Positions 1 to 64,000 of a DNA stretch of 64,000 nucleotides are shown here, one piece after another. The notes beneath the pieces were generated by a model. That model worked only from the letters and a program-made list of their open reading frames with translations, was not told where the DNA came from and did no database searches. Numbering within the stretch: the stretch's first letter is position 1; each line of letters begins with the position of its first letter. Source of the DNA: Clytia hemisphaerica (lineage: Eukaryota; Cnidaria; Hydrozoa; Leptothecata; Clytiidae); contig CACVBU010001120.1 in the NCBI GenBank assembly GCA_902728285.1, positions 1,426,001 to 1,490,000 of the forward strand, written 5' to 3'. Position numbers and translations under genes: made by a program.

Positions 1-458
1 CAGACAATTCAAACACCAAATGTGCACGGTTTTGTTCAAAATACTTTTGTCCAGATTCCTTGCAAGTAGACGCAATCAGTTTTGATTGGTCGGAGGAAAA
101 TTGTCTTATGGTACCCCCAATCTACTTGATAACGAAGTGTTTAAAACATTTTTTATCAGCAAGACCAAACACAAAAGGAACTTTGGTAGTGCCATTCTGG
201 CCATCGGCAGTTTTTTGGACATTTTAGATTAAGAAGATCGATTGTTTTAAGTCTTTTGTAAAAGATTTTAGATATTTCGAAGACCAGTCTTTTTTGATTA
301 AAAAAGGAAAATTTCAAGGTTCTTTAATGGGAGATGAAAGGCTAAAAATCCCAATCCTGGCGCTCAGAATCCAAGTGTAGACAGGTGTAGATTTTGTTTT
401 ATTTTATTATTGCCACCTTCTCTAGTGTACATTCAAAAATGAAAAATTTTACTTTTCA

Positions 459-1407
459 GCTCAAACTCAGATATCAATTTAAGATTTTCTTTTGACGTCC
501 AGGACCCAACATTAAAGAGCCTCACTGAACAGATACCAGGAGTTCTATTGAATTCCAGAAGCGAAAATATCTTGGATAAGTATCAGTATTATTTTCAAAA
601 ATGGGTAGAATGGACAGACAGATTTTCCGAAGTAAATCCGTTGCCCTCACAAGAACAACATTTGATTCTATTCTTAATGTTTCAATTTCAATCAGGAAAA
701 TCCTTCCCAGTTCTAGAAGCGTTTTATTGTGCAATAAAGCATTTTCATTCTATTTCGGGCCATATGATCGGGACTTCTTCTGTTTTAAAGCACCTGTTAG
801 AAGCCTTTAAGCGTATACTATCTTATAATCCCAAAAAGAAGAAGAATTTAGAGGTTGTAGATTTGAAGAAAATTTTTGAGAAACTTAATGGATATCCTAG
901 TCTGAAAAATTATAGGACTTTAACGATTTGTTTGCTTTCTTTCGCAGCCTTCCTCCGTTTTAGCGAATGTCAAAATCTACGAAGATCGGATATAAAAATT
1001 TTTCACGATCATGCTACCATTTTCATTGAAAGTAGTAAAACAGACATCTACAGGGAAGGTCATTGGGTGTATATTGCAAGATTAAACTCTCATTTATGTC
1101 CAGTTAGAAAAAATATTTTAGAGTGGCAAAAATAGAAAATCATTCTGAAAACTTTATTTTTAGAGGAGTTACAAAATGCAAATCAGTTGAAAAGCTTCGT
1201 CCTGGAGACTCGCCAATATCGTACAGTTCGGTGAGAGATGACATAAAAACGGTAATAAGAAAAATTGGTTTGAATGAGAAGGAATATGGGGTGCACAGTT
1301 TACGATGAGGTGGTGCTTCAGCAGCAGCCAACCTTGGAGTTTCGGACCGGCTCATCATGAAGCACGGGCGTTGGAAATCAGTAGGAGTGAAAAACAGATA
1401 TATCTGA
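459..1407 (+). pseudogene. Tyrosine recombinase relic of a mobile element (DIRS/Crypton-like)
   Basis: Coding-like sequence opens just after a good acceptor (TTTTCAG, ending 458) and reads as a tyrosine recombinase. The first box is FLRFSECQNLRRSD (catalytic Arg, about 949-990), followed by a K-containing strand (SSKTDIYREGHW, about 1031-1070), HSLR at 1294-1305, KHGRW near 1359-1373 and a terminal RYI with the candidate nucleophile Tyr at 1399-1401. All five classical active-site positions are recognisable. The frame is broken: a frameshift lies near 1123-1135, and a stop codon (1306-1308) follows HSLR directly where such proteins continue with Gly-rich GGASAAAN. Established knowledge: eukaryotic relatives are encoded by DIRS, Ngaro and Crypton-type elements and by domesticated copies. 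I see no reverse transcriptase beside it, so the element class is open. The intron-like acceptor suggests the full element or gene began upstream. Confidence 0.8.
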
Positions 1408-2212
1408 TATATATATTTCAGAAGATTTAAAAAATTTGTTATTTATTTCTAGAAATTTAGGGCTATAATTTACTAGACCCTGATTCGTTCTCATGCTTTT
1501 AGTCTACAGCCTTGAAACGATCTATTACTAAGCTAAATAAAAGTGGCTAAGCCTGTCTCATTAAATATGTTGGTGTTTTCTCAGTTTTTCTTTCGGTTTT
1601 TCTGCAGATGCCAAGACTTTTTAAGCCCTGTGACTTTCTGAAGGATTAGTAAATAAATTAGGTTATTTTCGGTTCAACGAATAGAAAATAAGAAATCTTT
1701 ATTCTTTTATATCATTCTCCTCGGAAATTTCTTTCCAACGTTTTGTCGTCCTAGATGCGGTACAAATCAATATTTCTCTTTTTCTTGCTTATATGACTTA
1801 GAACAGGTTCAAATTGGAAGTCATGGGTCAAAGTATGATTGAATTACAAAGAAAGTGAGAAAATCAAAGTTTCATACAGTCCGTAAAGCGAAAGATCTAA
1901 ATAGAATAAAGGATATGAAATGCTAAAAAGTGAATTCAGAAAATGATGTGATGCAAGCATCGTATGGCCATCAAAGGCGTGGTTCATAAACTGAGAGCGA
2001 TTTCTTCATGCTAGCAATATCTCTGTGCTCAAGAAGGTGCTAAATGTTTTCCTCCGGTTTCTTTTCTCATTTCCGATACGATGAAAGGAAAGAGCATATT
2101 TTTATTTTTCACTTAAAAAATACAATCTGTTTTTATTTTTACTTCATAATTTACAACTTGCAAAAAATATTTCGATTCAACAAATTTCATTTAATAAAAA
2201 TCAATATTAGAA
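1408..2212. other. Intergenic, no gene seen
   Basis: This stretch is AT-rich, with no open frame that shows codon structure or splice sites. The right end (about 2090-2212) should contain the 3' untranslated region of the minus-strand gene that stops at 2213. On the minus strand an AATAAA-like signal reads from about 2108 to 2103. Confidence 0.5.
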
Positions 2213-4869
2213 TCAAGCTACGAACTTCAATTTATTGTCTTTCTGTTGTTGCTGTTTTTTCTTTTCCTTCTTTCCAGTTTTATTCTTATTTTTGACGGTC
2301 TGTTGGCTCTTGTCATTTTTCTTGTCCTTAGCCTTCTTTCCTTTAGGCAATTCTTGACCTTCTTTCGTTATGACCGGTATACTCTCATCATCCTCGTCAT
2401 CATCTCCGCTCTCAGTATCATCATTTTCGTCTTCTTCATCTTCATTCCCCTTTTCTTTGTTTTCCAAATCCTTCTCTTCCTTCTCCGCTTTCTTCACCTC
2501 TTCGTAAATACTTTTCGCTTCTTTGTATGATTCACGAACGCATAACTTGTTCTCACTTGATCTAGAATGTAGGAGGAATGAAAAAATTCATAAAAGTAAA
2601 GTAAGTTTTCCACCAAAAAGAGGCTACAGGTTCGAGGTAGCTTTTCTTAAATGTTATTAATCAGCTGAAAATTTTAATTTTGCTCCAAAGTAGAAAAAGA
2701 AAATAATCATTTTTCGAACTATTAATTCCTGAAGATAACATTTGCGATATCTGCATTTTTGACTATTTGAAAAGCTAGATTTTCTCTTCTTACCCAACTA
2801 GAGCACACTTGAGTCCTCTAGCGCACGGATTGATTTTCTCATCATTTCCCGAAGCAGTATTGATTATTCCTCCACATACGGCACCTTCGTTCATTTTTGG
2901 CGTACAGAATTTGTCTTCTGATAAGAGATTACCGAGATTGATACAATTCATATCGGCTTCACAATCTTTGGCTGTATTACACAATGTCCCTGAAAAGAAT
3001 GTCAAATATTATTGATTGATGTTAGATATTTACTGAGAGAATTTAAATAGTGATCTAATTGCTGCGAATTGCGCTTTGAGGCTCAGAGGGAAAACAAACT
3101 GTGATTTCCGAGTGTTGGTGTTAAGACCATATTTTAAACAACGAAGAGTAGATAACCCCAAGGTACTATAATTAAATTGTACCTGACTCTCCATTATTGG
3201 CTTTATTGCAGATTCCCCAAACACACTTCAAATCTTTTTCACAGTTCTTATTTGCCATGCATTCAAAACCTTCACCAAGGCGTGGTACACATTTCCCAAT
3301 GTCCTCATCACAAAATTCACTAGATTTACAGCTTGATTTACACTGAAAAGAAAAAGACTTTAATTGTATTTTCAGTTTTATAGGTCAATCCCGGGGGGAG
3401 GGGGTTTGCGAGATGATGGCGGGTATATCCAAGCCAAAGTTCGAAAGTCAGTCCTTAAAGAGACTCAATTACTTTTTGATGGGATGATTTTTGTACCACT
3501 TGGAGGGATTTTCGAGGATGTGAAAAAAGGACCATCTTATCGCTCGCACATGCGTTAACCATTTTTGCCGGGGTTCAATTAAAACCTCAATTTCTATTAA
3601 TCCAAGTTTTATTCTTAAAAAAACCTTAATCGGTCCAACCTTCTTATCAGGTGATATAAAACTAAAAAGCTGAAATTACAAAAACCTATATTTTAAAGGA
3701 AAAGTCAGTTAGAGAAAGCCCTGTCCAAAAATTAGCATTTCCAGGGAGCATTTTTATTATCAAGTCATCAGTGTTCAGTCATGGATCATTTAGTTACTTT
3801 TACCTCTTTCTTCGTCATCTTGGAGTCCGGTCTCATTAAGTTTCCAAGCATTGGAACACCACCTAAAAGCAATGATCCAATGTTTGGGAATTTTCCTTCT
3901 TTTCCAGCGGTGTTTGATGAAAGACCTCCTTTGGATGATTTGAATGCGCTCTCTTCGTGAACCATGAAATTTGGGCCGTTGATGTTAGTTGTCTTGACAA
4001 CGGTACCATCTAAAAAATAATTTGTTGTAGTATATTATAGTTGCCTTCACCTCTTCGATTTTCTTTGAAGCACAAACTTCGGCTACGTTATATTTTCTGT
4101 TGTTTTTTGAGCGTAAAACTCCTTATTAAAGCCTGTCTATTAAAGCGTATCGACTTTTCGTGCTGTCTGTCAGTAATAATGACGTCAAGAGACAAAATAA
4201 AATTGTCACTATTACATTTGTTTAAATTTAATTAAAAGCTCATTTCAATGTTTTGGAAAATCACTCCCACATATTGTTCTTACGGCATTCTGAAGTTTTG
4301 GTTACCAGTTGACATGGAAGTGTGCACGCGGTATGCAAGGAACTCAAAGTGTCAAAGTGACAATATAGTGGGCTAGTCTTTTAACTCGTCTTCATTTTCA
4401 ACTATTGTGGGATGACAGGAGAAGTGGATTTCTTTGTGTGGGAAATCTCTTTGAAAAATTGAATGACTGTCCAGGAACCTCGTTTCTGTTCCAGACTCAA
4501 TCGCCCTTAGTTTCAGCAAATCAATTTTTCAAATAAGTATCTCATTTATCATCAACAAATCATCAATGTGACCCAAATCACAAAAATCGAACCAAAAGAC
4601 TGTTTGACATTCCAATACATAATCTTAAAGTTGTAAAAATTCTTACCTTTCAGCTTCTTTTTACTTGTGGTTTTATTGACCTTAGCTCCATCTACACTAG
4701 GTAAAGCCATTCTAAGACCAGCTTCTGGTAATGCAAAATCATCTGAACCAAAAGATGGTATTTCTGGTAAAGCGAAATCGGTAAATTTTGAAAACGGGAA
4801 ACCGAATTGTGGTAATCCATTTATGGAATAAATGCAAAGACAAAGAAGAGAAAATAGACGAAACTCCAT
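2213..4869 (-). CDS. Secreted protein with two eight-cysteine modules and a charged tail
   Basis: Five exons on the minus strand join in phase into 377 aa: 4869-4647, 4009-3804, 3342-3183, 2989-2794 and 2561-2213. All junctions are GT-AG. Residues 1 to about 18 are a signal peptide (MEFRLFSLLCLCIYSING). Residues 19-143 are a linker rich in Phe, Pro, Ser and Gly. Exon 3 (residues 144-196) carries cysteine module 1 and exons 4-5 (200-269) carry module 2. Both modules share the order C-[VT]-P-x4-G-x2-C, then C-x3-L-K-C, so they look duplicated. The tail is strongly acidic and then rich in Lys and Gln. The modules recall Dickkopf N-terminal or EB-type domains but lack the CC pair of Dickkopf, so I give no family name. 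Role is unknown; an extracellular ligand, inhibitor or matrix protein is plausible. The exon structure is very secure and the function is not. Confidence 0.88.
3390..3573. mobile_element. Degenerate G-run TIR element (family B) in an intron
   Basis: It starts with CCCGGGG and a G-rich stretch, then TGCGAGATGATGGCGGGTAT, and ends in CGCTCGCACATGCG...CCGGGG. This is the layout of the family B copies at 18876, 15159 and 52381. It lies in intron 2 of the secreted-protein gene. The flanks GTCAAT and TTCAATT are only roughly alike, so the target duplication has decayed or is not real. Confidence 0.5.
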
Positions 4870-4901
4870 ACTGTAATTGTTTCTTTTTTTCCTTTTCCTT
4901 G

Positions 4902-4909
4902 TATATATT
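4902..4909 (-). promoter_or_regulatory. TATA-like box of the two-module secreted gene
   Basis: Read on the minus strand the site is AATATATACAAGG, about 35 bases upstream of the start codon whose first base is 4869. The distance leaves only a very short leader, so the core-promoter role is an inference from position and motif. Confidence 0.45.
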
Positions 4910-5240
4910 TCTCCGCTAGTTTTTCATCTAACCAGAGAGAAACTCTATCGATCTCTAAAGCATTTGTTTGGGTAGTAAACCAACAATAGCACGCAAATTA
5001 TCATACTGAAAGTGTGCTCTAAAAATCAAAATGCTCAACAAAAATCGAACGGTGCTTAAGTTGTTCGGTTTTCATTGGTTAATATACAACAGTGCTCAAC
5101 AGTGCTCAGCACTTGCTCAGGATGAGCTGGGACTAATAATTGAAAACGTAAAATATAAATTTCTCGCGCAATATCTTTATTTTGCTTAGAAATCTAACCT
5201 AGCTTGATCCATCAACAAGCTATATGCTAAGAGACCTAAG

Positions 5241-6615
5241 ACACCCCTGTCTCTATGCCCCAGTGGATGTCAAGCACCCAGTGGGGTAGGATGTGAAAAA
5301 ACTGAAATTCACTAGGGTGCAAGATATTTTCTAAAATCTGACCAATTTTTTCTTGATTTTCACTGGGGTAAGAGAAATTTATTGGCAATTCTTTGATGTA
5401 GAGTAACTAATAGTGCTATTTTTCGAAAGCAGTTGATGAAGCGATTTTTAGGATGTGTTCTTCGCACTTGTTAAAGGTAGAAATCTTGATGTGTTCTGAA
5501 ATTTCGTATTATGAAAAAATTGATTTGTTCTGGTGTGTTCTGGAATAAGGAGACAGAGGTATTACTAAAAGGTTGACGTGTTCTTGTTTCCTTAAACCCT
5601 AGAAAATTGGAAAACTTTCAGCACACATCTTTCTAAGCAATAATTAAGGGTTTTGGAAGTCAATGCTGCCAAAAATGTTCTCCTAGATATCAGAACACAT
5701 CCTACCATAAAATGATGATAATTTTAAGTATACAAATGATAAGGTTTAGGGCTCCTAGAAATAAGAACACATTGTTTGAAAAAAAAGTTCAGGAGAAGTT
5801 GTCTCCTTAGATAGAACACACTACTTCTAAAAAAATGCTGCACTGCCTGTTTCAAATTGAAAACTATAGCCTGAAGCCATTTTTAAACCATCATGGAGAT
5901 GTTATGAGGCTAGACAGGGAATATATTTTTAACTGCTATTTGGAAAACTGTGTAGGTTGACTAAATAATGTTGTATAGATATAAAGTAAAAGTGGAGCAT
6001 CTACGGAAGGACCTCTGAAAGTAAAGGAGACATAATGAACCTACCTAACCCTAAAAAATATAGTGATTGCAAGAGGCGCAACACCATGGTTTGCGCCGAT
6101 GGAAGAAAATTTTTGATTTTGGACTGTTATCGTATTTGAGTAAAATCAGTCCCCTTTTTCTCAAATTTTGGAACTTTTAACATTTTATTCAATATTAGAT
6201 AACTAACCTTAAGGTCATCATTTTTGTTACTGACGTACTTTTATTTTATTCGACCGCTTTTTTGTGAAGATTTCATACACATGAAATATTTCCGACCATA
6301 TTTTTCGATCATAACTTGCTATCTACTAAAGACAGTAGCTTCAAGTTATTTTTGTGTATTTCACTTTCAAGTCATGGATTCCATGAGAGAAGGGGAGATT
6401 CTAGTGGGGTGAACCTTTCGATGTGAAAATTCTACTGGGGTACTTCAAAATCAGAACATTTTGAGTTGGAGTATGTTTGGATTCTTCCTTATTTTCAATG
6501 GGGTCATTTTCAGCTACGAAATTCCAAAAATTGAAAAAATGGGCCATTTTTGGGAATATTTTTCACTGGGGTGACGAGTGGGGTGGATTCCACTGGGTCA
6601 CAGAGACAGGGGTGT
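5241..6615. mobile_element. TIR element, family A, longest copy (1375 bp)
   Basis: The left end reads ACACCCCTGTCTCTATGCCC and the right end is its close reverse complement (...CAGAGACAGGGGTGT). Both ends are flanked by the same six bases, CCTAAG (5235-5240 and 6616-6621). No transposase frame is present, so it is non-autonomous. The inside holds repeated GTGTTCT/AGAACAC pieces and several CACTGGGGT stretches close to both ends. Other copies in this window are at 8256-8528, 11643-11860 and 43578-43742, with remnants near 13190, 14582 and 19640. A 6-bp duplication fits few superfamilies (IS3EU- or Dada-like among those known); I do not assign one. Confidence 0.82.
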
Positions 6616-6727
6616 CCTAAGAATATGATAAGAATATTACCATATAGAGTATAGCCCGGGGTCCACTATTCTTGCGTTATTCTTAGCTTAGGATCGAAAT
6701 TAACCTAAAAGTTAACATTTTCATAAT

Positions 6728-7146
6728 CGAGGGGTAAATCACTCAAAAAATTACCGTACACCTCTACAAAAAGTCAAAAAAAAAGTCAAAAAAGTCAAAA
6801 AAAGTCAAAAAAGTCACAGAAAAAGTCAAAAAGTCAAAGAAAAAGTCAAAAATTCTTAGAAAAAAGTCAAAAAGTCAAATAAAAGTCAAAAAAAAATCTT
6901 AAAAAAGTCAAAAATTTTCTTGAATGGGCGGATGGGTAGGGCAAAATTTATGGGCGGTTGGCGTTTTTGGACAGATTTGGGCGGGAAATCTTAGGCCCCC
7001 GAAGGCGGTGGGCGTTTTTGTCGGGAAAAAGTCCAAATGAAAGTTTGAAAAAGTCAATAAAAAGTCAAAAATAAGTCAAAAAGTCAAATTAAAATTCAAA
7101 AAGTCAAAAAGTATCGTACACCTTTTTTCAAGTGATTTACCCCTCG
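6728..7146. mobile_element. hAT-like MITE full of AAAAGTC repeats
   Basis: A perfect 16-bp TIR (CGAGGGGTAAATCACT) opens at 6728 and closes in reverse complement at 7146. It is flanked by a perfect 8-bp target duplication TTCATAAT (6720-6727 and 7147-7154). Most of the inside is a simple repeat of A-runs with GTC (about 6770-6915 and 7025-7110), around a GC-rich core with GGGCGG and GGGCGTTTTTG. There is no coding capacity. An 8-bp duplication is the rule for hAT (and P) elements. Confidence 0.88.
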
Positions 7147-8255
7147 TTCATAATCACCTGAAGCATAAAATGACTTTTGCGAAATATCGAGCTTTACTGG
7201 GCTGGGGTATGAAAATTTACAGCAATAGCTGAAATATACAAGAGATCCTCTAAAAATAGTATGTTTATGTTTTTTTTCCAGATTCTATATAGACTAGAAC
7301 AGAGTTTACTTTTGGCTCAGCTTTGCTTTTTGATAATTTTTTATGACGCTGAGTCCAGTGAAGTAGACTAGGAACGTTTGACGAGGTTGCTACTTTGAGA
7401 GAAAATGTTAAAAATCCAAATAACAATAAAACTATTTGGAGTTGAAAGATATAATCAAAAAGAAAGAAACATCAATACAGATTTGCAATCCCTTATTCTG
7501 AAATAAAAACATTGCTTCATACTGTTTTTTACCTTCCAAAAACAACTAAAATCTGGAGGACTGTTTTACAATCCGCCTAAGCAAAAGCATATTACCATAT
7601 ACCGGGCCACTTAATCGCGCAATCCAGTCTATAAAAAAGCTTCAAGTGGACCCCGGACTACCCTTCCCTACCACCACACTACTGGTTTTCGTTCTTATGA
7701 AATAATAAAATTCCTACAAAAGATTCTATTGCGTTGATTGATCCTTTTATCCTCTGAAAGAGCGTTTCATCTTCAATTTAGTGGTTGACAATCCTGTCAA
7801 GATGGCTGACACCACATTGCCAGGAGAGAAAAGTGAAAAATAAAAGCCTTATATCGGTAAAGGAAGCAGCAGTTGATGTTGCCCTTTTTCATTTTATTTT
7901 TCGATTTATTTTAAGCAATTTTTTTATTAGAATAATATTAGGGTTTATAATTGAGTAAATATGGTTACAATCACATTCAAGATACCCAAAGACACCATTT
8001 ACTTTTCTCCGTGAAAAAGTTTTGTTAAAAGCCGATGACAGATACATTCAGTGAGCCAGACTGTTACTCATAATGAAGCTGTATTAAAAAATCCTTTTTC
8101 AAAGGATCATATCAATGTAGCTAATCCAGGATTTTACCATATATATAGTGAAGATATGTAATATCTGTCATTTTAGAAAAAGAAAATTTGTATATCGAAA
8201 ATTGAGTGTTTCATAACATTGTCAAGATACTCTCCTGATATGCTCTAGCTTACAT

Positions 8256-8528
8256 ACACCCTTGTGTCACAGACCCGCAAGCCCCACTGGAAAATTTGGT
8301 CAAAGTTTCTTCCTCACTTTTAAAAATACCCTACATTTTCAGCCTCATTGGAAAATGGACTCTGATTTCATCCCCCATTTAAAATTCAATAGAAATCACT
8401 CCAAAACCATCCCCCGCTGGACATCTTAGCAGAAAACAATAGGATTTCTACCCCCACCGAAATTTCTAAACAAATTTTCATTCCCACTGTGGGAAGAAGT
8501 TCCACCGGGGGCTGTAAGACAGGGTTGT
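8256..8528. mobile_element. TIR element, family A (273 bp)
   Basis: The left end ACACCCTTGTGTCACAGACC and the right end GGGCTGTAAGACAGGGTTGT match the family A termini. The flanks TTACAT (8250-8255) and TTATAT (8529-8534) agree at five of six bases, again a 6-bp duplication. Inside are repeated CCCCACTGGAAA-like units. Confidence 0.78.
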
Positions 8529-8913
8529 TTATATCGAAAGCATTAAAATGCGCGACATTTCCATTTGCCGGAACGTGGGAAACTTTGGTTCCACTGAAAA
8601 AAGTCGAGACGAAGAAAGAGAGAGCCTACGCATTATTCAAATGGAAATAGAACTAGCTGATAAGCCGACATACATAGAAGCGTATTTTCTTATCTAAAAA
8701 ACCTTTCCTTCTGGTGTATTATGACAAAATCAGTTTTTGTTACCTTATTACAATAGACAATATCTCTACTTTTTTTCATTGTTCATGCTTTGGGGGCCGT
8801 TCTAAAATAAAAAGGGCATAATTTTCAAGAATTCTTCAATTTAAATTGGTGAGCTTGAAGAGTCAGAAAATTAAACGGTCATTACAAACATCGAAAACTT
8901 TTGGTATCAAAAC

Positions 8914-10033
8914 ATGCTAGTCATTTACAGTAAGTCTTTTCACTCGTGTGTTGTTTTTATTATTTACACAATTTTTCAGAATTTATTTTTGGTCAAAGGC
9001 TTACATACAGAAATGAACCTCGCTCTTAACCACAAGAGACATAACAAACCTAAATCTTGTTACAACAACATTCAAAGTAGATGTAGGGGGATAGTAAGCA
9101 CATAATTTAGCCCTGTTGGCAGTACAGTGTCTGAATCGTAGACCTCTGAAAAGCCGAATATAATATAAAAGCACGAATTTGTTAGTCGATGCCAGCAACC
9201 TAGCAGTATATGAATATGAAAACCAAACAGTGGTGGAGTTAAAAAAAATAACTGTCAACCATCATTATTTTAGTCCCGGGGTGCACTTCTTCTTTCAAAA
9301 GTTATCTCACTTCTTAAATCATCTCCTCTCAGGGGCCCAATGCAAAGGTCTGTTCCGTTTAATTTATTCTGATTTTTACTATGCATTTATTTCTCGGACA
9401 GGTCTTCTTTCCTTCCTTTGTTGTATTGCAATGTCATCCCAACAAGCACCATCTTCAACTTTCTTCAAAAGTCGCTTCACAGGATTATTCAAACAACAAA
9501 ACTCTCAACAAAAACAACAACAGCAACAACAACAACAACAACAGCAGCAACTAACACTACAGGATTTACAAAGATTCCGAAAACCTGATCAAAGGTTACA
9601 AATTGGAGATACACAACAAATTCTTCTAGATGATGAGAAACAACCATTAATCCAACAGTTATCCACAGTTAAATCAAAGAATGCAAATTCACCACAATTC
9701 GTACAATCATTAAAAAAGAAGCAACGCACAGATCCAACTCTAGTGGTAGCTTCCAAACGAGCTGGTCCGACATGTCGCCAATACTGTGAAAGTCTATACG
9801 ATCAATGTCTTTCTATAGTTTACCGTATCCCAGGGCAGCTGGTGTGTCTTAACAGCGTACATAGGTGTCGAAGGGGGTGTACGAAACGAGTCAAAGACAT
9901 GATGAAGTCCAATGATTTCTTTTCATCTTCCACTACGACCAAAAGCATCCTGGTTCGTAAGAATGACAAACATCGAGTCACTTTCAATCAAGCTGCTGTT
10001 GGCAGAAAAAATACTGGACGCAAAACATTTTAA
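8914..10033 (+). CDS. Secreted precursor with mirror-image six-cysteine motif
   Basis: Two exons are proposed: a 16-base exon 8914-8929 (ATG, five codons, one extra base) with a perfect donor GTAAGT, and exon 9402-10033 after the acceptor TCTCGGACAG. The splice keeps phase and yields 215 aa starting with the signal peptide MLVIYSLLSFLCCIA. Without this splice, translation could start at 9431, which would lack a signal. A Gln run encoded at about 9500-9549 follows, then a spacer. Next comes C-x3-C-x6-C-x12-C-x6-C-x3-C (residues 130-165, bases 9773-9880), bracketed by KR pairs at 124-125 and 167-168. The tail is basic and rich in Ser and Thr. The KR pairs would suit release of a peptide of about 41 residues, which is an inference. 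The spacing suggests two helices locked by disulphides. It resembles the last six cysteines of the gene at 24886-26410. No family recognised. Confidence 0.75.
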
Positions 10034-10201
10034 TGTCAGGAAACTTTTAAGTAAACTCGACTTTTTTTGGTGAATATGTGAGATTCATCTAAATTAAATA
10101 TACACTTTGTAGGGATTTTTAGCATGTTGTTTTTGTAGCTAAAGGACGAAAGAGGGGTGTCAACCGGAAAAATTAATTCGTCGAATTTGTTTGTACCAAA
10201 T

Positions 10202-10221
10202 AATAAATTGCAACGAATAAA
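10202..10221 (+). terminator. Polyadenylation signals
   Basis: Two AATAAA hexamers occur within 20 bases, about 170-185 bases after the stop codon at 10033. They are the likely cleavage and polyadenylation signals of the preceding secreted-precursor gene. Confidence 0.5.
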
Positions 10222-10427
10222 AATCTATTGCGAACATTAAATAACGATTTAAAAAGCAGAAAGTTTTTTTTTCTTCAAGGTTATTCGATTGAGTGCTGAG
10301 AAGCTCTACTGGGTAACCTAGCTATCCATTATCAAATTTTGGCAACAGTTCAAAATGTGGATAAGAAAAGTTTTTGAATGGTAAAATACTACTTAAGGAA
10401 CTTAAGAAACAGTTGCAGGTTTATGAA

Positions 10428-10713
10428 CAGTAGCGTGGTGGGTCGACTAAACCTGGGAAGGCATTTTTAGAAGATTTTGATTTTGGCGGTCCCTATGAAA
10501 AGTAAAAAAATTGTTAAAAATAACGCAAGCGAAGCGAGCACGAAAATTTTTGGGGGTTTTCTCTCTTTTTGGCCGAAAACTGCCATATCTAAGGTGTAAA
10601 AGAAAAAAGGGGCGCCAAAATTAGTAATTAGAGGCGTGTTTTTGCACTCTTTGTATTTCTGCGCCCCTTTGAAAAACCTCCACTGAGGGGGGGGCATCTG
10701 CCACCACGCTACC
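10428..10713. mobile_element. TIR element with 9-bp target duplication (286 bp)
   Basis: The ends are CAGTAGCGTGGTGG and its reverse complement CCACCACGCTACC. The flanks GTTTATGAA (10419-10427) and GTTTATGAA (10714-10722) are identical over nine bases, with an 8-bp reading also possible. It is non-coding. It contains GCAAGCGAAGCGAG-type sequence (10522-10550) that reappears at 22231-22259. An 8-9 bp duplication fits hAT- or Mutator-like elements. Confidence 0.75.
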
Positions 10714-11019
10714 GTTTATGAAGTATGGGCAATCAAATTAGACTAGACGAATGATTAGTATTTAGTGTATATCTTTCGGCAAGTGCCACTATAAGCACAT
10801 TTCTACAGTCTACTTTATCCACACCGAGAGTAGCACAGCGTATAAATATTACGGGAAAAATAGATGTAATGATATAACCTGCTTAAGTTAAACATGGAGT
10901 ATATGTACTCTCTCTGTATTCGATTGAGTAGTAATATGATTGAGACATGCGCGATAAAGTTCTTATAGTCCATCACCACAGCTTAAATTTTAGAGAAAAC
11001 TAAACTGTGATGCTCAAGG

Positions 11020-11434
11020 CAGGGCCCACGCCACGATTTTGAAAGTGAGGGGGCCAACAAAAATATAATGACTAAGGAGGCACAACCATAGTTTGTGCCG
11101 ACGCGACGGGCCGGAAAATTTTCGATTTTGACCTGCCTTATTTGGCTAAAACAGCTTCCTTTTTGTTCTGATTTTCTGAAAGATAATAGATATTTATTTA
11201 ATAAAACATGAAAAAAGGGACAAGAAAACTGTTGAGTTTGTTTGTTTAGAACAAAAGAGTATAATTAGACTTATTTAAGTGTCCATCGGTCCCCTTTTAG
11301 AAAAGTTCTAACGTTTTTATTGGCACGCGCACAGAAAAGAAAAAAATAATTAGGTGAAGGGAAATTTTTTTTGGGGGGGGGTAATATGATATGGGTAATA
11401 TGGGGCCATGGCCCCCCCGGTGGCGCGGGCCCTG
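11020..11434. mobile_element. TIR element, CAGGGCCC ends (415 bp)
   Basis: The left end CAGGGCCCACGCCACG is mirrored by CGCGGGCCCTG preceded by GGTGG at the right end, allowing one or two changes. CAGGG-type ends are usual for hAT elements. I found no clean target duplication in the flanks. The inside carries a stretch on GGCACAAC...GTTTGTGCCG also seen inside the family A element near 6073-6100. Confidence 0.6.
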
Positions 11435-11642
11435 CACGGTACCTTTCTACCCCTTTTTAATGATATCAAAATGTAAAAAATTGAGCAATTTAAACTTGGT
11501 TGATTTTCGTCTCAAAAATTTGGTGAGGGGGGCAATAAGTTAGAAAAAAATAGAAGAAATGACTAAACTGAATTGTCGTCCTTTGAAACATGAAAGGATT
11601 ACTTAATTTTTTGAGCTGTAAAGAGCATAATTTGCTGTTATG

Positions 11643-11860
11643 AAATCCCAGTGTCACAGACCCGGTGGGCCTCCAACCCACTTGAAAATTTGGTAGACAG
11701 TTTCAGCCCAGCTGGAAATTGACTTTGATTTCATCCTAAATTCAAAGTGAAAAATTGCACTCACTTGGAAAAATTGAATTTCTATCCCCATTGGGAATTC
11801 CAAAGAAATTCTTATCCCCTCTATCGGAAAAAATCCACCGAGGCTGTGAGACAGGGGTGT
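11643..11860. mobile_element. TIR element, family A (218 bp)
   Basis: The left end is worn (AAATCCCAGTGTCACAGACC) but aligns base for base with the family A terminus. The right end GGCTGTGAGACAGGGGTGT is intact. The flanks GTTATG (11637-11642) and GTTACG (11861-11866) agree at five of six bases. It is the third copy supporting a 6-bp duplication. Confidence 0.75.
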
Positions 11861-11866
11861 GTTACG

Positions 11867-14344
11867 GGACCTACTAAATGTAGAAGAATTCCATCCGCGT
11901 TTGTCTTTATTTCGTTCCCTTTTAATGAAGGATATAGAACTGTATTGTACAAGATATCCTGCTCAGGCATCGAAATGTTAGCAATTTCTTTTATAATTGT
12001 TACAGGTACTCTTTCTATGAAAAGAAAGGAGGGCTTAATAAGCAGAATAAAAAAAGCTCGTCAAAATTTAAAAATGCTGTGTAAATCAAGCAAAATAGTA
12101 GGAGATAAGTTGAACAATGTTATCGTTTTGTTTATGCATGAGCCTCGCACATGATTTTCCAAATTCAAGTAAATTGCGTACATTATTTTTGGCGTCATTT
12201 GAATGACTGTTAGGTTAACAAATAATTCTTTTAGCGAGGGAGGGGCTTCATAACAGTTATTTCTTAAAAGTTTTTTGCTTCAATATTGACCGTTAGATTT
12301 GATGAAACAGCGAGTGAATTTTTGTAAATTCAAAACTTAGACATATACTAAGTGCAGAGGTGATAATATCTCATTTTCTAAAGACGTACATCTAGCTTTA
12401 GCACTTAGAATAAAGAATTTTGTTAAACTGTGGTCTTGTTATGCCCCTCCTTAAAACATCATCTCATAACGGCTGCAAATATCAAGAAACTCATGATATT
12501 TATTACAGAAGCTCTTCAAAGTTATCAAAATTAGGATAGTTTATTTTTTTTCGGAAATGAAGTGCGAAGAAACAAAGTTTTGAAGGTGGTAATATATTCA
12601 TGAATAATTTTGTTTCTTTTTCTAAAGATCTTTGTTGTTCACGAGAAACACAATTCAATTCAATATAAAGTTAGGAGTCCAACTAATACGATTTTTGAGA
12701 GACTAGTAATCATAATGGAAAGAAAGATTCCAAAAGAAGAGGTTCGAATAATAGAGGTTCGAATTACAGAGACTTGACTGTGAATTCTTTTTTTCATTTC
12801 AATTAAAATGGTAATTCCTGGGGATCTATTATGTTGTGGAATTTACCTTCAGCATAACTTTTCCTTTTAGGAAAATCAAATTTGATAAATTATCTATCAA
12901 AAGCCCCTTTTTCCGAATACTGATTCAAATTTCTCAATTCAAAATTATTCAACACGGTTATCCTTCTAAAATACCCTGCAAATGTTTTTTTCCTGAATGG
13001 TAAAACATCAGCAAAACAATCTTCATCAAGTCGAACCCCTGGCCTTCATTAGCCTCCAAAAGATCAGCCAAAAAGATAAATGCTCCGAAAATGCCTTTCG
13101 TAAAAATCTCATTCTCATCATTTGTAGAAATATGTAATATGTAAGAATCCCACTAAAATCCCGCTGACACTAAGTCTTTGTGTGTTCAGTCACTGAGACA
13201 GGGGTGCTGAATTTTCGTTCTGATCATTTTAGATGATATTTAAATTTTTATTGGAAATGATGTATAGGAATTTGTTTTAAATCCACAATACGACAGCTAA
13301 AGATATTTCATCAAACTCAGTAAAGTAGCCCTCTCGGTTATTTCTAGATAAAATGACCTATAATCTTTTTAGTGTAAAAGGGAATTCCACTACACCTTTT
13401 TGTTAGGCCAAATTTACTCACGCTATGCAAGAAAAGGCGCATTCTAACCAGCACAATCGTTAATTGATAGATCCGGTAAAACCCCCGATCGACACTCTCC
13501 ACTACTTGGAAATTCTTCAAAGAAGTTATATATCAGTTGCTCTACTTGATGTGTTTTTCCTTGATTATGGCACATCTTAAGGACTCCCAAAGACAGCGAT
13601 TTAAAGAAATCAGAGGGTATTTAAATTTGGGAGAGGTTTTTTAGATAAGATCTTTCCTACATTAAAAGGAAATAACCGTGCATTCTTTTGAAATATTTTC
13701 GATGCAAGGAACATCCTGTTTCCTACAGCTCTCAAATGATATATCCCACTAGATTTGATCAATCCTAATCCCACCTTTGACGGGACCGCTGGCTTTAATA
13801 CACTCTACAAGCAAATTTCCGCTCAGCGAGTAAAACCATCCTCAATGGGTTGAATTGGTATTGGAAAAGGTTTGGAGGTGGTAATTTGAATTAATGCATC
13901 ATTAAGATAAATAATAGGCTCATTAATGAAATCCTTTTTCAAGTTTTTCAAGCACAAACTTCAACTATTTTCAATTAGGCTTTAATTGATTATGAGTATT
14001 AGTTATAAAAACAGTAGCTTAGCAATTGATATTTGATAGCTTTTAAATCAATAGTGGCTGGTTTCAATTAGGGGATTTATTTTAATTAAGTGGAGGGATT
14101 AAGAGTTGATAGTCAATTCAGGAAATTCATCATCTTTAACCCTTTTGAGGTAAACAGATCAGTTATCATAATAGAGTAAGTCCTTAAAATCTTTTGAAAA
14201 CCATAAACAAAATACACCACTGGGTATTTCTATTTCCTCTATTTTATACTTTACTACCGGAGGTCTAACTATAGTAAATATATATTCATATTACTACGGT
14301 TTTGAAATCAAAGCATTACCTAATATTTAGAAAATCAAGGATAC
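11867..14344. other. Intergenic, no gene; one family A remnant
   Basis: No exon with splice sites or codon structure was found. Around 13187-13207 the sequence TCACTGAGACAGGGGTGC matches the right end of family A, and the preceding 150 bases may be its worn body. The rest is AT-rich sequence that I cannot assign. Confidence 0.5.
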
Positions 14345-14545
14345 ACTTTGGTACCAGTATATTTTATTAAGAACATACAAATGATTTTTGAAGCCTTGGG
14401 ATATTCTTAACTTTTTAAGTTTTAAGCCAACAATTTGAGTAAATTTGATCTTCTGGAGTCTGTAAAGCCTTAAAATGTTCTTAACTTGTCCTTAACATTT
14501 TGGCCATCGAAACCTTATGTTCTAATATAGTATGTTATTTTCTCT
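14345..14545. mobile_element. Partial family C MITE
   Basis: This shares wording with the complete family C copies at 49612 and 51047: AAGAACATACAAATG, TGAAGCCTTGGGATATTCTT and later GCCATCGAAACCTTATGTTC. The terminal TACACGTTTTTT boxes are lost. Confidence 0.6.
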
Positions 14546-14581
14546 CATAACCCTTACCAGAACACATCTTGTATAATGAAT

Positions 14582-15040
14582 ACATCCCCATATCACAGAC
14601 CTTGTGCTACCCCTTCTCACCACTGGAAAACGTGGCCGAAAATAGTAAACGGAGGGGAAACCAAAATCCGGGGGGGCGTACTAGGGTTGTGAGCTGCCGG
14701 GTTGGGGGTGCCGCCCGACTTTCGAACTTTGGACCCTTACCGGGACTAAAAAGGAGAAAACAAAGGGAAATTTTGGGAATTCTATCTACGGCCCTTAGCC
14801 GGACAAATTTGACCAAATTTAAATCTTTCAGGGGGTAAAAAGTTGAAATTTTCCTATTTTTCCCACCCTTAGTGGGACTTTGGAAGTCCAAAAAAGGTAC
14901 CCTTAAGGGCGGCACATACCGTACCCTCTATTTGCCTTTGTACCTGTACCCCCCCCCCCCCGGAAACTGAATTTTATTTCTCATCGAAAGTGTACTGCTA
15001 ATTTTATTCACACTGACTAAAAAAGTTCCACAGGGACATT
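14582..15040. mobile_element. Family A element interrupted by a family B element
   Basis: The left end ACATCCCCATATCACAGACC and the following CACTGGAAAACG belong to family A. The body is cut at 14668 by a CCGGGGGGG-ended family B element (14668-14963). A worn continuation (CTAAAAAAGTTCCACAGGGAC, about 15017-15036) follows. The right end of the family A part is not clear. Confidence 0.5.
14668..14963. mobile_element. TIR element, family B (296 bp)
   Basis: It opens CCGGGGGGGCGTACTAGGGT and ends ...GTACCCCCCCCCCCCCCGG, the G-run TIR of family B, with GTACTAGGG/CCTGTAC subterminal sequence. No exact target duplication could be read. The overlapping frames of 89 and 102 codons inside it are products of low-complexity sequence. 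Confidence 0.65.
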
Positions 15041-15158
15041 GGAGTATTGAAGTAATATAGTATTCACTGTATCTCGTTTTCATGACAATCACTTCTTTTG
15101 AACTTATTAAAAGTAGATAACTGGCACATTTTTGTGAACAGAAATGGAATCTATATTC

Positions 15159-15449
15159 CCGGGGGGGGTGATCGGTTACGGGGATGCTCCGCTGGTCAGG
15201 GTACCTTTTTTAACCTCCACGAGTCGCAGGTAGGGACGCAAAAACACCAAAATAGAAAAATCAATCCCTCGTAGGGTGCCTATTTTTGGAAAATTTGGGG
15301 AAAAAGTATAGAAAATTTGAGAAAATTTTGGAATTTCAGTCCAATTCAGGGTCCCTTTTTTTCGCAAATTTCGAGTTCCACGTAGAGTCCATTTTTCGAA
15401 CCTCAGCGGAGCACCCCCGTCGGTCGACAAGGGTAGTACCCTCCCCGGG
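15159..15449. mobile_element. TIR element, family B (291 bp, 8-bp duplication)
   Basis: The ends are CCGGGGGGGG and CCCTCCCCGGG. The flanks CTATATTC (15151-15158) and CTATATTC (15450-15457) are identical. There is subterminal complementarity around GATGCTCCGCTG and CAGCGGAGCACC. It is non-coding. The 8-bp duplication points to hAT. Confidence 0.8.
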
Positions 15450-15457
15450 CTATATTC

Positions 15458-18413
15458 GATCAAAAATCAAATGTCATAAGTGTATGGAAGTTTGAAGTAC
15501 ACATTCTCATGAACTGGAATAATTTATTGGTTTATTGGAGATTACATAACGGTCAGTATCAATAAAAAAGTGGAGTTCAATCAAAAGTAAAGTAATTGCA
15601 CTTGGAGAATGTCAAATAGAGAACTGTGCAAAGAATTCGGCCCTCTACTGCGCATGACAGTGAGCTCTCGAACGTGATATCCTGAATATTGCACTCCTGC
15701 TACTGTAATCTCAGTCGGAAAACTCACCAAATTTATAGTATCATGCTCTGGTAAAAATTTTGTTTACCATGGAGCTTAAAAATATTTCTAGACTTGACTT
15801 TTTTTGCTTTTTAACTTGCGTCGGTTCTTTTGTCTGAAATAACATAACTTCCTGATTGACCCAGGGTCTCATGGTCTAATTTTTCGACTGAGGTCGTATT
15901 AGTCATACGATCAAGGCTAAAATCCTGATTCTAAAATCTAAATTGATTTGGAGTAAGGAGGCTCCCAGCAATTTTATGTCTTCAATCACGATCACGCAAA
16001 TCAGCAAAAAAATTAGATAATCACGGCTCAAAAATCTTTCAAATCAAAATCACGTTTTACCCTCTGATCACGCAATCACGAAATAAAATTTTTCAAATCA
16101 TGTAATCACTCTAAAAAAAAGTCCATATCACGACATCACGCAAACCGCTTGGGATAGGGGCTTAGTAACACTGAGGCAAATAACGATAAAATTGCATTCT
16201 TTCCTTGAGTTTAATAAAAAATTGCTTGGTGTTAGTGTTCAATAATTATTTTTTCAAATGTAAGGAGGAACAGACATAAACGACATAAATGACATCAGCA
16301 TTAATCATATCTAACGCCTTAATTTGTATATTACTTTATTGCCTCAAATATTTTCGGAAATCCTTGTGAAGATAATACCGCTCCAGCCGTCCTTTATTTT
16401 ATAACCTCATTGCGTTCTATGCTTTGAAGTTGAACATAGCATGGTATAAATGAACCACGTCAACTAAATAAGACACGGTAGGCTAAAGCAGCTTGTCTTT
16501 TATTAAAGCACTTGACTTTCATGATAATGAACGCTATAGACGAGTTAGTAGTGTTTTCTGATCATTTTTTATTTACATGCTAGCATTTTTTCCTTTCCTC
16601 TCCTTACCGTGGTGGTTCATTCATTCGTCCGCCATGTTTCGTTTGATTTGATTGGTTCGTTGGGTGCTTTGTACAATTGATGGATAAAAATTAAATGCAA
16701 GTCGCACGATTAAAATCTTGCTGTACTGTCATTTCAAACAATTCATGTTTGACAATGCCGAACTTTACCTAGAGACGATTTATTTAACTTTTTTTGGGAC
16801 AACCTATTAATTAGCTGAAAATTTTGACGCCCGAAAATGGAGAAATTGTCTGAAATATTATCGGGTGGTGAGCTTTGAAGAGATGTTAACATGATTAAAA
16901 CTGAACATGTTTTCAAGTACCACTTTGAAGAACGTCTTTGGAATTGTCTATCTATTGAAACCAATACGATTGTTCAATAAGGGAAGCTAGTTTTTAAGTT
17001 CACTCATACAATCAGGAAATACCTTGGAAATCTTATTAAATCAAAAGTTGAAGATTAATAAAAAGTCTACTGTCTACCTACCCACTTGTTTTTTTAAAAA
17101 ACTTTCCATTTATTAGCAGTTTACTCTGATATTTTAATGAAATTTTACTCTATTTCATTGAATTTTGTTTTGTATAGGGCTTAGAACAAGTGCCAAGGAA
17201 ATCAGTGATCAACGCTTGCCAATTTTTCTGATACAGTCTCCTCTTGAAAAAATTGTCAACAACTTTAATCGAGTTAACCCTGTATCACTTTTAAAACTTT
17301 AAAAGTCGGCTTCTGATTGGTTTATAGAACTATTGATAGGACGTTATTGTCCAATAGGATTGTATCTTGCTTCATTCCCAGTCATTCACAAGAAAAGTTT
17401 GACGTAAGTGTGAAAAACATCCTAATCCAATTTTTGCGATAAAAAATCTAGCGCATCCTGATAATTGAAAAGACAAAAATCAACTTAATTACTCATTTAA
17501 TTTCAAAAATTTTCTGACCTCTAGCAAAACTTTGATAAAGGACTGGGCTCGAATCAAGGTGTGTAATTTTTAAAAGAAAGTAGAAACAAAAATTAAAAGT
17601 AAAAATTGAATGGAATAAAAAAGTTACAAAGTTATTTCTTGAAAAACAATGAATAAAAAAATTAACAGGAAATCTTAACATTAATAACAATTAATTTTAT
17701 TATCTAATATATAAGATAGTGAAACAAATAGCGGCGAGAGGTCGTCAACTTTATGATATTGTCAAGTCTAAATATTATAAACGGTTACTTTGTATGTAAA
17801 GGGCCACCTGCTGGTCTTACAGTATTGGAAGTAAAACATTTTTTTTCTTATAATACTATCCACTCTGGATTAAGATACAGTAAGGCACATGAATAAAAAT
17901 CATTTCAAATTTTAGAAATATTTTGATCAAGGGGAAGCTCACCGTACTTGACAATTTCTTAAATTTTGAAAAAAAGAAATCTTAGAGCGATTACGGATAT
18001 TAGTAAGAAAAACTTGAATCTATAAACGCCTTTGAGCTTTCAAAAGCAGTCACATACAAAGGAAAGAGAATGGTGGGGAGGCAAGGCTAAAGAAATGTAA
18101 GGATCACTTGCAGAGGCTATTGTAAACACACAGGAAACTCTCGAAAGATATTTTAGAATTTATTTTTAAATGGTAATGGTTGTATTGAGTTGACACGTCA
18201 ATAAAAATCAAATCCGCATTTTGAACTGGTGCTGATGTTAATTGTTATCAATTCCTTTGTTTAAACTTCAAATAGGAAATTGAAAATATTTGATGTTTGT
18301 CATCATCATCATCAAAGGAGGAAAAATTTAAAAAATTAAATTATTCCTGAACGGTGGACCGGTAAGAACACTAATCCGAGATCAAGACATAGTTATAAAC
18401 AGTACACAATTTT
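15458..18413. other. Intergenic upstream of the homeobox gene, with a TCACG-rich patch
   Basis: No exon was found. Between about 15985 and 16145 the words ATCACG and TCACGCAA recur about ten times. A similar patch built on ATTCACGTATTCACG lies at 21700-21790 and 22690-22800. A CAT-triplet microsatellite sits at 18300-18315. Regulatory sequence for the homeobox gene is likely here but cannot be pointed to. Confidence 0.5.
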
Positions 18414-20279
18414 ATGATGTCTTTCTTGATTGAAAATTTGTTGAAAGATAAGAGCAGTGAAAGGAAAGACCACGATAAAAGCAGAGATCAACTCACACCA
18501 CCTGCTACTCCAACTAAAGATGATTCTTCAAGACCGAAGCTAGAAGGTAAGTTTTGTGACTTTTGTGACTTTTTTTGACGAAATTGGTTTTTAGAATGCA
18601 TAATGGTTCTCGAAATTTGTTCTCTAAATGCATTTTGAATATTCTCTACCAATATATATGCTTCATATGCTTCAGTCCTATAAAAATTGTACTGTCAATG
18701 ATGGAGAATTTAAAAACGAATGCGGGTTCAGCCTGCACATTGATAGTTGTGGTAGCAAGAATTTTTTGGTTTCATTTTTCTGAAGTATAGATACTAACAA
18801 GAAGGAAAATATCAGTATATCATTACACCATTCACCATTTTATTTTCATACAAAGGAATACCCTTTCTTCGCTTTCCCGGGGGGGGGGGGGGGTACTTAG
18901 GCAAAAATGGATGATGGGTATGTGCGGACGGTAAGGGTCATTTTTTTCACCTTTCAAACTAAGGGTCGGAAAAATCAGAAAGTTTTAAATTAGTCTCTCT
19001 AAGGGTCACCTTTTCAGCAAAAATCAGTCTCTCTAAGGGTCGAAGGTCCCGTCCGCACATACCCCTCATTCGCCAACCCTAGTACCCCCCCCCCGGGTTC
19101 GCTTTTTATGATTCTTATAGCACTCACGATTGTATCACGTGCATAAGTAAAATAAAAACGTGGTGCAAGTGGCTCTTGTTAGTTTGCGAGATTGAAAATT
19201 ACAGAGTTCTAAATTCTTAATATTTTTAAAATTTAGATTTATCAGACATCGAACTTTCCAGTGTGGACGAAGATGATTTACAAGACTCATATTCAAAGAA
19301 ACGAAGGATACTTTTCACACGCCAACAGACATGGGAACTGGAAAGAATTTTTCGACAACAACCTTACTTATCTTCACCAGAACGTGAAGTATTAGCAAAG
19401 AAAATCAACTTGACTCCAACGCAAATTAAGATATGGTTTCAGAATCATAGGTATGTAGCGTCAGGATTTAACTTCTCGTTGTTGGTTTCCAGTTGGGCCC
19501 ACAGCGTTGTTTCAACATTCATCTAACGTTGGACGGGGTTACAGATATTAGATAGATTTTGATGGTAATATCAATCTCCATCAAGTTTCAGTCCGTTATT
19601 TTTACCCCAACTGACTGAAAAAATCCTACTGGATCTGTGAAAAGGGGGTGTATTAATATAGTATGTATTAATTCAAATTATAAATTTTTATATTTGAAAA
19701 TTTTAAGAAATTAAATCAATTATTTTCAAATAATGAATAATTTTTCTTAATATTTTTCATAGATACAAAATGAAGAAATACATGAAGGACATGATTCAAC
19801 AAGCTGAATATGAATGGCAAAAACAGAAGAACGATCGTTACAATCCAATGCACTCACCACATCGGAAACTCTCAGCTTCAAGTCCTCCATATCACAACCC
19901 TCACAGATCCTCATACTATAGTCGCCCATCATATCTATCAACTCCACCCTCCTTTCATCGCCCCCGCCCTTATCCACCAAGAAGCAGTATCTCAGATTAC
20001 ACGCCCTCCTCGTCAATATCCAGTTATCCATCAACGCCAAGCACGCCCCAAGAATCGCCCCGTAAATCACCCTATTGGTCTTCAAGCAGCAGTTGCCCGC
20101 CCTCTTTATCACTTTCTACTTCTACTGATAAACTTGTTTTCAACTTCAAGAAGGATGACCTATACAAACATTCACCTACTAATTCGTTGAGATCTTCAGT
20201 GCATTCAAGTTTTGGACCTCACGAACATTTAAAGAAAAAATGGTGTAGTTGCTGTCCTCCAAATATAGAGCGTCCATAA
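18414..20279 (+). CDS. NK2-class homeobox transcription factor
   Basis: Three exons join in phase to 287 aa: 18414-18546, 19237-19450 and 19763-20279. Donors are GTAAGT and GTATGT; acceptors end in TTTAG and CATAG. An in-frame stop at 18396 bounds the start, and ATG at 18414 and 18417 are equally possible. The homeodomain spans residues 64-123, with W111, F112, N114 (position 51), R116 and the NK2-diagnostic Tyr117 (position 54) in [13 protein letters not shown]. An intron splits the Arg codon at homeodomain position 53. The N-terminus ([10 protein letters not shown], residues 3-12) could be an Eh1/TN-like repressor peptide, which is weak. The C-terminal half is rich in Ser, Pro and Tyr and has no recognisable NK2-specific domain. 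It should act as a sequence-specific nuclear regulator. Class is secure; the orthologue (Nkx2.1, 2.2 or other) is not decided. Confidence 0.93.
18876..19097. mobile_element. TIR element, family B, in homeobox intron 1 (222 bp)
   Basis: The ends are CCCGGGGGGGGG...GTACTTAGG and CCCTAGTACCCCCCCCCGGG. A longer imperfect foldback reaches the GTATGTGCGGACGG/CCGTCCGCACATAC pair. The flanks TTCGCTTT (18868-18875) and TTCGCTTT (19098-19105) are an exact 8-bp duplication. It is the cleanest family B copy and lies in intron 1 in sense-neutral form. Confidence 0.88.
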
Positions 20280-20629
20280 AATGCTGAGACAGCAAAAAAT
20301 TATCAGAATTAAAAACGAAAATATTTCGCCTGTTTTACCCCAGAGATTATTTGAGTCAGCAGAAAAATAGGTTTTCAACGTGTTTTAACGTTTTTTGTTG
20401 CAGTTTTTTTTAAATTGTGTTAAATCATAATGTTTTGTATTTAAACATGTAGAGTTTATATGTAGCAAATATATTTATGTTGTGCAATATTTTTAAAGAA
20501 AAAAGAATATTAACTAAATACAATAACATATAATAAGTAAATAATATAATATTGAGTAAAAATATAGTCTACGTCTACCATATGTGAGAATATGTTATAT
20601 TTAGAATATCCTTTTGTTGTAAATAGTGT

Positions 20630-20650
20630 ATATAGTATACAAAATAAAAC
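20630..20650 (+). terminator. Polyadenylation signal of the homeobox gene
   Basis: AATAAA occurs about 365 bases after the stop codon, in a T- and A-rich 3' region that starts at 20280. No better site is closer, so this is the likely end of the transcript. Confidence 0.4.
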
Positions 20651-20804
20651 TGTCAAGATGTTGTTTAGTATATATTATTTTACGTGAGGTTTACAATAAA
20701 ATTATCTTGGGAAAATCCTTAAAAAAGGACGGAATTAAAAAAGAATAACTTCTTTCTCTATCTCAATTGTACTTTTTTTAGCTGTTTTTTCCCTGTAAGA
20801 AATA

Positions 20805-21373
20805 CACGTTTTATTTTTTATTAGAACCCAGTTTATAAGAACATTGAGGCTGAAATTCGTCGAAAAATTAAGAACATCGTAAGAATATGCCCAGCCTCAG
20901 TTTGGAAAAAAATGACAAGAAACTACAATTTTTTTCTCTTTTCAAGCAGTTTTAACCGAAACGATGCTATCGTCCGTTTAAAGTTTAGTAAACGCAGGAA
21001 AGAGTTAGGGTGTCAGGGCGGTTTACGGGGAAAAAGTGGCAGTAGAGTTTTGGAACAACACTGTAAATATCTCCGCCACTGCTTACTCCACCCGAATTTA
21101 TCACGCCTCTCCTATCCTAAACTATTCCCTTTATTAGTGATCTTGTGTAGACGATAGGATCGTCTAAACCGAACTTAGATTTTCTAAAATCGAGAGTCAA
21201 ATATTGTTCAAATTTTGCCAATTTTAAGTGCTCTTTATTTTACATGTTATTGTCGATTTAGAGTAGTCTGAAAAATTAAGAACGCATTTAAGAACATTTT
21301 AGGCTGAAAACTGCCAGAAAAATAAGCACATCCAGGCTCAGCCAAATTTTAGGTGTTCTAATAAAAAAACGTG
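20805..21373. mobile_element. TIR element, family C, long copy (569 bp)
   Basis: The left end CACGTTTTATTTTTTATTAG is mirrored by CTAATAAAAAAACGTG, and both are preceded or followed by TA. AAGAACATTGAGGCTGAAA and TAGGCTGAAAACTGCC occur inside each half. The frame at 20912-21157 lies wholly inside and shows no protein family. Confidence 0.65.
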
Positions 21374-21689
21374 TAAATATATTTTCTGTTTTATGAACCC
21401 CCGGGGTTGAACGAAGATGAGGATCTGACCACATACCTTAAAATGGTCAAAGGTTTTCAAGAAAATACACCGTACACCGTATAGATATTAAAATCAAATT
21501 TGGGTAAATTTTCTCTGCACTGCAAGGGTCCGATATCAAAGGCCTAATTTGGGCTGCTTTTATGGTCGCTTTTCAATCGAGTGCCTCTCCCCCTCCGGGT
21601 TTTTGAACAATATCCCAGTATGACAACTGAGAACTGGTATAAGATGTTATGCCAAATTTTGAGTTTCAAGACATTATTGAGGCACCCCC

Positions 21690-22805
21690 TCCAGTCGACC
21701 CTCAATTCACGTATTCACGCACAAAATTTTGCTAATTCACGTATTCACGTGCAAAAAAAAAAACGCTTTTCACGTTCACGCACCAATTTTGCTTTTACAT
21801 CTTTGGTTAAAACGATTGTGACCTTAATGGGCTAAATATGACTTTTTTGTGTTTTTTTTAAGCAGTTTAACCTATTCTTATTATGCCAAACATTTTCGCC
21901 AATATGAAGTTTTCTGCAGTTTTGTAACCTTATTCTCAATAGCGTCGACCTTTTAAGGCATCTTTTACAGCTATTTGAGCTTCAGTAAAGCAATGTTTTA
22001 GGTCTGCCGCGCCAAAGTTACAAAGAACTATCCCTCTGGCGTAGGGTGGGCTTTTGGTGTGGGGTTTTCTTCCTCGCAGAAGCGTAGGAAGTCTTTTTTA
22101 ATTTTAAATCGAGGTTGGGCCAATCATGGTTTGAGAAGCCGTAGACTTCAACACAAGCTTAGTACGATCAGAGGACTCAAATTCCAATGCTCGACCCCTA
22201 TCTCATGGAAGCAAATGTATGGAAAACAACAACGCGAGCGAAGCGAGTACGAAATTTTTCGACAATTTTCGCTTTTTTATGACTGAAAAACGGCCTTAAT
22301 ACGATATTGTTAGCCAAGTATGCCTTGTTTTGTGACACAATTCTTTTGAAAATCTTTGATTTTATTTAGCACTGACCATTTGTTAGCAAATATCTGGTTT
22401 CAAGAGTTTCGCCCAAGAGAAAACTTTTAAGATTTAGAATGCCTAGATTGCTTGAAAACGCATCATGTACATCATTATCTGAGAATTATTTTTTAATTGT
22501 TCGATGCTGCATACATAAAAGATGTTTTAGAACTATCTACTTTTGCAAATTATTGAAGGAGCAAAAATCCTGCTCTAAGTCTCTAAGTTAACGCGGTATC
22601 ATTTTGTGTATTGTATTGAAGTAACAATATATAAGTGACTACGGAGAGACGAATAACGCTGACGGAGAAAATTTCTCTTGACTGTTTTGTTTTGGCTAAC
22701 ACGTTCACGCTGATATCTTGATTCACGTATTCACACGCTAAAAAAGTCCAATTCACGTATTCACGTCAGGAAAAAGGCTCATTCACGTGTCACGCCAGCC
22801 CCTGG
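21690..22805. repeat. Region bounded by TCACGTATTCACG clusters
   Basis: ATTCACGTATTCACG occurs twice at about 21709-21750 and again at about 22720-22770 in the same orientation. The outer ends carry GAGGCACCCCCTCC and CCTGGGGGAGCCCC, which are roughly complementary. Inside, 22231-22259 repeats the GCGAGCGAAGCGAG motif of the element at 10428. It may be a decayed mobile element with another inside it; the limits are uncertain. Confidence 0.4.
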
Positions 22806-23899
22806 GGGAGCCCCATTATTGTATGAAAATGCAAGCTCTTTTTCCGACATATAAATTAGAATATAATTTTTTCAAATTAAGTCATAACTGTATATGTTAT
22901 TACTGACAGTCAGGCCAAGGTTTGGAGATTGGAATTACAATATAATTTCAACATGGAAGGAAAAAATTTAACAGATATGAGTTTCAGTTTCACATAGATG
23001 CCCAATTAGATTATCGAAGCGGAAAAAGGATAGATTGTTAATAAAAGTGTCAAGGAAGTAAGTGATAAACTATTCGTGATATAAAATCACTGAATAAGTC
23101 AGCTGAGAAAGTCAAAATGTTTGTGGTGTACCAGCAAAATATCTTTATAGGCTTTATCGGGGCTTAATCGTTTCCTTTTCGTATAAAGATTCATTTTGAA
23201 ACAAGAAAAACCGAAACAAAATACACAGTTTCATTACAGAAGCAAATCAGATTATCAGATTTACGAGCCCAGGTGAAGGGTTTCTGATTTTGACTGTTAC
23301 AATATTTTTAAAGTATCAAATTTTTTTATAAAACCAATAATTCTCAGTTCCGTTTAGGACTAGGATAATGCACTTGATGTATCAAGTAACTACAATCAGT
23401 CAGGGAAATAGTGGCAAAAAAAGGCAGTTCTAAGACCCCCTTCCCCTATTATCAATGTTGGATAGTTAGGAGTGTCTGAGCAGGCCTGTGTCGGTCATGA
23501 AACATTGTTACTAGGGGGAGGGGGTTTTAGAGAAAGAGTCCTGTAATTTTTGTCCAGCTGCCAACATATTTCCTGACTGATTGTAGATAATCGAGTTAGA
23601 TAAAATCCTGAAGCCTTTGTTCATTGTAATGTGAAATCAAAGCCCTAAATTTGTTGATATAGTATAACATTGTTGAAACATTTTTGCTTATACAGAGTGC
23701 ACTACTGGGGTGCATATTCGGGGAGTCAAAGTCGAAATTTTCTCCTGCCGTTGCAACCATGTCATCCATGTGCTTCCTGACTTCAATAACTTTAGATAAA
23801 GATAAAAATGAACGCCTCTTGGTCTGTGCCATAATTAAACATAAACAATTGAAAGGTCATAAAATTTGTCAGAAAAAAGAATTATAAATGATAAATATT
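22806..23899. other. Intergenic, nothing recognised
   Basis: Short unrelated frames only (the largest is 78 codons on the minus strand near 23596-23832). They lack splice sites, signal peptides and recognisable domains. Confidence 0.45.
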
Positions 23900-24394
23900 C
23901 CTTAAGGGAACTAATTTTCGCGGGAACTAATTTTTGTGGACCATCAAAAAACATTTTTTTGCGGAATTAATTTTTGCGGTCGTTAAATTATCTTAATATT
24001 TACGGGAATTAAATTTTGCGGTCAGCTAGCATGAAATACAAATTTCCATGAACCAAAATTCTGTTGATACGTTTTGTACAAAAATGGCAGACATCAATTA
24101 GTGATCTTAGAAAGAAATTCATTCAAATGGGCCTAAAATTCCTGTTAATTTTCAATGAAAAATGAATTTTCCTTTTAAATTTCACAAAAAGCTTTGAAAT
24201 GAAACTTAAAGAACAACGATAAATTTATCGTTAAATTTATTTTTTCGGATGACCAATTTTGAAAAATTTTGCGGGAATTAATTTTTGCGGTCCGTAGGTC
24301 GACAAACCTTTTGCGGGAACTAAATTTTGCGGTTTGGGGCCAAATCCACAAAAACCGCAAAAATTAGTTCTCGCAAAAATTAGTTCCCTTAAGG
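23900..24394. mobile_element. TIR element, family E (495 bp)
   Basis: The ends are CCTTAAGGGAACTAATTTTC and its near mirror ...AAAATTAGTTCCCTTAAGG. They are flanked by TATT on both sides (23896-23899 and 24395-24398). Words such as GCGGGAACTAATTTTTGCGG repeat several times near both ends and in the middle. It is non-coding and related in style to 31979-32788. Confidence 0.75.
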
Positions 24395-24797
24395 TATTAA
24401 GAATACTGCAGCAGGCTTTGTGGTAGTAACTTTACCTAGTTTGAACTGGACCCAATTTCTCTTACTTAAAAAATTGATGATATTTTTTACTTCAACCAAA
24501 GACTTTGCAATCAAAATACACGTGAAAAATAGATTTAAAATTTGCAAACGTGATGAATGATTCAAAAGACGTTTTAATTACATTCAGGAACTACGAAGAA
24601 CGAATGATTTTTTTGATTCGAAAGTGAAAATTAGGTAAGTTTCCATATTTGTACATTTAAATTGCAATAACCTTTGTCTAGCCTAGCAAGTTTATTTGAA
24701 CAAATGAAAAGCTGTAACAATTCATTAACCATATTTTTCAATAATTGTCTGGAATTTAATACCTTTTTGAAACCCAGTTTCCAAACATTGAAACCGT

Positions 24798-24805
24798 ATA
24801 AATAG
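24798..24805 (+). promoter_or_regulatory. TATA box of the ten-cysteine gene
   Basis: TATAAATA stands 81-88 bases upstream of the ATG at 24886, which leaves room for a start site near 24830 and a leader of about 55 bases. The strong match and spacing make this the best core promoter in the window. Confidence 0.65.
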
Positions 24806-24885
24806 GGGATTCATTTGAAGGAAGAACATCATCACCGCTTCTATTTCTTTTCTGTTGTGAGTATCATCATAATAAAGAAGTCAAA

Positions 24886-26410
24886 ATGAAGATTGCTTTA
24901 CTTTTCCTTTTCGTTGCCGTAGCTTTTGCTGAAATACCTTTTGATGGTAAGTTGGTACTCTATTTTTCATCTGTCTCAGGTCCATTTAGCTTCAAGTCTA
25001 CTCTTTAACCCGAATGGATTTGTACTGTAGTGTTATCCTGACGAAATAAGATCTTCTACAGATCGCTGACGCTGTTTCAACGTACATCTTACATTATATG
25101 GATGTTTTGTAAGTTGTAGTGTTTGACTGTTGATCTATGAAGAGTCTTTGGAAAGAGGATTTTATCAGATATTTCAAAAGCTTTTCATATGAGAAATCAT
25201 TTAAAACTCGTTTTTCATTTTCCAATAGAAATCGAAGAAGAAGAAGGATCAGGCCACGTCAGTGTAAGTACAATTTCCAAACCTCTCGGTCCTGCTTTTC
25301 AAAAAAATTGACACTAACAAGTGTTTAAAATTCAAATTAGTCAGAAATTTTATCACTTGCACTATAATATGCGAATGAAGGGAGTGACTACTGGTTAATT
25401 TCACAACACGAGAAACGATGGGTGTCATTATACCACCATATAATGGGGCTGTCCCGTTAAATATCCAAGGGATAGTCTTATCTGGTAAACGATGCTCATT
25501 CATCTAATTATCCTTACAAAAAACTGATTTAGACCAAACTTATACCACAATTCCAAAGACTTTCATAACACCCTCTTGAAATTCTTCTCGGAAAAACACC
25601 CTGAAAATGTCCATTCCACCTTTTACGAATACCAAATGGAACCTGATCTAATTTAATGACATCATCTTTATTGTCATGTAGTGTCGTCACGAATTCCGTG
25701 AATGTGCAAAGGACGCCGAAGGAGACCGTCAAAAATTCTATGTCTGTTTGGCCAAATATTTTGGATGTAAACATGATGAACGAATGGAAAAGATCAAACA
25801 CTGCATCCACAGAGTAAGCGAAACCTTTTTTTAAAAAAGATACCTTAGCACCGAGTTCTTTGAATGGAAAATTACGTTTTCTACTCTACTAGTATTAACC
25901 CCTCAGCTGAGAAAATCACATATCACATATCAGTACTCTTAAAGAAAATACAAATCACTTTTGCTGAATATTAAGTTTTAAAGTAAGTAATCCTTCAAGT
26001 AAATTTAAAATGTTTTTAAGCCCCTACCATTTTCTAAACGAATACAACTTTTCGAGTGCCACTTTATTATTAAATTATTAAATTATCCCTGAATTCGATC
26101 CAATCCTTTTTTTACACCTTTTTCTATTGTATATAGGTGCGAAAAAAAGGCTGAGACGGTTTTAGGGTGGTAAAACCGGCAAAAGAATGCCCACGCGGCA
26201 ATAGGCGGCGGCTACGTACGAAAATTATTTAGTACGGAAGTCACACACGAAAAAACATCGCTAACATTGCCCTTATTTATTCTAAAGTTTTTTTTTCGCT
26301 TTTAGTGTTACCAAGAGCGCCAGACTTGCCGTAGCTTCCGATTTATCTGTGACATGAGACTCCGACATTGCAAATACAACTGCTACAACATGAGAAGATC
26401 AGAAGAATAA
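24886..26410 (+). CDS. Small secreted ten-cysteine protein
   Basis: Four exons join in phase to 110 aa: 24886-24946, 25229-25263, 25682-25813 and 26306-26410. Donors are GTAAGT, GTAAGT and GTAAGC; all acceptors end in TAG. Residues 1-15 (MKIALLFLFVAVAFA) are a signal peptide. Residues 16-32 are acidic, with four Glu in a row. The rest is a cationic cysteine domain with Cys at 33, 40, 54, 61, 73, 77, 84, 91, 98 and 102, giving spacings 6, 13, 6, 11, 3, 6, 6, 6, 3. Exons 3 and 4 each begin with a Cys codon at phase 0, so the cysteine modules follow exons. The last six cysteines repeat the C-x3-C-x6-C ... C-x6-C-x3-C plan of the gene at 8914. An acidic pro-part before a basic cysteine domain recalls defence peptide precursors, but no family was recognised. 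Confidence 0.88.
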
Positions 26411-26886
26411 GATGATCAAAATATATTCTACGTATTTCATGAATTTTTTTAAATTTGTCGTGAAAAAAGAAGAAAATGAATTTATTCCAAGAACATAGAT
26501 TTTAATTGTCACTTCATCTAATGACCTGAAGGTTACACATCCTCATATATCTAGTTACCAATCGATTATAAGTTTGTCAGGTTTCACTCATTCCTCTTAA
26601 AAAAAGAAATAGTAATAATTGTAATCGTAGATCTGACATCCACAAATCCTGCTGAAAAATACCGTGACGGGACAATTGCCCCCCGGATGTCAAAAGTAAA
26701 AAAAGATGTCAAAATTTATGGTGATCGAGTAACTCGATTTTAGCCTTAATGTTCTTATAAAAAACCTCATCTTTGAAATATCCTATTTTTTTTGAAGACG
26801 TTTTTTTAAGTTTCATGAATGAATGAATAAATAAATCACACCTGGGTTTTCTCGGAGCCAAGAATATTAAAGCGACAACATGAAAG

Positions 26887-27003
26887 AGCGTCCCAGCATC
26901 GTCCCACCATCGTCCCACTTGAGCGTCTCAGCATCCGAGCCAGCATCGTCCCAGCATCGTCCCACTTAAGCGTCCCACCTGAGCCACCGTCCCACGTCCC
27001 ACT
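26887..27003. repeat. CATCGTCCCA tandem repeat
   Basis: The words CAGCATCGTCCCA, CCATCGTCCCA and GAGCGTCCCAC recur about ten times in imperfect order. The array lies inside the TIR element 26670-27502. Confidence 0.8.
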
Positions 27004-27282
27004 TTTCCAGTAAGCCTTTTATTTTCATTTTGTTTTTCAATAACGGCCTATGTACATGGGAATTCAGTAAACACTTTTTTATAAGAAAATTTGCCAGAAA
27101 AATTATCGCTTATTTTTGAGATCGCTCTTTATTTGTTTTTGGTCACACATGATTGTTTTAAAGTGGGTATATTATGCAGACTTTTCTCTGTAATCGTCAA
27201 GTCTAAAGTCTAACAAGAAAAATAGTCAAAAAGACTAACGATCACCCGATCAAGAATTGTCTCAACGGTGATTGTCTTTTTT

Positions 27283-27502
27283 TTGGGGGGGGGGAGGGGG
27301 CAATTGTCCTGGGGGGGGGGAATTGTCCTGGAGGCAATTGTCTGGGGGCAATTGTCCTGGGGTAATTGTCTGGGGGCAATTGTCCTGGGGGCAGTTGTCT
27401 GGGGGCAATTGTCCTGGGGGTAATTGTCTGGGGGGAATTGTCCCGAGGGCAATTGTCCTGGGGGGAATTGTCTGGGGGAAATGTCACGGGGGGCAATTGT
27501 CC
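27283..27502. repeat. GGGGGCAATTGTCC minisatellite
   Basis: About fourteen units of 14-17 bases alternate between CAATTGTCCTGGGG and CAATTGTCTGGGGG, with A, G or T variants at the first base. The open frames of 68-111 codons on both strands here only translate the repeat. Confidence 0.9.
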
Positions 27503-29177
27503 TAGAACCGAAAAATACTTGCAAACAAATATAATCTACATCCAAATACGCTTTTTTTTATGTATAATTTGACAAGTTTTAGTCGGTGCTAATGGCGAGA
27601 AAAAGTTATCAAGGTCAATTTGCCTGAGTCTAGCATTCAGTTATACCTTAATGGACTACCGTTCGGACGGTATAAAGCTATGAGTAAATGCTGACATCGT
27701 TATAGTTGTAGGCGTTTAGATTATTGACTAAGTAAAGCTTTCCCCAGCACAGCATATACACATTCTATCAGCAAAAAATATTTCAGTGAATCTCATACCT
27801 CCCCTCTCAAGTTTAATAGCTATTTCACTCATTTGAACAAATATACATTTCAGAAATTAATATATCATGTCATTTATTTGCCTACGGAGCCTTGCTAAAC
27901 GTGTAGACCATCCGACGATGATTTTAAAGTCTGTTTCAAAATAATCTGCAACTCTTTATAGAATTTGAATTAGACCATATAGTCATATGATTAGATGGTG
28001 GTTTTTTGCTCGTTAAAAGGTATTCAAGAGTGGAATTTTATCCAAAAAAACGAAGAAAAAATTTAAAAAATGAAAGAATGAAGATGAAAAGTGAAGAAGA
28101 AGAACTTCAACTTCTTTAATAAGTGGCTATGATTATGATCTTCACACGATTGATTCTATCAAAAGTTATTGCCTTTTTTGTCTCCGCTGCAGACTAAATT
28201 GAGACAGACTTTAATTGTGTTTTACTAATTTGTCAGTCGGAATCAAAGTAATTTTCTTACCTATTGTAATATATCTTTCGCACTAGTTTTCACAACAGAT
28301 GATACGATATTCTCAATTCAAGGATAGCAAAGTTGGAAAAGGATTATCCTGGAGTTTAAAAAATATCTTTCAGGGTAAAACTCTCGTATTACTGGGAGTC
28401 ATTTCAATAAAATTTCTTTCACATAGATCTATGTTGATCGAACAAATATTTTTCCAAAATTTCATCGAAAAGTAGATAAATGTGGGAAATGAAGGGTGTA
28501 TTTTGAAGGGACGAGATGGAGTTTTTAGAAGCTCTTATTTGATTTGGTTGGTTGTTAACCAGTAATTAATCAATTTTGTTACTTTTTCTAAAGAATTCGT
28601 CATTTTTATTACTTCAAATGACCAATTATTAAAGTATTAAACTCCATCTCATCTGATTTGAAAAAGGAAGCCTCTAGACTGAAGTTGATAAAGTGTTTAC
28701 ATTTTTGGATTGTTGTATTTTCTATTAAAACGATAATTTAAATTAAATTCCAATCAATGATATGATTCAGCCATGGTAAATAAAAAACAAAAGTTTAGTT
28801 AGTTTCACATTTCTTTGATGCTGAAACTTTGATGAACCATTAGAAACTTACAGGAATTGAATTTTAACAACTCTATAGGCAGATGATAACACACATTTAA
28901 TCAAGATTTCGAATAATCATTTCAGAGAATGTCAAGAGAGAACAAAAGAGAATTAGCAAAAATGTCTACAGTAGTAAAAATAAAAATTATATACCCGCCA
29001 TTATATATATGTTACAAATTGAAACAAACAAACAAAAAAGTGAAATTAGCAAAAAAAGGACCTCAGAAAGGTAATCGTAATGGAAAAACTATAAATCACA
29101 AGACTATCTATAAAATGTTCACCATAGAGAGCATACCTGATATAAGGTGAGATGAGATAAAAAGGTGAATGTAGAGT
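27503..29177. other. Intergenic, nothing recognised
   Basis: AT-rich, without splice-supported exons. The plus frame at 28929-29150 is Lys-rich and has no domain. The right end should include the 3' untranslated region of clathrin light chain. Confidence 0.45.
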
Positions 29178-30634
29178 CTATCGAATTAATGGGTTTTGTT
29201 TCAATTGTAACAAGATGCTTCTCATGCGTCCAACATCCTTTGTATTTTTACTATTTTTAGGGTTGAAATCACAGAATCTGGATACTTTCTCCCATTCGTT
29301 GCCTGGCTTCGTATCGGTCATTTCTTCAATGAATTGCTCTTCGGCCGATCTGTTTTCCGTTTTGGTTTTATCGAGTTGTTCATTGTAATGGTTGTACCAG
29401 TCGTCTAATTCTTTCTTGGCACGTTCTGTCCATTGTTGATGGTTCTCCACTTCTTCTTCCTCCTGTTGAAAGAAGATGAAGAATATGAGAAAGATAAGAC
29501 TTAAAGCAACACAATTTGGGAAAATTCTTGACTTGTAGAAGCAGGTAGAAGACAGGGTAGGGTGTAAATTCTGAGGCAGACAGTTAGGAATATGATAACA
29601 GGGTTGAATAATTTTCACATAGAAATCCCATTGTTTTGGGTGAGTACGATGTTTTTCAAAATTTCCCCTTTAGAATTTGTTGTCACTTAAGTTATTATAT
29701 AAAATGAACTGATTCCAAAATTAAATTTAGATTGGATGGTCATACGTCAAAATTATTTCTCGCCAAATTTAATTGTTGTTCAACTTAGTCCAGATTTTCC
29801 CTAAAAAGACCCTCATTTCTCCTTTTCTCAGCAAAAAAACTAACAAAATAAAGGGTAATTTGCCAAAACTAATTCTCGCCAAATTTAAAGAAGTTTCCTA
29901 GTTAGCCAAAATAAATACACGGGTTGCAAAATTATATCAGTGCAACCGAAACATGTGATTACTCGAAAAAAGTTAACGTGATTTTATTCCCATGTTACTT
30001 GCTTTACAACTTACAGCAGATAAATTTATTAGTGCCAATAAATCCGACCGAACCAATCAGAAATAAATGTCATGCAGTAAGCACATAAAAATTTCGAGTA
30101 AAAGCGTGATTTGTCTGAAGACTTTAATTTTGCAACATGTGTATTGTTCGAAAATTGGCAAATTGTCCCGCACACCGAAATGTCTTCTCTTCAAGGTATT
30201 TAAAGATCCTTTATTCCTTACTTTTAATCTTCTTTGGCCAAATCTTAATTAACCTACCCCATATAATCAAGAAGTAAACCATAATCATAATCAAATAATG
30301 TTAAAGAATAGAAATTTACCTGTTTTTGAAGTGAGTCAGCTTTTTCTTCGCGCCATTGTTTTAAAGATTCTGGTTCCTCGGCAGGTTGAATAGGGATGAT
30401 CGGAGCTGGTGCAGGTTCTGTAAATCCATTCATCACGGGTTCTTGTGGAGCTCCATCATCGATTGGTGCATTACCTAAATCCTCAAATTGACCCATTATA
30501 TCAGCACCGCCATTGTCAGGAGGTGGTGCTCCATCCTCACCGAATTGGTTTTCATCAATCCCAAGTTCACGAAGTTGATCTTCTTCTTGCTGTAAGAATT
30601 CAGCAGCTGGGTCATCTCCTAATAAGTCAGCCAT
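29178..30634 (-). CDS. CLTA/CLTB-like: Clathrin light chain
   Basis: Two exons on the minus strand, 30634-30320 and 29462-29178, join at phase 0 to 199 aa (donor CAG|GTAAAT, acceptor TTCAACAG). The family's conserved N-terminal block is present as DDPAAEFLQQEEDQL (residues 7-21). A Gly, Pro and Asp-rich stretch follows. Then comes the heavy-chain-binding helix from SLKQWREEKADSLQKQ (about 90-105) through WTERAKKELDDWYNHYNEQL (116-135). The C-terminal block NEWEKVSRFCDFNPKNSK and RMRSILLQLKQNPLIR closes the protein. Length matches the usual 200-250 aa. It coats vesicles with clathrin heavy chain and tunes assembly and Hip1 binding. The intron cuts the coiled helix after Gln105. A 170-bp copy of exon 1 lies upstream at 31164-31333. 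Confidence 0.95.
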
Positions 30635-31163
30635 TTTATTATTTTTGTTTTTTATTCAGAGAATTGACTAAAATAAAAAATAACTTTAAATTACTACTTT
30701 TGTTTGAGACGATAATTTATAATTTTAAAGGTATAAATAGTTAGTCCCTTTGAAAAAAGTTTGTGTTTTGAGGGAAGAGGCCAGTTTGAATGCCAAGAGG
30801 GGGACTTAAACAGGAGACCAACTGAAAGCCACGCAAGGCACAAAAAAAATCACACTTTCTCTTTTATCATTGGTTATTTCTAGTTCGAGGAGGATAATTT
30901 TGAGGCATAACATGTCCTGTTCACAAATCAGAGTCTTAAAGATAGTACCTTCTTTCCTCAACCCCCCTTGGAATTTAGGAACACTGGACTCATACCAGGC
31001 TAATATGGTGTGGCTTCAAGGAGCCGAAACAAAAAATGTACTGAATCACTACTATGAGTAAAATTAAAGATCTCTACAGCCATGAAGGGCCAAATGTCCA
31101 ACAGTCTGGGAAATCCTCTTTTAATAGGGAAAAGCTGACCCATCCACCCATATCCCAAAACGT

Positions 31164-31333
31164 TGGTGCAGGTTCTGTAAATCCATTCATCACGGGTTCT
31201 TGTGGAGCTCCATCATCGATTGGTGCATTACCTAAATCCTCAAATTGACCCATTATATCAGCACCGCCATTGTCAGCAGGTGGTGCTCCATCCTCACCGA
31301 ATTGGTTTTCATCAATCCCAAGTTCACGAAGTT
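31164..31333 (-). pseudogene. Copied fragment of clathrin light chain exon 1
   Basis: These 170 bases equal 30407-30576 of the real exon except one base, which changes a Pro codon to Ala in GAPPPDNGGAD. The copy runs in the same orientation, 757 bases from the source. It lacks the start codon, the first 19 codons and the end of the exon. Minus-strand reading is open through it, but no splice sites flank it cleanly. The identity implies a recent duplication or an assembly artefact. Confidence 0.9.
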
Positions 31334-31978
31334 TATGAAAAACTGAATAAGCAATTATCTTTGTAAAAATATAATCGTGTCTTACACGATTCTGAATAAT
31401 CCATAACAACCCCACCCAGTAATGTCAATAGAGTGAGTAATAATTATTGGTTCTAGACACAAAGCCCTGACACTATTCCCACATACGTACTGGATCGAAG
31501 AATATATTTGTGTCTTACACATAAAATTGATTTGTGAGTGAGCCCTTAATAACACCTTAACTTCTGAGATTTACTAAAGATTTGAAAGCCTTGGCAGTTC
31601 AGACAGTCACACTAGCATCCCGCCGAAATGTGTATCAAAGATTAATGCTGCGAAAGCACTATATCGTTTACTTGGCTCGCAAGCAAAAAAAATACACCGC
31701 AAAACTTATAAAGGGATTCATTTACTGTGTCTACTTTGATTTTGCAAACACGTTTGATACAGTTCCTCACACGAGGTTGGTAAAGAAACTAGAATGTTAC
31801 GGTATCAGCGAAAATGTTAAAATGGATTACAGCTTTTTTATCAGACCAAAAGCAACTAGTCAAGGTTATCTCAGCTAAATCAACTACTGACCATGTCATA
31901 AGTGGAATTCCTCAAGGAAGCGTACTTGGGTCTCTGCTCTTTGTTATCTACATAAACGAAAAGGTATTCTTCGATGTA

Positions 31979-32788
31979 CTTTAATGGGATAAATTTTCGC
32001 GGGGATTAATTTTCGCGGATTTCGCGGATTTGGGTGTCATCCGCGAAAATAAGTCCCATTGGAAATTTGAAAAAGGCCCATCCGCGAAAATTAGTTTCCG
32101 CGAAAAATTTGAATTTTTTTTGCAATCCGCGAAATTTCTATTTTTATCGTTTTTTATTTTTTTTCTACATGAGGGCACGCAACCCTCGATAAAAGGTCAA
32201 ATCCTCGATATGCTTGTTAGCAAAAAATCGTTTTCCTCAAAATTTTCTTCACAAATTTACAAACTTGGAAGAGGTATTGGAAAATTTTTTATCTAAAGTG
32301 ATCGCTTATTGTTAAAAACTTTTCAATGCAAGAGGGTAATCCAACTGGCTTGAAATTAAACATTTAAAAGGATATGTAAGAAAAGGAGGGAAAACGGAAG
32401 ACAAAAGAATTTATTTTCAATGATAAGAAAGAGTGAAAATAACGAAACAAAAATTTTAAGGCATTTTATTTATCTCTCTTTTGCTTCTTTTAACACCATG
32501 GAAGTTCAAATTCAACTTTTGATAGTTGTAATACATATCTCCTCGCCCTATTCCAAAACACCCTCTTATTACTTGAAAAAAGAATTCTTAATTTTCCTGG
32601 AAAAATTTTATTTCAATGTTTTGACTCTTTTCAAAAATTTTAATTTGTACCCCAATCCGCGAAATTAAATCCCCGCGAAAAATCAGGAAATCCCTCGTCC
32701 GCGAAAATTAATCCCCGCGAAATCTTAAAATTTCGCGGATGAGCTCAACCGCGAAATTTAATCCCCGCGAAAATTTATCCCATTAAAG
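31979..32788. mobile_element. TIR element, family E (810 bp), inside the LINE
   Basis: The left end CTTTAATGGGATAAATTTTC is mirrored exactly at the right, and the match continues through CGCGGGGATTAA. TA stands on both sides (31977-31978 and 32789-32790), as for Tc1/mariner-type insertions. CGCGAAAATTAATCC words recur near both ends. No transposase frame. It cuts the LINE between its YIN and ADD motifs. Confidence 0.88.
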
Positions 32789-32848
32789 TATTTCTCTCTG
32801 CCGACGATACGAAGATAGTGAAAATAATCGATTCTATCAGACTCTCTA

Positions 32849-33249
32849 TAGGCCGTGGCCAGTGGATTGCTAAAGTTTCAAAAATAAAGAAAAAATTAAA
32901 ATGTCCGTGACCAACTTTTTGATATGTTGACAAAAAAAAAACGCTCAAAACTTTTGATCAAGAAAAGTTGAGACTTTGATATAATACATTTTTTTGCTCA
33001 CTTTGAAGAGCTCTATCGCGTGGTATAGGTCTTTTTTGGATTTTGAAGACCCCCCAAAAATTAAAAGGCTTACAATTTTGCCTGAAAACGCAGAAAATCA
33101 CAAATTGATCAAAAACTGCAGGTTTTCAAGCTTGGTAACATTTAAATTCCAAATCAGCACCCTCAAATTGTCTAGGAGACATATCAAAAAGTTGGTCACA
33201 GACATTTTGAAAAAAAGTGAAACGTTTTTGGGTCACTGGCCAAGGCCTA
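32849..33249. mobile_element. TIR element with CTA duplication (401 bp), inside the LINE
   Basis: The left end TAGGCCGTGGCCAGTG pairs with CACTGGCCAAGGCCTA at the right, and a second inner pair is built on GTGACCAACTTTTTGATATG. CTA is found on both sides (32846-32848 and 33250-33252). A 3-bp duplication suits Harbinger-like elements. The LINE resumes right after it with VVQKDVLELEKWS. Confidence 0.75.
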
Positions 33250-33570
33250 CTAGTTGTTCAAAAAGATGTCTTAGAATTGGAAAAGTGGTCCCGAGATTGG
33301 TTTCTAAAGTTTCATGCAAATGCTATGTCTAGACTATAGGTAAATTTGTCAATATTAAGCATACAAACAGATACCAGCTTGGAGGTAACGAACTTGAACA
33401 TGTTTTTGAAGAAAAAGACCTAGGTATCTTGATTGACTCTGAATTATATTTTAAGGAACATATCTCTAGACAAGTCAATAAAGCGAACTCTCTATCTTAC
33501 GAGTCATCCAAAGAAGCTTTAGTGACCTGAGTCCTTCGGCATTTTCCACATTGTATACAGCCTTTGTCAG

Positions 33571-35577
33571 TTTCTCAAGAAACTTTTGAAAAATCTCAAC
33601 CCAAACAAAGCATCCGGTCCAGACAATATCTTCTCTAAATTCCTAAAGGAACTTGGTAATGAAATTGCACCTGGACTAACTTTGGTAATGCAGACATCCA
33701 TACTGCAGTCAATGACTCCAAAGGACTGGTGTCATGCCTTGGTTGCCCCAGTCTTCAAACCAGGAAAAACAGACCGAGCCAAAGCTGAAAACTACAGGCC
33801 AATAAGCCTAACATCAGTATCATGCAAGATATTCGAGCATATTCTTCACAGTAATATCATCTCCCACCTTGATAAAAACAACATACTAACTGATACATAA
33901 CATGGCTTTCGGAAAAATCGTTCATGTGAATCTCAGCTTTTACTCACCATTAATGACCTTACATAATCGCTTAATGAGGGAAAGTCAAATCGATTCCATC
34001 TTGCTTGATTTTTCAAAAGCATTTGACAAGGTAGACCATGACAAACTGTGCATTAAGCTCGATCACTACGGAATAAGAGGTAATACTCTCTCCTGGATTA
34101 GAAATTACCTTGCAAACCGAACGCAAACTGTACTTGTTAACAGCATGCGTTCAGACAAAGTCATGGTATTATCTGGTGTTCCCCTAGAGACAGTATTGGG
34201 ACCACTTCTATTTCTAGTATACATAAACGATCTACCATTGTGTGCGAACTCTCAAATTCGTCTTTTTGCGGGTGATGCTCTATTATACAGAAAAATTGAA
34301 TCAGTCAATGACGCTTATCAACTTCAACATGATCTAAATAATCTGATTGAGTGGGAAAGGCATTGGTCCATGGAATTCAATCCAGACAAATGCAAGGTCC
34401 TCAGAGTCACCAATAAGCCCAAAATCATCCTATCTGACTATTCCATGCATAACCAGATCCTTGAGCATGTTTACTCAGCTAAACAACTCGGCGTATTTAT
34501 ACACAAAAAGTTATCTTGGAATACCCATGTCAACTACACCTTGAAAAAAGCCAACCAAATCAGATGCTTCCTCCAGTGTAAACTGCGTACATGTAACCAA
34601 GTAATCAAGCTCCAAGCTTATCGTACCTATGTGAGGCTATTTTTGAATACGCATCAGTTGTCTGGGATCCTCATACTTCAGCAAACATATACCAATTAGA
34701 AATGGTCAAACGCAAGGCATCCAGATTTATATGTAATGATTGGAGATATTCCAGTAGTCCAACCACCATGATTCGTAATCTTAACCTTAAGATCCTCCAG
34801 CAAAGACAGCTTGAAACTAAACTGAACTACATGCATAAGATTCTACACGGTCGAATTGCTTGTTTATCTTCTCTTGTATGTCGTGCTCGTACCGCTAACT
34901 TAAAAATTATACCAATAAATGCACGAATCCAGTCGTATGAATACAGCTATGTCCCCTCAACAATTAGGCTGTGGAATGCCTTACCAACCCATATCGTCAA
35001 TGAAGAAGACCCTGATAAATTTAGCCTTAGCATTTCAAACTACGAATTTTAACTTGTGGAATTTTTTATTTTTTATTTCTTTTTGATTTTTACTTTTTTC
35101 TATCCTGAGCTAGTCCTTTTTGTCTCATGCGATTTTACTCTTTGTGTCTTGTCCCCATGCTTTGTCTTCTGTTTGAACAATTTTTGCGCCGTGTTTTCTT
35201 TTTTACTTAGCACTGCTGGCCTCATCACCTTTGTGGAATCATCGACATGGTTAATTTTAATATTTCAACTTAATATTTTTATCTTACATTTTGATATGAA
35301 AATATTTATTTTAATAGTTTTTAATTTCCAAATTACAAATAATAATTCCTACAATTTTTCTACTTAGCTTAGCATGTCATCGTCTCGTCCCAGCTCACTC
35401 TTACACTTTGACATTTTGAGTCTACACCTACTGTTGTGCTTTCCACATTTTCAGCAGTGTCTTAGAACATCTTGTGCTAATGTTTTTAACTTTTTATTTT
35501 ATTTTATCCTTTATGTTTAAAATCACGAAAATGTACGTAGTGTATTATGTGATAATTCAATAGAACTAGAACTAAAA
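33571..35577 (+). pseudogene. Second jockey/CR1-like LINE, 5'-truncated, inserted in the first
   Basis: The sequence reads NKASGPDNIFSKF, then NYRPISLTSVSCKIFEHIL, HGFRKNRSCESQL, LLDFSKAFDKVDHDKL and WIRNYLANRTQTVL. After these come VNYTLKKANQIRC, FEYASVVWDPHT, SRFICNDWRY and VPSTIRLWNALP. It is dead: an in-frame TAA at 33898, a shift near 33985 and a shift back near 34640. The GVPQGS box is changed to GVPLET and the catalytic ADD to AGD. It begins within the reverse transcriptase domain, so it is 5'-truncated. It ends near TAGAACTAGAACTAAAA at 35560-35577 after an AT-rich tail. The hydrophobic frame at 35056-35367 belongs to this tail. Confidence 0.88.
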
Positions 35578-36043
35578 CGCATCTAGAATATGCACAATCA
35601 GTGTGGCAGCTGAAATTTACGCCGTGGCATTAATCTGATTGAAGCGGTCCAAAGAACAAGACTGATTTTGCAGTATTGTAATCTCCACTATGAGAAACAA
35701 CTCACGACAAGCTAGTTAAAAGAACTCGTCAGGTCAGATTTCACGATCACGAATCTGTTCCAAACTTTGCTGCTGATGGTTTTCGAGGAGCGCAAACAAA
35801 GTCATTCTACTATAGAACAATCCCTACATGGAATGCATTGCCACGATTTGTCATCGAGTCAACCTCCATTAAATCAATTTATTAAGTTATTTTCTTGGGA
35901 ACTTGAGCTTGATTAAGGTAATTCTCATCCTTGTTGTTACAAATACATGCTGTAGATGACTGATGTTGTTTTTTCTGAAAGCTTGATTTTCTAGTGTGAC
36001 TGTTAGACTAAGACTCCTTCTTGCCCATAGTTACAGCGGTTTG

Positions 36044-36135
36044 TGCAAAAAAAAAAAACATAGAAAATTTTCCAAATCCCCAATTTCAATTAAACCAATA
36101 AAAAATTAAATTTTTCTATGTTTCATTTTTGCACC
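36044..36135. repeat. Short inverted repeat around ACATAGAAAATTT
   Basis: GCAAAAAAAAAAAACATAG and CTATGTTTCATTTTTGC face each other across about 50 AT-rich bases. It could be a tiny MITE or chance in A-rich sequence. Confidence 0.4.
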
Positions 36136-37262
36136 AATTCTTCAAAATAAAAATATTTTAAATCAGGTCATTTTTCATGCCCTTTAAAGCGTCTGGTAAT
36201 CGGACGCTACCCCTCTTGAAATTACTAAAATACTGGTAAAAAGAGCCTTTTTAGTAAAAAACACTGGAAAAAGTGCTCTTTTTGACCACCAGCGGACACT
36301 GCTTTGCCTTTCTAAAATATGGCCTGTAAATATTCTAAGTTCTTTATTTATTCAATGGGTTTTTATGGCACTTTGTTGATAATCTAACTCTTGCATCCCG
36401 TTTTCTTCAGAGAATCGAAGATGAGAAATAGTCTACAACGTATAAATAGTCTAACAGATCAAAACAAATAAAAAAGTTGTTATGATTTTTATTCCTATTT
36501 TCGACAACTATTGCCGAAAACGGCAATTTTTTCAACCATAACATGCTGAATCAGCAGAAAAGTAAAATCTAAAAAAAGTAAATAAATGAAAATTGCCGTT
36601 TTCAGCAATTTTTGAAAGAAAAGTTGATCTCATTATTGAACACGTGGTTTTCGACACCCTTGCAATTAGTAGGTCCACTTTGCCTCGTTTATTTTAGTTT
36701 TCAATTGGTTTCTGTCAGAATGCAGACTAGCAAAATCAAGTCATAATGTAAAAAAGCATACAACAGGAGTTCTGTTTTCTCTTTCAGGCTGTGTTTTGGC
36801 ATTGATGCATTTACATTTCATTTGAGAACTTTTCATGTTATTGAGCAATGAAAAATTGAAAAATCACTTTTAAAGATCCGAAAAACCTTTTCCTCAAAAT
36901 ATTTTTTTTGGCAATAGTTCAGAATAGTTGCAGAAAAGAGCAAAAATTGCCGTTTTTATCTGAAACACCTAATTGATAATGGCAAATTAGCTCCCGGCAT
37001 TGAACTTTAAACCTTACAGGATAGTGTATATCCAGCTGCTTTCTTAGAGTTTAGTGTTGTTTACCTCTACATTGATGGATCCATTTTCACCGGTAGGGTT
37101 GGGAGCTTCCTCTACATATATGTCAGTTCCATATATTTCTTTTGCAGAGACAGGAATAATACACTCAAATAAATCTTAGTCAGTTAAAACATACAAGGGA
37201 AGTGAGTAAAGATAGAAAAAAAAAGTGGAATCATATCCTGGAGGTTTGTACCTTACGCTTAC

Positions 37263-37469
37263 CTACTACCGTGAGATCGGTTAACTTGCATCAGTGGAGG
37301 CTAATATGCATAGCCCTCAAATGAATGACCTGGCTGGTCATTAAAATACAAAGTTAAATCAAAACGAAAATGGTAGCGTAGAGCTGCGAGCGGAGCTGCG
37401 CGCTGCGTACTGTGAGATCAAGTAACTTGATCAGTGAAGGCTAACATGCTAGCTCTCAAATGACTGACC
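37263..37469. repeat. Imperfect direct repeat pair
   Basis: GTGAGATCGGTTAACTTGCA...GAATGACC (37271-37330) and GTGAGATCAAGTAACTTGAT...GACTGACC (37412-37469) are about three quarters identical. They flank a GC-rich patch with GAGCTGCGAGCGGAGCTGCG. Confidence 0.6.
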
Positions 37470-38286
37470 AATTTAAACAACAAAATTTCAAAACACTTTA
37501 TAAACTACTGTCATTGTCAACTGCTCTAACTTGGGACTATTACACAAGTGTTACGTGTATGCCAAATTGCATATTACGAACAACCTTTAAATTGCAGAGT
37601 ACAGGCGAAAAAAAAATTGAAATTCAAAATGGCGGCCAAGCCTACGCCGATAACTATCAAAAATCTTCATTTTTCAATCAGCTATTGCAGCTCAATAAAT
37701 CAATGAAATAATTTGAAATAAAAAGTAAACAAACTTTGAACCTTTCATGAATCCAAATACAGAAAAGTATTCATCTAAAGTGAAGATTACATTTCAAAAT
37801 AAAACGATTTCCAAACCAACCTAAAGTCAGTGTCTGCCAACTAAAAATTTCTCTGCAGGGTCAATGGCAAGGAGTTACGACTTCAGACTTTAGATTCCAA
37901 TTCTTGTATATGCTGCAATGCCAAATGATCTGTATTACAAATACTTCCAAATGGGTCCATAAGTTAAGAAATGAAATTATCATCTAGCACAGGGGTTTTG
38001 TTTTTAAGATTAAACTTCAAAATAAAATTGTTAATGAACTTGTTACTTAAAATATCACTTACTTACATAATTTATTTATGAAATAACACCCCTTTCTTAA
38101 AATAAATGGGCGTCTTTTATGAATTTATGTTTGCCGCAAGAAGGGAGAAAAATTAAATTTGACCCCCGTTCTTTTCTCTTATTTTCTAAAATACATCTTT
38201 TAAAATTCACAAGGTTAAAAAATACATTACTATGAAGTTTCATGCTTATCACAATCATCAGATGTGTAAAAACATTTAAAAAAAAC

Positions 38287-38837
38287 CGGCAGGTACAAAA
38301 TGCATAAAACATAATGCATATTGCATAATGCATAATAGTATTGTGTAATTTACAAAACGATTTTATATTTTCTAAAACTCTCCTTTGTAGAGGCTAAAAC
38401 CGTGAAACCCTGATGCTTTGTAAGAGGGAAAACCCGTTGAAATTTGTTAGAAATTGTTCGAAAAGATCTCCGAGAAAACCCAGAATAAAGATCTTGCTAT
38501 AAAATTTACGTTTTCGAGTTTTCGCTTTCGAAAAGTAATATACGGAGGAGATATTTTCGTGTTTTTTCTACACTATACTACATTCTGTAAAATACAACTA
38601 TGAAAATCAAAATGGCGACAAGCATTTTCAGTGGATCATGGATTTTCTTCATCATCTAAAATACAGATTTACAGCTTTCTACCACCCTTTATTTTCTGGT
38701 AGAAAATTGTATATTTGTTTTGTTGAAAGTAACATCTTTCAAATTCTCCTTATTGTAGACTCTAAAATTGACATTTTTCAAATATTATGCATTATGCATT
38801 ATGCAATATGCATGTTTTATGCATTTTGAACCTGCCG
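38287..38837. mobile_element. TIR element with GCATAATGCAT-rich ends (551 bp)
   Basis: CGGCAGGTACAAAATGCATA at the left pairs with the right end, which reads CGGCAGGTTCAAAATGCATA in reverse. Complementarity goes on through repeated ATGCATAATGCATA for about 60 bases. Both sides carry runs of eight or nine A, so the exact target duplication cannot be read. Non-coding. Confidence 0.75.
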
Positions 38838-38926
38838 AAAAAAAAACCTTCTTATGTACAGATTTGAAGTGTGGAAAAAAATCGTAAAAAATGATTAAAA
38901 GCATAATACCTCTATCATATGGCTAG

Positions 38927-38952
38927 ACATTAGAGATCAAGCTTCCTTGTTG
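38927..38952. repeat. Left copy of a 26-bp direct repeat
   Basis: It starts ACATTAGAGATCAAGC and ends CTTCCTTGTTG, and recurs exactly at 45116-45141, 6.2 kb away. After the left copy comes CGGAACGACCG, whose reverse complement is part of every unit of the tandem array at 40264-43318. Confidence 0.75.
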
Positions 38953-40263
38953 CGGAACGACCGTTTTGAGGGCGCGAAGCGCCCGAATAGGGAGTGTAGC
39001 ATCCTTTCTCTAGATCTGGGCGTGTGGCGTAAAAAATTTGTATATGTTATATGTACGAAAATTTCAAAAAAAATCGTAGGGTGACATATCGACTTTGCTT
39101 CGTGTTGGATGGGATCAATTTTCTGTAGCACTATTAAAAGTATCTGTTTTGTAAAAATATTTATTGCAATAGAATATGATTGATATCAAAAGTATTATAA
39201 AGTAAGACTTTTGATTAAAATTGCAACTTTTGTACAATTAATAGTAAGAGTGTCAAAGCTTTATCTCCTTTGCTTTTTTCCCGCTTGTTCCAGATGTCTG
39301 GGCCCAGTCATTTTTTCTGCGTTTCATTTTCAAAACAACAAAGATGGCCCTGAAAACCAACGAATCTCTTCGGTTTTTGAGGTGCATGCATTAACTTTTG
39401 GACTGATTATAGCCCATTGAAAGGTAAATCTTCAATTTTTTTCACCTTTATAGTTTCAACTACCTTTGGAATGTTACATTAGTACTTTTTCTTTGTGTTG
39501 ACTTTTTTGTATCTGTAAATTGAATTTCCATCTCACAAAACAAAATGTTTTTTTCTCGGCCATGTGTTTCATGACATGGATATCATATGGCCATGTTTTT
39601 TTTCCACAGGCTTATTTTTATTCATATGGGTCGTGTGTTTATTTCATTTTACTCTAACTATAATTATTTTCATCTCTTCTGTCTTCAGCTTCAGGGTTCA
39701 GGTGAAGGAGCTTGATTGATGTGATGGGTGACTTTTAACTACCGATCGGCCGACTGGCTGAATCAGCAGTGTTTCAGAGTTTTGGTGGGTGAACGTGCAC
39801 AACAAAGAAGCAGCATAAAACCAAAATATACATAGCATTATGACTGTATGAACAGATATTATGATTGATGGAGAATAATAAAATGGTCCTGCTGAATATA
39901 AATTGTGCCAGTTCCATGTTATTCCGTGCAATGTTTACGAGACAAAAGAGAAGACTGTACTGGAAAGCTGAATCAAAATGATAATTACTAGTTGCTATTT
40001 TCGTCATTGAAGATTTCTTCAATATTTATTCGATAATGGAATTGTTTTGATTTGGCTTGATTGATTGTTGATTCCATTATCACTTGCTGACTCTCGAGAG
40101 ATTTTTGTTTCACATAACATTGGAGCTTGATCATCATCAATTAGAATAATGCCGATTTATATTTGTACGATAAAGTGATAACAAAAGCATGATTGATGGC
40201 TTTAGCCCACCAAAAGACAATTAAATGATAAAAGTACCTATATGTTACTTTTGATGCTAGCTC
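38953..40263. other. No gene recognised
   Basis: A GGGCGCGAAGCGCCC hairpin lies at about 38970-38984. The rest is AT-rich with only short frames lacking splice sites or domains. Confidence 0.45.
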
Positions 40264-43200
40264 GAATATATTTTCAAACAAGATATCTTTCACAAAAAAG
40301 TGTTTTTACCGGCGAATCAACTTATATTTTCATAAACTCTTTGACATGAGATTGTAGATAAGGCTTGTTATTATTACCGCCTAATAAATAGTAATGGCAT
40401 TACTTTAATATACTTATATATATATATGAATTATAGAAGTTTTTGAATTTTATTCTGCAAAGGCCAAGGCAAGGTTCTTGAAAAAATTAGTTTTGACTGG
40501 TTTGGATTGATTTTATAAATGAAACATTGGGAACATCTTTTTGCCGAACACACAATATCGCAAAAATAGACTCACAAAAAGAAAAAATTTCATCACGCAA
40601 AAAAATCTCACTACTGTAGTCTTGATAAGTTACTGGAAATTATTGCTAGGCTGCTGATTCCTTTTCGCAAAATTGATGCTACATTTGAAGTGAATGATAT
40701 CATAAAGAGGTAGCACATTTTGAGAGATTGTATACTAGGTTCTAATGGCTGAAAAGCTCAAGATCATCTTTCAAACTACGCACTATTTTCTTTTAAATTT
40801 TGAAGGGAAATGTATAATATAATTTTTGAATTGTTGATAAATTTGTCTTTGTAAAATTTTTATAGAGAGCTAAGTAATTGTTTCAAAAACTCTCAAAAAG
40901 ATGGGATAAAAGTCTTTCAATTTATTCAGATAAACTACCAGCCTAAAGCCTAATGTAATATCTTTGTTGTTGGTCATTCAGCCATTGCACAAGAAATAAA
41001 CATGTGTGTTCTTTTTTGTCACTTGCACTATTTTTTATAAGAACCAGTAAATTTTTTTAAAGGTTTGGCTGTCCTTTTTTGCACTTTGAGCCTGAAATTG
41101 TTTTTGAATTGCTCAAAACCCGGCGTATTTAATTTTTGAGCCTCGTATTGTTCTTATAAAATTCTTATAAAAAAGAAAGAGTTGGGTTGGAAAACATTAT
41201 CAATAAAAGTTTGACTTATAAAAATAATTTGTTAGTGTCGATATTTCTTCGCTTTGCGAAAACGGAACGGTCGTTCCGCAACCCCTTTTATGTATAAGAA
41301 TTGCGAAGCGATCCAGGCAAGTCACTCGATTCGCAAGTTGCAAGCAAAATATTTATAGGATCACACACTAGAGAAATTGCAAGTTAAAATAGATTCATAA
41401 TCAATTCGTAAATGTAAACCCCGGCCGCGAAACCCCGACATAACTGCTCAGGTTCAGGAAGATCAAGCCTCTTTACATGAATATATTTTCAAACAAGATA
41501 TCTTTCACAAAAAAGTGTTTTTACCGGCGAATCAACTTATATTTTCATAAACTCTTTGACATGAGATTGTAGATAAGGCTTGTTATTATTACCGCCTAAT
41601 AAATAGTAATGGCATTACTTTAATATACTTATATATATATATGAATTTATAGAAGTTTTTGAATTTTATTCTGCAAAGGCCAAGGCAAGGTTCTTGAAAA
41701 AATTAGTTTTGACTGGTTTGGATTGATTTTATAAATGAAACATTGGGAACATCTTTTTGCCGAACACACAATATCGCAAAAATAGACTCACAAAAAGAAA
41801 AAATTTCATCACGCAAAAAAATTATCATTATCAATAAAAGTTTGACTTATAAAAATAATTTGTTAGTGTCGATATTTCTTCGCTTTGCGAAAACGGAACG
41901 GTCGTTCCGCAACCCCTTTTATGTATAAGAATTGCGAAGCGATCCAGGCAAGTCACTCGATTCGCAAGTTGCAAGCAAAATATTTATAGGATCACACACT
42001 AGAAATTGCAAGTTAAAATAGATTCATAATCAATTCGTAAATGTAAACCCCGGCCGCGAAACCCCGACATAACTGCTCAGGTTCAGGAAGATCAAGCCTC
42101 TTTACATGAATATATTTTCAAACAAGATATCTTTCACAAAAAAGTGTTTTTACCGGCGAATCAACTTATATTTTCATAAACTCTTTGACATGAGATTGTA
42201 GATAAGGCTTGTTATTATTACCGCCTAATAAATAGTAATGGCATTACTTTAATATACTTATATATATATATGAATTATAGAAGTTTTTGAATTTTATTCT
42301 GCAAAGGCCAAGGCAAGGTTCTTGAAAAAAATTAGTTTTGACTGGTTTGGATTGATTTTATAAATGAAACATTGGGAACATCTTTTTGCCGAACACACAA
42401 TATCGCAAAAATAGACTCACAAAAAGAAAAAATTTCATCACGCAAAAAAATCTCACTACTGTAGTCTTGATAAGTTACTGGAAATTATTGCTAGGCTGCT
42501 GATTCCTTTTCGCAAAATTGATGCTACATTTGAAGTGAATGATATCATAAAGAGGTAGCACATTTTGAGAGATTGTATACTAGGTTCTAATGGCTGAAAA
42601 GCTCAAGATCATCTTTCAAACTACGCACTATTTTCTTTTAAATTTTGAAGGGAAATGTATAATATAATTTTTGAATTGTTGATAAATTTGTCTTTGTAAA
42701 ATTTTTATAGAGAGCTAAGTAATTGTTTCAAAAACTCTCAAAAAGATGGGATAAAAGTCTTTCAATTTATTCAGATAAACTACCAGCCTAAAGCCTAATG
42801 TAATATCTTTGTTGTTGGTCATTCAGCCATTGCACAAGAAATAAACATGTGTGTTCTTTTTTGTCACTTGCACTATTTTTTATAAGAACCAGTAAATTTT
42901 TTTAAAGGTTTGGCTGTCCTTTTTTGCACTTTGAGCCTGAAATTGTTTTTGAATTGCTCAAAACCCGGCGTATTTAATTTTTGAGCCTCGTATTGTTCTT
43001 ATAAAATTCTTATAAAAAAGAAAGAGTTGGGTTGGAAAACATTATCAATAAAAGTTTGACTTATAAAAATAATTTGTTAGTGTCGATATTTCTTCGCTTT
43101 GCGAAAACGGAACGGTCGTTCCGCAACCCCTTTTATGTATAAGAATTGCGAAGCGATCCAGGCAAGTCACTCGATTCGCAAGTTGCAAGCAAAATATTTA

Positions 43201-43318
43201 TAGGATCACACACTAGAAATTGCAAGTTAAAATAGATTCATAATCAATTCGTAAATGTAAACCCCGGCCGCGAAACCCCGACATAACTGCTCAGGTTCAG
43301 GAAGATCAAGCCTCTTTA
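40264..43318. repeat. 1.2-kb tandem triplication
   Basis: Three head-to-tail copies begin with GAATATATTTTCAAACAAG at 40264, 41479 and 42108, and end with CAAGCCTCTTTA. Copies 1 and 3 are 1215 and 1211 bp. Copy 2 is 629 bp because about 585 bp are missing between the CACGCAAAAAAAT and TTATCAATAAAAG stretches. Copies differ by single-base indels only, for example in A-runs and in GAGAAATTG against GAAATTG. Each unit holds CGGAACGGTCGTTCCG, a short TA microsatellite and a family C-like foldback (AAGAACCAG...GTTCTTATAAAA). No protein is encoded. Confidence 0.92.
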
Positions 43319-43577
43319 GAGATACACTAAAACACTTCAGGCGTACAAACTTACGACGTTTACTTCAGCGGATTTGAGGAAAATTATATGATCTTTTTCA
43401 TGAATCGTTGTGAAAAGTTCAATAATCATTTGTCCGCCCTGAGTCTTGAGTATTTTTATTTCTTAGTTTTTGTTTTAGACTCGTTTTACTTCCGGTTTCG
43501 AACTCTTTGCGTTCAAAATCGAACGTTCGAGTCTTTCTAATTTTAAATTTCGAACGTTCGAATAAAAATAACATTCG

Positions 43578-43742
43578 ACACCCGTGTGTCATAGACCCGC
43601 TGGAAAACTTGGCAAAAATTTCGTCCCGGGAGGGAAAATACTTCTCTAGCCTCTTCAAAAGGTCTTCCTTGCAAAGAGACCAGAGAATCAAAAAAAGTTA
43701 AACAGGCTTTAAACATCACTCGGTTTATTGAGACAGGGATGT
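43578..43742. mobile_element. TIR element, family A, short copy (165 bp)
   Basis: The left end ACACCCGTGTGTCATAGACC and the right end ATTGAGACAGGGATGT match family A. The flanks CATTCG and GAAATA do not agree, so the target duplication is lost or one end is not original. Confidence 0.65.
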
Positions 43743-45115
43743 GAAATACAGAGGATTTCAAGACTAGAATTTAATAGAAATAAGTTGACTTATGTAGTTT
43801 CAAAATTCAATAACCATATTAATTAGGAATATTGTATCATTGCATCGTAAATTCTGAGAAATTTAACAAAGTTCTCAAATTATATCTAAACTATTAGCGC
43901 TGTAAAATTCTGAGATAAAAATAGAGAAAACCAGATAAAAAACTGAGATATTGAAAGTATTCTTTAACGATTCTACTAAGTAAAACCTCTAAATTTTACT
44001 GACTGTGATTTTTTTCAAAGTTGGGAAACTCTTATCTTAAGTTTGCTGGAGGCAAGTACTTGGCAGTCTTTTACCCTCTTACTCGAGTTGTTGACAAACA
44101 GGAGCAAACTCTTCACATAAAAAGTAAAAAATCTGTGATTTTTTCCTCGGCTGTAGCACAGGAATTTAAAACAGTTAAAATGCATCCATAAACATAATGT
44201 CATGTTTTGTCGTTGTATTTCGACATTTTACAAGCCATTACCATTAATTACCATTACCAACAATAAAATCCTTTATAATACAGTCACATGTCAATGTTCT
44301 ATATCTCTGACCATCGATGCGTATTCATAAACAACAAACAACAACCAAAGATTCCACATCATCGAGGGTCGGCGGTCAAACCAAAATTTCATAAACAACG
44401 ACAAACAAACATTTCTCCTTCCACTGAATAAGGGGAGGAATAAATTCTTCCAGGTTAGCCATATCCAAAAGCACAAAATATTTTTGTTCCCATCAATTCA
44501 AAATATACAAAAAGTCCAGTGCTCACTTCAACATACTACCACCAAGATTCCTCCAAGATTCAATCTAAACCAAAAGGAATGGCTTTCCCACCATATGTAT
44601 ACAGTTCATTTCTTCAGCTTAGATCCTCTTCTTGCAATGAAGCAACAACTCTGTTGAGCCTTGCCTGTCGATGAAAGAATAAAAGTTCCATCTTCTTTCT
44701 ACTCATTCCACAAGTTCAGCTGCTTTCTTCGTTTCTTTTCATCTCTTTTCAAAACAACAATAAATGTTTGTTTGTTGTTTTTAGTCAACATTCGAATTTG
44801 GAAAAGTTCGAAAGCCCTAAGCTCGAGTCAATGCAATGACTTCTTGAAAAATGAGCGCCATTTGAACGCTTCTTGAACGCTTCCAGCCCGCGCTGATTTT
44901 CCTATCTCTTCTTTAGATTTCCTAATTTAAACCTTAAGGAGATAAAAACAAGGCTTATCTAGTAACGGTAACCACGTGTATTATCTCCGTAGCTTTTAAG
45001 AATTGGTATATCTAAACGCACGAGGCGACACTTTTTGAAAAAAACGAATTTAACCATCCGTAATTCCAGGTCTCTCCGCCGCGATTCTAGGTTTGATCTA
45101 AGGAAGGGCGATATT
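43743..45115. other. No gene recognised
   Basis: AT-rich; the small frames on both strands (60-80 codons) have no domain, signal or splice support. Confidence 0.4.
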
Positions 45116-45141
45116 ACATTAGAGATCAAGCTTCCTTGTTG
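45116..45141. repeat. Right copy of the 26-bp direct repeat
   Basis: Identical to 38927-38952, same orientation. Sequence beyond the repeat differs on both sides. Confidence 0.75.
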
Positions 45142-45799
45142 AAATAATTGAAATAAAATGTAAGTTAAAAAGTGTCATAAAACCATGAGAGCAAATTTAT
45201 ATGAGAGATTTGTTGGCAATTTGGGCGACTTTCACAATTACGTCTACCATTTTTAAAGTTGAATGGCGTAAATTCTCCTCCTGTTGGATGGACTGCTCGC
45301 TCTTCACCGTGAGACTTTCACCCACTTTTAGCGCCCTAACGCCCATACGACATGGGTCATCAAGACAAGAGAAGCAATTTCGCGGGAAATTTTCGAAAAA
45401 ACGCGGCAGAAATTTTTAAACAGCATGGTTTGCAAATGGAGAAATGACAGAAAGGAAGTTTTTTTATTAACTATGCAAGCAATCAATAGGTATAAGGAAA
45501 GGACGACAAGGTATAAATTAAACACTAGTACTTTAACCTTTTTTATTCCATTTGATTGCATTCATTTTTAGATATTCTGTAGGACACCCAGGGGGATGCT
45601 GCTCACGCATATCAACGTTTTGATGGATAGACCAAACCCAGATGGTTTTAATGGAACAAGTTCAAACGAAAATCACAATTTAACCAATCGAATGTAATGG
45701 AACAGGATCAGATAATTGCGATTGGATTATTGAACGCAATCAAATTTCAAACTCAATCGAACGTGGCTGATTCCTACCTGGTGCCTGGCCTCCTGGCCC

Positions 45800-46144
45800 A
45801 GGACCCTGCCGACGCACCGGACTTAACGAACCCCGGACACACGAAAGTCCGGTGTAAAATGAGAATTTTTTTACGACCGGATAATCTCTACACCGGACTT
45901 GAGGAAGTCGGATGTCCAGTGTCGGAGAAGGATATTTTTTTCCACCGGACAATCAACACACCGGATATGGCCAGTCCGGTGCATCCGTTGTTTCTTAATT
46001 TTTTGTTTCATAAATGTTCGGCGTCCAAAATTCTCTGTATGTAACATCGGACTGACACCGGACTTATTGCGTCCGGTGTAGCGAAAGGATACTTTTTGCC
46101 ACCGGACAAATACACAGGACAGTCCGGTGTGTCGGCAGGGTCCT
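45800..46144. mobile_element. hAT-like MITE with internal CACCGGACT repeats (345 bp)
   Basis: The left end AGGACCCTGCCGACGCACCG is mirrored by the right end (CGGTGTGTCGGCAGGGTCCT). The flanks CCTGGCCC (45792-45799) and TCTGGCCC (46145-46152) agree at seven of eight bases. ACACCGGAC/GTCCGGTG occurs about ten times in both orientations along the element. It overlaps a frame of 115 codons that is not a gene. Confidence 0.75.
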
Positions 46145-46883
46145 TCTGGCCCTGGCCTGGGTAATATTCGATTGTGTGTTCCTAAGTCGATTATGTTTGA
46201 TTGGTTCGATTGATTGTCAAGTACATTTAATTGATGTTTGATTAGTTTGATAAAGATGATGTTCTATAAGTTCGATTGCAATTGAATACTCCTGCCTTTA
46301 GGGGAGTGCAACACACAACAATCTGTTCTGTGGTATAAACGATTGCTCCACACTTCAGTGGATGCAAGTAAAACCAGTGGGGGGTTAGATTTTACCTATA
46401 AACAAGTTTTGTTAGGGTTTTATTTTTGTAATACAGAACAGATTTATTCCCGCCCGAATATCGGGAGTAATTTAACATGCAGAACAATAGGATAAATCAT
46501 CACGTTCTCCCAAAAAATTACTGGTTCACTCCTTTAGAGCTCCTAGGGTAGGTTGCGCCAATACGCCATCATTAGATCAGAGAAGAGCAAGCACATATCG
46601 TAAGTGGTCCTAAATCTGATGGGGTCTTTCAAAGATACAAACTAAAATAAAAACAAACCTTTTGCTGTGACGCAACGAAGATACCACAGTGTCAACCAAA
46701 CTGAGAAATTTGATACACTGAACTCAATAACAATAATTCTTTATTACAAAATTGTCCGAATTGTTAACGTTAAACACAAGCAACGGACTCAGAATAATAG
46801 AGGTAATTACTTTTAAAACTCACACGTTTTTGATCACATTGATTGACATCTTGACATTATAGTCATATTGTTAGATGTTTTGT

Positions 46884-47168
46884 TTCAAGAGTTCTTGCAA
46901 TAGTTTATTGTTCAACTTGGAGAGGGAATGTTTGTAGACATAGAATTTTTTTTCAAAACAGTTATTTGGGGGGAGGGTCGGATTTAGGCAGGGCTGTCGG
47001 ATTTAGGACCACTCACGGTAAGCACCGTACGAGAATGGATTCTCTCGTAAATCCGACAGCCCTGCCTAAATCCAACCCCCCCCCAAATAACTGTTATGAA
47101 AAAAAATTCTGTGTTTACAAACATTCCCTCTCCAAGTTGAACAATAAACTATTGCAAGAACTCTTGAA
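46884..47168. repeat. Near-perfect 285-bp hairpin
   Basis: The left arm 46884-47005 and right arm 47048-47168 are complementary over about 121 bases with about six differences, and a 42-base loop separates them. The arms begin TTCAAGAGTTCTTGCAATAG. A G-run faces a C-run in the middle, and GGCAGGGCTGTCGGATTTA lies at the loop side. No target duplication is evident. Transcription across it would give a long double-stranded stem. Confidence 0.9.
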
Positions 47169-48499
47169 CATTGAATCAATCAAATGTAATCCAAAATATA
47201 ATTGAATACAATCAAACGTAATCCAAGCAATTGTACGGCTACATTGTAAAATAAAGGACAAATCAATAATTAGATGACGTTATTATTTAAAAAGAGTTAT
47301 GCTTTTGTAATCAGTTATTTGATAGATCATTTTGATAGATCATTTTGATAGAATTACTAGAGACCTTTAGGCCAATGCAACAGTCTATTGAATAACGAAT
47401 TACTTCAGCATATATTACTTGTTATTCTCAGCCCAATACAAGCAGATGAATTATTCTTTCGTGTTCTCCTATAGGTCTATGAATCCAAAAACATTACATA
47501 ATCCTATCAACCAATACAGACGAAAATTAAGTGATAAGAAATTGATATGCTCTTAGGTTATCCTGATGCTAAGATAATGTATTAATACTTTTTTCAAGTC
47601 ACCATTGCTGATTTCTGTATTCAAAGTTGTATCGCAACTTACAAAAGGTCTAGATATATTAAAGATATAAAGAGAATGATAAAAAGAGAAAAAATGGGTG
47701 TCTTTAGATTTTTTAGACAGCACATTTTATTTTATTTGAGCCCACCAAAAAATAGTAGTAGGAAAAAATACGTAGTTGGACAGTCAATAGAGATCTATGA
47801 GCTTGTTTTAACTTGGCAACTACTCTCCTTCTATTTTCATTTGTTATAATTTGTTCATAACGTCTATCCTACACAGGGATGAAATTGATCATATAAACAG
47901 TGTAAGCTGAGTCTCTGCACACACCGTTGGCCGATAAACTGCCCAAACTCCCTGGAGGAACTTAATATTTATTTTCAATATTAAAGCTAGACATTTTTCT
48001 ATTTAGAAAACATAGTTGGTGAGTTGTTGGCTATCATTCGATTCTCTAGGCCCAGATGCAATCATGTTCAAGTTAGAGTGTGATCTTTCAAGGTATGCTC
48101 TTGTTTTAATTCTAATACATTGGGCTTTTCCAGAAAAAAATTGAATATGGGGGTAGAGGATATATCATATTCTTATTTCTAAAGCAAGATGAGGTATTTT
48201 AGGTTTGGTATTCCAGACGTTTTTTATAAGGAAATTGAGGGTTAAAATGGCCCATATAATAAGGTAATGTTAAGGAACTGCTCTGGCTCAGAATAAGAAA
48301 TCAAGTTAAGAAACAGTCAAACTTGAACTTGCACAGATTTACAATTTTGCAAGTTACCATGGATGTAAGGCCAATTATCATTTTTAATGTTATGCGATGA
48401 CCCATTGTTCTGACTTTCGTCTGTGTCTCTGTTAGAATGTTGGAGATCCAAAAATATTTTCCATAACCTAACCTAATTTTAAGACCAACCCAGCTTCGA
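47169..48499. other. No gene recognised
   Basis: AT-rich. Words such as CAATCAAATGTAATCC and CAATCAAACGTAATCC repeat at 47180-47230. No splice-supported exon. Confidence 0.4.
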
Positions 48500-48697
48500 C
48501 TTTTTGAGTTATAGGCCTAAAAATGTTCTTAACATGTTCTTAATTTCACCATTTTCTGAGCTTTTTTGTCCATCTTCCTAAGACATTGGGTGTTTTGGAG
48601 TTCGCAGAGCCTTAGAATTTTCTTTATTTTTTCTTAATACTTTAGCCATTGAAGTCTTACGTTCTTACATAGTTTGTTCTTATAAAAAACGTGTAAA
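48500..48697. mobile_element. Partial family C MITE
   Basis: Shares AAAATGTTCTTAACATGTTC, a diverged CATTGAAGTCTTACGTTC stretch and the right terminus TTCTTATAAAAAACGTGTA with the complete copies. The left terminus is missing. Confidence 0.65.
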
Positions 48698-49611
48698 TAA
48701 ATAAGGAACTTAATAGGGAATTTTGAGGCTGAAACTCTCTGGAGAAATAAGGAACTGCAGGCTCGGAAACAAGTTAAGGTTATTAATATTGTTGAGATTT
48801 CATTATATATGAGATTAATTTTTAAAGGTTACCAACAGTGTAAGCAGATGATTCAATAAAGGGTCTAAGCGTTCACATGTGGTATTATAGGGAAATTTGA
48901 ATTTAAAGCGTATTTTTGGCTGGGACTTATTCAGTAACTAAGGATTGTTGATTTCTTGTCCAAGCCGGACAAACGGTCAAAAGTCCTTTTAAAAATTATT
49001 CCAAGAAAATAATGAATAAAGCAACTACAGGAATCCTCTTTTAACTCGTATTCCCTTTCAATGAATCTACAAAAAAAAATAAAAATTATGCACCACCCCC
49101 TTTGTCTCAGCGTATAATCTAATATTATTTGTGTGTGATATATTTATACGTTTGTTCGTTCGCTACTCACTTTGAGTATGTTTAAGTTTGAACACGTAAT
49201 CAAGAAATGCAATACAACTCATCTCTCACCATTGTTTGAATACACATGCTGCATGATTCTTTAAGTGTGTGAAAAAAATCTTCGTGAGAAAATTTTTTCT
49301 TGATGTGGAAGGAGTACGTATTTGAGAAGGCAGTGAGTTGTGAGGATACTGTGTTATTTTTGTGGTTCATCTTGTTTTGCTTGTTTATTTATAATATCAC
49401 GAAAAATGATGGAAACACTACGAGAAAATGAGGTAACTTGACTGATTTGATTTTGCTGCAATGGCAGATTAATGTCTCATACACTCTTTTTTATTAATAC
49501 AATTTTTAAGAACAACGAGGCTATATAAAGTCCTATAAAAAAATGGAAAACAATAATAAAACGAAGCTGAGCTGGGATAGCTGTTTTTTAGACTGACACA
49601 GGGTCAAACTA

Positions 49612-49841
49612 CACGCTTTTTTATAAGAACATCCAAAATTTTTGAAGCCTTTGGGTGCTCTTAACTTTTCGAGTTTTAACCCCGAAAATGTTCTCAACAT
49701 GCTCTTATTTTCACAATTTTGTGAGTATTTTTGTCCATTTTCTTAAGAAATTGGCCGTTTTATAGTCCACAAGGCATGTTCTTAACTTTTTGGCCATCGA
49801 AGCCTTATGTTCTTATATAGTTTGTTCTTATAAAAAACGTG
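49612..49841. mobile_element. TIR element, family C (230 bp)
   Basis: The left end CACGCTTTTTTATAAGAACA is mirrored by TGTTCTTATAAAAAACGTG, with TA on both sides (49610-49611 and 49842-49843). The extra flanking bases AAAC and GTTT extend the symmetry. TA duplication and small size suggest a mariner-type MITE. Confidence 0.8.
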
Positions 49842-50229
49842 TAGTTTAACTAAAAATACCTCAAGATTACATAATGATAGAACGAGATCAATTTAATGCT
49901 CAAATCGAAACGAGGTATTATAAGAACAACCAAGCCTTGGAGTTTATTGGTTCTTATAAAGAAAAAGTGTATTTCTAACCAACTAAATTCAGTTTTGTAA
50001 TAAAGATACCCTTTTTATTAGAACAATTTTTATAAGAACAACGAGGCTCAAAAATGCCAAAAGATATGATCAGTCTAAGAACAAACATTCTTCATCTTGA
50101 ATTTTGGGCAAGTTAAAGGTATCAAGCCAGAAATAACCTAAAGTTTGTCTTGAAAATTAGAACAGGATAATACACATAGTTTCCTCCCCTCTAAATTTAG
50201 AGGTCTTCAAATTCTCAGACAACCCTGTA

Positions 50230-50460
50230 AGGGGGGGGGGTCAAAAAAGCCTTAATTAATAGGGGAGTTTGGCCTTTAGTGGGGGGTTTGGTTATATAGT
50301 GGGGTTTCAAACTTTTTAACCAATTAAATTTATTATTCAAAATTTTATCCCAGGCTTCATGACCTTGGTTTTTAAGAGGGGGTCTGAGAAATTTATGTAT
50401 AGGGGGGTTTGGTCTTTAGGGGGGGGGGTGATTATTATAGAGGGTTTTGAACCACCCAGG
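50230..50460. repeat. G-run and GGTTTGGTCTTTAG repeat
   Basis: Runs of 7-10 G alternate with TTTGGCCTTTAGTGGGGGG-like and TTTAGGGGGGGGG-like words, about five irregular units. Confidence 0.6.
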
Positions 50461-51046
50461 AAACTATGTTACAATTTGAGGATAAAAGTAACAAATTGAG
50501 GTATTTCCCCTTAGTGAAGTGTTTAGATGGGCACTTTGGTAAACTCGTTTAAGATAGAGTTGAAATTCCAGTTTTAATAGGTCTTCCTTGTCATTGATAA
50601 TTATACATTCATGAAATCGTTAGGCAAATCAATTTTTGAAGTAATTTTCTATAAAGTTACAAAAAGTAGATGATTCTTTTTTTTATGATTTTCTTTTTGA
50701 TTTGGTACTTTTCGAAAAGTGAGTTTTGGCTTTTACAAACCCAGTAGTGTGTCAGTTAAAAATTGACAGCTCTTATTTAAATTACTGTGGGACATCTACT
50801 AATTATATGAAAATATTTCGAAAGAGAGTTTTTTAGATATAGGAAGCATTTAAAATGGTCCCACTTTAACAATAGAGCTTTAATCAATGGGAGGGACTTC
50901 AAGTTTCTTTGTGGTGTTATTGCCATGAACAATTTAATTTTGACTTTGATTAAATTGTAAAACCATTATACCCAGTCTGGTATACGGCTAGATATACGAT
51001 TTGCTGTTTATTACATTGACAATTCAGTCCAACTGATTTTATACTA

Positions 51047-51291
51047 CACGTTTTTTATAAGAAAATCCAAAATTTCTGAAGCCTTGAGACGTTCTTAACT
51101 TTTTGGATTCTAAGCCTAAAAAGTTCTTAACATATTCTTATTTTCGCCATTTTTTGAGTACTTTTGCCCATTTTCCTAAGAAATTCGGTAGTTTAGAGTG
51201 CGTAAAGTCTTTAAATGTTCTTAACTTGTTCTTAACATTTTGGCTATCGAAGCCTTATGTTCTCATATAGTTTGTTCTTATAAAAAACGTA
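51047..51291. mobile_element. TIR element, family C (245 bp)
   Basis: CACGTTTTTTATAAG at the left faces CTTATAAAAAACGTA at the right, with TA on both sides. Internal wording (GAAGCCTTGAGACGTTCTTA, TCGAAGCCTTATGTTC) matches 49612-49841 with scattered changes. Confidence 0.78.
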
Positions 51292-52380
51292 TATAGAATA
51301 GTAAAACAACAAAAGAAATCCACAACTCCACAAACAAACTATAAAAATGCATACGCACCCCGGTTTTGAATTTTTTTTTTTTTCGAAAAAGGAATCTATG
51401 GTTTTATAGATCTGCTACAAGCTCAAAACAAAAATTGATGGCTAACAAATTACACTAGATCATTATCCTGCCTGCAGGCTACTTATACCACGGTATTTGT
51501 TTTTTTTCTAATTGAAATGTTTACGTCAACGCTTAAAAAGGTGACTACAATTTTCATTTCGAAATAGTTCCAACTTTCAGAGTTTCTCATCACCCCTCCC
51601 ACAACCTTTAAAAATACTTATCCCCAAAGATTTTGGACAAAAATAGCAAACAAATGTATGTGAAATATCTTTAGAGACAGAAAGCAAAAAGCAAAATAAT
51701 AAACTTCTTTCTTCTTTTTGACTCAGACTACTCTAACAGAAAACTTCCTATCAAGAAGACCAAATTTCATAACGGTGCTTGAAAATAATTTACAATACAT
51801 ATGTAAGCTCCCCCTCTTAAACCCCCCCCTTCCTTGCTATCCCCCCTTATTCATGAAAATTTCTGACACCCCCGTTCTTCATTTTTTCGGAAGGTGTCAT
51901 CCCCCCCCCTTAAGAAAGGGGGGGTCCGAACTATGTTCATCCATCCGTGCATACATGATTGCGTAAATTAATTATCTAATACAGCTCTTAGCTAAATCAT
52001 GTTTGAAGTTTGAGTCAGAGAATCTCCTTAAAATAATTTTAAAGCGGCAATTATTACTGTAAAGTAATAGAGTAATTGATTTGATGCCAACATTTGGAAG
52101 TTTTTTCCAATCAATCAGATATCTTGATTATCTAAAACATTAACTTGGTTTCCTTTTGAAGTTAGGTTTAAATTATTTGTTTTTTAAGACGTAACGGTTT
52201 TTACAGTGCACCTCATTATCTAATACTTTCTTATCTTTACTCCGTTAAAATTTATAAGAAAAAATAAGCTAAAAGTGCCGACTATCCCAAACTGTTAATA
52301 ACTAAATCATTTTATTTTCTCTGTAATTGAAGATATCTACTACGCTTAGTTTCGCTCATTATCTCAACCCCCGGCTGGGA

Positions 52381-52654
52381 GGGGGTACTAGGGTTGGCAG
52401 AAGACGGGTATGTCTGGACGGAACCTCCTAAAACTAACCTTTAGAGACCAAATTTTAGAGAGACATTCTTTCTTCCACACTTAAAGGGACTTTAAATTAC
52501 AATTTTCCTAAAAATTGTGATTTTTTTACCGTTAAGAGAGACTGCTTTAAAATCTTCTGATTTTTGTAACCCCTAGAGAACCTTTGTAAGGTGAAAAAAC
52601 CGAACCTTTTCTTCCGCACATACTCAGCACCAATTTTTGCCTAAGTACCTCGGG
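52381..52654. mobile_element. TIR element, family B (274 bp)
   Basis: CCGGCTGGGAGGGGGTACTA and GGGTTGGC at the left face TTTTTGCCTAAGTACCTCGG at the right. The flanks CTCAACCC (52373-52380) and CTCAAACC (52655-52662) agree at seven of eight bases. Confidence 0.72.
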
Positions 52655-53205
52655 CTCAAACCTTAGTATTTATCATTAAAGAAAGATATACGCAAGAAAT
52701 TTCAGTTCTAAGGATTTCAAAATAAATCATTCCGGAAATGATTTTTCAACCCGCTTCCATAAATCTAACTCAGCAAATTTTAATCCCAGATACATCATAA
52801 GTTGGTCTTAACCTCTTAAGTCAAATTACCTACAGAGAATTTCAAATCTATACTTTTGTAATATTTAAAGAACTTTTCACGAATCGAGTTTTTAAGGGCT
52901 CTAACCATATTCAGAAAATTTGTTAAGAGATTTGAAGATAAAACTTTTGTTTTGGGTTCCTTGACACTTTTAACAAAAAATTGCCTTTGCAAGTTGTTTG
53001 GTAATTTATTCTATCAAGACTAATTAAGAAATTTAATTACAAAAATGACGTTGTAACCTTTAAAAGAACGTTAATATAACTGAATGTTCTTTTACCCTCT
53101 TTCACAAAAAATGTTTTTTGGACCTACCCCGGTGGAGGTCCTATAAATTAACCTGTTTGTTCGTTCGTTCGTCTGTTACCAACTTTTCTCAGGATTGAAT
53201 CATAG

Positions 53206-54000
53206 GAATCTTTTGATTTTTAGTACAAAGGTGCAAAATGGTGGTGGGCAAAATGTAACGGAGCCCGATTTTCGAGAAAAAAAAAATTGGGGGCATATTT
53301 GGGCCAAAACACGGCTAAAAAACGGGTTTTTTGGACTTTGTGAAAAATTGGATCATTAACTTTTTCTGATTTTTTTTGCATGAAAGTAGGGTACCATCAT
53401 AGGTAAAAGATGGCTCAAGCTGATTTTTTCAAAAAAATTTTGTTGGCTCAAAAAACGCATGTTTATCTATAAGAATTACTATTAATAAGCATACATCAAT
53501 GTTCTTAGTTAAATTACTCAATTTTTTTATGAGATAGATGCTTTTTTTGCTTATGAGGGCTTACTTTTGATGAATGTGTGTGTTTTGACATGAAATTTTG
53601 GATATTTTTTTATAAGCAAATTATCAATTACTAAGGTATTAGCTTTTCTCGAGATTTGCTCTTTCATTCTTTATGATTTTTTGCACAAAGATGCATAACT
53701 ATAAACCCTCGAATGTGACGGAGCTCGATTTTTGGAAAAAAATTTTTGGGGTAAATTTCAGTTAAAACACAGCCAAAAAAAGCTTTTTTTGCACTTTGTG
53801 CATTTTTTGTGAAATATTGTTTTTTTCTGTTTTTTTTGCATGAAAGTAGGTAAAAGATGGCTCAAGCAGACTTTTGTAAAAAAAGAATTTTTCAGCTCAA
53901 AAAACGCATCTTTATCTATAAGAATCACTATTAATAAGCATACGTCAATGTTCTTAGCCAAATTACTCAATTTTTTGATGAGATAGATGTTTTTTTGCTC
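53206..54000. repeat. Diverged duplicated block of about 340 bp
   Basis: Blocks 53206-53551 and 53667-54000 share ACGGAGC-CGATTTT, TGCATGAAAGTAGG, GTAAAAGATGGCTCAAGC and CTATTAATAAGCATAC in the same order. A third, shorter match (CAACTTTTCTCAGAATTAAA) lies at about 54610. Just upstream at 53130-53180 is a CCCCGGTGGAGGTCC...GTTCGTTCGTTCG stretch. Confidence 0.75.
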
Positions 54001-57000
54001 ACGAAGTCTTGAATATGAAAGAATATTTCAAGAACATGAAATTTTGGTTTCTAAACGTTTTTTTATGAGAAACAAACGAGTAATTTTAATAGATCGTCAC
54101 TATTTGTGTTCTGAATGATTATTTAATGGTCACATCACGTAGATATCAATTATATATGTGTTAAAGGCATAACCAGGTAGGTCCATAAAAGTATCACTTG
54201 TGTTCTCAATATTTTGAGACAAAGAAGCTTTTACAAAATCTTCCGAAAACCTGTTGTTTTGTTTGGTTAAAGATACACCTTCTGGCGCAAAAAAAATTTC
54301 AAAACGTTTGTTCTTCGTCAAAAATAAGGTTTTCAAAGTTGAAATACTGCCCTTCGTAAAAGTCTTCATTTTCTTCTTCATTAAATTTTTTCATTGCGTA
54401 TTCTAAACTTTCAGGAATTCAGGAATAGTTGGCCTAGCAGAAAATGTATAACATATGATAGTTTTGTTGGCTACATCAGGCAGAAATCTATATTTTGTAC
54501 ATGACAAATATGAAAAATTCACTATGGTCAGAACCCTTAAGATTATTTCGTAGGTTCGTAAAAGTTTTCGCAGACACCCAGGAGGATAAAGATTTGCGAA
54601 TCAACTCTTTCAACTTTTCTCAGAATTAAATTTCGGTGATTTTTAATCGCATGGAATTAGATTTTTTTTTATAAGCTACAACATTTAGGTATATTTTGCC
54701 CGACTTTAGTGGAAAAAATAGCTTGGGACTTTGAATTTCGATCTAAGAAAAATATGAGTACATTTTGAATTTTGGGTGGAAAAACAACAATCTCTTTTTT
54801 TGCAAAAACCAGACTCTATTCAATGCGACCCATGCACCATTCATAGAACCCATAAAGGCGGTTAAATTGGACCATCTCTAATCGTGGTTGGCAATTTCTC
54901 AGAATGGCCCTTCTGTTGTTTTTTTGCTACAATTTTTTGATACTTTTTGAAAATTAGAGAAATGGTCTTTTTAAACTATGACAACTGTGGAATAAGTCCC
55001 TCTGGAAAAATTCGCCAAAATTGAAAAAATTGCTGTAGTGCCAAAATAAGCTCTCACCAAAAATTAAGTATCGTAATCATCTTCTATGAAATCTCCTAAT
55101 GATTTCTAAAAAGCTAAGGTTTAGGCAAAAAGGCAACCAAATTACCCTGCTTTTCCGTCAAAATTAAAAACTAGCGTCGCAAGTCAAAATAAGTTCTCGT
55201 CGGAACTCAATTTCTCATGTTTTTTGTTGCTCGCCAAAATTACATGGCAATTTGAGACTAAAAAGAGAGCATTTGGCTTTCGTAATCTACAAGAAGGGGA
55301 AAGCTAGGGCACTGAAATGCTGTAATAAAATGGAATTTATCGACCACCCTCAAACCCTCAGATGTTTACACTTCTTCTTTATCAAAACTGTCTTTAATTA
55401 AAATGATATTTTATGCAATTCTTAAACCTTATAGTTATATCATTATCGGAAATTTTTGTGTTTATTAGAAAATTACAAACCGCAATGGGGTAGTTAGGTG
55501 ATTTATGATCGTAAAGTCGGTACTTTTGAGTTTGTTTCAAGTTCCGTTTTCTCAGCGCCAAGAATACAATATAAACCCCACCCGTTCTGACCTTGAAGCT
55601 AGTTATACCCTTAATTAGCGGCTGACAAAGATTATATCGTAATTTATGTATCCAATAAAATACTTACCAAACAATTTTTTCCGTTTATGAAAAATTTCCT
55701 TGGGTAAAAAATGATATCTTATGACGTACATTGTGAGTTTCCTGTTCTAATTGGAAATCCTCTTTTATTACGTGCTTTACAAATACCGACGTTTTCAAAA
55801 TAAAAAATTCAAAATGGTAGACATTTTGTAGAAAATCGTATTGTCTGTACTCATTGTATTTGTAATTGGGGCACGGCGAAGAGGACAGACGCACCGGTTG
55901 TATTGTCTTGTGTATATTGATAGTTCTTTTGATCTTAACCTTAACTTTGATGCGGAGGTGTCTCAAAAGCTTGCTGCAGATTAACCAAGTCCAAGTCTTA
56001 ATCAATCAAGAATCCATCAAAAGTCCATCAAAAGAAATTTTTTACAAAGGTAGGGGAAATCTTTTTTTGGCACAGATTTTAGCTTTTGTCAAACATCATT
56101 TATGACGAAATCCATCAAAATAAGAAAAATCAAGATTTAGGTTATGTAAGCAAAAAGATTAATCGATTTTTAGTCTAACTTTTTATCACACCAATCGAGA
56201 ACTCGTACATGATTAGAAAGCTTTTTCAATGATGCGCGCAGAACATACTACAAAATATCCAAACTTTTCGAGGAAAGTACCAAACTTTACGAGCTTAAAT
56301 TTTTATCTGGTCGCAAAATCAGATTTTAAATCGAAATGTTTTCAAGGCTTTACAATTTGTAAGTTTTTGTTACCACTTTTGTTTACAACGGTGAACTAGA
56401 AGAAACATTGAAATTTACTCTTAAAATACCATAAAACTTTCTTCCTATTTTCTATTTTATTCACCAGATAGTTTCCTATTGCAAATATTCCCTTTCCAAA
56501 AATTTCTCCTTAAACTCCGTGTTTAAAAGCCATAGTACTGCTCTCAATATCTCTCAATTTCTCTACAATGTTGACGTGTTTTTAAATCCTTAACAATTAG
56601 GCTATCAGTGATAACACGTCATTTAAAAGGTGAAATTTATCATCCAGTCATTTTAAGTACAATATTGTTTTCCTGGCCATTTTACTTTTTGATACTTTAA
56701 AACGTTTTTGGACAAACTCTAAATATACAGTACTGTTTCCACTGACACGTTTGTTGTTTGTTTATTTTTATCACGTGATCTAAAATGGCCGCTTAATTTG
56801 ACTGCGTCTGTGATACGTGTCTGTGTTTGCTAGACCGGATTAGGTAGGTTATGTAATTTTGAGGCTATTTCTTTGACCAACCAACAACAAAGATAAAAAT
56901 AAAATTAATTAATTAAAAGGGGGAGTTAAGTGATTTTTTAGGGAAAGTGTTTTTGCCTTGAAATAAAGTCTTAATATCATAACATTCATGAAGCCCTATA

Positions 57001-59798
57001 CATTAATGTCTCATCAACGTGTCATTATCTTTGAGTTTTCAAAATTTAAATATTTTCCAGAACTTTAGATGTATAACGACCTGGGAACCAAATAAGAATA
57101 TTATACAAAAATATGTGAAAGATTATTATTAAAACTTTCCAGCTAAAGTTAGCGTTTCTGTCAATAAACTTTGAATAATATGTTTGATGATATTTGTGTA
57201 TTTTGATTGACTTCTTCCCATTTTTTGTCATGCAAGCTTGTTGTATATTTGTTTCAATTTCATCGTGATATAAATTCATTTTATCAATGTACATCCCTTC
57301 AATGTAGAAATAATAAAAAAATATTCATTTTATTGATGATATTATTAGAACAAGACGATTTAAGAACTTCACATTTTAAAGGAATCGAAATGTTTGGTCC
57401 AAACTTTGACGAACAGAGAATGTTAATAAAGAAAATATAAAGAAAATGCATGCATCACACCCAAGCCAAATTATTTGTTATTTGAGTTGATTTAAAAATG
57501 TTTTTCAATTGCAAATTTCAAAATTGTAAAATGCAAAAACCATGTAAATGCTTTTAAACTGAGATAAAAGTACAACTTAAAAATCTATTGAAATATTTTT
57601 TTCATTGACTTTGAAATTATTTTAATTCAGTAATAATTTCTTTCTCCGTTTACGTCTCATCGGAAAATTGAAAATGAAAAATTACGAAAAGAAACCTAAT
57701 TGTCACCTTTATAAATTATATTTTTTATGTTCCCATTTTTCTGTATACACTGTATTTCTTCACGATACTTTCAACATGATATTTTATTTGTTTAGAACCA
57801 GTTTATAATGTTTGACAGACCATGTGCATTTATTCTGTTGTACTTTCTAAGGAAAATCACCTAAACAATTTTCTTATACCCCTAAGTCATGGGAAATAAA
57901 TATCTTTATCTTTATATATATAGTATATAAAATAACTGGCATCTCATTTCTCCAAAGGAATTAGTCAGCAGTCTTTTTAAAGAATAGTTTTATGGGAATT
58001 TTTTTTTACTGACTTTGAGAACAATCAACTGCAGAAATTCTTATAAAATCTGGCGTGAGGAAATAAAGGCCAATTGATAAAATTCATCACTATAAGAAAT
58101 TATGTAAATACAAAATTTTGATTAGCCATGTAAATTTATTCGTTGCAGGTAGAAATACACAGTTGAAAGTTTTTGAGGATTTGATGCACTTGATTTTAAA
58201 CAATTGCCCTTTATTGTTATTTTTGACAACCAAAATTATAGAAAGCATTTTACGAGGTAGATAATATTTTACGAGGGTTTCCAGTTGATAAGTTCAAATT
58301 ACAGAAAGATTAGAATAATGGAAGTTTGGATAGCCTGCATCTCTTCATCATCATCTTCACTATGCATCTTTGAAAAGTTTACTTCTAGTAAAGATTCAGG
58401 ACTTTGGACTATAATATTGAAAATAGGGAGGTGGTCCAGAAAATAACCAACATGTCGAAATTTCGAACCTAAATATCTGACTCGAAATTTTTATAAACCT
58501 GGCGAATAAAAACACAATTACAAAGAATGTAAAAAGTCGTATAAGATGATCATAATACTCAATGATAATCAAATTACACATCTTCTAGGATGAAGAGTAC
58601 GGTGAAATTTCAAAGAGATGCACAAAAAATCATCAACAATAAACAGAATTTCACAAGGCTAAATCTTTCAAGATTCGGAACTAAATGGTAATTTTAGAAC
58701 AAATAAAGATTATGTAGACTTCCAAGTCTTGTCTTCTATTGGAATTTGGAGAATTTAAATAACAAAAAGCTTAGACTTCCATAACAAAGAGTGTACTGTT
58801 TTTCTTCAAGAACAGCCTACCGGGAATCATCTCTATGGATTATGCTCAAAGGGTTCGAAAGCATAATAACACAGAAATATTAGCATACCAAGTCTACTGA
58901 GATAGACTACTTTATGTTTATTTTCATCAACCAGTTTTCCTGATATTTAGTTGAACACCAAACCCGACCGACACCAGTCCCCCGGTCAGATTAGTTTGGA
59001 TGAAAACAAAAATGATCATCAAAGGCGGGTGAACAGTCGTCTCCAAGAATAATAGGAAAATTGGTAAATCCAAAGTTAGTCAAATCTTTACAAAAGTTAC
59101 TGTATAAGCCCGGTCAAAATTCTTTCTGTGTAGGTTACAAGCTAACAAAAATCAAACTTTGCTAAAACTCCTTTCAAAATACCTTAGATCTCATATAACA
59201 ATTATCCTTGTGAAATTGCATTTATTTTAGATTTACCCTATTTAGTTTTCAAACTCCACGAGGGTATTGCAATTTGGGACACATTAGTTAAACACTGACC
59301 CGCTATTTGCTGGAAAATTTAGACTTTATCAAATTTCCAGTTAGTAGCTGTCCATCTGTATCAAATTAATATTACATCTGAAGATTTACTATGATATGTT
59401 TATATGACTGCTTGGTGCTTGGAGAAGGTGTACCAGTAAGCAATAAAAGCTAAAAACGATGGTAATACGAATTACTTCAAAGAATTGTCATGAATTTACC
59501 CAGCCTCGATCCTAGAGCAAACATCATGGTCGTTCACAGTTCGAAGTTATTTATTTCCTTGGTGCTCACTGGCATAGGTCATCTGGAAATGCTAATGGCA
59601 TGTTTCTTATGATTGCATAAAACTTTACAAACGCGCTTTTTCTTGAAGTTGACAGTGGATTGTATATAGTAGCAGCAGTAACCCCGAGAGTGCTGGTTTG
59701 CAAAGTCTTGGGGTCTCATATTGTAATCAATTTGTTTAGAAAATCTTGTATAGAGGAAATTTTTATTCAGCCTGCGCAAGATAAATCAAAAAAGACCA
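54001..59798. other. Long AT-rich stretch, no gene recognised
   Basis: Frames of 60-106 codons exist on both strands but none shows a domain, a signal peptide or paired splice sites in phase. I saw no rRNA, tRNA or large repeat here. Confidence 0.45.
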
Positions 59799-59945
59799 TG
59801 GCGTTCTAAATTTAGAACGCCATAAAAAAGACCGAAGAAGACTGTGGGAACGTGGTAGAAGTCTACCAAACTGGCGTTCTAAATTTAGAACGCCATAAAA
59901 AAGACCAAAGAAGACTGTGGGAACGTGGTAGAAGTCTACCAAACT
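59799..59945. repeat. Two 73-bp tandem copies each with a perfect 24-bp palindrome
   Basis: Each copy starts with the half-site TGGCGTTCTAAA followed at once by its exact reverse complement (59799-59822 and 59872-59895). It goes on with AAAAAAGACC, GAAGAAGACTGTGGGAACG and the second palindrome GGTAGAAGTCTACC. The two copies differ at one base (CCGAAG against CCAAAG). Confidence 0.93.
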
Positions 59946-60974
59946 ATTTAAGAAATTTAATTTACATTTAATTTATTTTCAAACATTTTGAAGCCAATTT
60001 AGATAGGTTTTGGTGTTCTTTCTTGGTGAGCGCATGCTCAAAATTAAGTAGTGGTGGTGGATGAAGAGACGGTTTTAAAGGAGCCGGCTCAAAAAGGGAA
60101 AATATGGTAATAACAAAGCTTCCGGTTATTTATATCAGTAATACGACCTCTGAGATTAGAATTTAAGATTCCCCTTCCTCAAATATGCGAAAGATGATGC
60201 TAAATCAAACAGATTTTATTTCCGTCAAAACTCTTCGTTCAGACTCAAATGACCTATTTTATACTTGTTCTGAAAAACTTACCTCGTGACCTACAACAAA
60301 AAGTTATGCAATTCTTTTGCACTCTCCTCTGATTCCATAGTTGATGATCCATTGCCCAGAATTCTAAGCAGAAAGTTTGGGTTTTGAAAGAAAAGTTGCA
60401 ATCTTTCAACTTTTTGAAAAAAATTGTACGCTGGAAAAGTAGAGAACGATAAAATGTGATTGGAATTTAATATTTTGCCCGCGTAATTCAAAAGAAACTG
60501 ATTCATCGTCATTTTGAATTTTGAAGAAGAAATTTAAGAAACAGAAAAATATCTATCTCTCAAACTAATATCAAGTCTTGAATCCTGCAATGTTGTCCAG
60601 GCTTTGTTCTAAAGCTCATCGCAAACTAAAGATTGGCAACGTAGATAGCTGTAAATCCCAAAAGGCTTAATGTCCGGAAAACCGATTCAATTGAGAAACT
60701 AAATTTGAAAAAAACGATCCAATCCAACGCTCTGAGAAGAAGTTTTTACGCCAAAACCACAACAACACGAAAAATACTGTAACTTTACTCTGAAAAACTT
60801 AATACCTTTTATCTAGCCTTCGGACTGAACGTTATTGGTTGACGAATGTCATAATTTGAACTGTAATATGTACGTATTTTTTGTGTCAGTAAATATTTTA
60901 AATTACAATATTTTGAAAAACATTTCCCATTTAAACGTCTTGCGAATCTTCTTTCAAGCTTTCCATGCCTTTAG
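59946..60974. other. No gene recognised
   Basis: AT-rich. The minus frame 60291-60512 lacks a domain and splice support. Confidence 0.4.
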
Positions 60975-60978
60975 TTAA

Positions 60979-61702
60979 CCCTATTAGCCCCCGGGGGGGG
61001 GGGGTAGAATCTACCACACTGGTGTACTTTAGTGTATAGCTCAGAGAAAATTTTTTTAACGACTTGAAACTTTCTGCCTTTTAATAAAATCTTATTAAGA
61101 GTACTTGTGCAAATTGTTAGGATCATTGGTCCTCTAGGTCAGGTTTATGACTTTATTGTGAAATAAATAATTTTGAATATGCAATAACTTCTGAAGTATT
61201 AATCCAATCATATTCAAATTTGGATAGGTGATAGGTGTTAACAATGTGATTTCAAATATATACAAAAAAAAATTAAAAATGATGATGTCATCATTTATGA
61301 CGTAATCAAATTTTGAAAAGTTTACTCATTTTCAGCATAGATTTTAACAATAAATCTTAATGGGAAATACAAAACCGGAAATTATGTTAAAGAAGAACCT
61401 TTTATCTTTCAGAATCTTTAAACAGAATCTCATTATCTTTATTGGTTCGACTGTGAGAGACATTTTTGTAAACCATACATTTTTGCTTTTTTCTGACAGG
61501 TGGAAATTTTGTGATGATGTCATCGCTTTTTGGATGACGTCATCAATTTTTCTTTTATTCCTGGAAGTTTATATCATGATGGAGAACATCTGTACCAATT
61601 TTCATGCCCATAGCACTTCTAGATAAAAAATAATCGAGGGTGGTAGATTCTACCCCCCCCCCCTGGGGCTACAAAAATCAAAAAAGGTTGGGGTTAATAG
61701 GG
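60979..61702. mobile_element. piggyBac-like MITE (724 bp)
   Basis: TTAA stands on both sides (60975-60978 and 61703-61706). The ends are CCCTATTAGCCCC and its mirror GGGGTTAATAGGG. A second inner inverted repeat has a G-run followed by TAGAATCTACCAC (61001-61018), mirrored at about 61638-61660. The frame at 61360-61626 shows no transposase motifs. TTAA duplication and CCC ends are piggyBac hallmarks. Confidence 0.8.
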
Positions 61703-61706
61703 TTAA

Positions 61707-62416
61707 GGGGATATTGTTGAACAATTCATCAAGTTAACCTAAATTTCTTCCCATTATGGGAAAATCATGAGGGCTTAAAATCTCAAGGGCTTAAGAAAAG
61801 AATCCAATGGCTCGCCTAAGTTCAAACTAGAATAATACGAACTAGGTTTTCCGACCTGATTAGCTTGTATTCCCTTGGAATTGGTTCATGCAGGACAACA
61901 AGGGCAAAGTAATCACTGAGCTTTAATTGTGACTGTGCTAAGCGAGCTGCCGATAGCTTCATGGCATGCAATCGAACGACACTGGGAAGCCGTTTTAGTA
62001 TCGAGGCCAACATCTAGTGAATGTCACGGCACTTTACAATGCTGGGAGTATCTACCCACGCTCTTATTTTAGAAAAGTATATTCCAGCACCTTGGTAAGA
62101 GTCGAGCTTGGGCTTCCTAGATGGGGGTCATGTTAATGTTAGTTTGAATCACAGATCCCTACAACACCGCATGATTATGGCGACTCGAAAAAATGAAACT
62201 TTGAGAGTAATGAAAACTAACCTAGATTGAAACGAAGATGCGGCGGTTGAGTAAATAAAGAGTCATAGGTGATCGAAAAGGTCTAAAATGTGTGTATCGG
62301 CAAAGTAGCAAAAAAAAACCACTTAACTAATCTAGAAAATAAAATAAAATAGAGATAAATTGAGACAAATCACCGGTACTTACCAGTAACAAGAACTGAT
62401 TCTATTCTTACCATAG
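61707..62416. other. Probable intron upstream of the last exon
   Basis: No coding signal was found. If the exon at 62417 is real, this is intronic sequence ending in TTCTTACCATAG. Confidence 0.35.
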
Positions 62417-62593
62417 AGTCCGACCCCACCACCAGAGGAGGAACCACCAGTGGTGCACATCCTCAACTCCCATTCGTTGATCGACGAGCTACGCGAACAA
62501 ACAGATACCACTGATCTCACCGTCTCCGAACATCTGAGAGATAGTTACGGAACAGGGACTATCACTGTCTCCGAATATTTGGCTAATAACTAC
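62417..62593 (+). CDS. Single internal exon of an unrecognised gene
   Basis: The acceptor CCATAG ends at 62416 and the donor GTAAGT starts at 62594. The 177 bases give 59 codons with phase 0 at both ends. The protein opens with a Pro and Glu-rich stretch (SPTPPPEEEPPVVH), followed by SLIDELREQ. It then has two similar units, DLTVSEHLRDSYGTG and TITVSEYLANNY. Its base composition is clearly richer in G and C than its surroundings, as for the other exons in the window. No other exon of this gene could be found; the next may be beyond the right edge. No family recognised. Confidence 0.6.
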
Positions 62594-63279
62594 GTAAGTC
62601 TATCTAGTTCTTTCTTTCATTTATTGATTTTAGTTTGTTTAATCGTTCCTTCGTTTGTTCTTTGTTAGGTAGTTAACCGGTGCTAAAGTCTGGCGTAAAA
62701 TTGTCAAGTTTTAAAGCGATTTTCTCACCTTTCATCTATGCAAAATATAAAAAATTATACACCGTCAAAAAGATATCTTGGCGTTTTTAGAAAAATCGTA
62801 GCCACAAATTTTAGAGACAGACTTTAGTTAACAATTCGTTTTTCAATATCTTTGGTTATTTCGTTTAATCATTCAGTTGCGTTCGTTTTTAAATCTTAAT
62901 TATCAGTTCAGGAAATAGCATATAGAATCGCAGCGAAATGCAATATTCCGCAATTTCACCCTAGCATTTAAATTTCCTACCTAGCGATTTTTGACAATGA
63001 TGCTTGGAAATAAGGAGGGATTTTGCCCGATTTTGCTTTTTTTTTCGAATTGAATTGATCAACTTTCATAATTTTAAATCACAAGCTTCAATTGAAAGTG
63101 TGTTGGGAAAAACCGCATGTTGTGAAATATTGCAGCGGAACTGTGCAGTTTTGTCAGTTTCTTCGTTTTTAAATACCACAATTGATTCTTTCGTTTGATA
63201 ACGATTCGTTTGTTTTAGTCACGAATTTGTTTATTCGTTATTTAGTTCATTTCTTAGTTTGTTAATTCGTTTATTCGTT

Positions 63280-64000
63280 CGTTTTCAAATCATTCTTTCC
63301 TTTAGTTACGAATTCATTTCTCCGTTTTTGAGTTCATTTGTTCGTTCGTTATTTCGTTAAACCGTTCGTGTTTTTATTCCTCTATTTGATGGCAATTTGC
63401 TTTTTCATTATTTAGCTCATTAATTAATTTGTTATTTTGGTAATTCGTTAATATGTTCGTTTTCAAATCTTTCTTTCCTTTAGTTACAAATTTGTTCATT
63501 CGTTATTTAGTTTATTTGTTAGTTCATTAATTCGTTAATATGTTCGTTTTCAAATCATTCTTTTCTTTAGTCACGAATTTGTTCATTCGTTATTTAGTTC
63601 ATTTGTTAGTTCGTTAATTCGTTAATATGTTCGTTTTCAAATCATTCTTTTCTTTAGTCACGAATTTGTTCATTCGTTATTTATTTCATTGGTTAGTTCG
63701 TTAATTCGTTAATATGTTCGTTTTTAAATCTCTCTTTCCTTTAGTTACGAATCTGTTTCTTCGTTATTTAGTTCATTGGTTAGTTCGTTAATTCGTTGAT
63801 ATGTTCGTTTTTAAATCTCTCTTTCCTTTAGTTACGAATTTGTTTCTTCGTTATTTAGTTCATTGGTTAGTTCGTTAATTCGTTGATATGTTCGTTTTTA
63901 AATCTCTCTTTCCTTTAGTTACGAATTTGTTTCTTCGTTATTTAGTTCATTTTTAAGCTCGTTAATTCGTTAATATGTTCGTTTTCAATTCTTTCTTACC
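63280..64000. repeat. 87-bp minisatellite running off the window
   Basis: The word ATATGTTCGTTTT recurs at an exact spacing of 87 bases (TGTTCG at 63454, 63541, 63628, 63715, 63802, 63889 and 63976). Units read like TTCGTTATTTAGTTCATTGG and GTTAGTTCGTTAATTCG. The last copies are almost identical, while the first ones (63180-63450) are looser. It may lie in the intron after the exon at 62417. Confidence 0.93.

Follow-up and report, generated by a model that had tools for sequence, protein, structure and literature searches.

The cysteine domain of gene 1, one of two genes for small cysteine-rich proteins with signal-like starts in a 64,000-nucleotide stretch of Clytia hemisphaerica DNA (hereafter the window), is modelled with moderate confidence as a pair of antiparallel helices with a short turn between them, the shape of the disulfide-stabilised helical hairpins. 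Gene 1 is likely a fresh addition to this structural kind, and its peptide shape and its cysteine spacing are already known in other animals. The fuller reading, in which the gene encodes the secreted precursor of a helical-hairpin effector peptide that is released by cleavage at Lys-Arg sites and held together by a ladder of three disulfides, is one that we regard as evenly balanced. The other gene (gene 2) is best read as an orphan standing apart from gene 1, no credible relative of it having appeared in the searches made, and comparison of their sequences does not support placing the two in one family. The features of both genes are collected in Table 1.

Table 1. Features of the two cysteine-rich genes, in window coordinates
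Feature	Position	Strand	Content and basis
Gene 1, exon 1	8914-8929	+	start codon and first part of the signal-like sequence (by eye); in-frame GT/AG splice to 9402
Gene 1, exon 2	9402-10033	+	remainder of the 215-aa precursor and stop codon
Gene 1, poly-Q (12 glutamines, residues 44-55)	9515-9550	+	translation
Gene 1, Lys-Arg site (residues 124-125), N-terminal to the cysteine domain	9755-9760	+	translation; putative cleavage site
Gene 1, mature peptide as predicted (41 residues, six cysteines; core at 9773-9880)	9761-9883	+	cysteine plan, length and helix-turn-helix model
Gene 1, Lys-Arg site (residues 167-168), C-terminal to the domain	9884-9889	+	translation; putative cleavage site
Gene 2, exon 1	24886-24946	+	signal-like sequence; exact match to P0001
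Gene 2, exon 2	25229-25263	+	most of the acidic stretch
Gene 2, exon 3	25682-25813	+	C33, C40, C54, C61 and C73; first four spaced 6-13-6
Gene 2, exon 4	26306-26410	+	C77, C84, C91, C98 and C102, which with C73 form the six-cysteine plan; stop codon

Gene 1 is a good gene model, albeit a predicted one, in which a signal-like start (the signal sequences of both genes having been assessed by eye), a poly-Q tract and a six-cysteine domain flanked by two Lys-Arg sites follow one another. The splicing proposed for both genes in the first-pass annotation was confirmed, that of gene 2 letter for letter by its database record, P0001. For gene 1, one has to weigh the possibility that it does not work at all, being either a long open frame with a cysteine plan that arose by chance or a decaying relic. 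Speaking for a non-working gene, no protein-database record was found for gene 1 in two size ranges that together covered about 61-376 aa, with its C-terminal part as the query, whereas gene 2 does have a record, a contrast that we count against our reading of gene 1; no relative was found in the searches made either. In addition, a Fickett-style base-position count over 9571-10030 exceeded the 95% control level for T only (1/4 bases), as opposed to three bases in the coding exons of gene 2. On the other side, exon 2 of gene 1 belongs to a stop-to-stop frame of 289 aa, longer than any other in the window, the signal-like start is joined to it in frame by consensus splice sites, and its cysteine plan seldom arises in simulated windows. 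Codon-position G+C downstream of the poly-Q (0.48, 0.41 and 0.31) also resembles that of gene 2 (0.50, 0.35 and 0.40) and of a homeobox exon in the window (0.44, 0.32 and 0.31), a piece of a clathrin gene giving 0.71, 0.37 and 0.24. Taken together, we consider a non-working gene 1 to be rather improbable.

The plan reported for the gene 1 domain, C-x3-C-x6-C-x12-C-x6-C-x3-C, is indeed present on the + strand. When its centre is relaxed to 4-16 residues, the pattern has a single match in all six frames of the window, namely gene 1, and one match in total in 300 simulated windows of matched dinucleotide make-up, a rarity that overstates the surprise, since the pattern was picked after it had been seen. 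A single-sequence AlphaFold2 model of 57 residues shows a two-helix hairpin, with helices at residues 7-19 and 26-52 and a pLDDT of 70.9; one sequence served as its input, no residue reaches a pLDDT of 90, and the packing of the helices was not viewed directly. By helix geometry, the cysteines of each helix cluster on one side of it, within an arc of 40 degrees, and their spacing is compatible with a ladder of disulfides between the two. A Foldseek search with this model returned no match below E 3.0, and the absence of neurotoxin B-IV and of acrorhagin among the Foldseek and VIA-align matches listed carries no weight either way. The idea that both genes encode antiparallel helices is supported for gene 1 by the model and the cysteine faces, but finds no support in gene 2, whose last six cysteines are modelled as a low-confidence pair of strands.

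In the mechanism that we propose, the signal sequence of the gene 1 precursor would be taken off first, following which cutting at both Lys-Arg sites would release a basic peptide of 41 residues, the net charge of the cysteine domain being +3. An Arg-Arg site at residues 162-163, inside the domain, presents itself in the translation as a rival cleavage site. The released peptide would then fold into two antiparallel helices, with disulfides presumably pairing C1-C6, C2-C5 and C3-C4 as the rungs of a ladder. It would most likely be an extracellular effector from nerve, gland or stinging cells, where it may act as a toxin-like neuropeptide or as a defence peptide.

Gene 2 is identical over its entire length (100%, 110/110 residues) to P0001, an "uncharacterized protein [Clytia hemisphaerica]" present in NCBI, UniRef and EukProt. 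Its last six cysteines are spaced as had been claimed, C-x3-C-x6-C-x6-C-x6-C-x3-C, but they are part of a set of ten (gaps 6, 13, 6, 11, 3, 6, 6, 6 and 3), and an intron splits the plan, leaving C73 in exon 3 and the other five in exon 4. The description of both domains as basic likewise needs to be amended: it applies to gene 1 and to gene 2 from its fifth cysteine onward (+5 from C73 to the end), whereas residues 16-110 of gene 2 are net neutral, with an acidic stretch of -7 at residues 16-32 and +1 between C33 and C61. Two adjoining tandem-repeat arrays, with periods of about 11-36 and 14-29, lie directly past the gene at 26886-27503.

The structural model of gene 2 (pLDDT 55.4) has helices at residues 31-43, 48-59 and 67-82, followed by low-confidence strands at 86-92 and 97-103. 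In the block of the last six cysteines the prediction, of low confidence (pLDDT 41-51), shows no hairpin, unlike that of gene 1. A possible, if doubtful, alternative is that a single unbroken helix carries these six cysteines, with bridges running from them to the first four or to another chain, in which case the mirror plan there would be no hairpin. Consistent with that, all six would fall within 60 degrees of one another on a single ideal helix, and the turn of a hairpin would hold six residues only; the model, however, contains no single long helix either. The fold search with this model, which is too poor for the purpose, gave nothing below E 6.3.

Searches for relatives of gene 2 returned its own record alone among three candidates from the protein database, and no relative in the PDB sequence search to E 10. 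Raptor_N and DUF4372 were rejected, their Pfam matches lying far under the cut-offs. A search of the 417-Mb Clytia assembly, with the 78-aa cysteine part as query, gave matches at five places. Two are the gene's own cysteine exons; the other three are weak (E 0.5-0.9) and were rejected as paralogues, their frames on both strands being without the cysteine plan. This search proceeded exon by exon and scored the best candidates alone, and diverged copies could escape it. Gene 2 would stand as a separate secreted protein, restricted to its lineage, in which an acidic front is followed by a basic body with the ten cysteines.

Several other features were observed in the window. A homeobox gene occupies 19230-20279 on the + strand (homeodomain E 2.6e-19 in 19230-19523), and a clathrin light chain gene lies at 29178-31424 on the - strand, where a partial duplication is seen, part of the exon frame 30254-30655 recurring at 31074-31424 and encoding an almost identical protein. 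On the - strand, a Dickkopf_N-like cysteine exon at 3178-3384, whose E of 2.4e-5 lies at the Pfam cut-off, a second cysteine-rich frame (2793-3008) and a frame with a signal-like start, judged by eye (4552-4923), possibly make up one secreted-looking gene spanning 2793-4923. The + strand also carries a retroelement reverse-transcriptase open frame at 33890-34696 (RVT_1, E 1.7e-14) and, at 443-1135, an open frame that matches tyrosine recombinases weakly, short of the cut-off (Phage_integrase, E 0.0035).

The mirror-image spacing had been put forward in the first-pass annotation as a plan shared by the two genes, and comparison of the genes does not support a shared family. No similarity between them is detectable by BLASTP (best E 2.0), so homology of the two domains is unsupported at this level, and by tblastn neither domain recurs elsewhere in the window, the matches at E <1 falling only at the genes' own exons. 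The mirror order is itself a weak signal given the sizes of the gaps: it arises in 2/30 orders when the gaps of gene 1 are shuffled and in 2/10 when those between gene 2's last six cysteines are, and of the 1512 orders of the nine gaps of gene 2, 32% contain some five-gap palindrome and 6.6% the form 3-6-n-6-3. The striking feature is instead that the gaps used are 3 and 6, values that bring the cysteines onto one helix face; these gaps point to helices, and do not by themselves point to common descent. The spacing common to both genes would then derive from helix-facing 3- and 6-residue gaps and not from a shared ancestor.

A single hydrozoan family of helical hairpins, duplicated and fast-diverged, in which gene 1 holds one hairpin and gene 2 two (C33-C61, spaced 6-13-6, and C73-C102, spaced 3-6-6-6-3), is for these reasons very unlikely in our estimate. 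It would account for the mirror symmetry of each half of gene 2, for the resemblance of its 6-13-6 gaps to the inner 6-12-6 gaps of gene 1 and for the position of the genes 15 kb apart on the same strand, yet it has to contend with the undetected sequence similarity, with a second half of gene 2 that is not a hairpin in the model, with exon numbers of two in gene 1 and four in gene 2, and with how common such symmetry is, given these gaps. Its most elaborate form, a hairpin family of the hydrozoans' own in which a one-hairpin propeptide (gene 1) and a fused two-hairpin protein (gene 2) descend from a single ancestor and were put to neuropeptide, toxin or defence use, is a shade less probable still.

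With gene 2 thus read as separate from gene 1, its most likely role would be in defence or surface secretion, and by likeness of description it plausibly works like the antimicrobial peptides of Hydra or PF1 of Clytia. The former are described as small peptides with a signal, a bipartite charge and complex cysteines that form multigene families (PMC10945409, in the passages cited). The acidic-then-basic charge (-7, then +1 and +5), signal-like start and many cysteines of gene 2 agree with that description, and periculins in particular share the signal, the bipartite charge and the complex cysteine pattern, but differ in forming multigene clusters and, in the same passages, in being found in Hydra only (PMC10945409). 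PF1, as described in the relevant part of PMC12225738, is short and secreted, with conserved cysteines, no known fold and no similarity outside Clytia, as is the case for gene 2; planulae release such Clytia-only cysteine proteins, and PF1 has several homologous genes, expressed in planula neurosecretory cells, whereas no second copy of gene 2 was found among the best candidates. A product secreted by epithelium or larva, with an antimicrobial or adhesive but no toxin role, is a serious candidate for gene 2 that falls somewhat short of even: those families comprise several paralogues, and the genome search, among its best candidates, retrieved nothing for gene 2 beyond its own exons and three weak, unrelated matches.

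Regarding known families, the statement that none has exactly this plan stands at the level of sequence for the searches made, and a profile search of both proteins, as had been suggested, gave no credible Pfam or NCBIfam family, nor did the PDB sequence families. For gene 1, identity as a twin C-x3-C (CHCH) mitochondrial protein was rejected, no Pfam family being found to E 1 or to E 10, and the PDB sequence search to E 10 gave three Mediator subunit 29 sequences only (E 0.26-0.97). The plan itself is not without precedent. Literature matches to the spacing strings, among those listed, were mostly plant LOB/LBD proteins and also pannexins, the relevant ones being the aphid BCR (bacteriocyte-specific cysteine-rich) peptides. 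BCR3 has the plan CX3CX6CX21-25CX6CX3C, with the pairing of its disulfides given as unknown (PMC9604261, Table 3), and, like the predicted gene 1 peptide, is a secreted six-cysteine peptide with equal outer spacing and a mirror plan. Its centre of 21-25 residues differs from the 12 of gene 1 and the 6 of gene 2, so that neither has the BCR3 pattern; in the passages cited it is confined to the aphid lineage, and it is likened to gene 1 by spacing alone (PMC9604261). Another BCR subfamily, BCR4, has a different spacing and a fold of one helix plus strands, because of which six cysteines in such a peptide do not imply a helical hairpin (PMC9604261). We take the match between BCR3 and gene 1 as convergence, though unproven; it would become a case of convergence if gene 1 yields the predicted peptide.

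More generally, should the peptide prove real, the animals with described helical-hairpin peptides would include, besides sea anemones and octocorals, a hydrozoan jellyfish, Clytia, a laboratory model in which the recruitment of such peptides from nerve to venom could be tested; if not, the case illustrates how mirror spacing can arise from helix-facing cysteines without kinship. No report of a hydrozoan helical-hairpin peptide was found among the open-licence papers listed. Among the hairpins of other organisms, plant alpha-hairpinins and scorpion kappa-KTx have C-x3-C at each end, and kappa-KTx has two disulfides, without the middle pair; alpha-hairpinins are described with four cysteines and two disulfides, as against six cysteines in the gene 1 domain. 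Both groups have two disulfide-held helices (the CS alpha-alpha motif), as predicted for gene 1, a likeness that is convergent in the view of the authors cited (PMC11722136). Neurotoxin B-IV, from a nemertean (PDB 1VIB), is likewise a disulfide-linked helical hairpin, but has four disulfides and belongs to another phylum, as described in PMC6410017 and PMC11722136.

This structural kind is an established one and, according to the relevant part of PMC11896702, includes cnidarian members, namely acrorhagin I and U-GRTX-Esi20. Acrorhagin I, a sea anemone toxin, shares with the gene 1 model its two helices, which in acrorhagin I are linked by disulfides (PMC11896702, PMC11722136), but has eight cysteines in four disulfides, one of them helix-to-loop (PMC11722136), as opposed to the six cysteines of the gene 1 domain and the ten of gene 2. 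Its PDB code is given as 6UX5 in PMC11896702 and as 2L2R in PMC11722136, which assigns 6UX5 to a plant peptide. The octocoral members share less than 20% identity with acrorhagin (PMC11896702). U-GRTX-Esi20, from the octocoral Eunicella, is likened to gene 1 by description only, and the genes of its superfamily are intronless whereas gene 1 has one intron; like the predicted gene 1 peptide, it is cut from a longer propeptide, to give 48 aa with three disulfides that are modelled as a helical hairpin (PMC11896702, as far as the cited passages go).
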